Assembly (NCBI GenBank): GCA_017412245.1 | Contig: JAFPYI010000010.1 | Location: 1 to 44,875, forward strand | Source of the DNA: Paludibacteraceae bacterium | GTDB taxonomy: Bacteria; Bacteroidota; Bacteroidia; Bacteroidales; Paludibacteraceae | Direction: 5' to 3' | Length of the DNA stretch: 44,875 bases | Shown: positions 1 through 44,875 of the stretch, in pieces | Layout: each line of letters begins with the position of its first letter | How positions within the stretch are numbered: the first letter of the stretch is position 1 | Notes under the pieces: generated by a model | Seen by the model: only the letters and a program-made list of their open reading frames with translations | Told to the model about the DNA's origin: nothing | The model's database searches: none | Program-made: the position numbers and the translations under genes

Positions 1-410
1 CAGCAGCAGCAGCAGCACGAAGAGTCCTTCAACCTAACCTTTTCGCTAAACTTCGCAAGATAGTTGATATCATTCGGGAAAAATCCGGCATTATTACAAA
101 GTGGATTCATCAATCGTTGCGCATATTCCGGTGTATAGCGAAGAAAACTGATTTTCTTTTGTGCATACAATTGATATCGTTTCCATAATGGTAACTCACA
201 TAGGTATGGATACAAAGCTGCATCCAGTTCTATGCTTCCAAATCGCGCTACCATGAACGGCGCATCTGCCATCAAGCCTCGATAGATGAACTCGTTCAAC
301 TCCTCTCCGCTCATCAACGAGATACCCTTCGGCGCACGCTCGCCATGATAAAACAACTTGTTTATCATCCGCAGCGGGAATCGCTCTATTTTTTCTATAT
401 ACTTATTCAT
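1..410 (-). CDS. GT-D-like glycosyltransferase, C-terminus off window
   Basis: The ATG at 410 overlaps the stop of the upstream GT2 gene by 4 nt (ATGA), so the two are translationally coupled. About 136 codons are visible before the window edge. The segment APFMVARFGSIELDA near residue 52, followed by NAGFFPND near residue 105, resembles the GT-D/DUF1792-type glycosyltransferases found in bacterial polysaccharide clusters, where an RFG-x-x-E motif sits in the nucleotide-sugar site. The last visible codons are five cysteines from a GCT/CAG repeat exactly at the window edge. That is unlike the family and may be an edge artefact. The family assignment is by motif memory only; a role as a transferase of this glycan locus follows from position. 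Confidence 0.5.
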   Translation of the reverse strand, partial: MNKYIEKIERFPLRMINKLFYHGERAPKGISLMSGEELNEFIYRGLMADAPFMVARFGSIELDAALYPYLCELPLWKRYQLYAQKKISFLRYTPEYAQRLMNPLCNNAGFFPNDINYLAKFSEKVRLKDSSCCCCC

Positions 411-1321
411 TGCTTCCGAATCTTCTGCATATTAGACAACAGTCCCTTTAAATCGCGTGATGCTGCAAATAATCTCCATGCATACTTGTACTGCTCACGC
501 TTCAAAGCTTTCGCCTTTCGCATCTGCTCTAATAGATAGCGGATATTAAATTCATACATGCTTTTCGCATCATCATCATGATTTACCTTCCACAACTCCT
601 TGAATACCTCTATCTGCATCTTTTGACGACGGATATGATCTAAGTCGGAATAGATACCTTCCCCCGTCTGACGATACACACCTCCTATGAAATTCAAGAT
701 AGCTCCTTTACCGTTTTGCAGCAAGTGATAGAACTGGTGCGAGTCACGGAAATAATGATACTTATTACACCACGAATTATCATACGCGCTACGTCTGAAA
801 ACCATTGTCAGATACTGAGTCATCCACCGATGTAAAAACATATGAGTCGTGATATCAATATACTCTTTCCCTCCACGGAACAAATCATCATTTCCATCGG
901 TATAATATCTATTTTCTACCTGATTAAATTTTTCATACCGAGTCCATGTAACACTATACTCAGGATGCGATTCCATGAAGTCAACTTGTTTCTGCAACTT
1001 TCGCACATCTATCCAATAGTCATCGCCCTCACATGTCGCAATATATTTACCTTTTGCTGCCTCAATCGCTCTCCGTTCATTTTCTACTCCACCAACATTT
1101 CGTTCCGTACGAATACAACGCACGACCATAGGATGCTTGGCTGCATACTCGTCGCATATAGCATTCGTGCCATCTGTACTGCAATCATCCACTAAGATAA
1201 TTTCAATAGGAAAGTTTGTCTCTTGTTTCAAAAAACTTTCCAAAGCTTCTTTTATAAAACGCACGTGATTGTAGGTGATGCAAACAATGCTTACTAATAT
1301 ATTTGATTCTTCAATCTTCAT
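407..1321 (-). CDS. Family 2 glycosyltransferase
   Basis: 304 aa. The N-terminus (VSIVCITYNHVRFIKEAL) and the DDCSTDGT segment near residue 45 are the GT-A nucleotide-binding signature of GT2. CEGDDYW near residue 98 is the metal-binding acidic motif. No membrane segments are apparent. It should move a sugar from a nucleotide donor to a growing lipid-linked glycan on the cytoplasmic face; donor and acceptor cannot be told from sequence. It lies 31 nt downstream of asnA and overlaps the next gene by 4 nt, in the distal part of the pseudaminic-acid operon. Confidence 0.88.
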   Translation of the reverse strand: MKIEESNILVSIVCITYNHVRFIKEALESFLKQETNFPIEIILVDDCSTDGTNAICDEYAAKHPMVVRCIRTERNVGGVENERRAIEAAKGKYIATCEGDDYWIDVRKLQKQVDFMESHPEYSVTWTRYEKFNQVENRYYTDGNDDLFRGGKEYIDITTHMFLHRWMTQYLTMVFRRSAYDNSWCNKYHYFRDSHQFYHLLQNGKGAILNFIGGVYRQTGEGIYSDLDHIRRQKMQIEVFKELWKVNHDDDAKSMYEFNIRYLLEQMRKAKALKREQYKYAWRLFAASRDLKGLLSNMQKIRKQ

Positions 1322-1352
1322 TCTTCAAATCTGCTATGTTCACTCGTTCAAA

Positions 1353-2345
1353 TCACAGCAATCTCACATTCTGCTTCTCACATTCTTTCCTCATCTCATC
1401 AGGCCATATGCTTACTTGTATCTCTCCGATATGCAATTTATGTAACAAAAGCATACATAGACGACTCTGACCTATTCCTCCTCCTATCGTCAATGGTAAT
1501 TCATTTTGAATAACCATCTTGTGGAAAGGATACTTCGCCCAATCTTCATGTCCGGTACGCCGCAATTGGCGAATCATTGACTCTGCATCTACTCGAATCC
1601 CCATAGAGGATAACTCTACTACACACCCTAATGGTTCATACCATACTAATATATCTCCATTGAGCGCCCAATCATCGTAATCTGCAGCTCGTAAGTCATG
1701 TGGCTCTCCATTAGACAATTCCTCACCTATACCTTGTACAAAAACAGCTCCATACTCGCGGCATATTTTCTCTTCTCGTTCCTTAGCGGATAACATCGGA
1801 TAACGTTGCAATAGTTCCTCGGTTGTAATAAACTGAATTTTTTGGGGCAAAAACGGATGTATCGCCGGATAATGCTCGCTCACGATATACTCGGTATTCA
1901 ATATCGATTGATATATTAATCGAACTATATCGTACAAGAAACCATCATTTCTGTCTTCTTTTCCTATCACGCGACACCAATCCCACTGATCCACGTATAA
2001 ACTATGCAAAGCATCCAACTGTTCTTCCGGCCGGATTGCATTCATATCAGTATAAATACCGCTTCCTATAGGCTCATGCATGTCACCTAACTTGAGGCGT
2101 TTCCATTTAGCTAACGAATGTACAATCTCTGCACGTTGTTCATCCATGTGCTTCACCGTAAAAGATACCGGTTGCTCCACCCCACTCAATCCATCATTCA
2201 ATCCTTGCCCAGATAACACAAACAAAGGTGCAGTAACACGACGCAAATGAAGCGCTGTAGCTAAGTTAACCTGAAACGTATCTTTAATGAGCTTAATGGC
2301 ATGTTCCGTCTCTCGTTCATTCAATATTGGATAATATTCTTTCAT
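1353..2345 (-). CDS. asnA: Aspartate-ammonia ligase (asparagine synthetase A)
   Basis: Makes asparagine from aspartate, ammonia and ATP through an aspartyl-AMP intermediate; a class II tRNA-synthetase-like fold. Signature stretches are VHSLAKWKRLKLGD, LHSLYVDQWDW, HDLRAADYDDWALNGDI, ELSSMGIRVDAE and TIGGGIGQSRLCMLLL. The start at 2345 is preferred over the ATG at 2369. It gives 330 aa, the normal family length, and forms an ATGA overlap with the stop of the upstream ATP-grasp gene. A housekeeping-type enzyme inside a glycan operon, coupled to an ATP-grasp ligase, is unusual. It may supply Asn, or an activated Asp derivative, for glycan decoration (inference). Confidence 0.93.
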   Translation of the reverse strand: MKEYYPILNERETEHAIKLIKDTFQVNLATALHLRRVTAPLFVLSGQGLNDGLSGVEQPVSFTVKHMDEQRAEIVHSLAKWKRLKLGDMHEPIGSGIYTDMNAIRPEEQLDALHSLYVDQWDWCRVIGKEDRNDGFLYDIVRLIYQSILNTEYIVSEHYPAIHPFLPQKIQFITTEELLQRYPMLSAKEREEKICREYGAVFVQGIGEELSNGEPHDLRAADYDDWALNGDILVWYEPLGCVVELSSMGIRVDAESMIRQLRRTGHEDWAKYPFHKMVIQNELPLTIGGGIGQSRLCMLLLHKLHIGEIQVSIWPDEMRKECEKQNVRLL

Positions 2346-3565
2346 ATTTCTAATACTATCTTTAACCATTTATCTACATTCGCCATCGCGTTATCCATCT
2401 CTTCCTGTGTATCGAATCTTAAAAACATATCTCCTAAGCACATTCCAGCTCCAGTAAATGGCATCACCATATCTCCAGGCTGTACATTGATTCCTAAATA
2501 CTTAAGATTACGCTCCTTTATCCGCTCATCTAACACTATTTCCTTGAATACCCCTTGTTGACCTTTACCAGCATGTACCGCATAATTGCACCAGTATCCA
2601 TCACATGACACATCTTGCGGGAACTCCAATAATGGCAAACCAACTGCATGTCGCACTTCATTCTCTACCAAGTCGATTCCGTATGCCATCCGTTGCTCCT
2701 CGGCGATGCTATTCCCCCCTCCTCGCGGTGACACCTCCATAATATACGGTTTGCCGTTAATTCCAACACAAGCCTCTATATTATATATACCGGTTCCCAT
2801 GTGTAGCAACTCAAATAATCGGTTTAACTCATCAGTCAAATAGTCTTGGTCTGTTTGAGGCATCGTACAAGGATAGATTATCTTATCTGGAATAAATGGA
2901 TTATCTGCATTCGTGTCGAACTTTTGATCCGAATAGAAATTATAATACAACTTCCCATCTATCGTAAATGGATCTGCACTGGAGCGATAACCACGTATAG
3001 TAATAAAATCCTCAATGATAAAATGCTTGTTGATAGAGTATTTCAAAGCATTTTCTATCGCGACCGATAAATCTCGCGGATTAAGAACTTTTTGTACTCC
3101 CTTACTACCTGCGGAATCTACCGGTTTTACGATTACCGGCCATTCAAAATAATCAACATCCAGCAGTGCATCAGCTGCATTCGTGTAACTCTTTGCATGA
3201 GGTGTATTGAAACCATGTTCTTGCAGAAACTGACGGAATAATCCCTTGTCTTGCAGAATACAGGTTGATTCATACGATCCTTGGAATGGTAAGCCCATCT
3301 TCTCTGCTACGTATGCAGCAGAAACAACACCCGGATCGCAAGCAAAAGACATTACTCCGGCTACCTGTTTCTCCTGCGCTACCGCCAACACCTTCTCCTT
3401 ATCTACAATGCTCACATTAACATACTCATCTGCATATTTATGCGCATAATTATCCGGCAGGAAATCAGCTGTTATCACATATAGTCCTAACTTGTGCGCC
3501 ACGTCAATCACAGGCATCAGATATCGTGACCCTCCAAGCAATAATATTTTCTTCTGTAGACTCAT
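2342..3565 (-). CDS. ATP-grasp ligase (carbamoyl-phosphate-synthase-like)
   Basis: 407 aa. Residues 1-100 form a Rossmann-like pre-ATP-grasp domain (KKILLLGGSRYLMPVID). The ATP-grasp core follows, with WPVIVKPVDSAGSKGVQKV as the ATP-binding lysine/glycine loop and PYIMEVSPRGGGNS carrying the Mg-binding Glu/Asn-type residues. Members ligate a carboxylate (often an amino acid) to an amine or thiol with ATP. It is clearly related to the C-terminal half of the PseG fusion at 7944-10064 (FPLIVKPVDSSASRGVQKV). The next gene, asnA, starts within its stop codon. Within this locus it may attach an amino-acid-like acyl group to an amino sugar; the substrate is unknown. Confidence 0.82.
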   Translation of the reverse strand: MSLQKKILLLGGSRYLMPVIDVAHKLGLYVITADFLPDNYAHKYADEYVNVSIVDKEKVLAVAQEKQVAGVMSFACDPGVVSAAYVAEKMGLPFQGSYESTCILQDKGLFRQFLQEHGFNTPHAKSYTNAADALLDVDYFEWPVIVKPVDSAGSKGVQKVLNPRDLSVAIENALKYSINKHFIIEDFITIRGYRSSADPFTIDGKLYYNFYSDQKFDTNADNPFIPDKIIYPCTMPQTDQDYLTDELNRLFELLHMGTGIYNIEACVGINGKPYIMEVSPRGGGNSIAEEQRMAYGIDLVENEVRHAVGLPLLEFPQDVSCDGYWCNYAVHAGKGQQGVFKEIVLDERIKERNLKYLGINVQPGDMVMPFTGAGMCLGDMFLRFDTQEEMDNAMANVDKWLKIVLEI

Positions 3566-3579
3566 TTATAAATCTTAAA

Positions 3580-4722
3580 TCATAATTTTACAATCGCTTT
3601 GATGACGCGATCAATATCCGTGTCTGTCAAAGCATGGTGCATGGGGAGGCAAATTACTCTATTTGCCAACTCAGTTGCTATCGGCAGGTTCTTTGGATCT
3701 GCTGTGTGGAAATCGCGATATGGTTCGAAAGTGGTAATAAGCGGATAGAAATATCGTCTACCCAATACTCCTTGCAACTTCATTTTCTCATAGAGTTCAT
3801 CCCGCGTCATACCATATTCCGATTCGTTAATCAAAATCGGATAGTACGCGCAATTCCATTCGAAACCTTGTTCTGCACCTAACGATTCGATATAGGGAAA
3901 CAAATCGATGCCTTTTATCTGCTTAATAGCCTCCGTATATCGCTTTGCCACGCGTTTACGAGCCGCGATAGCATCATCTACTTGTTGCAGATTAAGCAAG
4001 CCATAGGCTGAACGGACTTCATCCATCTTGGAGTTGATGCCCGGAGCAAGAACAACCGTCTCATCCTCAAATCCAAAGTTTTTGAGTTGGTCAATGAGCC
4101 GTTTCATCTCCGCACTATGGCACACCAACGCTCCGCCTTCAATGGTATTGTACACCTTCGTAGCATGGAAACTAATGGTGCTTATATCACCAAAATTCAA
4201 GATGGAAGCCCAAGCCCCTTCGCGGGCTTGTACTCTCACGCCAAAGGCATGTGCCGCATCGTAGATCACTTTCAGATGATGCTTCTTAGCGATGGCATCA
4301 ATCCGCTCTACGTCGCATGGACAGCCATAACAGTGAACAGGAAGGATTGCCACCGTCTTATCCGTAATAGCTGCCTCAATCTTATTAGGGTCGATATTGC
4401 CGGTAGCCGGATCTACATCCACGAACATCGGAGTCAGATGGTTCCACCAGATGGCATGGCTGGTAGCCACGAACGAATAAGGCGATGTGATTACCTCTCC
4501 CTCTCGTATATCGAGTGCCTGCAAAGCCGTGATCAGCGGCAATGTACCATTCGTAAAAAGGGACAAGTACTCCACCCCGAGATACCGGGATAATGCAAGT
4601 TCTAACTCCTGGTGGAACGTCCCCATATTCGTGATCCATTTCTTTTCCCAAATTTGTTCAAGATATTGGTTCAGTTCCTCCAAGTTGGGCAATAAAGGCG
4701 AAGTTACTGTTATATTATTCAT
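3580..4722 (-). CDS. DegT/DnrJ/EryC1 sugar aminotransferase
   Basis: 380 aa PLP-dependent aminotransferase. FTNGTLPLITALQAL is the cofactor phosphate region, IYDAAHAFGV holds the Asp that contacts the pyridine nitrogen, and SFHATKVYNTIEGGA carries the Schiff-base lysine. The opening VTSPLLPNLEELNQYLEQIWEKKW resembles VioA/FdtB-type transaminases that act on dTDP-4-keto or dTDP-3-keto-6-deoxyhexoses. It differs from the PseC paralogue in this window (10731-11924), so a second amino sugar is likely. No nucleotide-sugar dehydratase for it is visible here. It overlaps the upstream GT2 by 8 nt and precedes the ATP-grasp gene by 14 nt. Confidence 0.85.
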   Translation of the reverse strand: MNNITVTSPLLPNLEELNQYLEQIWEKKWITNMGTFHQELELALSRYLGVEYLSLFTNGTLPLITALQALDIREGEVITSPYSFVATSHAIWWNHLTPMFVDVDPATGNIDPNKIEAAITDKTVAILPVHCYGCPCDVERIDAIAKKHHLKVIYDAAHAFGVRVQAREGAWASILNFGDISTISFHATKVYNTIEGGALVCHSAEMKRLIDQLKNFGFEDETVVLAPGINSKMDEVRSAYGLLNLQQVDDAIAARKRVAKRYTEAIKQIKGIDLFPYIESLGAEQGFEWNCAYYPILINESEYGMTRDELYEKMKLQGVLGRRYFYPLITTFEPYRDFHTADPKNLPIATELANRVICLPMHHALTDTDIDRVIKAIVKL

Positions 4723-5725
4723 GTATCAATAATTTATCAATCAAATTTCCAATTTTGTGTGAATAATTCTTGCGCTTTATCGTTCGCCATAGCAAAAATC
4801 GTGCTATATTTAATCGACAAAAGTCCACCAGTGTTAATTTACGATTAAAACAATCGTAAATATAAAAGTGAAGATCTTCTAACGCACGTTTATTCTTTTC
4901 TTCCAATCTCTCTCCGGCTAATGCATACTTCACCACCTTATAAATCAAGTCCAACTCTGCCTTATACAAAGGATCTCTCCATCGAGGTATCAAAAGAGGT
5001 ATGTATAATCCTTTGCAATACATTACCCATCCATCAATCCCTTTCGTTATCTCTCCGGATATTGATTTCTCATGACGAACATACACATACCCATAATCAT
5101 CCACACAAACTATATTTCCAAACTGCAAATAATGGTCCGTAATTATTGCATCCACAAATCGTTTCCCATATTCCTCCACCGGATTTGTTTGCTTGATATT
5201 CCGCGCTACAAATGCTTGATTCTGGATAAACCATTTTCCTTCAAAATACTGCTCTGGCGTTAATATCTCTCCCTCTTGGATGTTCTTATGCCACATATGT
5301 TCCCGCTTAACATCCCCTCGTAATGTCAACACCTTCATATTTGCCATACATAATGCGCACTCCGGATGTGTCTCTAACATCTCCACTTGATGCGCATATA
5401 CATTCGTTCCCGCTTCAAAATAATCATCTGCATCCACAAAAGCAATATACTTCCCTTTCGCTAACGGATAGGCATTGCAACGATTATATCCACTACGTTG
5501 ACTATTGTTAGCACAATTCCCCTCATCCGAATTACAATATGTAGCTATCACCTTACCCACATATTCTTTTTCCAGCATCTCACGCGTACCATCCGTCGAA
5601 CGATCATCGCTCACGATAACCTCATATGCAAACGGCATCTTCATCGCTAAGATACTGTCCAAGCACCTCCGCAACTCCTCCCGCTGCTCGTGACAGATAA
5701 CTATTATCGACAATATTGGATTCAT
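4715..5725 (-). CDS. Family 2 glycosyltransferase
   Basis: 336 aa. GT2 GT-A domain: LSIIVICHEQREELRRCLDSI at the N-terminus, VSDDRSTDGTREML near residue 39, and AFVDADDYFEAG near residue 94 as the DxD-like motif. The C-terminal ~130 residues are helical and typical of bacterial GT2 proteins that add a sugar to capsule or O-antigen repeats. It lies between the sialyltransferase-like gene (9 nt gap) and the sugar aminotransferase (8 nt overlap), so it is in the same operon. Substrates cannot be assigned. Confidence 0.87.
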   Translation of the reverse strand: MNPILSIIVICHEQREELRRCLDSILAMKMPFAYEVIVSDDRSTDGTREMLEKEYVGKVIATYCNSDEGNCANNSQRSGYNRCNAYPLAKGKYIAFVDADDYFEAGTNVYAHQVEMLETHPECALCMANMKVLTLRGDVKREHMWHKNIQEGEILTPEQYFEGKWFIQNQAFVARNIKQTNPVEEYGKRFVDAIITDHYLQFGNIVCVDDYGYVYVRHEKSISGEITKGIDGWVMYCKGLYIPLLIPRWRDPLYKAELDLIYKVVKYALAGERLEEKNKRALEDLHFYIYDCFNRKLTLVDFCRLNIARFLLWRTIKRKNYSHKIGNLIDKLLIHE

Positions 5726-5734
5726 TATATTATA

Positions 5735-6919
5735 CTATTTTTTCAAAACATACTGCCAGTGATACCATCCTACTACCCATTTTACAAAATGTTTTATCTG
5801 TTTCCAATTGGTTTGATTGGGGTATGGAATCTTTTCGGTGAGTATCCCTCCATAATTTTCATAATATTGTGTTATGCGTTCATCGGCACGCCAACCTGGT
5901 GCATTATGATTATCTATCAACCAATTAGTAACAATTGTATCTGGAGAGATCTTTTTTAAGGTCCATAAGGCTGATGATAAAAAGCCATAGATTGCAAATG
6001 GTCTTATTCCCTTTGTAAGAAAATAATACTCAATGGCGCATGATAGTCGCTTATATTTTATAGTAAGCATTTCGCAAAATAATGGTACATATTCATCCGT
6101 GTCACGTCCATGAGGAATATAGACTATTTCTGCATTTGGATATCTCTTTCTTACATCTACTAATTTTGCCCAAATAATTGCCTCGAAGATTTCCGGTTTT
6201 AATCCGTTGGTCCGACTCTTTATTGATGGACCTACAATATAAACAGCATTATCTCCATTGGGTTTGTCAAATATAGCATGAATATTAGAAAATTTGTTGG
6301 GATATATGCATACTTTACGATTTTGTGTATAATGGAATAGAGAAAACAGAAAATCATTATCATAAATTCCTTTTTGCTTAAAAATATGATCTATCCTCTT
6401 TTTTTTATCCATGTATGGTTTATACGTTGTTCGACGCCATACTTCTTTCATACCCCAATCAGTAGGTTCCTCGGTATTACTCATAATGCCATTAAGCATA
6501 GCAATAGTGGCGCATCCATCATCTAAATATACGATGACAGAATCTTCTGTTGCATAGTGAACTCCCAATGCTCTCTGCCCCAACGCATAGTAATCGCCTA
6601 CCATGATGCGACGATACCGTATAGATTCCTTCTCTTGAAAAATTCCTTTTGATGCAAATAAATCCAAATATATTTCTGCAATATTATCTGCTTCAATGGT
6701 TCTATATTTCAATTGCATCATACGCAACATCTCCATAACTTGTACGACTCTGCTATCATTCGGTTCAATGCCGATTATGAGTAGATAGTCCTCTATCTCA
6801 AACTCTTTAATCGCCTCGGCAGCACATAAAATTTGCAAAGGAGAATCCACTATAAAAGCAGTTGGTGTGCCCTTTGAAAAAGCTAATTCTTTGTAATATG
6901 AGTATTTTGAATGTTGCAT
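5735..6919 (-). CDS. Polysialyltransferase-like nonulosonate transferase
   Basis: 394 aa. The N-terminus contains AFIVDSPLQILCAAEAI, the opening of bacterial alpha-2,8-polysialyltransferase / GT52-type proteins. Three family signatures are visible in order: an acidic (D/E)(D/E)G motif as DDG at 133-135; an HP-type motif at 270-271 that reads His-Gly inside VYIPHGRDTDEY; and an S-S/T motif as SS at 315-316. The family transfers CMP-activated nine-carbon acids. Placement directly after pseI and downstream of pseF points to CMP-pseudaminate, or a derivative, as donor (inference). The gene looks more A+T-rich than the pse genes, which suggests separate acquisition. The substrate and the Gly in place of Pro need testing. 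Confidence 0.68.
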   Translation of the reverse strand: MQHSKYSYYKELAFSKGTPTAFIVDSPLQILCAAEAIKEFEIEDYLLIIGIEPNDSRVVQVMEMLRMMQLKYRTIEADNIAEIYLDLFASKGIFQEKESIRYRRIMVGDYYALGQRALGVHYATEDSVIVYLDDGCATIAMLNGIMSNTEEPTDWGMKEVWRRTTYKPYMDKKKRIDHIFKQKGIYDNDFLFSLFHYTQNRKVCIYPNKFSNIHAIFDKPNGDNAVYIVGPSIKSRTNGLKPEIFEAIIWAKLVDVRKRYPNAEIVYIPHGRDTDEYVPLFCEMLTIKYKRLSCAIEYYFLTKGIRPFAIYGFLSSALWTLKKISPDTIVTNWLIDNHNAPGWRADERITQYYENYGGILTEKIPYPNQTNWKQIKHFVKWVVGWYHWQYVLKK

Positions 6920-6928
6920 ATGTATAAA

Positions 6929-7942
6929 TTAAAAATTTACGTATTCCAATTCCATTCTATCGCCAAATTTCAGGTCGCGATTGACGCGTTTGCCTAATAT
7001 CTCCGGCAGGTATTTCGGATGTAAACCAAAGCCGGGACGGACGGAACGGACGTTCTGCTCTGTGATCATATCTCCGGCTTTCATATCTTCCGCCACATAC
7101 AGCGAACGGCTTGCAGTGCGGCTATTCTTCATTTTCTCCGTGAGCGAATAATCAACCTTACCCATTGCAGCCTCTGCCAACCTTACTTTCTGAACCATAT
7201 CGCGGAATTCAGTCTCATCCATTGAGAAGGTAGCATCTTCGCTTTCAACCTCTTTATTGAGGATGAAATGCTTCTCTATCATCACTGCGCCATTCGCTGC
7301 CGCAAGCACCGGGACCATGGCGCCAATAGTATGGTCGCTCAATCCGGCCTTTACACCAAAGCGTTCTGCGAGATCCCGAATCATTATCACATTCGCCTCC
7401 TCCACGGGTGCGGGATAGGCTGAGGTACACTTAAGCAGCGTAATATCATTATTGCCTACTCTACGACAAGCATCTACGGCAAGTTGTATATCCTCTATTT
7501 CTGCGATGCCGGTAGCGATGATCATGGGTTTCATCTTGGAGGCAGCATATTCAATCAGCGGGATATCGGTAATCTCAAAAGATGCAATCTTATACATAGG
7601 TGCGTCGAGCGACTCAAGGAAGTCAATTGCAGTCTTATCGAAAGGAGAGGAGAAACATACTAAGCCCTCGTCATGAGCGACTTTGAACAGCTCCTCATGC
7701 CACTCCCAGGGAGTATAAGCTTTCTGATACAACTCATAAAACTTCCTACCATCCCAAATGGAGTTTTCGTTAATCACGAAGTCAGGCTTGTCGCAATCCA
7801 ACGTGATCGTGTCAGCCGTATACGTCTGCAATTTGATTGCATCCGCACCGGCTCTTTTCGCTGCTTTTATCGTCTCGATAGCGACGGACTTGTCACCTCC
7901 ATGATTGGCCGACATCTCGGCTACTATCATACATTTTCCCAT
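6929..7942 (-). CDS. pseI: Pseudaminic acid synthase
   Basis: 337 aa, NeuB superfamily. Condenses 2,4-diacetamido-2,4,6-trideoxy-L-altrose (or an analogue) with phosphoenolpyruvate to give the nine-carbon acid. A TIM barrel starts with IVAEMSANHGGD. KLQTYTADTITL, FSSPFDKTAIDFLE, YKIASFEITD, LLKCTSAYPAP, GLSDHTIG and IEKHFIL follow in family order. The C-terminal ~60 residues are an antifreeze/SAF domain (SVRPGFGLHPKYL, ILGKRV). The AEMSANHGG and TYTADTITL wording favours PseI over NeuB and LegI. The gap to the upstream fusion gene is 1 nt. Confidence 0.93.
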   Translation of the reverse strand: MGKCMIVAEMSANHGGDKSVAIETIKAAKRAGADAIKLQTYTADTITLDCDKPDFVINENSIWDGRKFYELYQKAYTPWEWHEELFKVAHDEGLVCFSSPFDKTAIDFLESLDAPMYKIASFEITDIPLIEYAASKMKPMIIATGIAEIEDIQLAVDACRRVGNNDITLLKCTSAYPAPVEEANVIMIRDLAERFGVKAGLSDHTIGAMVPVLAAANGAVMIEKHFILNKEVESEDATFSMDETEFRDMVQKVRLAEAAMGKVDYSLTEKMKNSRTASRSLYVAEDMKAGDMITEQNVRSVRPGFGLHPKYLPEILGKRVNRDLKFGDRMELEYVNF

Positions 7943-7943
7943 A

Positions 7944-10064
7944 TTATTTGATGGTATTTAGTATTTGTTTCATTTCCGTTAATGTATCCGTTTGCAGGAT
8001 GATATACCCTAACCTATCCAACGAACTACGTATCTGTTTCTTGGAATACGGTTCGATCTCATAGCGTCTGATAGCCGGATGACAGGTATGGATAAAGTCC
8101 TCACAACGATGGTAGTTCTCCGTATTGAGGAACTGCACCGCGGAGCATTTCTTAAACTTGATCTCCAAATCAGTCGGTTCACCAATCGATACGCGAATCA
8201 GATTCTCCATCATATTCACTCCGGTGGATAGCGGCACCAGATCGGATGTAATATAGTCGCCACCTAAGCGGCATGCGGACTCTATGATAAATGCGCCATC
8301 TGCATTTACCTTAACCTCCGTATGGTTGGGACAGTTATTAGAGCCAAGCGCTTTGGTTGCTGCGAGCACTTCGGCTTCTATCAGATGCTTCACATCATCC
8401 GAGATCATTGCCGGTTCGATATGGGTATCCTCCACGAAACAGCCATATTCCTCGCCTATCGTTTGCTTCTGCGTGATGGCAATGATATGCGTCTCTCCAT
8501 TCTGCGAGAAGGACTCCACGCTGAACTCCTGGCCTTCGATGAACTCTTCGATGATCACCGTATGCGAACGGGAGTTGCAGTCTGCCTCGCAAATAGCCGA
8601 TTTCAGTTCTTCTGCGTTCTCCACTTTCTGCACACCGCGACTGGCTGATGAATCCACCGGCTTGACGATCAGAGGAAATAAGGCATTGTTCATCAACTCC
8701 TTCGGGCACTCACCATTCTTCACAATACGATTGAGCGGCGTCTTGATGCTATGATTTTTCAAGCACTCACGTTGGAGGTATTTGTTAGTGCACAACCGAG
8801 CTGTCTCAATGGACATTGCTGGAAGATGGAACTTCTCGCCTACCGCTGCTACTACATTCACCGGTGCATCGGAAGTGGTAAGGATACCATCTATCGGATG
8901 ATGCTGCACATAAGTCATCAGCGCATCCATATCCATCGTGCTAATCACCAAACACTCTTTCGCTTCTATGAACCCCGGAGCATTGGGATCCATATCGGCA
9001 ACGATGGTATATAAGCCCATTTGATTCGCACATTGGATGATAGGCACTTGCATCTGGCCTCCACCTAAAATCAATATTTTCTTTGGTTCAACACACATAT
9101 TCTTAAAAATCTGAACTACACGTTCCGGTATGTTCATAAAGTTCACATCTCGACGGATATATTGGAAGATTTGCTCGGTAAACTCCTGTGCAGCAATAGT
9201 CTCCAATGAGTCCGACTGCATCATATCACCCAAACCGATCACATACTGATTAGCGGCATACCATTCATAATCTTCCTTCTGATTATCTATATAATACCCG
9301 CTCAATATATTCGCGCCACAAGCCAACGCTTCTCGCGTCATTGTTGATGCCGGAAGAACAACCACACCGGCAGAGGCGAACAACTCGCTCAGTTGGTTTG
9401 CAGACACATTACGATGATACTCCACCCTTTTATCTTCCACCAACGGCCACCGATACGCATCGCCGATAATCACCTCGATATGGTCGATACATTGATTCTG
9501 CAATAAAGCATCCACGTATTTCCGTGTCAGGTTATTGGCATCCGCGCCACCCATTGCCACAACGGCAGTGCGATAATCTTTCTCCAATTGAGTGTGTTGA
9601 GTCAAAAATGGCTTCCGAAGTAACGAATATTCCAGACCGCCATACATCTTCGTATATATTTCTGTGTCATATTGTGATACGACAACTCCCGGAGATTGGC
9701 ATATAATAGCATCTGCCAAATAATGGATCTCATGCATATCATCGATACAGATAAGTTTGCAACCCTTGGCCTTGATGGCTCGCTGATAGTCGGTGGTGAA
9801 GAAGTAGTTATCGAGCACCACTATCTCATCGCCATGCAGATACTCCAAGAACTTGCCAAACTTGGTATTATCAGACGGAAGCGCTACTATCTGACAGATT
9901 TCTTTAGCCTCTTGCACTTGATAAGCCGTTGGCGATTTCGTAAACATCGTGCAATCGAAGTCCTGCTTCAGCATATCTGCCAAAGCCAAACTCCGAATAT
10001 AATGTCCGTACCCTATATTAGGACCGACATCTGCACGAAAATATATTTTACGCCTATTTGCCAC
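7944..10064 (-). CDS. pseG: PseG-type UDP-sugar hydrolase fused to ATP-grasp ligase
   Basis: 706 aa, about twice the usual PseG length. Residues 1-~325 are PseG: FRADVGPNIGYGHYIRSLALA carries the catalytic His (H21), with AVVAMGGADANN near 168 and VVLPASTMTREALACG near 235. This half removes UDP from the 2,4-diacylamino-trideoxy-altrose intermediate. Residues ~327-706 are a complete ATP-grasp protein: KKILILGGGQMQ, FPLIVKPVDSSASRGVQKV near 463, and acidic metal ligands in HTEVKVNADG...FIIESACRLGG (583-602). It starts with GTG at 10064, overlapping pseF by 11 nt. No PseH acetyltransferase is present in the locus, so the ligase half may acylate the 4-amino group (inference). Confidence 0.88.
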   Translation of the reverse strand: MANRRKIYFRADVGPNIGYGHYIRSLALADMLKQDFDCTMFTKSPTAYQVQEAKEICQIVALPSDNTKFGKFLEYLHGDEIVVLDNYFFTTDYQRAIKAKGCKLICIDDMHEIHYLADAIICQSPGVVVSQYDTEIYTKMYGGLEYSLLRKPFLTQHTQLEKDYRTAVVAMGGADANNLTRKYVDALLQNQCIDHIEVIIGDAYRWPLVEDKRVEYHRNVSANQLSELFASAGVVVLPASTMTREALACGANILSGYYIDNQKEDYEWYAANQYVIGLGDMMQSDSLETIAAQEFTEQIFQYIRRDVNFMNIPERVVQIFKNMCVEPKKILILGGGQMQVPIIQCANQMGLYTIVADMDPNAPGFIEAKECLVISTMDMDALMTYVQHHPIDGILTTSDAPVNVVAAVGEKFHLPAMSIETARLCTNKYLQRECLKNHSIKTPLNRIVKNGECPKELMNNALFPLIVKPVDSSASRGVQKVENAEELKSAICEADCNSRSHTVIIEEFIEGQEFSVESFSQNGETHIIAITQKQTIGEEYGCFVEDTHIEPAMISDDVKHLIEAEVLAATKALGSNNCPNHTEVKVNADGAFIIESACRLGGDYITSDLVPLSTGVNMMENLIRVSIGEPTDLEIKFKKCSAVQFLNTENYHRCEDFIHTCHPAIRRYEIEPYSKKQIRSSLDRLGYIILQTDTLTEMKQILNTIK

Positions 10065-10734
10065 TCAACAATTGGTATTTAAGTTCTGCAAGTTTCCAGT
10101 CCGTCTCGGTATCAATATCTTGCACACGTTCTTCGGATAAGATGATGGCACCTACGAATTTCTCCGTGAACTTACCATCCGTCAGTTTATACCAATAGAA
10201 CGTACCCGAATCATGGTACTCCTTCGGCAGATCCTGACTACGACTGTATTCAAACTCCGGCCAATGACGTTTCATCGAACCGTCTTCTGCTACATCTAAG
10301 CACCGCCAAATCGGATACGAGAACTCCACCACCGGATAGACACAATCGAACTTTGAGTTATTCAAGAGTTGCAGCGCCTCAGCCAAATCATTCGATGAGA
10401 TTAACGGAGCGGTAGCGTAGACGCAGCACATATTATCAAACACCTTTCCTCGCTTTTGATACTCATTCAGCACCTCCACTAACACATCATCCGAAGATGC
10501 GAAATCATTCGCAGTCTCTGCACTTCGCATGAAAGGTACAGACGCACCATACTGCTTGGCTATCTCCGCAATCTGCTCATCGTCCGTCGATACCATTACC
10601 TCATCAAAGAGTCCACTTTTTAGCGCAGCCTCTATCGAATAGGCGATAATAGGCTTGCCCAAGAACTCTTTGATGTTCTTATGCGGGATGCGCTTACTGC
10701 CTCCGCGTGCCGGTATAATAGCTAAGTTTTTCAT
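10054..10734 (-). CDS. pseF: Pseudaminic acid cytidylyltransferase
   Basis: 226 aa. Activates the nonulosonic acid with CTP, giving the CMP-sugar used by the transferase. The N-terminal LAIIPARGGSKRIPHKNIKEF is the CMP-nonulosonate synthetase nucleotide loop. DEVMVSTDDEQIAEIA and the ATAPLISSNDLAEAL segment follow. Its size and place next to pseC fit PseF rather than NeuA. The start at 10734 overlaps the pseC stop by 4 nt (ATGA). Confidence 0.92.
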   Translation of the reverse strand: MKNLAIIPARGGSKRIPHKNIKEFLGKPIIAYSIEAALKSGLFDEVMVSTDDEQIAEIAKQYGASVPFMRSAETANDFASSDDVLVEVLNEYQKRGKVFDNMCCVYATAPLISSNDLAEALQLLNNSKFDCVYPVVEFSYPIWRCLDVAEDGSMKRHWPEFEYSRSQDLPKEYHDSGTFYWYKLTDGKFTEKFVGAIILSEERVQDIDTETDWKLAELKYQLLSGK

Positions 10735-11924
10735 TCTTCACACATCGGTTTTGCTTCACGTCCGCACTTGGCATAAAAGTCCCAAATGGTGTCGATGACA
10801 TATTGCTGCTCCTCTTCCGTCAACGAAGGATACATCGGCAATGCAAGACAGCGCTTATAGTAATCCTCTGCCACCGGACATTCACCTTCTTTATGCCCCA
10901 ACGACTTATAGTACGGCATCGTATGAGCGGGGATATACAGCACTTGCGAGTAAATCTGATGCTCACGCAGATAGTCATACAATGCCTTTCTGCGCATCGG
11001 ATGCACCTCTATCACGTACAAATGGAAGGCGTGAACAATTCCTTCTTGTCTGAACGGAATCAGTATCGGCAGCTTATCCAATGCCTCATCGTATTTGCGT
11101 GCGATTTCGTTACGACGCTCAATGCTCCAATCGAGTCGCTTCAACTGGCTCGATGCCAATGCTGCCTGGAACTCCGTAATACGGTAGTTATAGCCCAACT
11201 CCTGCATCTCATAATACCAGCCTCCGTCGTTGCGCGTCAGACGCTCCGGATCTTTGGTGATACCATGCGTGCGGTACAATGCCACTTTCTCGTACAAGTC
11301 CTTACGGTTGGTCGTGATGCAACCACCCTCTCCGGCTGCGATATGCTTCACCGGATGGAACGAGAATACACTCAAATCGGCATACTTGCAGTTGCCAATC
11401 ATCTGCTTCTCGCCCTTCGAGTCCGTCCACAATCCACCCGGAGCATGGCAACAGTCAATCACCGTTGCAAAACCATACTCTTGTGCGAGTTTATGCAGAC
11501 GCTCCTCATCGATTGGATATCCGGCAAAGTCCACCGGTACAACGGCTTTATACGTTCCCTTCGGCGATGCTTTCAGAATCTCCTCCAGCTTATCCAGATC
11601 CATCAGGAAGGTTTTGCTGTCGATATCGCAGAACGTGATCTCCGCACCTTGATAACGGAAACCGTTGGCGCTTGCCACAAACGTGATAGGTGTCGTAATC
11701 ACCTTATCTCCCGGCTGGATATCAAGCGCCATAGCGCAGAGATGGAGCGCAGCCGTTCCGTTGCTGACCATACATGCATACTCGCAGCCCAGATATGCCG
11801 CGAACTCCTTCTCGAACTGCGGTATCCGCGGACCTTGCGTCAGGTAGTCGGACTTCAACGTCTCAACCACCGCTTGTATGTCTTCGTCAGTAATTAACTG
11901 ATGTCCGTATGAAATTGGTTTCAT
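10731..11924 (-). CDS. pseC: UDP-4-amino-4,6-dideoxy-AltNAc aminotransferase
   Basis: 397 aa DegT-family PLP enzyme. It transfers an amino group, normally from glutamate, to C4 of UDP-2-acetamido-2,6-dideoxy-arabino-hexos-4-ulose, the PseB product. MVSNGTAALHLCAMAL near residue 55 binds the PLP phosphate, VIDCCHAPGG holds the ring-nitrogen Asp region, and SVFSFHPVKHIAAGEGGC carries the PLP lysine. YNYRITEFQAALASSQL is the family C-terminal motif. It overlaps pseB by 4 nt. Confidence 0.94.
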   Translation of the reverse strand: MKPISYGHQLITDEDIQAVVETLKSDYLTQGPRIPQFEKEFAAYLGCEYACMVSNGTAALHLCAMALDIQPGDKVITTPITFVASANGFRYQGAEITFCDIDSKTFLMDLDKLEEILKASPKGTYKAVVPVDFAGYPIDEERLHKLAQEYGFATVIDCCHAPGGLWTDSKGEKQMIGNCKYADLSVFSFHPVKHIAAGEGGCITTNRKDLYEKVALYRTHGITKDPERLTRNDGGWYYEMQELGYNYRITEFQAALASSQLKRLDWSIERRNEIARKYDEALDKLPILIPFRQEGIVHAFHLYVIEVHPMRRKALYDYLREHQIYSQVLYIPAHTMPYYKSLGHKEGECPVAEDYYKRCLALPMYPSLTEEEQQYVIDTIWDFYAKCGREAKPMCEE

Positions 11925-12943
11925 TTTACTTCAAAATTTGGGTCAACAAATTGTTTGATCTTTGCGCGCATCGAATCAACAGTCTCCCACTCTTCGTTAT
12001 TGTCGGACGAGTAATGGAAGCCGAAGGGTACCGGCTTCGCATTGTGGTGCGCGATGAACTCCTCACGAGTATGCGTGAACGATACGGACGGAAGGATCAC
12101 ATAATAGCGACCCAAGTCAATCGTATCCAATGCATCCGTGACGGTAATCATCTCCTCATGCAGTTTCTCACCCGGACGGATACCCACTTCCTTCTGCGGG
12201 ATGTTCGGTGCAATAGCCGTTGCCACATCCGTAATCTTATAACTCGGAATCTTCGGGATGAAGATCTCGCCACCCAGATGATGACCAATAGCGTACATCA
12301 CCATCGCCACACCTTCTTCCAACGAGATATTGAATCGCGTCATGCGCATATCAGTGATCGGCAAAAACTCCGCTCCCTCATCACGCTTGCGGATAAAGAA
12401 CGGTATCACACTACCGCGACTACCCATTACGTTACCGTACCGTACCACCGAGAAACGGATATCTTTGCTGCCGCGGATGTTATTTGCTGCCGTAAAGAGT
12501 TTATCACTCGTCAGTTTCGTCGCTCCATACAGGTTAATCGGAGCACAAGCCTTATCGGTACTCAGTGCCACCACGTCATGCACACCGCATGCCAAGGCAG
12601 CCTTAATCACGTTCTGCGCACCATGTACATTCGTCTTGATGCACTCCTCGGGATTGTACTCAGCCGTATCCACCTGCTTAATAGCTGCTGCATGAATAAT
12701 CACATCCACTCCTTCGCATGCTCTCGTCAGACGCTCCAAGTCACGCACATCACCGATAAAGAACCGTAACTGCGGATACCTGTCATGCGGATACTTCTGC
12801 TGCATATCATACTGCTTCAACTCTCCGCGAGAGTAGATGATGATTTTCTTCACTTGTGGATAATCCCGCAGGATGACTTCCACAAACTTCTTTCCGAAAC
12901 TACCGGTGCCACCGGTAATCAAAACTACTTTATTATTCAGCAT
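11921..12943 (-). CDS. pseB: UDP-GlcNAc 4,6-dehydratase (5-inverting)
   Basis: 340 aa, short soluble SDR of the FlaA1/PseB type with no transmembrane domain. First step of pseudaminic acid synthesis: dehydration with C5 inversion of UDP-GlcNAc. VVLITGGTGSFGKKFVE is the NAD(P) loop. HAAAIKQVDTAEYNP and the catalytic TDKACAPINLYGATK (Asp, Lys and Tyr of the inverting dehydratases) follow, then RYGNVMGSRGSVIPFF. It opens the biosynthetic block immediately after the export genes (18 nt after wzt). Confidence 0.95.
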   Translation of the reverse strand: MLNNKVVLITGGTGSFGKKFVEVILRDYPQVKKIIIYSRGELKQYDMQQKYPHDRYPQLRFFIGDVRDLERLTRACEGVDVIIHAAAIKQVDTAEYNPEECIKTNVHGAQNVIKAALACGVHDVVALSTDKACAPINLYGATKLTSDKLFTAANNIRGSKDIRFSVVRYGNVMGSRGSVIPFFIRKRDEGAEFLPITDMRMTRFNISLEEGVAMVMYAIGHHLGGEIFIPKIPSYKITDVATAIAPNIPQKEVGIRPGEKLHEEMITVTDALDTIDLGRYYVILPSVSFTHTREEFIAHHNAKPVPFGFHYSSDNNEEWETVDSMRAKIKQFVDPNFEVK

Positions 12944-12961
12944 ATCTTTGTTTAATTAAAT

Positions 12962-14236
12962 TCATACAAATTTCCAATCGAGCAGCGTACTCATATAGCC
13001 GGGACGTTTATCGCCTCGGAATGTACGATCATCCGTCATATTAAATACACAAACATCAAAAGGAGAATCCACATTCCACCCGCTAATATTTTGACTACTT
13101 GTAAAATTGAGATAAACAGAATAACTACCAGGTGCTAAACTACGTTTCGGAATCAGAATATCTATTTGTGATTCTCCCAACGGCAGAGTCTCCAGCTTGT
13201 TCATCACTATATCATTGCTATCCGACACCCATGCAGCTACGCCATCGGCTTTCGTAAACTGTAGATAACCATATATACCCGGCACGCGATTCTTCACATG
13301 CGCAGTCATGCGTACATGCCATTCTTCATCGCAAGAGAAGAGGTTTTTCCCTTCCCCTTTGCTATCCAGCAATTCCACTTTCGTGATCTGAAAATCCTTA
13401 TTTGGATTGAACTCACGTTCCCATGCTGCTCCGAGGTTAACGAGCGAATCGGAGAGGTACATATCGCAGATGGAATTAACCTCTCCATCCGCTTTTATAC
13501 TACCATTCTCCAATAGTATACCACGCTTGCAGAGGCTACGGATACTGCCCATATTGTGGCTCACAAACAATACTGTACGTCCCTCTCCAGAACTAACATC
13601 CTTCATTTTTCCGATGGCCTTTTTCTGAAATTCAGCATCTCCTACCGCCAATACCTCATCAACTACGAGAATTTCAGGATCGAGGAATGCAGCTACGGCA
13701 AAACCGAGACGAACAGTCATACCGCTCGAATAACGCTTCACAGGCGTATCAATATATCGTTCACAGCCGGAGAAGTCGATAATTTCATCTAATTTCGCTT
13801 GAATCTCTTGGCGTGTCATGCCAAGAATAGCGCCATTCATGAAGATATTCTCGCGGCCTGTCATTTCGCCATGGAAACCGGTTCCGACTTCCAACAACGA
13901 ACCAATACGACCATGAGCACGTATAACACCAGTCGTCGGACCGGTTACACGGCTCAACAATTTCAACAGTGTGGACTTACCGGCGCCGTTCTTACCGATA
14001 ATACCTACCACGTCGCCTTGCTCCACCTTGAAATTGATATCCTTCAACGCCCATACGTACTCCGAGTTACCCTTCGTACTCCGGTCGTTGGTCTCACCTA
14101 TCTTAAGATACGGATCCTCTTTACCTAAAATGCTCGTCTGCCACCATCGGTTAATATCATGCCGTAACGTACCCGTTGATACCAGCCCTAAACGATATTG
14201 CTTACTCACATTCTCAAACTCAATTGCATTTGCCAT
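12962..14236 (-). CDS. wzt: Polysaccharide ABC exporter ATPase with C-terminal domain
   Basis: 424 aa. Residues 1-~255 are the nucleotide-binding domain: Walker A GIIGKNGAGKSTLLKL, signature RYSSGMTVRLGFAVAA, Walker B EILVVDEVLAVGD, switch His in VLFVSHNMG. Residues ~265-424 form a beta-rich extension like the Wzt carbohydrate-binding domain, which recognises the finished, end-capped glycan in O-antigen exporters. It acts with the Wzm-like permeases encoded just upstream. The first 215 residues are nearly identical to the broken copy at 16,377-17,024, which points to a recent duplication. Confidence 0.92.
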   Translation of the reverse strand: MANAIEFENVSKQYRLGLVSTGTLRHDINRWWQTSILGKEDPYLKIGETNDRSTKGNSEYVWALKDINFKVEQGDVVGIIGKNGAGKSTLLKLLSRVTGPTTGVIRAHGRIGSLLEVGTGFHGEMTGRENIFMNGAILGMTRQEIQAKLDEIIDFSGCERYIDTPVKRYSSGMTVRLGFAVAAFLDPEILVVDEVLAVGDAEFQKKAIGKMKDVSSGEGRTVLFVSHNMGSIRSLCKRGILLENGSIKADGEVNSICDMYLSDSLVNLGAAWEREFNPNKDFQITKVELLDSKGEGKNLFSCDEEWHVRMTAHVKNRVPGIYGYLQFTKADGVAAWVSDSNDIVMNKLETLPLGESQIDILIPKRSLAPGSYSVYLNFTSSQNISGWNVDSPFDVCVFNMTDDRTFRGDKRPGYMSTLLDWKFV

Positions 14237-14258
14237 ATATTTTCGATTTTTAATAATT

Positions 14259-15116
14259 CTAAATTGTGTCGATAAAGAACTTTTCTTTTCGATTAAATAG
14301 TGCTATGCCAATCATCAATAACACCACCATACATCCCGCACTATATGCAAGCGATGTCCATGAGAACTCTCCTGCTCCGTACGCTCCTACCTTGAATGTC
14401 TCAATGATTGATGTCAACGGATTATAGAGCATGATTTTATGCAATGTCGGATCCGTTACGTAACTCAACGGATACACAATCGGTGTTGCGTACATCCACA
14501 GCGAAACGAACACCCCGAAGAAATTCACCAAGTCTCTATATTTCGTAGTTAACGATGATATGATCAATCCCAAACCCAAAGCCAATCCTTGCATCAAAAA
14601 CACCAGTACCGGAAACAGCAGCAGATACCATGTTGGACGCAGCTCAAGCCCTTTTGCTACATAGAAGATATACACCGCCGCAAACGTACATAACTGCAAC
14701 GAGAAGCGGAATAGCTTCGACACCAACATCGAAATAGGCATCACCATTCGGGGGAAATAAACCTTTCCAAAGATTCCTGCATTAATTTGGAGAGTTCGAG
14801 ATGCAGACATTAAGCATGTTGAAAAATACTCCCACAAGCAGATTCCACTCAGATAGAACACCGGTTGCGGAACACCATCCGTTGGAATTCCGGCTATACG
14901 ACCAAAGACGATGATATACATGAACATTGAGAACAATGGTCCCACAAAGTACCAACCCATACCAAAGATCGTCTGCTTGAACTGCACCGTGATATCACGC
15001 TTGATAAACAGCCATATCAGGTACCGTTTCGCCCATACATCCCTCAATCCAAAACCTTTTGCATACGATTTCGGAGTTATCACCGTTGTCCAATATATAT
15101 CCTTTTCACTCTTCAC
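14259..15116 (-). CDS. wzm: Wzm-like ABC-2 polysaccharide exporter permease
   Basis: 285 aa. An N-terminal cytoplasmic segment (VITPKSYAKGFGLRDVW) and the amphipathic region IKRDITVQFKQTIFGMGWY precede about six membrane helices, with PTWYLLLFPVLVFLMQGLALG in the middle. This is the ABC2_membrane/TagG/Wzm family. No ATG is available; the start must be GTG. Four 7-bp repeats (15106-15133), each containing GTG on the minus strand, overlap the start. It is paralogous to the next gene upstream. The two may form a heterodimer around Wzt, or one may be redundant. Confidence 0.88.
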   Translation of the reverse strand: MKSEKDIYWTTVITPKSYAKGFGLRDVWAKRYLIWLFIKRDITVQFKQTIFGMGWYFVGPLFSMFMYIIVFGRIAGIPTDGVPQPVFYLSGICLWEYFSTCLMSASRTLQINAGIFGKVYFPRMVMPISMLVSKLFRFSLQLCTFAAVYIFYVAKGLELRPTWYLLLFPVLVFLMQGLALGLGLIISSLTTKYRDLVNFFGVFVSLWMYATPIVYPLSYVTDPTLHKIMLYNPLTSIIETFKVGAYGAGEFSWTSLAYSAGCMVVLLMIGIALFNRKEKFFIDTI

Positions 15117-15133
15117 TATTCACTTTTCACTAT
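15106..15133 (-). repeat. Heptanucleotide tandem repeat over a start codon
   Basis: Four direct copies of TCACTnT (plus-strand reading) with no gaps. On the coding strand each unit reads as (A/T/G)A-GTGA, so it offers a GTG in a different phase. The repeat spans the GTG start and the translation-initiation region of the permease at 14259-15116. Copy-number slippage would change spacing and start choice. Confidence 0.8.
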
Positions 15134-15138
15134 TATCT

Positions 15139-15993
15139 TTAAACAGTGTCCATGAAGGATTTTTGCACTTTGTTAAATAGCATCAACCCTATCACCAGCA
15201 GCACCAATGTAAACGCTGCGCTATATCCCAACCACAACCAACTGAACTGTCCTTGCCCCAGCAACGAATACTTAACCGCTTCCATTACCGGTGTCACAGG
15301 ATTCAGACTCATCGCCAAATATAACTTCTCATTCGTCACCATGCTCAACGGATATATAACCGGTGTCACATTCACCCACAGCGAGATGATCTTATTCAGC
15401 ATAATCTGCAAATCCCTATACTTCGTCGTCATCGATGATAAGATCATTCCGAATCCCACAGCCATCAACGCCAACAGCACAATCAGCAACGGGAACAACA
15501 CCACTTGCCAATGAAGCTCCAACTCTGTACCGGTGGCTGCATAGTAGATATAGAAGCACACAAAGATACCCAACTGGATTGCCAGACTCAACATGTTCGT
15601 CGTCACTGCCACCAGCGGCATGATAATTCTCGGGAAATAAACCTTGCCGAAGATATCTGCATTCGTCACAAATGAGTTTGACGTAGAGCTCAGGCAACTG
15701 GCAAAATACCCCCAAATAGAAATACCCAACAAATAGAACAAGATCGGAGGCACACCGTCTGTTGGAATACCTGCAATACCACCAAACACCGTCACATACA
15801 CAATCACACTCAGCACCGGTGTGATGATGAACCACAACGGACCTAATATCGTCTGTTTGTATGCTACACGGAAAGCACGCTGAACAAACAGCTCGAACAT
15901 GTCGCGGTAGCGCCATATCTCCCTCCAATCAATCGCCAACAACTTATCTTTAGGCGTAATGATCAAATCCCAGTTTTGCTTTCCTTCACTCAC
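15139..15993 (-). CDS. Second Wzm-like ABC-2 exporter permease
   Basis: 284 aa from a GTG at 15993. The open frame runs further up to 16071, but that extension crosses the -7 box of the promoter and cannot be translated from it. The 15993 start gives WDLIITPKDKLLAIDWREIW, which aligns with the N-terminus of the sister permease. FRVAYKQTILGPLWFIITPV precedes about six membrane helices, including HWQVVLFPLLIVLLALMAVG. It is the first gene of the glycan operon, about 70 nt after the predicted transcription start. Confidence 0.87.
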   Translation of the reverse strand: MSEGKQNWDLIITPKDKLLAIDWREIWRYRDMFELFVQRAFRVAYKQTILGPLWFIITPVLSVIVYVTVFGGIAGIPTDGVPPILFYLLGISIWGYFASCLSSTSNSFVTNADIFGKVYFPRIIMPLVAVTTNMLSLAIQLGIFVCFYIYYAATGTELELHWQVVLFPLLIVLLALMAVGFGMILSSMTTKYRDLQIMLNKIISLWVNVTPVIYPLSMVTNEKLYLAMSLNPVTPVMEAVKYSLLGQGQFSWLWLGYSAAFTLVLLVIGLMLFNKVQKSFMDTV

Positions 15994-16022
15994 TCTTTTT
16001 GCTTCTTTGCAACTCGCTTCCT

Positions 16023-16055
16023 CATACGTGTATGTCACGCATACATACGTACACA
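16023..16055 (-). other. Alternating purine-pyrimidine leader tract
   Basis: Two abutting perfect pyrimidine-purine alternating runs of 13 nt (16023-16035) and 20 nt (16036-16055). They lie in the 5' leader of the glycan operon between the predicted transcription start and the GTG start. Comparable tracts sit in other leaders in this window (18975-19006, 42181-42196, 35214-35258). Confidence 0.6.
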
Positions 16056-16068
16056 AAATTTGTGGCTG

Positions 16069-16100
16069 CAAAGGTACAAAAAAAAAATGACATATACAAA
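16069..16100 (-). promoter_or_regulatory. Promoter of the glycan operon
   Basis: Minus strand: TTTG (16097-16100), 20 nt, TACCTTTG (16069-16076). This is a full match to the Bacteroidota -33/-7 consensus, with transcription expected from about 16062. A dyad CATATAC-AAAC-GTATATG (16091-16108) is centred on the -33 element and could be an operator. Confidence 0.82.
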
Positions 16101-16198
16101 CGTATATGCATAATTCTTCATTTTTTCTTCATTTTGCAAGCAAAAAGCGAACTTTTGCGATTTCTTTATGCTGCTTTTCTGTAATTTCCTTTTTCACT

Positions 16199-17024
16199 TG
16201 CCATATTATGACTAACGAAGAGGACTGTTCGGCCTTGGCCTATCGCGGAACTATCCTCGATACATGTACCCAAATTGCATTTCGGTAGGAAGTACTCGGA
16301 TGCTCTCGCTCCTCCCCATCGCAAATCATGCTGCTTTACGTTGGGGACCCCAGTTGGCACCGAGTGCCCTTATCTTTACGTCTTTCATCTTGCCGCTGGC
16401 TTTCTTTTGGAACTCCGCATCGCCGACAGCGAGAACTTCGTCTACGACGAGGATCTCGGGTTCGAGGAAGGCTGCTACGGCAAAGCCCAGACGGACAGTC
16501 ATTCCCGAGCTATAGCGCTTAACCGGGGTGTCGATATACCGTTCGCAGCCGCTGAAGTCAATGATCTCATCGAGCTTGGACTGGATCTCATTACGCGTCA
16601 TGCCGAGGATGGCGCCGTTCATGAAAATATTCTCACGACCCGTCATCTCGCCATGGAAGCCCGTGCCGACTTCGAGCAGGGAGCCGATACGGCCGTGGGC
16701 TCTTATGATCCCCGTTGTAGGGCCTGTGACGCGGGAGAGGAGTTTTAAGAGGGTCGATTTTCCGGCACCGTTCTTACCGATGATGCCGACGACGTCGCCC
16801 TGCTCGACCTTGAAGTCGATATCGCGGAGGGCCCAGACGTATTCGGAGGTGCCCTTCGAGGCACGGTCGTTGGTCTCGCCGATCTTCAGATACGGATCCT
16901 CCTTGCCGAGGACGTTGGTGATCCAAAATCTTCTTATGTCATGTGAGAGAGTCTTGGTTGATACCAATCCGAGGCGATACTGTTTACTTACATGCTCAAA
17001 CTCTATAGCTATGTTATTTCCCAT
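16199..17024 (-). pseudogene. Broken second wzt ATPase gene
   Basis: The intact reading frame 16326-17024 (232 aa) is nearly identical to the wzt at 12962-14236 through Walker A, signature, Walker B and the D-loop, up to GKMKDV at about 16377. There the homology stops and the frame ends after 16 unrelated residues. About 140 nt further on, in the same strand and order, GRTVLFVSHNM (16202-16236) reappears: the switch-histidine motif that should follow four residues after GKMKDV. The rest of the NBD and the carbohydrate-binding domain are missing. Without the H-loop the product should not hydrolyse ATP productively. It reads as a duplicated wzt inactivated by an insertion and a deletion. Confidence 0.82.
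16237..16376. repeat. Short palindromic insertion inside broken wzt
   Basis: About 130 nt of sequence absent from the intact wzt lies between two contiguous wzt segments. It contains two adjacent perfect palindromes, TGGGG-A-CCCCA (16342-16352) and GGCAC-CGA-GTGCC (16356-16368), as expected for a REP- or MITE-like element. No transposase and no clear target-site duplication are visible. Confidence 0.5.
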
Positions 17025-17410
17025 TTTGAAAATTATATTAATTATAACTTTTTTGAAATCATGATTCCATCATCTGTTCTTTTGCTACTATTCGCTCGTT
17101 CGTAAACAAGCTTTCCAACGCGAGAATACTATCAAAATAACCAACCTCCGTTGTCATTTCAAAAAAGAGATTATATTAAAAATAGTTTTTTCTTGTTCAA
17201 CTTTGTTTTCACATTTCGGATCGGTGGGATCCATTTTATAATTATTATTTTTCTCCGTTGTGAGATAGGTAAGCAGGGGTTTGAAAATTATAGCAATTAT
17301 AACTTTTTGAACCACAACCTTTGTTGTTCACATACTGCTTATCGCTTCAAAAAGAGATTATATCAAAAATTTCTTTTGCACAACGGTATTTTTATTATAA
17401 TTTTCAGTTT
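17025..17410. other. A+T-rich intergenic region with duplicated blocks
   Basis: No gene is supported. Two blocks occur twice. A ~33-nt block (TTTGAAAATTATA..AATTATAAC) lies at 17025-17058 and 17280-17312. A ~30-nt block (CAAAAA..GAGATTATAT..AAAAAT) lies at about 17159-17184 and 17348-17371. The spacings differ (255 and 187 nt), so the region arose by more than one duplication or by duplication with deletion. The first block is the immediate 5' leader of the broken wzt. Confidence 0.6.
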
Positions 17411-17833
17411 CTAAAAGGCTACCATCTTGAACGTTTTTGGGTCGTAATGGTACTTTTCGCATTGTGCGTACACCGGTGCAAAATTATAAAGCACACCATA
17501 TTGGATGCCGGTGAGGCGCATGTAATTCCAGAGTTGTTGGCGATGAGCGTCCGTGAGGTTATCCACCGCTTTGCACTCGATGAGGATAGGCTTGTCCCCG
17601 TTCATGATGCGGAAGTCAGCGAAATGACGGTGCTCAATGGTGTGGCCCTTGTAGTCGGCCGTGAACAGGAACTCCTTGTCGAAGGGGATGCCACGGAGCG
17701 ACAGTTCGATAGCCAGTGCGTCCTGGTACATGTACTCGTTGAGGAAGGGTCCGAGGTGTTTGTGCACCTCTTGGCACGCTCCCAGGGCTGGGTAGACGAG
17801 TTGTTTATATGTGAATTTGTCTGCGTCAGTCAT
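17411..17833 (-). CDS. GxxExxY-family nuclease-like protein
   Basis: 140 aa from the ATG at 17833, which overlaps the stop of the DUF1016 gene by 8 nt; the longer frame to 18004 only shadows that gene. VHKHLGPFLNEYMYQDALAI contains the G-x-x-x-E-x-x-Y family motif. The core HRHFADFRI...ILIECKAVDNL has the D...E-x-K arrangement of PD-(D/E)XK nucleases (PDDEXK_3). The family is common in Bacteroidota; its biochemical role is not settled. Coupling to a second PD-(D/E)XK protein suggests that the two work together. Confidence 0.85.
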   Translation of the reverse strand: MTDADKFTYKQLVYPALGACQEVHKHLGPFLNEYMYQDALAIELSLRGIPFDKEFLFTADYKGHTIEHRHFADFRIMNGDKPILIECKAVDNLTDAHRQQLWNYMRLTGIQYGVLYNFAPVYAQCEKYHYDPKTFKMVAF

Positions 17834-18929
17834 TGTTTTCTTCGTTATCTTCGGGTTTGACGACGGTATCTTGGGCAACGCTTTCGATTTCGGCGATGGT
17901 AGGGATCGTGCCTTCCACCTTCGTCGGATAGAGTTTCTGCAGTTCATACTCCGAGATGCCGAGAGGTTGGCTGGTCGCTTCCAATGCATATTGCGCAAAG
18001 ACATTATCTTTGGTTTTGCATATCAGCAAACCGATGGTTTTGTTATCGGCTTCCGACTTAAGGATATGGTCAACGGCTACCACATAGGCGCCTAACTGTC
18101 CTATATGTCCCGCTTCAAAATCCGTTGTCTTCACTTCGATGACTACATAACAATGAAGCCGAGTATTATAAAAGAGCATATCCAGGAACTGCTCCGTTTC
18201 GCCTACCTCTAGCCGCACTTCACGGCCCATATAGGCAAAACCGGTGCCTAATTCAACGAGGAATTTCTCAATATTAGAGATGAGCGCATCCTTCAGCTTA
18301 CGTTCGTTATAGGGTTCACGCAAGCCGGTAAAAACAAAACTATAAGGGTCACGTGTGATTTCAACCGCGAGATCACTCTGCTCTTCCGGCAAAGTTGCGG
18401 TGAAATTCGTGATGGCCTTGCTATGCCGTTCGTAAAGATTGGTGGAATAAATATTAAGCAAGACATCCCTACTCCAGCCGTTCAGAATCGTTTGCTGCAC
18501 GTAGAACAATGCCTTCTCCGGCTTTCCTTTGCATTTGTCGATGAGCAATTTGTGATGCCCCCAAGGCACGGAGAATATTTGCTCCCCAAGTTGGGGAGTG
18601 ATTGCGATTTGCTCCCCGGTTTGGGGAGTGATTTGCTGCAACGGACTATAGAGGAGATAGAAATTCTTCATGTAGAGCAAATTGGTCTCAGAGAAACATC
18701 CGGCCCCGGGATTAGCTTCTTTTAAATCATGACTGAGATTGGCGAAAAACTTATTGCCCCAGCGTTGCTCCGAATGGAGTTCCACTATCTCTTTGCCCAG
18801 GCTCCAATAGAACTGTAACATATCCTGATTGATATGCACAGCGGCTTTGATCTGGCTACGCCGGAATCGCTTGCTGATGGACTGGATCCACTGTTTGTAG
18901 TCTTGGTCGATATGTATCAGTTTGCTCAT
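17826..18929 (-). CDS. DUF1016/YhcG-type PD-(D/E)XK nuclease domain protein
   Basis: 367 aa. N-terminal helical DUF1016_N domain (QAAVHINQD-like segment, FYWSLGKEIVELH, RWGNKFFANLSHDL). C-terminal PD-(D/E)XK domain with QFLDMLFYNTRLHCYVVIEVK, i.e. D followed by E-x-K. Between them FSVPWGHHKLLIDKC and LFYVQQTILNGWSRDVLL are typical of the family. A 10-residue element (ITPQxGEQI plus one or more residues) is repeated twice just before FSVPWGHH, encoded by 30-bp hairpin repeats at 18581-18640. Its own promoter lies at 19020-19051. Confidence 0.9.
   Translation of the reverse strand: MSKLIHIDQDYKQWIQSISKRFRRSQIKAAVHINQDMLQFYWSLGKEIVELHSEQRWGNKFFANLSHDLKEANPGAGCFSETNLLYMKNFYLLYSPLQQITPQTGEQIAITPQLGEQIFSVPWGHHKLLIDKCKGKPEKALFYVQQTILNGWSRDVLLNIYSTNLYERHSKAITNFTATLPEEQSDLAVEITRDPYSFVFTGLREPYNERKLKDALISNIEKFLVELGTGFAYMGREVRLEVGETEQFLDMLFYNTRLHCYVVIEVKTTDFEAGHIGQLGAYVVAVDHILKSEADNKTIGLLICKTKDNVFAQYALEATSQPLGISEYELQKLYPTKVEGTIPTIAEIESVAQDTVVKPEDNEENND
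18581..18640 (-). repeat. Two 30-bp in-frame hairpin repeats in DUF1016 gene
   Basis: Two tandem 30-bp units, each opening with a perfect hairpin: CTCCCC-AAGTT-GGGGAG (18582-18598) and CTCCCC-GGTTT-GGGGAG (18612-18628). Thirty bases keep frame, so copy-number change alters only the length of the linker between the helical and nuclease domains. Confidence 0.8.
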
Positions 18930-18974
18930 TGTTGCGTTGGGTTGTTATTACGTTTTGTTGGTCTATGCTCCCAT

Positions 18975-19006
18975 CATACGTACGTATATGCATATGTGTG
19001 CGCACA
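18975..19006 (-). other. 32-nt perfect alternating pyrimidine-purine tract
   Basis: Every base from 18975 to 19006 alternates pyrimidine/purine (CATACGTACG... GTGCGCACA). The tract lies in the 5' leader of the DUF1016 gene, starting a few bases after the predicted transcription start. Such tracts favour Z-DNA and self-complementary pairing. Confidence 0.75.
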
Positions 19007-19019
19007 AGAAAACCGACTG

Positions 19020-19051
19020 CAAAGGCACAAAAAAAATCCCATATATGCAAA
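19020..19051 (-). promoter_or_regulatory. Promoter of the DUF1016/GxxExxY operon
   Basis: Minus strand: TTTG (19048-19051), 20 nt, TGCCTTTG (19020-19027); one mismatch to TAnnTTTG. A perfect 9-bp dyad CCCATATAT-GCAAAT-ATATATGGG (19038-19061) covers the -33 element and may be an operator. Confidence 0.75.
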
Positions 19052-19110
19052 TATATATGGGAAATTCTTTCAAAAATGTTGATTTTGCAACGAAAATCGG
19101 GGATTTGGAA

Positions 19111-20064
19111 TTAGAATTCAAATTCTTTTGCCTCCCAGCCGAAGTCTTGATAATAATGGACGTTCAGGTTGTTTTGTTGTACGTACTCGTATAATTGTTC
19201 ACGACGAACGGCTTCACGAACGGACTCGTTGGAATGCATATTCATGAAGATATCCAGATAATCCCCGAAGATTCGTTTGGCTGTTGACATGAAGCGCGAA
19301 CCATCTTCTACACGTTCAAAATCAACGACTTGCGGATGGTTGTTTGCGTAAGTAAGCGTCATCTTTCCGGGATGGCTACCACCGGAAATCGTCTTGAGGG
19401 TATCGCCTGAGATGTTATACCAGAACACCCAGAAATCACCCCACACGCACGAATCTTCCTCGTGAGCAATAAGCAGCGCCGGAACACAGATTTCGCCTTG
19501 TAAGTAGGACGGAGCAATCTCGCGCAGCAGATAGTCGCTGATGGCATGACGGATGGCTTGCTCCTTGCGGTTATTGGCGATATACCGGATACAATCGGCT
19601 TTGTGGTCATCGAAATCGGAAATTAGCCATTGGCCGTTCACACATTCCATATAGAGCCTATGTTCCTCCGGAATTTCTCCCTCCTCGGCGGAGGCCGTTC
19701 CTCCCGTTTCATCGGGAGGACACTCCGCCCATTCTTGACGCACAGAGATAGTAGCAACCGCATGGTCTTTGTCCGTTTGCTCGACCTTAACCACCTCATA
19801 ATCAGCAATCGTGCCTCCGTTTCCGGTGACGAAATAATAGAGCCATTCATGATCCATCGCTTCGTGTTGCGGCAGACGATAGAACATCGTGTCGAGCACC
19901 GCATAAAAGTCTTCCGTCATGTAGTCGCGGGACTTCTCCAGCAGTTCATGATCAGGGATGTACGCACATAGTTCAGCGGCTCGTTCTTCGAGCGTTTGGG
20001 ACTTCTGACATGCCGCAAAAACCACAGCCAAAGCTGCGCATAAAATAATCTTTTTCTTAGCCAT
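19111..20064 (-). CDS. Predicted lipoprotein of unknown function
   Basis: 317 aa from the ATG at 20064. This gives a clean lipoprotein signal: MAKKKIIL, hydrophobic ALAVVF, then lipobox AAC with the acylated Cys near residue 19. The frame stays open nine codons further to an ATG at 20091, but those codons (KNEVNRAF) are repeat A. The mature part is hydrophilic, with no domain that I recognise; it contains VATISVRQEWAE and is rich in acidic residues. It is the last gene of the run below the MATE gene, separated from it by ~95 nt holding repeat copy C. Confidence 0.75.
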   Translation of the reverse strand: MAKKKIILCAALAVVFAACQKSQTLEERAAELCAYIPDHELLEKSRDYMTEDFYAVLDTMFYRLPQHEAMDHEWLYYFVTGNGGTIADYEVVKVEQTDKDHAVATISVRQEWAECPPDETGGTASAEEGEIPEEHRLYMECVNGQWLISDFDDHKADCIRYIANNRKEQAIRHAISDYLLREIAPSYLQGEICVPALLIAHEEDSCVWGDFWVFWYNISGDTLKTISGGSHPGKMTLTYANNHPQVVDFERVEDGSRFMSTAKRIFGDYLDIFMNMHSNESVREAVRREQLYEYVQQNNLNVHYYQDFGWEAKEFEF

Positions 20065-20089
20065 AAAGGCACGATTAACTTCGTTCTTC
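20056..20089 (-). repeat. Hairpin repeat, copy A
   Basis: 34 nt, identical to copy B at 30 of 34 positions. The core GCC-TTTAT-GGC forms a small stem-loop, flanked by the conserved words GTTAATCGT and TAAGA (minus-strand reading). It encodes the optional N-terminal residues of the lipoprotein frame and includes its likely ATG. Confidence 0.78.
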
Positions 20090-20122
20090 ATATCAATCTG
20101 TTTCGTCTAAACCGTTAAACGT

Positions 20123-20158
20123 CTTAACCCCAAGGGGGTACGATTATTCCGTTTTTAC
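20123..20158 (-). repeat. Hairpin repeat, copy C (intergenic)
   Basis: Diverged copy between the MATE and lipoprotein genes. It keeps AATCGTACC, a CCCC..GGGG stem and TTAAGACG on the minus strand. Located just after the MATE stop, it could also end or stabilise that transcript. Confidence 0.68.
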
Positions 20159-20159
20159 T

Positions 20160-21611
20160 TCATTTTATTTCGTCAAAACCGTGAATTTTGAGTCGTTTCA
20201 TTTGTCGATGGAACCGCACATGGAAGAGGACTGCCGGGATAGCCAAGGCGATGACGAACGCAATCCACATACCTTTCGCTCCGAGACCCACAGAGCCTAA
20301 CCCCAACCCTTCCCCGAAAGGAAGGGGGTAATAGAATGTTAAATATATTCCCAGTGGCAGCGCCACACCGATATAGGCGAACAGTGCTATCCGCATCGGG
20401 ACTCGTACATCCTGGATGCCGCGCAACATCGCCGCTCCTATACATTGCAATCCATCCGCGTATTGGAGCGTTCCGGCTATCACAAGCAGCGTCGAAGCGA
20501 TAGGAATCACTTCCGGATCACTCGTAAAAATATACGGGATGACGTTGCGTCCGAAGATCATGATAGCCGCTCCGATGGTGTTCATCAGCAGACACAGATG
20601 TACGGACGCGTGACTTGCCATACGCACGGCTTGCAAGTCGCCTTTGCCGAGTTGATGCGAGACGCGGATGGTGGTTGCCGAACCGATGCCCAGCGCCAAC
20701 ATAAACGTCAAGTCAGCCATCTGATTGGCGATATGATGAGCCGCCAGAGACTCCTTGCTGATCCAACCGATGATGACAAACGAAGCCGTGAACAAAAAGG
20801 CTTCGGCAAAGGACTGCAAACCAATCGGCATACCGATAGTGAGGAGGTGTTCCACTTCTCGACGCGTGATCAGATACCTACGCATGGACGTAAGGTAACG
20901 ACGCCAATCGGCCTTGCAAAGCATGGCGATAAAGTAACAAACCGGCATCAGACATCGTGCAATCAGACTTGCCCACCCTGCTCCTTCTGCACCCATCGGT
21001 TGGCAACCCCAGTGCCCAAAGATGAACACCCAGTTCAGCAAGATATTGAGCAAGTTACAACCTATCGTAATGAGCATTGCAACAGTCGTGTTACCGAGTC
21101 CCTCAAGGAACTGCTTACTGAACGTGAACAGCAGAAACGGCACGATGGACAGCACAATGAGGATGTAATAGGGTCGCGCGCAAGTGACGACTTCGGGTTC
21201 TTGTCCGAACGCGTCCAGAAAACCGATACAAGGAGCAAGTAGCACTAACGACAACACACACATCAAACCCGTGAACACCAGGCCATTAGTGAAATACGAT
21301 GTGATCTGTTCATGCTTATGCGCAATCTCATCATCCGTAGTGCCTTCCTTTAGCAGTTTTTCAAGTCGTCCGTGGACGTGTCCCACAAGCGGAGTGATGC
21401 CCATGAGTGCCCCCATTGCAAAAACCATTACCGTGAAAAACAGCGCGTTAGAGAAACTGACAGCAGCCAAGTCCGTTGTGCCATAATGCCCCACCATGAT
21501 CGAGTCAGCGAGTCCCACCAACGCAGCTCCAAACTGCGTCAGCATCACCGGAAACGCCAACTTCAAGTTGCGCTTGTAGTACGGATAATATGCACGAAAC
21601 GAATAGGTCAT
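20160..21611 (-). CDS. MATE-family multidrug/cation antiporter
   Basis: 483 aa, about 12 membrane helices. FPVMLTQFGAALVGLADSIMVG is the first MATE helix. QSFAEAFLFTASFVIIGW opens the second half, and GIGSATTIRVSHQLGKGDL corresponds to the repeated family motif. An Na+- or H+-driven exporter in the inner membrane. The ATG follows the stop of the PrdX-like gene directly (TAA-ATG), so the two are coupled. Its substrate is unknown. The insertion NPNPSPKGRG-like stretch near residue 445 is encoded by low-complexity G+C-rich DNA at 20,290-20,330. Confidence 0.93.
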   Translation of the reverse strand: MTYSFRAYYPYYKRNLKLAFPVMLTQFGAALVGLADSIMVGHYGTTDLAAVSFSNALFFTVMVFAMGALMGITPLVGHVHGRLEKLLKEGTTDDEIAHKHEQITSYFTNGLVFTGLMCVLSLVLLAPCIGFLDAFGQEPEVVTCARPYYILIVLSIVPFLLFTFSKQFLEGLGNTTVAMLITIGCNLLNILLNWVFIFGHWGCQPMGAEGAGWASLIARCLMPVCYFIAMLCKADWRRYLTSMRRYLITRREVEHLLTIGMPIGLQSFAEAFLFTASFVIIGWISKESLAAHHIANQMADLTFMLALGIGSATTIRVSHQLGKGDLQAVRMASHASVHLCLLMNTIGAAIMIFGRNVIPYIFTSDPEVIPIASTLLVIAGTLQYADGLQCIGAAMLRGIQDVRVPMRIALFAYIGVALPLGIYLTFYYPLPFGEGLGLGSVGLGAKGMWIAFVIALAIPAVLFHVRFHRQMKRLKIHGFDEIK

Positions 21612-22181
21612 TTAGCAAGTTGTGATATATTCGATTTTATTGCCCACACAGGACAGGTATTTTTGGAAATTGTCTTGGCTAATCACTACCGTTCCGCGAC
21701 AGTCGTTCGGATGAAAACTCAGCGACTCGGCATCCTTCAAACGGCTGTCCAAGAACAAAATCACATGGTGTTCGGTATCGTTGATCAATCCAAACGGACT
21801 GACACTACCCGGTTCCAATCCCAGATACTTCATCATTCGTTCGGGGGATGCAAAAGATAGTTTGCCGGGGGCCTTGAGACCCTGCGACACCAGCACGTCT
21901 TTGAGCCAATGTTCGATGTCATGAATCGCCAAATCGTAGTCACACGGGAAACAAATCAGGTAATGTTGGTCACCCTTGTGGTTGCGCATGAAGATGTTCT
22001 TGCAATGTACACTTCCGTCGTCGTGCCACCACCGTTTCGCCTCCGCTATCGTCTTGCCTTCGGGGTGATTGTAGGTAGTAAACGGTATGTTGTGTTCGTC
22101 CAAATAGCGCAAGACGCGCTCTTGTCGATCGGATATAATTTCTAAGCCCCTTTGGGGCACGATTGTTTCGTAGTTTTCCAT
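21612..22181 (-). CDS. PrdX-like prolyl-tRNA deacylase domain protein
   Basis: 189 aa, YbaK/ProX fold. TTYNHPEGKTIAEA, GSVHCKNIFMRNHKGDQHYL (with the family Lys that contacts the tRNA-linked aminoacyl group) and GSVSPFGLINDTEH are the family motifs. Members hydrolyse mischarged Ala-tRNA(Pro) in trans and so guard translation fidelity. The first ~15 residues (MENYETIVPQRGL) are encoded by hairpin repeat D. The conserved domain begins right after it, so the repeat supplies the start codon region. Confidence 0.88.
   Translation of the reverse strand: MENYETIVPQRGLEIISDRQERVLRYLDEHNIPFTTYNHPEGKTIAEAKRWWHDDGSVHCKNIFMRNHKGDQHYLICFPCDYDLAIHDIEHWLKDVLVSQGLKAPGKLSFASPERMMKYLGLEPGSVSPFGLINDTEHHVILFLDSRLKDAESLSFHPNDCRGTVVISQDNFQKYLSCVGNKIEYITTC
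22142..22179 (-). repeat. Hairpin repeat, copy D
   Basis: Minus strand carries ACGAAACAATCGTGCC, then GCCCC-AAA-GGGGC and TTAGAA, matching the repeat consensus. It is translated as the N-terminal tail of the PrdX-like protein, in a reading frame different from copies A and B. Confidence 0.72.
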
Positions 22182-22187
22182 TTCGTC

Positions 22188-23417
22188 CTATTGTTGCTTA
22201 TCAAACCATTCGCGGCAGAGTTTCCGCAGTTCTGGTTCGTTATGAATGAGCGCACGTAGTTGCGCAAGTCCTTGCACATTGCGTTCACTGTTGAGCCAAA
22301 GTTTTAGGTATCCTCCTTCGGCATATTTCTCGTGGAGATGATCGAGACTGCGTTGGTAGAGCATGTCAAAATCGGCATCAGGAAGCAGTTTGAGGCTATA
22401 CGCCATAGTGCGATGAATGACGGTAAGCGGATCAATCTGCCGATCGGCTTCAGCGACGATAGCACCATAGATCGTTCGTGGTGGGTTCTTACCACTTGCA
22501 CGATGATCTTCCACAGCATCCCGCATAATCAACAGTTGTTCGTGCGTGAACCATTGCTGCAAATTCTCATCTGCCATCAGGATCTCACCCGAATGGATAT
22601 GATGCTTCTCCCGATCGAATTTCAAACCCAGATCATGGTATGCCGCAATGACATACGCCATAGTCTCATCAGCGTCGTAAGCACGTGCCAGTTTGAGGCT
22701 CTCCCGAATGACTGTCTCCGCATGGTCACGCTTATGTCCACCATCAAAAGCATCGTATTGCGTCAGGATGGATTGCTGAATATACACGTCCAAAAGCAGT
22801 TCTTCCGGCTTGTCAATAATCCGCCCCACTCCATTCTTAACAAGCGTCTCTCTACTTACGAATCCCCAAGAACACGCCACGAATGGCACATTCGCATTCT
22901 GAGCCGTATCTCGATCTACGAGGCTATCGCCTATATATAATGTGGAATGTTGAATGTTTAATGTTGAAAGGATATCGTAAACGATTTGCGGATTCGGCTT
23001 GCGTTCGATACCTTCGCGTTCGCCTAAAATGACATCAAAGATACCGGGGAAAAAGTGCTCCACGATCTTCTCCGTCGCTGCCTGGTACTTATTGCTGGCC
23101 ACAGCCAATTGATGTCCCTGCGCTTTGAGCATCGCCAACAGTTCCGGTATGCCTTCGTACGGACGCGTGTAGTCGCAGTTGTGCTCATTATAATAAGGAA
23201 CGAAATGCGCGCGTACGCGTAAGACATTCTCCTCCGTTCGCTCCGATTCCGGCATGGCACGACGAATGAGATTATTGATCCCGTTGCCCACCATCCGCGG
23301 ATAGTCCGCAATGCGGTGCGTCGGGTAACCCGTCTGCTCCAGCGCATAGTTGCACGCATAGCCCAAATCGTCAATCGTGTTGAGCAGCGTTCCGTCCAAG
23401 TCAAAAATAATCGTCAT
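22188..23417 (-). CDS. HAD phosphatase fused to an HD-domain protein
   Basis: 409 aa. Residues 1-~207 are a phosphoglycolate-phosphatase-like HAD domain: IIFDLDGTLLNT (nucleophile Asp), AVASNKYQ (motif II), ERKPNPQIV (motif III Lys) and YIGDSLVDRDTA (motif IV). Residues ~215-409 are an HD hydrolase: GGHKRDHAETV, AAYHDLGL as the HD pair, then AVEDHRASG and AEADRQID. Two phosphohydrolases in one chain suggest sequential removal of phosphates from a nucleotide or sugar-phosphate damage product (inference). It overlaps bcp by 1 nt. A 7-bp repeat (AATGTTn x3, 22946-22966) encodes the NIQHST part of the HAD domain. Confidence 0.87.
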   Translation of the reverse strand: MTIIFDLDGTLLNTIDDLGYACNYALEQTGYPTHRIADYPRMVGNGINNLIRRAMPESERTEENVLRVRAHFVPYYNEHNCDYTRPYEGIPELLAMLKAQGHQLAVASNKYQAATEKIVEHFFPGIFDVILGEREGIERKPNPQIVYDILSTLNIQHSTLYIGDSLVDRDTAQNANVPFVACSWGFVSRETLVKNGVGRIIDKPEELLLDVYIQQSILTQYDAFDGGHKRDHAETVIRESLKLARAYDADETMAYVIAAYHDLGLKFDREKHHIHSGEILMADENLQQWFTHEQLLIMRDAVEDHRASGKNPPRTIYGAIVAEADRQIDPLTVIHRTMAYSLKLLPDADFDMLYQRSLDHLHEKYAEGGYLKLWLNSERNVQGLAQLRALIHNEPELRKLCREWFDKQQ

Positions 23418-23893
23418 TATAAGATCTGCGCTGTGTGATTCTTCGTATCGACCTTTTCGATGATTCGTTCCAAGATGCCGTTCTCGTCAAAGATGAATGT
23501 CTTGCGCAGCGTTCCCATCGTCACCTTTCCATAGTTCGTCTTAGCCGCAAGGGCACGATTAACTGCGTTCTTCTTTTCTCCCCACGCACCGAAGGCTTGC
23601 AGCATCTCGGTGGTCGGGTCGCTGAGTAAAGGAAAAGGCAAGTCATATTTTTCTTTGAACTTGATATGCGAGGCTTGGCTGTCCTTGCTCACGCCATAGA
23701 CTTGGTAACCCTGCGCAAGAAAAGCATGGTAGTTGTCGCGGATGTTACATGCTTCCGTCGTGCAACCCGGCGTGGAATCTTTCGGGTAGAAATAAATGAC
23801 TGTCTTTTTGCCGATCAGGTCGTTGTTTGTAACCATCTTGCCGGTTTCGTCCACTGCCGCAAAACCCGGCATCTTGTCTCCAACTTGTAACAT
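23417..23893 (-). CDS. bcp: Bcp-type thiol peroxidase (peroxiredoxin)
   Basis: 158 aa from the ATG at 23893, two bases after the FemAB-like stop; the frame to 23926 adds an atypical tail. IYFYPKDSTPGCTTEACNIRD holds the peroxidatic Cys44 and a resolving Cys49. It reduces peroxides using thioredoxin. Residues ~109-119 (NAVNRALAAKT) interrupt the otherwise conserved WGEKK-NYGKVTMGTLRKTF surface segment and are encoded exactly by repeat copy B. So the gene carries an in-frame ~33-nt insertion. It is probably tolerated because it lies in a loop. Confidence 0.93.
   Translation of the reverse strand: MLQVGDKMPGFAAVDETGKMVTNNDLIGKKTVIYFYPKDSTPGCTTEACNIRDNYHAFLAQGYQVYGVSKDSQASHIKFKEKYDLPFPLLSDPTTEMLQAFGAWGEKKNAVNRALAAKTNYGKVTMGTLRKTFIFDENGILERIIEKVDTKNHTAQIL
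23540..23573 (-). repeat. Hairpin repeat, copy B inside bcp
   Basis: 34 nt, 30/34 identical to copy A and translated in the same frame (NxVNRA). The GCCCTTGCGGC core can form a short stem. It lies inside the conserved peroxiredoxin coding sequence as an in-frame insertion. Confidence 0.82.
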
Positions 23894-23895
23894 AA

Positions 23896-24897
23896 TTATT
23901 TGCGTTTTAAGAATTTTACAACACATGTGCCAAGCCGGTAAAGACTTGGTTTACAGATATGGATGAATCGTCCGTGTTCGACGAGTTTACCTCCGAACTC
24001 AGCCTTGAAATCGCGTACTCCATAAGGAACTCCAGGTTCTCCGGCACCCATGATATCGAAGCGAGGTAATTGGTGCGTATGAGCGTACTCCATCGCGGCC
24101 CATGTCGCCATGACGGAAGGAGAAAGCGATTTGTATGAACTATCCATTCCGCACACGAACCACTCGTAGATACATTGCTCTTCCTTAATCGGACACATAA
24201 TTCCACCGATCACTTTGCCTTCCGATTTGACCAATAGATAGATGCCTCTTTTTTGACGGAAGAACGCCAAGAAGAAGGATAGCGGAAAGAGCGGCGTCTT
24301 CACTTTGCGGCGATACAGATCCAATAATATCGCGTACCAATCTACCACTTCTTGCTCCGTTTGAGCTTCCTCAATGACTACACCATTCTTCTGCGCTTTG
24401 TGAATTTGCCGCTTTCTGGTCTCGCTCAAGCCTGTCCACATTGCCTCACGATCCGAACAATCGAAATGGAAATTCAAGTGCGGTTGATAGGTAAATCCCG
24501 CAGTTTCAAACGCCTCTTTCCAAGGACTGAAGTCATTAAAATTGCGAGTCTCGATGTAGATGGATTTTTGTTCTAAATCCTTGCGAATATAGTTCGACAA
24601 TAATATGATATCCTCTTTCGCGTAATTCGCAGCCATCACAACCCCACCTATTATAATCGCACGACGCGTAAAGAATTGTTTGATAGCACTCCGCTCTTTG
24701 GTCACATATCCGACGCAAACGGCACGCAATTCCCCACTCTCTTCTGCAGCATACGCAAACGGTTCCATGAGTTCCGGCAGGGACGCAAAGAAGTCATATG
24801 CCTCCGGAGACTGAAACCATGTTCCCGTCTCACTCATCCGCACCAATGCGCTCCATTGCTGCCGATCGATCTGCTTATATGTCAGGATATGTGCCAT
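23896..24897 (-). CDS. FemAB-like GNAT acyltransferase
   Basis: 333 aa. Built of two GNAT-like halves. SIYIETRNFNDFSPWKEAFE and FTYQPHLNFHFDCS precede RKRQIHKAQKNGVVIEE, the basic stretch typical of FemAB/Acetyltransf_6 proteins. IYLLVKSEGKVIGGIM and FDIMGAGEPGVPYGVRDFK make up the second half. FemAB proteins transfer aminoacyl groups from tRNA to peptidoglycan; the Bacteroidota members are mostly uncharacterised and often sit with glycan genes. It overlaps the helicase stop by 1 nt (TAATG). It is not a PseH. Confidence 0.8.
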   Translation of the reverse strand: MAHILTYKQIDRQQWSALVRMSETGTWFQSPEAYDFFASLPELMEPFAYAAEESGELRAVCVGYVTKERSAIKQFFTRRAIIIGGVVMAANYAKEDIILLSNYIRKDLEQKSIYIETRNFNDFSPWKEAFETAGFTYQPHLNFHFDCSDREAMWTGLSETRKRQIHKAQKNGVVIEEAQTEQEVVDWYAILLDLYRRKVKTPLFPLSFFLAFFRQKRGIYLLVKSEGKVIGGIMCPIKEEQCIYEWFVCGMDSSYKSLSPSVMATWAAMEYAHTHQLPRFDIMGAGEPGVPYGVRDFKAEFGGKLVEHGRFIHICKPSLYRLGTCVVKFLKRK

Positions 24898-27848
24898 TAT
24901 TCTATTAATCCAAATTTCTTTAATCGCGCCCTAATAGCACCTTGTGTGCGGTTGAATTCTTTTGCCAATTGGGCGATAGGTGTGCCTTCGAGGAAGAGTT
25001 CCCGCAGTCGCAAATCGTCCTCCACCATCCAGCGTTCACCGAACCGTTGTTGCGGTGCTGGAGCGGGATTGCGGCGTTGCTTCACCATCTTGATAAAGTC
25101 CAGCAAGAAGGGCGACGGTTTGCCTTCCACAAGCATATCGTGAATCATCGCCTCCACAGCCATATCATCCAGCGCGCTGCCTTTGTATTCGTTTTTTGCA
25201 GGAGCTTTGACAGGTTTTGGTGCTTTTGGTTTCGGCTCTTTCTTAGGTGCTTTGGTCTTCTTCTGCGGTTTCTCCATAAGTGGTTGCAAATCAGCCATTG
25301 GAGCCACGAAATTATTCCGTGCTTGGAGTAAGGATTCGGACGAAGGTTCTTCCGTTTTGAGGATTGACTGCATCAAGTGCATCTTCTCGTGCAGCACAAG
25401 GAACAAGTCGTTCAGCAACGGTTCAAAGTCCGACACATCGCCTTTGTTTTTACTGCGACACGGATGGTTCGCCACTTGTTGTGCCACCGGTTCTAAGAGC
25501 GGCAAGAAATACAGACATGCAGCTTGTAAGCGTTCACGAAGCATCGATTTATCACCATGTAACAGCAGTTTGGTCAGTTGTGGTCTGAACTTTTCGGCAA
25601 TCGATTGCCACTCGGAGAAGATCGGTTGCAAACCCTCCAAGAACGGCAAACACTCTGCATTGAACGACACCGCTTTCGCAGCCACTTTTCGCATCTGGTC
25701 CACCAAACTCAGCGTCCGATGGAAGTCAAAAAGCGCACTGAACAGTTGCACCTCGTATTCCTTGCGCGCCTTAGGAAGTGCTTGATTAACAGTCTCTACG
25801 GATGGCTGACTATCCGTGTAACGCAACACGGAAGGATCATTGTCTAACTCCACATAATCAAGCTTCGAAGACAGCACGATGCCTTCGAGTGTCCGACAAC
25901 GGGACAGCGCCACATAGACCTGTCCTGCCGCAAAAGCACGTGCCGCGTCGATGATCACTTTATCGAACGTCAGACCCTGACTCTTGTGAATCGTCACGGC
26001 CCAAGCGAGTCGCAACGGATATTGCGTGAACGTACCCAGCACTTCCTCGTCAATCTTACCCGTTTTCTCGTCCTCGCGATAACGAATATTCTCCCACACC
26101 ATACGTGTCACTTCTATATCCCCGTCGTCGCACCGCACGAAAATCTTTCCGTCATCGATGTCCGTGATCACACCTATCTTGCCGTTGTAGAACCGACGCG
26201 GTTTCTGGTCGTCATTGCGCACAAACATCACACGCGCACCGACTTTGAGCGTCAAAATCTCCTCTGTCGGGTAGATATTAGCCGGAAAATCTTTCTTGAT
26301 GTCCGCTTCGAACACATGAGGCTCGTCCGGCAACCGATTCAACTCCCGTTCATTCAGTTCGTCAGCCGAACGGTTGTGAGTCGTCAGGGTTATATGAAAG
26401 TCCTCATCGGTGTTCTTGAACCGCGGATTATAGCGACTATTCAGCAATGCACGACCTTGTGTAGTCAGCTGATTTTCACGCACTTCGTTCAGCAAACTGA
26501 CGAACGTCTGGTCCTGTTGCCGGAACACATGATCCAACTCGACATAGATCGGCTGCAATTCCTTCATCACCTTTGCTTGGAAGAAATACGGCCCTTCGTA
26601 GTACTTCTTCATCGTCTCTTCATCCTCGCCCTTCGTCACCACCGGAGACAACTGAAACAGGTCCCCGATCATTACCAACTGCACGCCGCCGAAAGGCTGA
26701 TCTTTGCGGTATTTGTAGCGCCGCAACACCGTGTCAATCGCGTCCAGCACATCCGCGCGAACCATACTAATCTCGTCAATCACCAGCATCTCGAGGTGAT
26801 AGAGCATGTTGCGTTTGCGTTGCGTAAGTCGTTGTTCTGCAAACAGTTGCCTGTACGATTGTGGTGTCGGGATAAGTGTCCGAACCGGCAACTGAAACAG
26901 CGAATGAATCGTCATTCCTCCCGCATTGATGGCAGCCACACCGGTTGGTGCCACCACAGCCATATTCTTCGGCGACTGTTCCCGCAACTTCCTCAGGAAC
27001 GTCGTCTTACCCGTTCCGGCCTTACCGGTGATGAAGATCGGCCGATTCGTATGCATCGCAAACTGCTCAGCCAAGTAGTAGGGCAGCGACTCATTGCGTG
27101 CATCTTGCTGCGCATCAGCCTCCACCGAACGCGTATCAATGATTCCCGCAATCAGCTTGTAATGTTGCAGTTGGCCATCAACCTCCACCGGTTCTTCCGT
27201 CATCGAAATCGCGTAATAAAACGTGCCGGTGGGGAACTTGCCGATCAGCGGCACATTCGAATAGCCTTCCATGCGCTCCAGGTACCGCGGATCTGTCACG
27301 GAAACCAAATACTCATTGCCCTTGTACGTAAAGCGCGTCTTGTATTGAATCTTTTTGATCCCGTCTTTGAACTTCTCCTCCCGAATGATCTCCGGCTCTT
27401 CCGGTTCAATCAGCATCAACGAACCTTTATTCGCGCAATATTCCTTATGCGTCAAAAATCGTCCTTGCGAATGCAAAACATAGTCCCGTTTGGACAAGAG
27501 AGCTTGCAGCACCTTCTGCGAGAACGGCAGACTCTTGATAATCCGCATCCGGCTATAATAAAAATTCTCGTTTTGACAACCTGAACCACATGCCTCCGTA
27601 TTGCTCAGTTCGATAACATCCAAAATGCGAATATTTCGAGCCGTTTCCATAGGAATCTCCTTGTGCGTCGTCTCCCGCTGAACCGGACGAATCCACCGCG
27701 GTTCACCCTGATCATCGACTACGCGGAAAGTCTTCTCATCTGCGCTCAACCGGATCTCTATTCCGGCTATGCATCGTCCCCCGTACTTAAACGAGTTCGC
27801 CAAACAGATGAAAAGATGCTTTTCCATATTTCTCACAGGTTCAATCAT
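24897..27848 (-). CDS. Pif1/RecD-like helicase with C-terminal HTH
   Basis: 983 aa. Residues 1-~245 are an N-terminal domain of unknown fold beginning LFICLANSFKYGGRCIAG. The superfamily 1B helicase follows: Walker A TGKAGTGKTTFLRKL near 270, APTGVAAINAGGMTIHSLF (motif Ia), LVIDEISMVRAD (Walker B), VQLVMIGDLFQLSPV (motif III), and AVTIHKSQGLTFDKVI with VALSRCRTLEGIVL (motifs V/VI). A Lys/Pro-rich linker near residue 870 leads to a C-terminal helix-turn-helix, LFLEGTPIAQLAKEFNRTQG. The start at 27848 forms ATGA with the WYL stop; an ATG at 27827 (MEKHLFICL) is the alternative. Probably unwinds DNA at replication or recombination structures. Confidence 0.9.
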   Translation of the reverse strand: MIEPVRNMEKHLFICLANSFKYGGRCIAGIEIRLSADEKTFRVVDDQGEPRWIRPVQRETTHKEIPMETARNIRILDVIELSNTEACGSGCQNENFYYSRMRIIKSLPFSQKVLQALLSKRDYVLHSQGRFLTHKEYCANKGSLMLIEPEEPEIIREEKFKDGIKKIQYKTRFTYKGNEYLVSVTDPRYLERMEGYSNVPLIGKFPTGTFYYAISMTEEPVEVDGQLQHYKLIAGIIDTRSVEADAQQDARNESLPYYLAEQFAMHTNRPIFITGKAGTGKTTFLRKLREQSPKNMAVVAPTGVAAINAGGMTIHSLFQLPVRTLIPTPQSYRQLFAEQRLTQRKRNMLYHLEMLVIDEISMVRADVLDAIDTVLRRYKYRKDQPFGGVQLVMIGDLFQLSPVVTKGEDEETMKKYYEGPYFFQAKVMKELQPIYVELDHVFRQQDQTFVSLLNEVRENQLTTQGRALLNSRYNPRFKNTDEDFHITLTTHNRSADELNERELNRLPDEPHVFEADIKKDFPANIYPTEEILTLKVGARVMFVRNDDQKPRRFYNGKIGVITDIDDGKIFVRCDDGDIEVTRMVWENIRYREDEKTGKIDEEVLGTFTQYPLRLAWAVTIHKSQGLTFDKVIIDAARAFAAGQVYVALSRCRTLEGIVLSSKLDYVELDNDPSVLRYTDSQPSVETVNQALPKARKEYEVQLFSALFDFHRTLSLVDQMRKVAAKAVSFNAECLPFLEGLQPIFSEWQSIAEKFRPQLTKLLLHGDKSMLRERLQAACLYFLPLLEPVAQQVANHPCRSKNKGDVSDFEPLLNDLFLVLHEKMHLMQSILKTEEPSSESLLQARNNFVAPMADLQPLMEKPQKKTKAPKKEPKPKAPKPVKAPAKNEYKGSALDDMAVEAMIHDMLVEGKPSPFLLDFIKMVKQRRNPAPAPQQRFGERWMVEDDLRLRELFLEGTPIAQLAKEFNRTQGAIRARLKKFGLIE

Positions 27849-28765
27849 TTATACAATGCCAATTGTTTCTCCAGTTCTGCTTTAAACTGTTCTCGTAAGG
27901 ACTGAGGTTGCAAAATCTCCAGTTCCGAACCATAGGTGCGTAGTTGTTGGATGAAATCTAGAGTCGGAGCTACAAACCATTCAAAAACACAAGGCTCAAC
28001 TTCCTTTTGCGAGTGGTGCAAAGGTAACGAACGAAGATACTTGGCTGCCAATGGAATGACTCTTGCCTGAATAATTTCGGGAGTATAGTCTTTGCCGCAG
28101 AACACGCCATAATAGCCAGAGAAATAAGCCTTTGGATGAAATTTCTTTGGCTGTTTGAACTTCTTATCCGTCCGTTTTATATACTGCACCCGATCCAAAG
28201 CATAGATTCGCGGTTCATCCTTCGGTGTGTCGTGCCTATCGTCAATCTCTTCCACGAATCCAAGTACATACCAACGCTGCTTGAAAACCTTTAGACACAG
28301 CGGTGCCAACAGAAACTCATGCGGCGCTTCTTTGCTATCAAAACGCAGATGGGTCACTTGCAGCATCTTCTTTTCTCGCATAGCCTCCACAATCGTCGTC
28401 AGGTACTCTGTTCCGGCAGGGATAGGTTCGTATAGAATCTGATCTCGCAATTCCCGACTTGTGTCAAGCGACTGACTCATAGCGAATTGCGAAAGCAGCC
28501 ATTGCTTCGTCTGACTATTGCTGTCCAAATCGGCAATGTAATACTGTCCTCCATAAGGCGAACGCTGACACTTGATCTCGATGTCAAATAGCATCTCTAT
28601 CTCGTTGAGGCAACGAAAGAATGTCCGATCGGGAATGCGCGATTCGTGATACTCGTTCAGGTTTGCATGCAGCCAACATCGATCAATTTCAGCCTTTGTG
28701 ATCTTTCCTGCTGATCGAATCGTATCCACCAACCAAATGTATTTGTTGTACTGCGTTGCTGCCAT
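27845..28765 (-). CDS. WYL-domain transcriptional regulator
   Basis: 306 aa from the ATG at 28765, 25 nt after the -7 box; the longer open frame to 29005 crosses that promoter and is a shadow. N-terminal helical DNA-binding region (KYIWLVDTIRSAGKITKAEI). The WYL domain near residues 120-200 contains LLAPLCLKVFKQRWYVLGF. The C-terminal WCX part ends the protein. WYL proteins sense nucleic acids or nucleotides and often control DNA-damage or defence genes. Here it heads an operon coupled to a helicase. Confidence 0.88.
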   Translation of the reverse strand: MAATQYNKYIWLVDTIRSAGKITKAEIDRCWLHANLNEYHESRIPDRTFFRCLNEIEMLFDIEIKCQRSPYGGQYYIADLDSNSQTKQWLLSQFAMSQSLDTSRELRDQILYEPIPAGTEYLTTIVEAMREKKMLQVTHLRFDSKEAPHEFLLAPLCLKVFKQRWYVLGFVEEIDDRHDTPKDEPRIYALDRVQYIKRTDKKFKQPKKFHPKAYFSGYYGVFCGKDYTPEIIQARVIPLAAKYLRSLPLHHSQKEVEPCVFEWFVAPTLDFIQQLRTYGSELEILQPQSLREQFKAELEKQLALYK

Positions 28766-28789
28766 GGCACTAATTCTCAAATTTCCGTG

Positions 28790-28821
28790 CAAAATTACAA
28801 AAATTTTCGCACATACGCAAA
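28790..28821 (-). promoter_or_regulatory. Promoter of the WYL-helicase operon
   Basis: Minus strand: TTTG (28818-28821), 20 nt, TAATTTTG (28790-28797). No other convincing promoter occurs within the seven closely spaced genes down to the MATE gene. Confidence 0.78.
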
Positions 28822-28841
28822 TTTTTCTGCATTTTTTCGCG

Positions 28842-29030
28842 TTACTCCTTTGTTTGTTCGTTGATCTGTTGCCGAATCTCTTCTTTGACATGTGCACGGA
28901 CGATGCCGCTAACCATACGATGGCCGCCTTTTTGCCGTTTGTGTCCACCAAAAGATGTGGCATCTTCCATCCATGCGGCATACGAACCACCATGGGTTGA
29001 CACATATTTCGACACGTGATTCTTCGGCAT
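28842..29030 (-). CDS. Small basic protein of unknown function
   Basis: 62 aa, beginning MPKNHVSKYVSTHGGSYAAW and ending in an acidic/Gln-rich helix (HVKEEIRQQINEQTKE). I do not recognise the family. The His/Lys/Gly-rich middle (FGGHKRQKGGH) could bind nucleic acid. The frame continues upstream past one amber codon (29046-29048) into MNMSRSYLHDKEILKRFSF, starting at 29127. So this may be the 3' part of a single ~94-codon gene split by a stop, or two tiny genes. It follows the AbiE-metallophosphoesterase operon. Confidence 0.45.
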   Translation of the reverse strand: MPKNHVSKYVSTHGGSYAAWMEDATSFGGHKRQKGGHRMVSGIVRAHVKEEIRQQINEQTKE

Positions 29031-29097
29031 CTCGTCGCGTTTATGCTAATTCTTGTCTAATGGGTGCATGAAGCTGAAGCGCTTCAAAATCTCCTTA

Positions 29098-29916
29098 TCA
29101 TGTAAATAACTGCGGCTCATATTCATATTCTTTAATAATTCTCGGCACCTCCAGCAACTCCATGATATCCAGCATCTTGTACCACACGCCATCAATCTCA
29201 CTATGCCATGAGTTATGAAAATGCCCATAGTACCACCGCTCCAGCGGATGTCCGTCTCGCTTCAGATGTGCCAAGATTGTATCCATCGTCTGCCGTTCTG
29301 CCTCGCATTCCGCAATCAGTCCCGGATCCTCCTTTGCCCAACTCGCCAATCCGCTTTTTGACTGAAATTCACAGAACGACGGAGCCGTATGACTCACCAC
29401 GATATCCACTTTTAGTCCCGCATCCCGTATCGCCTCCAGTGCCTCTGCATCATACCGAACTGCCTCATCCGGCCAATAATACACTTTCCCCGGATGCCGA
29501 CTCATCTCCTGCAACCTAATCTGCCGATCCACACTCACCGCACCTCCGACGCACAGCACCATTCGTCCACAAGCCTCTATCACCGCATAGTCAGGAACTG
29601 TCCTCCAACGCAGATGCTCAATCGCAGTATGTCCAGCCTCATCCGTCGCAAAATACGCAGGATCGTCATGATTGCCACGCACCATCGCTATCCAGCAATT
29701 ATTCTGCACCAAACGTTTCTCGATGCGCCGAAAAACCTGATCATACGCACCCGGTTTCTCAAACCCGAATCCGCAATCCCCGGCAACAATCACCAGCGTA
29801 TCCTTCATTCCGTACCGCACACACATCTCATACACCAACGGTACAAACTCCCCGTGTATATCCCCACAGATTACAAGCGATTTCGCATCCTTATATGTCA
29901 ACACCCACGGCTTCAT
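29098..29916 (-). CDS. Calcineurin-like metallophosphoesterase
   Basis: 272 aa from the ATG at 29916; the frame to 29925 would need TTG. All five family motifs are present: VICGDIHG (D19, H21), VAGDCGFG (D47), RGNHDDP (N82, H83), IVVSHTAPS and YYGHFHNSWH. A binuclear-metal phosphoesterase, possibly acting on nucleotides, RNA or phosphoproteins. It overlaps abiEii by 26 nt, which is strong coupling, so it belongs to the AbiE operon and may be an accessory component. Confidence 0.88.
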   Translation of the reverse strand: MKPWVLTYKDAKSLVICGDIHGEFVPLVYEMCVRYGMKDTLVIVAGDCGFGFEKPGAYDQVFRRIEKRLVQNNCWIAMVRGNHDDPAYFATDEAGHTAIEHLRWRTVPDYAVIEACGRMVLCVGGAVSVDRQIRLQEMSRHPGKVYYWPDEAVRYDAEALEAIRDAGLKVDIVVSHTAPSFCEFQSKSGLASWAKEDPGLIAECEAERQTMDTILAHLKRDGHPLERWYYGHFHNSWHSEIDGVWYKMLDIMELLEVPRIIKEYEYEPQLFT

Positions 29917-30793
29917 TCTCGGCAAAAAACTCCTTATTCCAATATTGTTCCAAATGTTCTTTGATGCAAGCCATCACCATTCCGAACGGCAAATCTTCTT
30001 TGTACTTAATGTTCTTTAGAAACGTTTTCCATCTGGCATTGCGCATTACATCTTCCGCAAACTCCGGCAAGAAAAGATGCACACCTTCCGCATAACCGGT
30101 TTCGCGACAACGGAAAGTATTGCGTATAGCTTCTGCCAACACTTCCGGCTCCACTTCATCATGAAACAAGATCATGTACACATCAAAGAAGTCCTTCATC
30201 CTGCTGTTTGTCTCGTCTCGATCAATCATGGCATGGAACTTCTCTGCCACAACTGTTTCCAGTGAATAAGCCTTGAGTCGCACCTCGGGAATACGTTCCA
30301 ATAGCACAGGATACTCCAAGTCTACAGGAGCTGGAGTTACCACATCTCCGAAACCGATATCAACCGACATCTCATGCACAATCGTGTCCATCTTTGCCTT
30401 GAACGGCAACCGCACACCCGGATATTTCTTATCGACTGCGATAGACGATGGAATCATATTTGTGGTGTCAAACGTCACTCCGTCTTCCTCACACGCAATA
30501 CTCAAAATCTCTTTGAATATGCGCACCAACTCATCGCTATCCCGCGAAATACGGTTCGCCATAAAGTCCACATCCACAGTAGGTCTACAGTCCAAACCGT
30601 TATGCGCATACAGCAACGAGCCACCCTTCAGCAAGAATTGTCCGCGATAATTACTCACCGACACACGATACAGCAACCGTTCGTTGAAATACCGCTGAAG
30701 GATATACATGTACTCATGCTTGCCTTCTTTATGTATGTTCAGCAGACGCTCACGAATCGAACGCCCTACATTCTTCGGTGTTCGCTTACTCAT
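29891..30793 (-). CDS. abiEii: AbiEii nucleotidyltransferase toxin
   Basis: 300 aa, type IV toxin-antitoxin toxin and phage abortive-infection effector. GGSLLYAHNGLDCRPTVDVDF is the nucleotidyltransferase motif (GS...D-x-D), and AEKFHAMIDRDETNSRMKDF with FFDVYMILFH carries the downstream conserved Lys/Asp residues. The family is thought to use GTP or another NTP and block growth. Its ATG lies in the antitoxin stop (ATGA). Confidence 0.93.
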   Translation of the reverse strand: MSKRTPKNVGRSIRERLLNIHKEGKHEYMYILQRYFNERLLYRVSVSNYRGQFLLKGGSLLYAHNGLDCRPTVDVDFMANRISRDSDELVRIFKEILSIACEEDGVTFDTTNMIPSSIAVDKKYPGVRLPFKAKMDTIVHEMSVDIGFGDVVTPAPVDLEYPVLLERIPEVRLKAYSLETVVAEKFHAMIDRDETNSRMKDFFDVYMILFHDEVEPEVLAEAIRNTFRCRETGYAEGVHLFLPEFAEDVMRNARWKTFLKNIKYKEDLPFGMVMACIKEHLEQYWNKEFFAENEAVGVDI

Positions 30794-31371
30794 TCCATCA
30801 AGATATTTAGATAGTTACCCAATATTTTTCCTACTCGCAACGCTTTCGCGTACTCCATCATCAAGCCGATTTTTCGATCCGGACGCTTTAGGTAATTACG
30901 TATTATCTCCAGACACAGATCTTCACCAATCTTATTGCGGTACCGTACCGCATCGCAAACGCTTCGCTCTGCATTGGTCATCCGCACCTTGTGAGACGAA
31001 TACACCACCTCTTCTACTCCCAATGTCAGACTCTGCTCGTTCCAGTAATAGAGCGTAATCAACTGTTTCTGAGCGAACACAATCTTCCGTTTGGCCTCAA
31101 TCGCAATGCAAAAAGTTGGAGGCGACACCATGGTCAAGCCATAAAATGCCCATGCGTTATACAAGCACACCACGCCTCCCGGAACAACAGATTCTACATC
31201 TATCATTGCGTCCATAAACGCAAATGGTAGAGCAAAGACACCACCTCTCACGCGTACTAGTCTGCCTTTCTTCTCAGCACGGAGGGCTCGTCGATATTCA
31301 TTTTCATGAAATCTTTTGTGATAACTAATCACCCCTCCTTGTCTTGTTACTATGTCGTCTACTCGCTCCAT
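30790..31371 (-). CDS. abiEi: AbiEi antitoxin / autorepressor
   Basis: 193 aa. N-terminal winged helix (IVTRQGGVISYHKRFHENEYRRAL, GRLVRVRGGVFAL) followed by the AbiEi antitoxin domain (YNAWAFYGLTMVSPPTFCIAIE, VRMTNAERSVCDAV). AbiEi proteins neutralise AbiEii without binding it and repress their own promoter by binding inverted repeats. A matching perfect inverted repeat lies at 31393-31423, immediately upstream. Confidence 0.92.
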   Translation of the reverse strand: MERVDDIVTRQGGVISYHKRFHENEYRRALRAEKKGRLVRVRGGVFALPFAFMDAMIDVESVVPGGVVCLYNAWAFYGLTMVSPPTFCIAIEAKRKIVFAQKQLITLYYWNEQSLTLGVEEVVYSSHKVRMTNAERSVCDAVRYRNKIGEDLCLEIIRNYLKRPDRKIGLMMEYAKALRVGKILGNYLNILME

Positions 31372-31392
31372 ATTGTCTAAAATCGTCCATTT

Positions 31393-31423
31393 TCTACGGA
31401 GTTAGATGTGTATTCTCCGTAGA
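31393..31423 (-). promoter_or_regulatory. Inverted-repeat operator of the abiE operon
   Basis: Perfect 9-bp arms TCTACGGAG / CTCCGTAGA with a 13-nt spacer, between the promoter (31444-31475) and the abiEi start. Placement and symmetry match known AbiEi autorepression sites (established for other AbiE systems; inferred here). Confidence 0.75.
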
Positions 31424-31443
31424 TTATTGTACATTTTCGGCTA

Positions 31444-31475
31444 CAAAGGTACTGTTTTTTTTTGAATTGATCAAA
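31444..31475 (-). promoter_or_regulatory. Promoter of the abiE operon
   Basis: Minus strand: TTTG (31472-31475), 20 nt, TACCTTTG (31444-31451). Transcription from about 31437 would pass through the operator. Confidence 0.8.
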
Positions 31476-31518
31476 TTTTTTTGCATAAAAAATCATTTTT
31501 TCTGCATTTTTCTTAAGT

Positions 31519-31555
31519 AACTGCCTACATTTGGCAGTTTAAAGCAGTACTTTTG
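31519..31555 (+). promoter_or_regulatory. Promoter with dyad for the 31638 gene
   Basis: -7 box TACTTTTG at 31548-31555. The usual TTTG 20 nt upstream is absent. In that place sits the inverted repeat AACTGCC-TACATTT-GGCAGTT (31519-31539), suggesting an activator- or repressor-controlled promoter divergent from abiE. Confidence 0.6.
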
Positions 31556-31637
31556 CAGCAAATTTACAAAAACAAGCTGCGTACGTGTCCTATTACCACG
31601 CAGATTTAGTATTTATTAACAACAAAATTTTTAGGTT

Positions 31638-32027
31638 ATGACAAACAACATTATTATTTGGCCGCAAGGCATGAGACGTGATCATTGTCGGTATTGTGGT
31701 GTTCCTTTCAACGAGATTCCAGAGAGTATGTCCATTCCTGGTGTATGCGAGTTCTGTGCAGAACGCAAGAGTGCGATTGGAGAAGTAAATCATCTAAAAT
31801 CCGTCTTTGTAAACATGGACAAGTTTAAAGGTTGCCGTAACTATTCATCGCTTATGGTCATTGAATGGCCTAATGCGGACGGAGTGGATGTGTATCTTCA
31901 TTCATGCATTGCCAAACCGGAAAGACGTTTCGAACTATCGTACGATGAATTCGAAGCGCTCATCAATGCAGTTTATGCCATTGACGAATCTAAGGTCGTC
32001 GTTTATTCAGACAAAAATTATCAGTAA
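31638..32027 (+). CDS. Zinc-ribbon-containing unknown protein
   Basis: 129 aa. The N-terminal third has two CxxC pairs (HCRYCG and CEFCAE, 15 residues between), a likely structural zinc site. The rest (YSSLMVIEWPNADGVDVYLH, YDEFEALINAVYAI) looks like a small alpha/beta domain. I do not recognise it. A dedicated promoter with a dyad lies upstream, and the next gene follows after 20 nt. It is placed divergently from the AbiE operon in what looks like an accessory patch. Confidence 0.72.
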   Translation: MTNNIIIWPQGMRRDHCRYCGVPFNEIPESMSIPGVCEFCAERKSAIGEVNHLKSVFVNMDKFKGCRNYSSLMVIEWPNADGVDVYLHSCIAKPERRFELSYDEFEALINAVYAIDESKVVVYSDKNYQ

Positions 32028-32047
32028 CCTTCTTAAAATCCTTTATT

Positions 32048-32638
32048 ATGGGAGTTGATATTCATTTTGGCGCCGAAGTGCGCAAAAAAGACAAATGGCA
32101 ACCGGTAGTCTGGTATAGCAAGACTGACAAAACCGACAACGATGGAGAGTACGGAGGGAAAATCATTAAGGATGGCATCGAGACGCACTTTTATATTTGG
32201 GCAGGTCGTGCTTATCATTATACGGACGCGTTGGAGGATATGGACGAGTATCATGGTTATCCGGATGATATTAGTGAAGAACTGAAGCGGCTGATGCCTG
32301 ATGATAAGTACGTCAGCAAGGGCTATATCATGTACGATAAGTTGGTAAAGTATATCGAAGATCGAGAAAAGCAATTACTATCTAATCTGACTCAGTCGCG
32401 TGATTTCCAATTGGTTAAACATGTTCATCGCATTGAGAAGGCTGTGCTTGGAAAGCCTATAAAAGATAAGATCAGTACAACCTATCTGGCTGATTATTCT
32501 ATGAAACAGATTTACGATGAGTATATGGATGATCTGTATAACTTGATCAAGGTCCGAAATGTAATTTACTATCTGGCTCGTGAAATTGGCGAATATCCAC
32601 GAGATGAGGATATACGGATTATCTATTTCATGTGTTAA
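32048..32638 (+). CDS. Unknown protein downstream of zinc-ribbon gene
   Basis: 196 aa, starts MGVDIHFGAEVRKKDKWQ. Rich in Tyr, Asp and Lys, with predicted helices in the second half (YSMKQIYDEYMDDLYNLIKV); no signal peptide or membrane helix. The opening MGVDIH resembles starts of phage- or element-borne proteins, but I cannot place the family. It shares a transcript with the preceding gene and is closed by the terminator at 32645-32671. Confidence 0.7.
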   Translation: MGVDIHFGAEVRKKDKWQPVVWYSKTDKTDNDGEYGGKIIKDGIETHFYIWAGRAYHYTDALEDMDEYHGYPDDISEELKRLMPDDKYVSKGYIMYDKLVKYIEDREKQLLSNLTQSRDFQLVKHVHRIEKAVLGKPIKDKISTTYLADYSMKQIYDEYMDDLYNLIKVRNVIYYLAREIGEYPRDEDIRIIYFMC

Positions 32639-32644
32639 TAAATG

Positions 32645-32671
32645 AAGGGTGCGCTTTATTGGCGCACCCTT
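32645..32671 (+). terminator. Stem-loop terminator
   Basis: Perfect 10-bp arms AAGGGTGCGC / GCGCACCCTT, 7-nt loop, six bases after the preceding stop. No long T-run follows (TGTTTG), so it may be a weak or Rho-assisted stop. Confidence 0.65.
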
Positions 32672-32716
32672 GTTTGATAACTCAAATCTATTCTGCAAAA
32701 GAAAAATGCAGAAAAA

Positions 32717-32748
32717 ATTGCATAATTCAAAATTTTGTAGTAATTTTG
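32717..32748 (+). promoter_or_regulatory. Promoter of the glycosylase-NUDIX operon
   Basis: ATTG (32717-32720), 20 nt, TAATTTTG (32741-32748). Start codon 20 nt further on, which supports the ATG at 32769. Confidence 0.78.
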
Positions 32749-32768
32749 CGCAAAATTGGAGAAACAAA

Positions 32769-33737
32769 ATGCCCACACCCCAAAAAATTGAACGTCATCC
32801 ATTGCAACCGTTTCTGCCGGAAAACGCACGGTTGCTGATGCTTGGCAGTTTTCCTCCACCCAAAGAACGGTGGTGTATGAATTTCTTCTACCCAAATCCG
32901 CAGAACGACATGTGGCGAATCATGGGGCAAGTCTTCTTCGGCGACAAACAGCATTTTGTGGATGGTAAAGTGTTCAAATACGACGATATCGTCTCTTTCT
33001 GCCGGAAACAAGGCATCGCTATCTTTGACACCGCGCAAGCCGTGAGACGCTTGCTGGACAACGCAGCAGACGAACATCTGGAGATTGTCGAACGGACGGA
33101 TATAGCAGCCATTCTGCAACAGATCCCGCAATGCCATGATATCTGCTGTACCGGAGGCAAAGCCGCAGAGACTTTAGCGGAAATACTGCATACCCCGACA
33201 CCGAAAGTGGGTGAGTTTGTCGAAACCACCTTCGCTGACAGAACCATCCGTTTTTGGCGAATGCCATCCACCTCCCGTGCCTATCCGTTGTCCTTTGACA
33301 AGAAAGCTGCAGCTTACCAACGGATGTTCAATGAATTGCCCAAAAGAAGAATTGAAGTTGTTGCCGCTGTGATTTTCGACGAGCAAGGACGCATCTTTGC
33401 CACCCAACGCGGATATGGCGAGTGGAAGGATTGGTGGGAGTTTCCCGGGGGAAAAATGGAATCCGGAGAAACACCCCAACAAGCCTTGCGTCGTGAGATC
33501 CACGAGGAGTTGGATGCCGACATCGAAGTTGGTGAACTCTTGCGAACTATTGATTACGACTATCCAAAGTTCCATCTAACGATGCATTGTTTCCGTTGTA
33601 AACTTGCCGGAAGTCATGTTACGCTTTTGGAGCACAAAGCAGCCAAATGGCTTGCTCCCAACGAATTGCAATCCGTCCGTTGGCTCCCTGCTGACGAAGA
33701 TCTCATCGAAGAATTGGCTTGTACCCACCCACAATAA
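32769..33737 (+). CDS. DNA glycosylase fused to MutT/NUDIX hydrolase
   Basis: 322 aa. The ATG at 32769 is chosen because the frame's earlier starts lie in or upstream of the promoter. Residues 1-~195 resemble family-6 uracil/hypoxanthine-DNA glycosylases (LMLGSFPPPKERW, FFYPNPQNDMWRIMGQVFFG). Residues ~198-322 are a NUDIX domain with the full Nudix box, starting GGKMESGETPQQALRREIHE and ending EEL. The chain joins excision of deaminated bases with clean-up of oxidised nucleotides such as 8-oxo-dGTP. First gene of a four-base-spaced operon with the phosphatase and msrC. Confidence 0.87.
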   Translation: MPTPQKIERHPLQPFLPENARLLMLGSFPPPKERWCMNFFYPNPQNDMWRIMGQVFFGDKQHFVDGKVFKYDDIVSFCRKQGIAIFDTAQAVRRLLDNAADEHLEIVERTDIAAILQQIPQCHDICCTGGKAAETLAEILHTPTPKVGEFVETTFADRTIRFWRMPSTSRAYPLSFDKKAAAYQRMFNELPKRRIEVVAAVIFDEQGRIFATQRGYGEWKDWWEFPGGKMESGETPQQALRREIHEELDADIEVGELLRTIDYDYPKFHLTMHCFRCKLAGSHVTLLEHKAAKWLAPNELQSVRWLPADEDLIEELACTHPQ

Positions 33738-33746
33738 ATCTGGAAT

Positions 33747-34226
33747 ATGACGAAGATACTTTTTATATGTCACGGCAACATCTGCCGCTCTCCGATGGCT
33801 GAGTTTATCATGAAGCATTTGGTCGCGCAAGCCGGTCGCGCAAATGAGTTCGAGATTGCGTCGGCTGCGGTTTCTACGGAAGAGATCGGTAACGACATCT
33901 ATCCTCCGGCTAAGCGGATATTAGCGTCGAAAGGCGTGCCGTTTGAGCATCGTGCCGCACGACAGATGACACGTGCCGACTATGCCTATTACGACCATAT
34001 TGTCTGCATGGATCAGAGCAATCTACGTTGGATTCGCTATATCGTCGGAGAAGATACGGACCATAAAGTCTCGCTGATGATGGCATGGGCAATTACAAAT
34101 GACCAATCACAAATCACCAATATCGGAAATATCCGCGATGTTTCCGATCCCTGGTACACAGGAGATTTCACAAAAGCCTACGACGATATCCTCGAAGGAT
34201 GTCAAGGAATGTTAAAACAAATCTAA
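33747..34226 (+). CDS. Low-molecular-weight protein-tyrosine phosphatase
   Basis: 159 aa. N-terminal P-loop ILFICHGNICRSPMAEF (Cys8, Arg14) and the general acid Asp in VSDPWYTGDF. Residues ~117-128 (TNDQSQITNIGN) sit in the loop before the acid Asp and are encoded by four 7-bp repeats (34095-34122), unlike other family members. In other bacteria such enzymes act on tyrosine kinases of capsule export or on arginine-phosphorylated proteins; the target here is unknown. Confidence 0.92.
   Translation: MTKILFICHGNICRSPMAEFIMKHLVAQAGRANEFEIASAAVSTEEIGNDIYPPAKRILASKGVPFEHRAARQMTRADYAYYDHIVCMDQSNLRWIRYIVGEDTDHKVSLMMAWAITNDQSQITNIGNIRDVSDPWYTGDFTKAYDDILEGCQGMLKQI
34095..34122 (+). repeat. Heptanucleotide repeat inside phosphatase gene
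   Basis: Four adjacent 7-mers, ACAAATG, ACCAATC, ACAAATC and ACCAATA (consensus ACMAATn). They encode a polar loop (NDQSQITN) not expected in the family. Confidence 0.7.
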
Positions 34227-34236
34227 TCGGTTAGAA

Positions 34237-34677
34237 ATGAACAAAATAGAGAAATATCAAACCCTGCTTCCGCAGATCGAGTCGCTTGTAGCCGGAGAAT
34301 CAGATCCGATTGCCAATATGGCAAACGTAGCTGCTGCTTTGCACGAAGCTTTCGGCTTTTGGTGGACAGGGTTCTATCGTGTAGAAGGACAACAACTGGT
34401 GTTGGGACCCTTCCAAGGACCTATCGCGTGTACGCGTATTCCTTATGGAAAAGGTGTCTGCGGCACGGCCTGGCAACGCGCAGAAACCGTCATCGTACCC
34501 AACGTCCATGACTTCCCCGGACATATTGCCTGTTCGTCTGCGTCCAACAGCGAGATAGTCGTTCCCCTAATCCGTAACAACCGCGTCATCGCAGTCCTTG
34601 ACATCGACAGCAAGGACTTCAACACCTTCGACGAAACGGACCAACTCTATCTGGAGAAAATAGCAGAAATGCTATAG
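34237..34677 (+). CDS. msrC: Free methionine-(R)-sulfoxide reductase
   Basis: 146 aa GAF-fold enzyme. HEAFGFWWTGFYRVEGQQLVL and the three family cysteines in TRIPYGKG-flanking positions: ACTRI (~84), GVCGTAW (~94) and HIACSSAS (~118). It reduces free Met-R-sulfoxide with thioredoxin and complements the peroxide and superoxide defence genes nearby. Its stop TAG forms half of the palindrome CTATAG whose other half is the stop of the convergent GNAT gene. Confidence 0.92.
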   Translation: MNKIEKYQTLLPQIESLVAGESDPIANMANVAAALHEAFGFWWTGFYRVEGQQLVLGPFQGPIACTRIPYGKGVCGTAWQRAETVIVPNVHDFPGHIACSSASNSEIVVPLIRNNRVIAVLDIDSKDFNTFDETDQLYLEKIAEML

Positions 34678-34953
34678 AACATCCTTATATTCATCTATAC
34701 GCGTGAGCACCTTACGCGCATAGGAACAAACGGGTATGATCGTGCGGTTATTTTGGCGTGCGAAATCGACTGCAGCCATGACCAATTGGCGAGCTATACC
34801 CTGCCCTTCAAAGCCTTCGAAGACACGCGTATGGTCGATGATCATCCGTTCCGGAGTTGGCCGTTGGTAGGTTAATTCACCTACATGTACATCGTCCTGC
34901 CACGCCTCGAAGATGCCGTTCCGTTCTGTTTCAGTGTGTTTGATGGTTAGCAT
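34672..34953 (-). CDS. Small GNAT-like N-acetyltransferase
   Basis: 93 aa. RVFEGFEGQGIARQLVMAAV is the acetyl-CoA pyrophosphate loop, and TIIPVCSYARKVLTRIDEYKDVL is the C-terminal half of the short YidJ/YjdJ-type GNATs. Single-gene unit from the promoter at 34972-35003. The substrate is unknown. Confidence 0.87.
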   Translation of the reverse strand: MLTIKHTETERNGIFEAWQDDVHVGELTYQRPTPERMIIDHTRVFEGFEGQGIARQLVMAAVDFARQNNRTIIPVCSYARKVLTRIDEYKDVL

Positions 34954-34971
34954 AATCTTTTAATTTTGACG

Positions 34972-35003
34972 CAAAATTACAAAATTTCTCCGACATACAC
35001 AAG
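34972..35003 (-). promoter_or_regulatory. Promoter of the small GNAT gene
   Basis: Minus strand: CTTG (35000-35003), 20 nt, TAATTTTG (34972-34979). It is divergent from the promoter at 35019-35050; the -33 elements are 15 nt apart. Confidence 0.75.
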
Positions 35004-35018
35004 TTTTTGGGTAATTTT

Positions 35019-35050
35019 CTTGCATATCTCATTTTTTTGTTGTACCTTTG
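35019..35050 (+). promoter_or_regulatory. Promoter of the flavoprotein-GtrA operon
   Basis: CTTG (35019-35022), 20 nt, TACCTTTG (35043-35050). Transcription expected from about 35057, leaving a ~300-nt untranslated leader. Confidence 0.8.
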
Positions 35051-35056
35051 CACTCG

Positions 35057-35348
35057 CAAACTCACGCTGGGCTGTCTGCATAGATGTCACAGGTGAGGGC
35101 GCAGACATAATTTTAAGGCGTTTACTAACGCTTGTTTTTGACTTTCTGAAACGTAGGAACTTTCAATAAAAAGTCTGCGAAAACAAGTAGTGGTAGATGC
35201 CCATGGGTGTATAATACACGCGCGCGTGCTCATGTACGTGTGTTTCCGTATATACACAGCGTGGGTTTCTGCATTGCTTATTCGAGACTTAAGGTTTTTC
35301 CTACGACCTCAGAAAGCGGATAAGCAACAAAAGGAATCCGCGTTTTTT
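35057..35348 (+). promoter_or_regulatory. Structured leader with attenuator-like fold
   Basis: Untranslated leader. Terminator: GCGGAT (35316-35321) pairs with ATCCGC (35336-35341), followed by T6 (35343-35348). Competing stem: TTGCTTATTCG (35274-35284) pairs with CGGATAAGCAA (35317-35327) over 11 bp with one G-U and uses the same bases as the terminator's 5' arm. Further up, GCAGAC (35101-35106) can pair with either GTCTGC at 35074-35079 or GTCTGC at 35173-35178. Mutually exclusive stems plus a T-run just before the gene are the layout of a transcriptional attenuator or riboswitch. The ligand or factor is unknown, and I do not match it to a named RNA family. Confidence 0.65.
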
Positions 35349-35380
35349 GTGTATGTATGAAACCAAATGAAGCATATAAT

Positions 35381-36958
35381 ATGGCTAACACCCCAAAACC
35401 CAAAGTAGCTCTTATTGCAGGAGCTGGTCCTGCAGGTTTAACGGCTGCGTACGAATTGTTGAAACAGACTGACATTGTACCAATCGTTTGTGAGAAGACA
35501 AATGCCATTGGCGGTATCTCCCAAACCGTCCAATATCAAGGAAATAGAATGGATATCGGTGGGCATCGTTTCTTTTCCAAGAGTGACAAGGTAATGAATT
35601 GGTGGCAAGAAGTAATGCCACTGCAAGCTAAGCCATCTAAAGATGATATTCTGCTGCATGAAACAGAGAAAGAATTTGCAAAAGCAGGCCCTGATCCGGA
35701 AAAAGAAGACCGCACAATGCTACTTCGTCGCCGTGTGAGCAGAATATTCTTCCTGCGTAAATTCTTTGATTACCCTATCTCCATGAAGAAAGAAACATTC
35801 TTGAACATGGGACTAATGCGTATGATGAGAGCCGGTTTCGGCTATCTGTGGGCTTGCGTTCATAAATTGCCGGAAACATCATTGGAGAATTTCTATATCA
35901 ATCGTTTTGGTCGTCCTTTATATGAGATGTTCTTTGAAGACTATACTACCAAAGTGTGGGGTGTACATCCGTCAAAGTTGGGTGCAGATTGGGGAAGTCA
36001 ACGAGTTAAAGGCTTGTCTATTATTGCCGTGCTCAAAGACATGTGGCGAAAGAATTTTGGTAAGAAAGATGATGTGGAAGTAGAAACCTCACTCATTGAG
36101 CAGTTTATTTATCCAAAGTATGGTCCCGGTCAGTTGTGGGAGTTGGTGGCTGAAGATGTCAAGCAAATGGGTGGAGAAATCCGAATGCAGACAACGGTTA
36201 CAGGAATAAACATTCAAAACGGCAAGGTAGTAAGTGCAACGCTCACAAAGGAAGATGGCTCTACCGAAGATGTGAACTGCGATTACTTCCTATCTACTAT
36301 GCCTATTAAGGATTTGGTTCCTGCATTAAAAGGTATTGAAGTGCCAAGCCAAGTAGCGGAAGTCGCAGCAGAACTACCATATCGTGATTTTATTACGGTT
36401 GGACTGCTGGTAGATAAAATGAAAATCAAGAACGAGACGAAATTACGTACGTATGCAGAGCGCGTGCCGGATACATGGATTTATATACAAGAGCGTGACG
36501 TTAAAATAGGTCGCTTGCAAGTATTCAACAATTGGTCGCCATACCTCGTGAAAGATTATGAAAATACGATGTGGATAGGTCTTGAGTATTTCTGCACGGA
36601 AGGTGACGAACTTTGGAATATGTCTTCCAAGAGCTTTATCCAGATGGCAAAATCAGAGTTGGCGAAAATAGATATTATTGATGAGAAAGATGTATTGGAT
36701 GCTTGCCATGTGAAGATTCAGAAAGCCTATCCTGCGTATTATGGCAGTTATTATCAGTTGGATTACGTTAAACAATTCTTGGACACCATTCCCAATCTGT
36801 TCTGCCTAGGACGAAACGGTCAGCACCGCTATAATAACATGGATCACTCAATGATGACAGCATTTGAAACGGTTGATAGTATCAAGAGTGGCAATATCGA
36901 TGATAAATCAGTTATTTGGAATGTAAATACTGAAACAAAGTATCATGAAAGCAAATAA
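35381..36958 (+). CDS. UDP-galactopyranose-mutase-like FAD oxidoreductase
   Basis: 525 aa from the ATG at 35381, which sits in A+T-rich sequence; an ATG at 35357 directly behind the terminator T-run would add [28 protein letters not shown] is the FAD Rossmann motif, and [22 protein letters not shown] is the GG-x-x-x..GGH region of Glf/amine-oxidase-like flavoproteins. [14 protein letters not shown] and a C-terminal [19 protein letters not shown] complete the pattern. Longer than canonical Glf (~370-390 aa). Its neighbours suggest a role in making or modifying a lipid-linked sugar. Confidence 0.85.
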
Positions 36959-38444
36959 TCTAATAAATAAGACGGAATCATTGGGACAGAAGAAATGGTT
37001 TCTGTGGAGTATATGGGGGTTATATACTTTTTTAGTCATTGCTCTATGTTCTATACATGAACCATGGGGCGATGAACATAATGTGTGGAGCATGGTGTAT
37101 AGATTATCCTTGCCGGAATTATGGGGCGCCATGCGTGAAGAAGGTCATTTTTGTTTATGGCATCTATGTGTATGGCCTTGGGTGAATATCTTTGGTATGG
37201 ACTACCATGCTTTATTCGTTGCGAGTTCTCTACTCATGTCGGGTGCAGTTTGGTTGTTGTTATTTAAACTGGAGTTCAGTTTTATTGGGAAACTATTTAT
37301 TGTCTTTTCAAGTCCGTTCTTCTATTATTTCCCAGTAGTAGCGCGTTGTTATGCGTTAATTCCTCCCATATTGATAGCAACAGCTATAGTATATCAAAAG
37401 CAGAAGAATCCATTTTTGTATTGTTTCTTAATTGGGTTACTCGCACACACTCACGCATATATGGAAGGAATGGTGGGAATTTTATGGTGTTTGTTTATTT
37501 ATTACTACGTGTACATTCCTTATAAACATGGAGAACCGCAAAGAGCGAAGAAAAACGGATGGGCGTCACTTATCACTATTGTTTTGGTTCTACTGGCATT
37601 CGTGCAAATTATGGGAGGAATAACTGATGCCGCAGAAGGAGCAAGTGTAGCTTTTGGACGTGTTGATATTGCTCAAAATTGGTTGATCTCCATATATGAG
37701 AAGCATCGTATTCAACTATCTATGACCCTTCATCAGCATGTGAGTACATTGATCCCGAAAATAGACTTGCCTATAACCCTATTCCTATATGTTTCCATCA
37801 CAATCTTGTTACATCAACTAATACAATCATCGGAGAATAAAGTGACCTATAGATGGATTGTCGCAGTGTCCATTATATGGCAAATTTTATTCGCGATAAA
37901 TATTTATGGGATGGCATTCCAACGTGTCTATTTACTATATCTTCCTCTCTTGTACATTATTTGGATTGCATATAGAGACAACAAAGACATACGAAGATAT
38001 GCAACATATATTGTAATTTGTTTCTGGTTATTAAATACGCCGGCTCAATACGACATTTTGAAGGACATTACACAAGAATATTGCTCTGATGTTTCTGTTG
38101 CGAAACAGTTAGAAAAAAGCATTACAGAAGATTATCCTATTATATCGTATGGAGCAGAGAGCAGTTGGTTGCTAAAAAAGGATGTATTACTTGCAGATGA
38201 AACGAAAAATTCCCTTGAAAATATATTGTTAGAAGTATATCCCACAGATTCCATTTTATATCTCATTACGTCACATGACGTAACTTCACTACATAATGAC
38301 AGATTAACCTTTAACAAGATTTGTACTAATATAGAAGGTAATAATGAATTTACAGGAATAGGATATGAATTGGAAGTAGGATTATATACGGTTACAAGAC
38401 ATGCGCAAACTTCTGAATGCAATATTTATCGAGCCAACAGATAA
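36945..38444 (+). CDS. GT-C-like polytopic membrane glycosyltransferase
   Basis: 499 aa with about ten predicted membrane helices. The first periplasmic loop carries [11 protein letters not shown], the acidic DE motif of GT-C (GT39/ArnT-like) enzymes that use polyprenyl-phosphate sugars. The C-terminal ~120 residues form a soluble domain. It overlaps the flavoprotein stop by 14 nt and gtrA by 44 nt. A GtrA-type flippase next door would supply its lipid-linked sugar outside the membrane. The sequence is visibly A+T-rich. The family call is by motif and topology only. Confidence 0.72.
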
Positions 38445-38823
38445 TACGCTATTGCAATTATTTCGCTATGGATTTGTAGGTGGCGCGGCGTTCGCAGTAG
38501 ATTATGGAACACTATTCCTGTTCACGCATTTTGTGGGTGTTCCGTATTTGTGGTCTGCGGCTGTTGCGTTCATCTTAGGACTTATTTCCAACTATCTGCT
38601 TAGTATCAGTTGGGTGTTTAAGAAAAGCGGAACTATGCAAAGATGGCAAGAATTTATGTTCTTTGCCATTATTGGTGTAATCGGCTTAATCTTTAATGAG
38701 TTAATCATGTATACAGGTACAGACATTTTACAACTGCATTATATGGTGTCAAAACTAATTTCTACGGCAATAGTATTCTTTTGGAATTTCTTCGCAAGAA
38801 AATACCTGTTATTTAATAGATAG
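38401..38823 (+). CDS. gtrA: GtrA-family flippase-like membrane protein
   Basis: 140 aa, four membrane helices. [24 protein letters not shown] is the classic GtrA opening, [11 protein letters not shown]-like [17 protein letters not shown] the conserved middle, and [12 protein letters not shown] the end. GtrA proteins are thought to flip polyprenyl-phosphate-linked sugars across the inner membrane for GT-C transferases. The start lies inside the 3' end of the preceding gene. Confidence 0.9.
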
Positions 38824-38830
38824 ATGCCTT

Positions 38831-39010
38831 ATGCTCTTAGCCGTCAGATTCCGATATTACACCGCCACAACTCCCTCGTTTGATATAGTGGAACTGAACG
38901 ACGAAGAATGGCGTCATCCCATGGCCGGCTTCGGCTATTACACCACCATCAAACGCAACCGCGCTGAGCGGAAAGAGCAACACCTCCAACAACGCGCCGC
39001 TATAAAATAA
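38831..39010 (+). CDS. Small unknown protein, 59 aa
   Basis: Begins MLLAVRFRYYTATTPSFDIV and ends in a Lys/Arg/Gln-rich helix (AERKEQHLQQRAA). ATG seven bases after the gtrA stop, so it could be the last gene of that operon. Composition and G+C content look coding and differ from the A+T-rich gtrA. No family recognised. Only a length argument and codon appearance support it. Confidence 0.45.
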   Translation: MLLAVRFRYYTATTPSFDIVELNDEEWRHPMAGFGYYTTIKRNRAERKEQHLQQRAAIK

Positions 39011-39355
39011 CCTTTGTCAATTAGCCCGGAATCTAATTCCGTTACATCGTCCATTGTCTGGAATGATATTCCGGTCGTCCCATTTGGCGATATTTTTTCG
39101 CCATTAGCAGCCTTGAGTGTCCTGTTTCCTGCGGTATTCCGCACTCATTGTGTCTTGCTCGGTCCTTTCAATGCCGGGAAAGATTCTTCGTATTATCCCG
39201 ACTAGTAGTCGGAGCCATTACCTTCTTCCCTTCGAAATCTCCTCATCAGCTTTGTCCCAATCTCGAAGTCTCGTTTCTCTTTCTTCTTTTCCGCGGGATT
39301 AGATCCCGCAAACATTGGTTATTTTCACCAAATCTAACACATTTCTCTCCAAATA
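39011..39355. other. Noncoding stretch with six short hairpins
   Basis: No gene is supported. Perfect or near-perfect stem-loops at 39027-39041 (CGGAAT-CTA-ATTCCG), 39058-39074 (CTGGAAT-GAT-ATTCCGG, one G-T), 39085-39103 (TGGCGA..TCGCCA), 39131-39142 (GCGG-TATT-CCGC), 39198-39212 (CCGACT-AGT-AGTCGG) and 39293-39309 (GCGGGAT-TAG-ATCCCGC). Four of the six have 3-nt loops. Confidence 0.65.
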
Positions 39356-39387
39356 TTTGCATATATAATAAAAAAGCAGTATCTTTG
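39356..39387 (+). promoter_or_regulatory. Promoter upstream of the 11-bp repeats
   Basis: TTTG (39356-39359), 20 nt, TATCTTTG (39380-39387). Extended -33 reads TTTGCATAT. It would drive the 41-codon ORF at 39556 with a ~160-nt leader. Confidence 0.75.
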
Positions 39388-39409
39388 CACTATCAATTAG
39401 CTATCAGGA

Positions 39410-39453
39410 CCGACAGTGAGCCGACGGTCAACCGACGGTCAGCCGACAGTCAA
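39410..39453 (+). repeat. Four 11-bp tandem repeats in a leader
   Basis: Four gapless units of CCGAC(A/G)GT(G/C)A(G/A), starting about 16 nt after the predicted transcription start. The period equals one helical turn, which would place a bound factor on one DNA face; the region would also be transcribed. Confidence 0.82.
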
Positions 39454-39510
39454 TAGTAACGTCAGGCATCTGTCAGACTAAAAATAAACCTCTTTTTGTG
39501 TAATATTTAC

Positions 39511-39536
39511 TATATTATATATTTATATATAATATA
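39511..39536 (+). repeat. 12-bp A+T palindrome before small ORF
   Basis: TATATTATATAT - TT - ATATATAATATA, perfect 12-bp arms. It ends 19 nt before the ATG at 39556 and could mask the initiation region as an RNA hairpin. Confidence 0.75.
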
Positions 39537-39555
39537 CAATTAAACCCTCATTTTT

Positions 39556-39681
39556 ATGTCAAAAATAGAAACAGCATCCGCGATCAACCAAATCCACGGC
39601 AAAACCTACGGAACACCCTGGGCGTGGAAATTCAACTCCCTCCAGTTCGAATACTGCCAATCGCATCCCTTTGGAGCATAA
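39556..39681 (+). CDS. Small unknown protein, 41 aa
   Basis: MSKIETASAINQIHGKTYGT at the start, then an aromatic-rich C-terminal half (PWAWKFNSLQFEYC). It has its own promoter (39356-39387) and an elaborate leader with tandem repeats and a palindrome, which is the main reason to believe it. No family recognised. It could alternatively be a leader peptide or chance ORF on a regulatory RNA. Confidence 0.42.
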   Translation: MSKIETASAINQIHGKTYGTPWAWKFNSLQFEYCQSHPFGA

Positions 39682-39717
39682 AACATCATTTTTTAGTATC
39701 TTTTCTTAAATGCAAAA

Positions 39718-39736
39718 CGGCCACAAAATGTGGCCG
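39718..39736 (-). terminator. Terminator after superoxide dismutase
   Basis: CGGCCAC-AAAAT-GTGGCCG, 7-bp perfect stem. On the minus strand it is followed by TTTTGC, about 40 nt after the sod stop. Confidence 0.65.
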
Positions 39737-39776
39737 AAATGCAAAATAATGACTTTAATACACGTAGTGTACTCGC

Positions 39777-40376
39777 TTATTTCTCCAAATAACGACGATT
39801 GATTTCGTCCCAATTGATGATCTGCCAGAGGGATTGGAGATGAGCAGCACGACGATTGCGATAGTCGATGTAATAAGCATGCTCCCAGACATCCATCGTC
39901 AGCAGGGGTTTCAGGCCTTTTGTAACGGGATTTCCGGCATTGGGTTCCTGAGTAATGACGAGTTTGCCGTCCTTGTCTGCTGCGAGCCAAACCCATCCTG
40001 AACCAAAGAGCGTGGTACCTTTCTGCTCAAACTCCGCTTTGAAGGCTTCGAACGAACCAAAATCCCTATTAATTGCCTCGAGTATAGCACCTTTCGGCGT
40101 GTGGTTGTCGGCAGAGACCGGAGAGAACTGGAGAAAGTACAGATTATGGTTCAGGATTTGTCCGGCATTGTTGAAGATGCCACCTTGCGACTTCGCAACA
40201 ATCTCCTCCAACGGCATGGACTCAAACTCCGTTCCGACAACGAGTTTATTGAGGTTATCCACGTAGGTCTGCAAATGCTTACCATGGTGATATTCAATCG
40301 TTTCCTGACTGATCACTGGTTCCAAGGCATTCGGTGCGTAGGGCAAAGTGATCAGAGTAAATAATACCTCGATCAT
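39777..40376 (-). CDS. sodB: Fe/Mn superoxide dismutase
   Basis: 199 aa. Metal ligands are visible: His in EYHHGKH, His in LNHNLYFLQF, and the Asp/His pair in DVWEHAYYIDYRNRR. LFGSGWVWLAADKDGKL is the family core. Converts superoxide to peroxide and oxygen in the cytoplasm. It follows rubrerythrin after 36 nt, so superoxide and peroxide removal are probably co-transcribed. Confidence 0.95.
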   Translation of the reverse strand: MIEVLFTLITLPYAPNALEPVISQETIEYHHGKHLQTYVDNLNKLVVGTEFESMPLEEIVAKSQGGIFNNAGQILNHNLYFLQFSPVSADNHTPKGAILEAINRDFGSFEAFKAEFEQKGTTLFGSGWVWLAADKDGKLVITQEPNAGNPVTKGLKPLLTMDVWEHAYYIDYRNRRAAHLQSLWQIINWDEINRRYLEK

Positions 40377-40412
40377 AACGTTTAACGAATTAAAGAGTTA
40401 ACGAATTAACGA

Positions 40413-40955
40413 TCAATAATTTTCCGCTAACAGTTGGAAGTAAGCTTGTGCGTGGTGGCAAACGGGACATTCTTCCGGAGCAGATTTGCCAACAACGATA
40501 TGGCCACAATTGGAGCACTGCCAGATGCAATCACCTTCACGCGAGAAGACCACCTTATCCTCGATGTTCTTGAGCAGTTTGCGGTAACGCTCTTCGTGGT
40601 GTTTCTCGATGGCACCCACTTGTTCGAACTTCTCTGCTATCTCGTCGAAACCTTCTGCACGAGCTTCGGCTGCCATGCGAGCATACATATCCGTCCACTC
40701 GGCATTCTCACCTGCAGCGGCGTCTGCGAGGTTGGCAGCAGTGTCGCTTATCTTACCTCCGTTCAGGTATTTGTACCAGAGTTCTGCATGCTCTTTCTCG
40801 TTGGCAGCAGTCTCCTCAAAAATCTTGCTAATCTGCACATAACCATCCTTTTTTGCCTTCGATGCGAAATAGGTGTATTTGTTACGTGCCATTGATTCAC
40901 CGGCAAAAGCCTCCATGAGGTTCTTCTCGGTTTTTGTTCCTTTGAGTTCTTTCAT
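40413..40955 (-). CDS. rbr: Rubrerythrin
   Basis: 180 aa. N-terminal di-iron four-helix bundle with [32 protein letters not shown] and [13 protein letters not shown] (Glu and His ligands). C-terminal rubredoxin domain with CSNCGH and CPVCHH (two CxxC pairs binding iron). An NADH-peroxidase of anaerobes. Confidence 0.96.
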
Positions 40956-40990
40956 AAGAGTAAAAGTTTATGAGTTAATATAAAGATAAG

Positions 40991-41434
40991 TTATACTAAA
41001 TGCACGATTTTGACATTGTCCGGATCTTGCTGACGAAGATGCTCAGCTAAGAGGCGACGATGACAATGTTCAGGTGTTTCTTCGGAGCAGAGGAAACAGC
41101 AGTTGTCGAAATCGGCGACCTTATAACGCTGATTGATACGACGCCTGTTCATCAAGTCCGCAAAGACACGTTCGTACTCCTGCCAATCAACTTTACCGGC
41201 ACGGTAGTCGCTGAGCAGTTCCTTCGTGGGAGCAAAGTCCGTGATATGACGATAGGCAATGTTACCTATCTGCTTGAGGAAATAGATCAGATCGCTGCCT
41301 TTGGCAAATCCTGCTAGTTGGCTGCTATTGCTAATCCGCACATCTACAAGCGTTTGCACGTGATGTGACTTAAGCAATTCAAAGAACTGCTCGGCTGATT
41401 TTTTAGTGAATCCTATAGTATAAAGCGTGATCAT
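40991..41434 (-). CDS. DUF488 family protein
   Basis: 147 aa from the ATG at 41434, which overlaps the upstream DUF488 stop (ATGA); the open frame to 41521 is a shadow. LYTIGFTKKSAEQFFELL and LVDVRISNSSQ at the N-terminus, then FLCSEETPEHCHRRLLAEHL, the Cys/Glu/His signature of the family. Biochemical function is not established. Confidence 0.87.
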   Translation of the reverse strand: MITLYTIGFTKKSAEQFFELLKSHHVQTLVDVRISNSSQLAGFAKGSDLIYFLKQIGNIAYRHITDFAPTKELLSDYRAGKVDWQEYERVFADLMNRRRINQRYKVADFDNCCFLCSEETPEHCHRRLLAEHLRQQDPDNVKIVHLV

Positions 41435-42078
41435 ACGTAATATTCCTCCGTCTCTTGTTGGTAGGCTATCTCCTTGTTTTTCTGCCGATATGCAAGCACG
41501 ATTTGTTGCTCCTTGGTGCATTCGTTCTCACCGAACATATCCGGTGGTTGCACCTCGGGGATCTTCTTTTTGCGCACATATTCCTTCACCATCTCGTCTT
41601 GCAGCGTCTGGTGCGGAATGGTCGTCACCCTACCCTGTTCGTCATGCACGATATGCTGCACGTCCACGCCATGCTCGAAGAAATAGCGCGACACCATCGC
41701 AAAGCGATGACACTCCAGCGGATTGGCTTCCGAGCACATGAGTGAGATTCGATACCCTTTGTGCAGTCCGTCCATGAGGCGCTTGACACCTTCCTGAAAG
41801 GCCGGAGTGAGTACCGCTTTCTCAAAATCCACCTTGTTATCGGCATCCAGTGCGTCTGTCCTTCGTGCGCCAAACTCATTGCCAAAATGCAGATAATGAA
41901 TATGTTCGCGTTGAAGAGCGGCTGACAAAGGCTGCTGGTTAAACTGGGGCGTGTACTTACTGGCCGGAACACTGCGAACGTCCACAATCACGTTGATGTG
42001 TTGCGCTTGCAGCATCCCGAGCAAGTCCTCAAACGTCTGATTCGAGTGCCCGACGGAATATAAAGTGGGTTGTGACAT
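41431..42078 (-). CDS. DUF488 family protein
   Basis: 215 aa. LYSVGHSNQTFEDLLGML, VDVRSVPASKYTPQFN and SLMCSEANPLECHRFAMVSR are the family motifs. A ~50-residue charged C-terminal tail (VRKKKIPEVQPPDM and after) is absent from its downstream paralogue. First gene of a minus-strand run that includes rubrerythrin and superoxide dismutase, which hints at an oxidative-stress or DNA-repair link (inference). Confidence 0.88.
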   Translation of the reverse strand: MSQPTLYSVGHSNQTFEDLLGMLQAQHINVIVDVRSVPASKYTPQFNQQPLSAALQREHIHYLHFGNEFGARRTDALDADNKVDFEKAVLTPAFQEGVKRLMDGLHKGYRISLMCSEANPLECHRFAMVSRYFFEHGVDVQHIVHDEQGRVTTIPHQTLQDEMVKEYVRKKKIPEVQPPDMFGENECTKEQQIVLAYRQKNKEIAYQQETEEYYV

Positions 42079-42096
42079 AATTACCTAAATCGACTG

Positions 42097-42164
42097 CAAA
42101 GGTACAAAAAATTATTTAGATATGCAAAAAAATTTGCATAATTCAAAAAAATATAGTACCTTTG
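42097..42164. promoter_or_regulatory. Back-to-back promoters sharing one palindrome
   Basis: Minus: TTTG 42125-42128, 20 nt, TACCTTTG 42097-42104, for the DUF488 genes. Plus: TTTG 42133-42136, 20 nt, TACCTTTG 42157-42164, for comM. The two -33 regions are the halves of ATGCAAA-AAAA-TTTGCAT (42122-42139). A single bound protein could control both directions. Confidence 0.82.
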
Positions 42165-42180
42165 CATACAAATTTAATAA

Positions 42181-42196
42181 ATACACGCGTATATGT
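42181..42196 (+). other. Alternating purine-pyrimidine tract at comM start
   Basis: 16 nt of strict alternation (ATACACGCGTATATGT) running through the comM start codon. Confidence 0.6.
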
Positions 42197-43773
42197 TAAT
42201 CAAAATCTATAGTGCTGCTCCGGTTGGAATAGAGGCTGTAAAAGTGACGATCGAGGTGCATTCGAAACCCGGCTTTGAGTTCATCATGGTGGGCCTTCCG
42301 GATGTGTCTGTCAAAGAGTCGCACGAACGAATCATGGCGGCGCTGACAGTCAACGGATTAGAGGCGCTGCATCGTTCATACACCATCAATATGGCCCCTG
42401 CGGACATCAAGAAAGAGGGTTCGCTGTATGACTTGCCATTAGCGATAGGTATGTTAGCTGGAGGGGAGAAGATGAAATCAAAGGAGTTAGAGCACTATAT
42501 GATGGTAGGCGAATTGTCGCTGGACGGGTCGCTACAGCCCATTCGCGGAGCGTTGCCGATTGCATTATGTGCACGTAAGGCAGGTTTCAAAGGACTGATT
42601 TTGCCGGAAGTGAATGCCGAAGAAGCCGCTGTGGTGGATGGATTAGAGGTGTATGGATTGAAGAACCTCAAGGAGGTGATTCATTTCCTGAATGGAGAAC
42701 CTAAAGATGAATTACAACCGGACGAACCATGGGTCCCTACACAAGTAGATACGCAGAAACTATTTGACGAGTTAGCATTCCCAACAGAAGTGGATTTCTC
42801 GGATGTACGCGGACAATTCAAGGTACGCAGAGCTGTTGAGATTGCCGCTGCTGGTGGACATAACATGATCATGATCGGTCCTCCCGGAGCCGGTAAATCG
42901 ATGATTGCCAAGCGAATCCCGACGATTCTTCCTCCACTGACATTGGAAGAAGCATTGGAAACCACGAAGATTCATTCTATCGTGGGGTTAACCAACAAAC
43001 GCAAAGGAGCAAGCAGTTCGCTAATTGTACAACGCCCCTTCCGCTCTCCTCACCACACGATAACCGATACGGCGCTCGTTGGAGGAGGACAAAGTCCTCA
43101 TCCAGGAGAGATCTCATTGGCGCATAACGGCGTACTCTTCCTCGACGAACTCCCTGAATATAAGCGTTCTGTGCTCGAGGTAATGCGTCAACCGCTGGAG
43201 GATCGGCATATCACCGTAGCACGTACCAAGGAGACGGTTGATTATCCGGCTTCGTTCATGCTCGTAGCTGCCATGAACCCCTGCCCGTGCGGTCATTACG
43301 GTGAGAATAACCCTGCTCATCCCTGCACCTGTACCCCGGCTCAAGTGCATCGGTATATGAGCAAGATCAGTGGGCCGCTTTTGGATCGTATCGATATCCA
43401 ATGCGAGATTGAAGCCGTGCCGTATGATCAGCTACGCGACGATCAACCGGGTGAGACGTCGGCTGCTATTCGCGAACGAGTGCTACGCGCCAGAGCCATT
43501 CAAACGGAAAGGTTCAAACACAGTAAGCTCGTACATTGCAACGCGATGATGAATACCAAGATGGTACGTCAGTACTGTGCATTGGATGCCGAGTCAGATA
43601 AACTGCTGGAGTTCACGATGACCAAGTTAGGCTTCTCTGCTCGAGCCTATGATCGAATCCTCAAGGTAGCACGTACAATTGCGGATTTGGAAGGCTCCGA
43701 GAACATTCAGAAGAAGCACATGCTTGAAGCTATCTCGTATCGTTCTTTAGATAGGAATAATTACGCGGGATAA
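42193..43773 (+). CDS. comM: ComM/YifB-family AAA+ ATPase
   Basis: 526 aa. N-terminal Lon-protease-like domain ([40 protein letters not shown]). AAA+ module with Walker [18 protein letters not shown], Walker [13 protein letters not shown], and the Mg-chelatase insert [11 protein letters not shown]...HPCTCTP with clustered cysteines. C-terminal region [19 protein letters not shown]. ComM is a hexameric helicase that promotes branch migration during natural transformation in other bacteria. Full family length; terminator at 43792. Confidence 0.95.
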
Positions 43774-43791
43774 AAACAAGAACTTATATTT

Positions 43792-43828
43792 ATAGCCGGA
43801 TTCAAATAGATTCCGGCTATTTTTTTTT
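43792..43828 (+). terminator. Intrinsic terminator after comM
   Basis: ATAGCCGGA - 11-nt loop - TCCGGCTAT, 9-bp perfect stem followed by eight T residues, 18 nt after the comM stop. Confidence 0.9.
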
Positions 43829-43845
43829 GCAAACATAATAAAAAA

Positions 43846-43871
43846 GAGAGCCTAAGTAAACTTAGACTCTC
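43846..43871 (-). terminator. Terminator of a minus-strand 5S rRNA
   Basis: Minus strand: GAGAG-(A/C mismatch)-CTAAGT-TT-ACTTAG-CTCTC stem followed by TTTTTT (A-run 43840-43845 on plus). It sits eight bases past the 3' end of the 5S fragment, the usual place for an rRNA operon terminator. Confidence 0.75.
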
Positions 43872-43878
43872 TCAAAGT

Positions 43879-43922
43879 GGCGGCTACCTCCTCTCCCACA
43901 ACGCAGTGCAGTACCATCGGCG
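43879..43922 (-). rRNA. 5S rRNA, 3' fragment only
   Basis: The minus-strand reading starts CGCCGATGGTACTGC, continues GTGGGAGAGGAGGTAGCCGCC and ends there. This is the conserved 3' ~44 nt of Bacteroidota 5S rRNA, followed by a terminator. The expected 5' two-thirds (CCGAAC..GAAGTTAAGC region) is absent: 43923 onward reads as unrelated pyrimidine-rich sequence. No 23S is present. Either the 5S gene was cut by a rearrangement or integration event, or the window contains an assembly join. Confidence 0.72.
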
Positions 43923-44147
43923 ATGCTGTCTCTCTCTGCCCTCGCCTCTCTCTGCTGCCCTCGCCCCTCTCCGCTCCGTTGCTCTCCGTCTCTCTCTCGC
44001 GCGCCCGCGCGCCGCAGGCGCGCACAGCCCACACCCCACACCGTCCGCCACCGCAGACACCGCGCGCGCCTCTGAAGCAGGCTTGGCGATGTCAAACGGA
44101 GATTAGACCGCCTGGGACATAAAAGATATGGGCTCTCTCAAAAAGAA

Positions 44148-44836
44148 AATATAGGGCTTTCCATTTTTCGAGCGACAGCGAAGAAGAGTTTAGTAATTGA
44201 GCAGGGGCAGCGTTGTCACACTCCGGCACACATTATTATAATACGCGCGTGAGCGCGTGTTCGTACGCACGCCTATAGCTAAGGGAAAGTGCTGCTTAGG
44301 ATGGTGTGTAGAAATGGAGCGTGGGTTTTGGGGGTTTTTGGGACGGTGGGCGTTGGAAGTGCTGGTTTATAGCGTTGTTTGCGAGGGGAAGCGTGGTTGC
44401 AAAGAGGGAAAGGCGTAGGTGGCGCGGTCTTGTTTGCGTTGGATAGCGTTTGTTCGCGTTGATTGGTAGGCGGCATGTGATGGTGGCATTGCTATTCGCA
44501 GGGGAAAGCGTGGTCGGGGTGTATTTCTATTCGTGTGTACTGCACACGCGGCAGCGTAAACACTAAAAACCGTTTGGGGATTGCGTAGTATGCGGCTTGG
44601 GGAGCCGCGTAGATGACTAAACACCTATCATGCTACGATAGTTTTTTGACATAAGCAAATAGATCTTCCGATTTATCAAGCCTCCACCCTTACACATCCG
44701 TCCATAAATCAAAACATTATTAGCGTATCTCGAAAAAATATTGTATCATCGCAGTTGTTTTCTCATCATTTGAACGTGCGGAGCACATAAACACAGCGCG
44801 AGAGTATCGAGCACCTTATTAGGAAAGCCCTATATT
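44148..44836. repeat. 15-bp inverted repeats bounding ~660 bp
   Basis: AATATAGGGCTTTCC at 44148-44162 and its exact reverse complement at 44822-44836. They could be ends of a small mobile or invertible segment, or recombination sites; no recombinase gene is in the window. Confidence 0.55.
44625..44647 (+). terminator. Intrinsic-type terminator
   Basis: CTATC-ATGCTAC-GATAG, followed by six T residues. Short 5-bp stem. It is preceded 17 nt upstream by the GCGGCT/AGCCGC hairpin; no protein gene lies upstream on this strand. Confidence 0.5.
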
Positions 44837-44875
44837 CGCGTTCGGCAACGAGGTTGCGATGACGATACCACTCCG

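Follow-up and report, generated by a model that had tools for sequence, protein, structure and literature searches.

In the canonical pathway to CMP-Pse5Ac7Ac, the enzymes PseB, PseC, PseH, PseG, PseI and PseF build pseudaminic acid (Pse) bearing two acetyl groups. Other acyl groups are known, as in the 7-formamido Pse-type acid of Pseudoalteromonas described in the accessible part of PMC3210612. In Shewanella oneidensis, a flagellin nonulosonic-acid locus encodes the ATP-grasp_4 protein SfmE (SO_3265), whose deletion yields flagellin of lower mass, and the product is most likely a single-acetyl Pse bearing a 236-264 Da moiety (PMC3765264, accessible part). Like the locus described here, that of S. 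oneidensis is reported in the same part of the source to lack a clear PseH orthologue; unlike it, clear orthologues of PseG, PseI and PseF are reported lacking too and there is no fusion. Finally, the PF13535 protein CDR20291_0245 of Clostridioides difficile is required for a terminal peptidylamido-sugar (PMC5207246, accessible part); its gene and one for an FdtB-like aminotransferase are two genes apart, a setting similar to that of the wider ligase family discussed below, although this part of the source does not describe the sugar as a nonulosonic acid.

We analysed a stretch of 44,875 nucleotides of Paludibacteraceae bacterium DNA (the window), which carries on its minus strand a compact operon in the order pseB-pseC-pseF-pseG/ATP-grasp-pseI. 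The products of four genes score above their own curated NCBIfam cut-offs: pseB (11921-12943; inverting UDP-GlcNAc 4,6-dehydratase, 340 aa; TIGR03589, 529.5 bits, cut-off 407.75), pseC (10731-11924; UDP-4-amino-4,6-dideoxy-L-AltNAc transaminase, 397 aa; TIGR03588, 468.3 bits, cut-off 423.5), pseF (10054-10734; pseudaminic acid cytidylyltransferase, 226 aa; TIGR03584, 284.8 bits, cut-off 205.7) and pseI (6929-7942; pseudaminic acid synthase, 337 aa; TIGR03586, 500.5 bits, cut-off 340.25). The genes are tightly coupled, with overlaps of 4 bp (B/C), 4 bp (C/F) and 11 bp (F/G) and a spacing of 1 bp between pseG and pseI. The last of these genes lies just beyond the interval 7944-12943 to which an earlier note on this DNA had been assigned. 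Between pseF and pseI, a single open reading frame of 706 aa without internal stop (7944-10064, minus strand) joins a PseG half to a complete ATP-grasp half. No acetyltransferase, GNAT proteins included, was found among the operon's open reading frames or Pfam matches, so that the locus follows the canonical pathway in all but one position, in which an ATP-grasp ligase stands in place of PseH. The earlier note's description of coupled pseB, pseC, pseF, pseG and pseI, of a PseG carrying an ATP-grasp domain and of the absence of an acetyltransferase gene is therefore confirmed.

The PseG half (aa 1-321; 9102-10064, GTG start), a UDP-sugar hydrolase, matches TIGR03590 at aa 6-265 with 144 bits, slightly below the curated equivalog cut-off of 153.55. 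In an alignment with 3hbm, a UDP-sugar hydrolase of solved structure (E = 2.1e-13), it retains the G-x-G-H motif, whose histidine, which we take to be catalytic, is invariant across the five PseGs compared (H21). We considered whether the low profile score marks a new substrate and dropped the idea, since the congeneric PseG-PseH fusions of loci L103 and L106 score alike (144.5 and 142 bits). In the phylogenetic tree, the window PseG belongs to a clade of 10 rows from the same genus and the same family (support 100/99), seven of which are PseG-PseH fusions. Within this clade it is sister to the other nine (93/96), and the tree thus does not show a PseG-PseH fusion as its ancestor.

The ATP-grasp half (aa 322-706; 7944-9101) contains an ATP-grasp_4 domain (PF13535) at aa 463-606 of the fusion, with 87.3 bits against a gathering cut-off of 27. 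A phmmer search with the C-terminal 385 aa aligned residues 4-382 with 4dim and residues 25-305 with 3vot. The latter, the L-amino-acid ligase BL00235, is the closest solved structure by sequence (E = 1.8e-33), and its E-V-G-A-R motif is aligned with E-S-A-C-R in the window protein; unlike BL00235, the window protein is encoded in a nucleotide-sugar operon and fused to PseG. In ligase-half numbering, K107, K147, E185, E274 and R278 are invariant in 32/32 aligned rows and E262 is found in 29/32. These positions presumably include the ATP-binding lysines and acidic metal ligands, in agreement with what had been noted earlier. Judged from its sequence, the ligase half keeps the catalytic residues of an active form and is predicted to be a carboxylate-amine ligase.

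The relatives of this half were placed in a tree obtained from a first one of 40 rows by removing eight (L175, L177, L120, L121, L187, L186_12270, L063 and L066) and adding L224 and L229. The window ligase groups with those of a congener (L224, 76% identity), Marinifilum breve (L182, 48%) and a metagenome-assembled genome of the same order (L051, 46%) in one clade with support 100/100, and all four members are located with PseG and PseI. No PseH was seen in the pse locus of L182 or L051. In L224, the ligase lies beside a PseH with a broken frame: it ends in a stop at position 109 of the 156 in the profile, beyond which the sequence is readable only in another frame; this break may be an assembly error. 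A common origin of every pse-linked ATP-grasp protein was also considered; a grouping of L017 with these four withstands the AU test (p-AU = 0.465), yet the tree does not demonstrate it. No relative was found on viral contigs, and the scan of genome contigs relied on two short patterns, so that it misses much.

The PseG-ATP-grasp fusion was found once only, PseG and ligase being adjacent or near genes in the other loci. This raises the question of whether an accident of sequencing or assembly gave rise to the 706-aa frame, a lost stop having joined two neighbouring genes. Indeed, the two genes of M. breve are separate and about 15 bp apart, and the PseG of congener L102 terminates roughly where the ligase half of the fusion starts. 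We nevertheless consider an accident improbable, as the frame is open across the join; moreover, the pathway reading would be unaffected by it, because the unfused pairs support the same reading.

The position of the ligase half is best appreciated by comparison with the rest of the genus. A pse locus was detected in 9/178 genomes, a count that holds at the score cut used; six carry PseH, one is cut by the contig end and two carry the ligase. In 5/6 of the PseH-carrying loci, PseH is fused to the C-terminus of PseG, and the ligase half occupies this very place. While the PseG half groups with the PseGs of congeners, the ligase comes from elsewhere, and one acylation module has seemingly been exchanged for another: as far as sequence comparison can tell, the PseH module of this locus appears to have given way to a ligase that accompanies pse loci.

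The intact PseHs of the six congeners score 61.9-99.8 bits with TIGR03585, and a PseH of that kind would therefore have shown in the available part of the window genome (1.417 Mb, 62.02% complete). In this assembly, TIGR03585 gave a single match of 21.9 bits, a 153-aa GNAT on another contig, and PF13302 gave none. The weakest GNAT met in a PseH slot, that of L131, scores only 24.3 bits and is better fitted by a spermidine acetyltransferase profile (33.7 bits), so a very divergent PseH could still be present. This bears on a different explanation, according to which a PseH or a promiscuous GNAT encoded elsewhere acetylates the 4-amine and the ATP-grasp half later decorates another amine, available after deacetylation or as an extra amino group. 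The fusion of the ligase exactly where congeners have PseH, the loci of L182 and L051 without PseH, the broken PseH of L224 and the failure to find a congener-type PseH in the available sequence all make it unlikely in our view. It draws on the incompleteness of the window genome and on the L183 genome (apparently that of L051), where TIGR03585 matches elsewhere with up to 37.6 bits, inside the range of slot GNATs (24.3-99.8). Redundancy or promiscuity at the PseH step is also reported for Caulobacter in the accessible part of PMC7591256. Furthermore, a single pse locus, L177, encodes both an unbroken PseH (45.2 bits with TIGR03585; 131 bits with its own profile) and a distant ATP-grasp protein (181 bits) that was not assigned to the clade of four, and an ATP-grasp protein can therefore coexist with PseH.

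To see how the acylation slot varies more widely, we examined a sample of Bacteroidia with 39 complete pse loci (L177 was left out of these, its PseI-like gene scoring 215 bits). A PseH-like GNAT is present in 30, a formyltransferase alone in two and neither in seven, which indicates that the slot is a variable acylation step. Formyltransferases (PF00551) were seen in it at L020, L068 and L112; like the window ligase they are alternative acylating enzymes in this place, although fold and donor differ. ATP-grasp proteins of the ligase family (at least 120 bits) occur in 0/39 of the complete loci, so that an anti-correlation with PseH had nothing to rest on in this sample. A strict anti-correlation, for which the earlier note had suggested testing the fusions, is unsupported as a rule, L177 having both enzymes. 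The note's proposal that the ligase replaces PseH is partly supported: the place taken by the ligase, the clade of four confined to pse loci and the kinship with an L-amino-acid ligase agree with it, whereas L177, and L224 with its ligase beside a broken PseH, speak against strict replacement.

Taken together, these observations lead us to think, with somewhat more confidence than doubt, that the fusion carries out two steps of a modified route to CMP-pseudaminic acid, in which the ligase acylates the 4-amine with a non-acetyl acid before UDP is removed. The ATP-grasp proteins of S. oneidensis and C. difficile introduced above serve as precedents. PseB and PseC would produce UDP-4-amino-4,6-dideoxy-L-AltNAc, as established for their families. 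The ATP-grasp half would then convert a free carboxylic acid and ATP into an acyl-phosphate and couple it onto the C4 amine, the counterpart of the acetyl-CoA step of PseH. The PseG half would subsequently cleave UDP, PseI add pyruvate and PseF add CMP, again as established for these families, and the pathway would end in a Pse5Ac that carries on N7 an acyl group other than acetyl. The organism is thus likely to make an unusual variant of a sialic-acid-like sugar. No donor-making gene was seen in the operon, and the acid is therefore probably a common metabolite: an amino acid, given that the closest solved structure belongs to an L-amino-acid ligase, or else a hydroxy acid, for example glycerate.

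ATP-grasp enzymes typically activate carboxylates, and the ligase might instead use an amine, for instance that of an amino acid, to amidate the C1 carboxyl of the nonulosonic acid. Uronic-acid amides of this kind are known; the accessible part of PMC3210612 describes one formed by a hexuronic acid with alanine. This we hold to be very improbable, since the fusion partner PseG acts before the C1 carboxylate exists and the 4-amine would stay unacylated. The location of the wider ligase family near aminotransferases also argues against it and in favour of the 4-amine reading: a DegT aminotransferase lies within three genes of the ATP-grasp kin in 22/31 cases, as compared with 142/394 for other ORFs of the same loci, an association biased by the central position of the ligase in each stretch examined.

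Returning to acylation of the 4-amine, its most far-reaching form falls a little short of an even chance: a mobile ATP-grasp subfamily, fused to PseG in one species, would replace the acetyl-CoA-dependent PseH step by charging the UDP-sugar with a free amino acid or hydroxy acid, and the resulting Pse would bear an aminoacyl- or glyceroyl-type 7-N-acyl group. If true, this would be a further chemistry for the acylation step of Pse, besides GNAT and formyltransferase, and a candidate solution for how Bacteroidota pseudaminic acids receive their glyceroyl group. A ligase using free acid and ATP in the PseH slot offers a candidate chemistry open to testing and may serve as a one-pot enzyme for new Pse derivatives.

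We also looked in PseI for residues that might accommodate a bulkier acyl group. Comparison of four ligase-type with 36 PseH-type rows gave three weak columns (5, 31 and 68), none convincing, and no signature separating the two types of loci was found. The next operon gene after pseI (5735-6919, minus strand) encodes a 394-aa protein with zero Pfam or NCBIfam matches in profile searches; homologues lie near pseI in congeners L224 and L225, and the protein is possibly a Pse transferase.

The pse operon of the window runs on the minus strand in the order pseB (11921-12943), pseC (10731-11924), pseF (10054-10734), the 706-aa PseG/ATP-grasp fusion (7944-10064) and pseI (6929-7942). Neighbours in this order overlap by 4, 4 and 11 bp, and 1 bp separates the fusion from pseI. 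The four conventional genes pass their NCBIfam cut-offs; the PseG half of the fusion stays below its own (144 vs 153.55); among solved proteins, the UDP-sugar hydrolase 3hbm aligns to it (E 2.1e-13). The C-terminal half matches PF13535 (ATP-grasp_4; Pfam, 87.3 bits), and its best solved match is the L-amino-acid ligase 3vot (E 1.8e-33), followed by 4dim (E 1.7e-30). The catalytic columns are conserved: K107, K147, E185, E274 and R278 in 32/32 aligned rows and E262 in 29/32. At the junction, the PseG part stops at about the same place as the stand-alone PseG of the congener L102, and the first codon of the ligase part is an in-frame ATG, without an obvious inserted linker. The fusion was met once among all loci compared, and a one-base error could create or mask such a join.

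The earlier note had described this locus as devoid of an acetyltransferase gene, and the operon ORFs and Pfam indeed show no GNAT. The PseH profile TIGR03585 reaches only 21.9 bits in the window's assembly (1.417 Mb at 62.02% completeness), with a 153-aa GNAT on another contig, and PF13302 finds no match there. As a yardstick, eight slot GNATs of related loci score 29.4-95.8 bits, one of them above the cut-off of 93.1, and further slot GNATs give 99.8 (L225), 89.8 (L226), 81 (L227), 45.2 (L177) and 24.3 bits (L131). A PseH like that of six congeners (61.9-99.8 bits) is therefore absent from this 62.02%-complete assembly; one as divergent as that of L131 could escape the profile, and 38% of the genome lies outside the assembly.

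Relatives of the fusion were sought in 247 order (E ≤ 1e-30), 296 phylum (1e-40), 200 family (1e-25) and 178 genus genomes (1e-55), and in a separate contig scan that yielded L182. The close ligase relatives are those of L224 (G1091, same genus and family; 76%), L182 (the Marinifilaceae isolate Marinifilum breve JC075; 48%) and L051 (G497, a MAG of the same order but another family; 46%). A further hit of the contig scan, L183, appears to duplicate the L051 contig, both being 54,474 bases long. A profile built from the four ligases and searched against 393 order genomes scores its own two members there at 722 and 672 bits and the next best among the matches listed at 319; the subfamily is thus distinct and rare. 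All four form one clade in the 34-row ligase tree (100/100), as the window, L182 and L051 did in an earlier 40-row tree without L224 (98/93). In the 39-row PseG tree, however, the window's PseG belongs to a ten-row clade (100/99) from the same genus and family, in which seven rows are PseG-PseH fusions; the PseGs of L182, L051 and L224 lie far away. The two halves of the fusion therefore differ in history. Within the ten, the window's branch splits off first (93/96) and the unfused PseG of L102 next, so we can only infer that PseH was exchanged for the ligase at this locus; the ancestral PseG may have been unfused.

PseH is absent from the loci of three members of the ligase clade, namely the window, L182 (pseB, pseC, aldo/keto reductase, short-chain dehydrogenase, cytidylyltransferase, PseG, ligase about 15 bp on, PseI) and L051 (pseB, pseC, pseF, pseG, sulfotransferase-like gene, one gene without assignment, ligase, pseI). 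The fourth, L224, reads pseB, pseC, hexapeptide (serine-acetyltransferase-like) gene, pseF, ligase, PseH frame, epimerase-like gene, PseG and PseI. Its PseH frame (9099-9458; 64 bits), adjoining the ligase, covers profile positions 2-109 of 156 and breaks off after about 110 residues, the remainder being readable only in another frame, so that the gene has either decayed or been misread in sequencing. In L017, from a same-phylum genome outside the class sample, pseI, PseG (TIGR03590, 101 bits) and an ATP-grasp gene are consecutive, with no PseH of at least 80 bits within four genes.

Within the genus, 10/178 genomes match the fusion at E ≤ 1e-55, a cut at which a ligase-free pse locus with a divergent PseG would go unnoticed. 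One match (G1153, L229) is an ATP-grasp alone outside any pse locus; the nine pse loci carry PseH in six cases and the ligase in two, and one (L228) is cut by a contig end. PseH is separate in L102 and fused to PseG in L103, L106, L225, L226 and L227. Some of these operons hold defence-like genes (SIR2/nSTAND, AIPR and AAA_15 ATPases; Pfam) between pse genes: L102 9185-11512, L106 10896-12764 and 14073-15350, and L228 7279-8619.

The acylation slot of pse loci varies. PseG was found (E ≤ 1e-10) in 70 of 395 class genomes, and the PseG sites listed, apart from the window's own, fall in 70 loci (60, L019, L021 and eight more). All ORFs of these were scored by set thresholds, by which 39 loci are complete. 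With a broad PseH profile, 27 of the 39 carry a PseH-like GNAT only, three a GNAT plus a formyltransferase, two a formyltransferase only and seven neither; PseG and PseH are fused in 17. The slot GNAT of L131 matches another GNAT profile better than PseH. Among the seven, L153 has a hexapeptide protein, L130 sits on a 5.1-kb contig, and L152 and L172 are without assignment. L154 carries a different ATP-grasp (11016-11963; PF02655/PF15632) between PseG and PseI, with no PseH or formyltransferase by the profiles used, perhaps a second, independent recruitment. In the last two of the seven, L163 (4983-5684) and L167 (10076-10807), where these profiles find no PseH, a WbqC-family gene (PF08889) adjoins PseI and is a possible further type of acylating enzyme. 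The window-family ATP-grasp is present in 0/39 complete loci, and a strict anti-correlation with pseH, which the earlier note suggested testing for PseG-ATP-grasp fusions, finds no support as a general rule. Among the 31 incomplete loci, L177 has an ATP-grasp (181 bits) together with PseH; in L175, where PseG and PseI are both divergent, there is an ATP-grasp (144 bits) and PseH was not seen.

Substitution of PseH by the ligase, as the earlier note had it, agrees with the three PseH-less clade loci and the broken frame of L224, and is weakened by the coexistence of PseH and a distant ATP-grasp in L177; on balance we lean towards it. The ligase half would join a free acid to the UDP-4-amino sugar at the expense of ATP; PseG would then cleave off UDP, giving a pseudaminic acid with a 7-N-acyl group. 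No donor-making gene common to the four ligase loci was seen by eye, which hints at a common metabolite as the acid, and no PseI signature separates ligase-type from PseH-type loci. An association with aminotransferases appears in 31 stretches with ligase relatives (L017, L051, L068 and L182 excluded; L016, L063 and L066 carry some nonulosonic-type genes): a DegT-type gene lies within three genes of 22/31 ATP-grasp ORFs vs 142/394 other ORFs (Fisher p 0.0002) and is the immediate neighbour of 10/31 vs 52/394 (p 0.008), a comparison biased toward the ligase, which is central in every fetched stretch.

The available excerpts of CC-licensed PMC text matching PseG, pseudaminic or legionaminic acid with ATP-grasp describe no PseG-ATP-grasp pair. 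One related case is S. oneidensis, for which the excerpted report (PMC3765264) places the ATP-grasp_4 protein SO_3265 within a flagellin-modification operon; its deletion lowers flagellin mass, slightly less than in other mutants. Its nonulosonic acid of 274 Da, to which a 236-264 Da moiety is attached, is most likely a singly acetylated Pse. As in the window, an ATP-grasp_4 protein occurs in a nonulosonic-acid context lacking a clear PseH; unlike the window, clear PseG, PseI and PseF orthologues are reported missing too. Elsewhere, again in excerpt, mutants of CDR20291_0245 (PF13535) lack a terminal peptidylamido-sugar (PMC5207246), Vibrio vulnificus is cited for the alanyl-bearing legionaminic acid Leg5Ac7AcAla (PMC7371886), and aminoacyl amino sugars and a 7-formamido nonulosonic acid are listed (PMC3210612). 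Geobacillus loci have PseC, PseF, PseG and PseI without PseH, some strains with formyltransferases (PMC5109656), and the enzyme for the glyceroyl step of T. forsythia 7-N-glyceroyl Pse is given as not known (PMC6120980, PMC6388019).

Around the operon, a 394-aa protein (5735-6919) without Pfam or NCBIfam matches has homologues near pseI in L224 and L225 and is a possible Pse transferase. By eye, 12962-17024 holds two consecutive ABC exporter pairs, the second ATPase-type ORF (16326-17024) having 232 aa vs 424 aa for the first. Tandem fused ATP-grasp pairs of 769 and 777 aa occur near an aminotransferase in the same-genus genomes L120 (8331-10640) and L121 (9126-11459). Finally, a second ATP-grasp of the window (2342-3565) sits between a DegT aminotransferase (3580-4722) and AsnA (1353-2369; TIGR00669, 354.8 bits); in the ligase tree it is closest to a 58% identical protein from a Fibrobacter MAG, whose gene likewise lies beside a DegT gene, and 1353-4722 is likely a further sugar N-acylation cassette.
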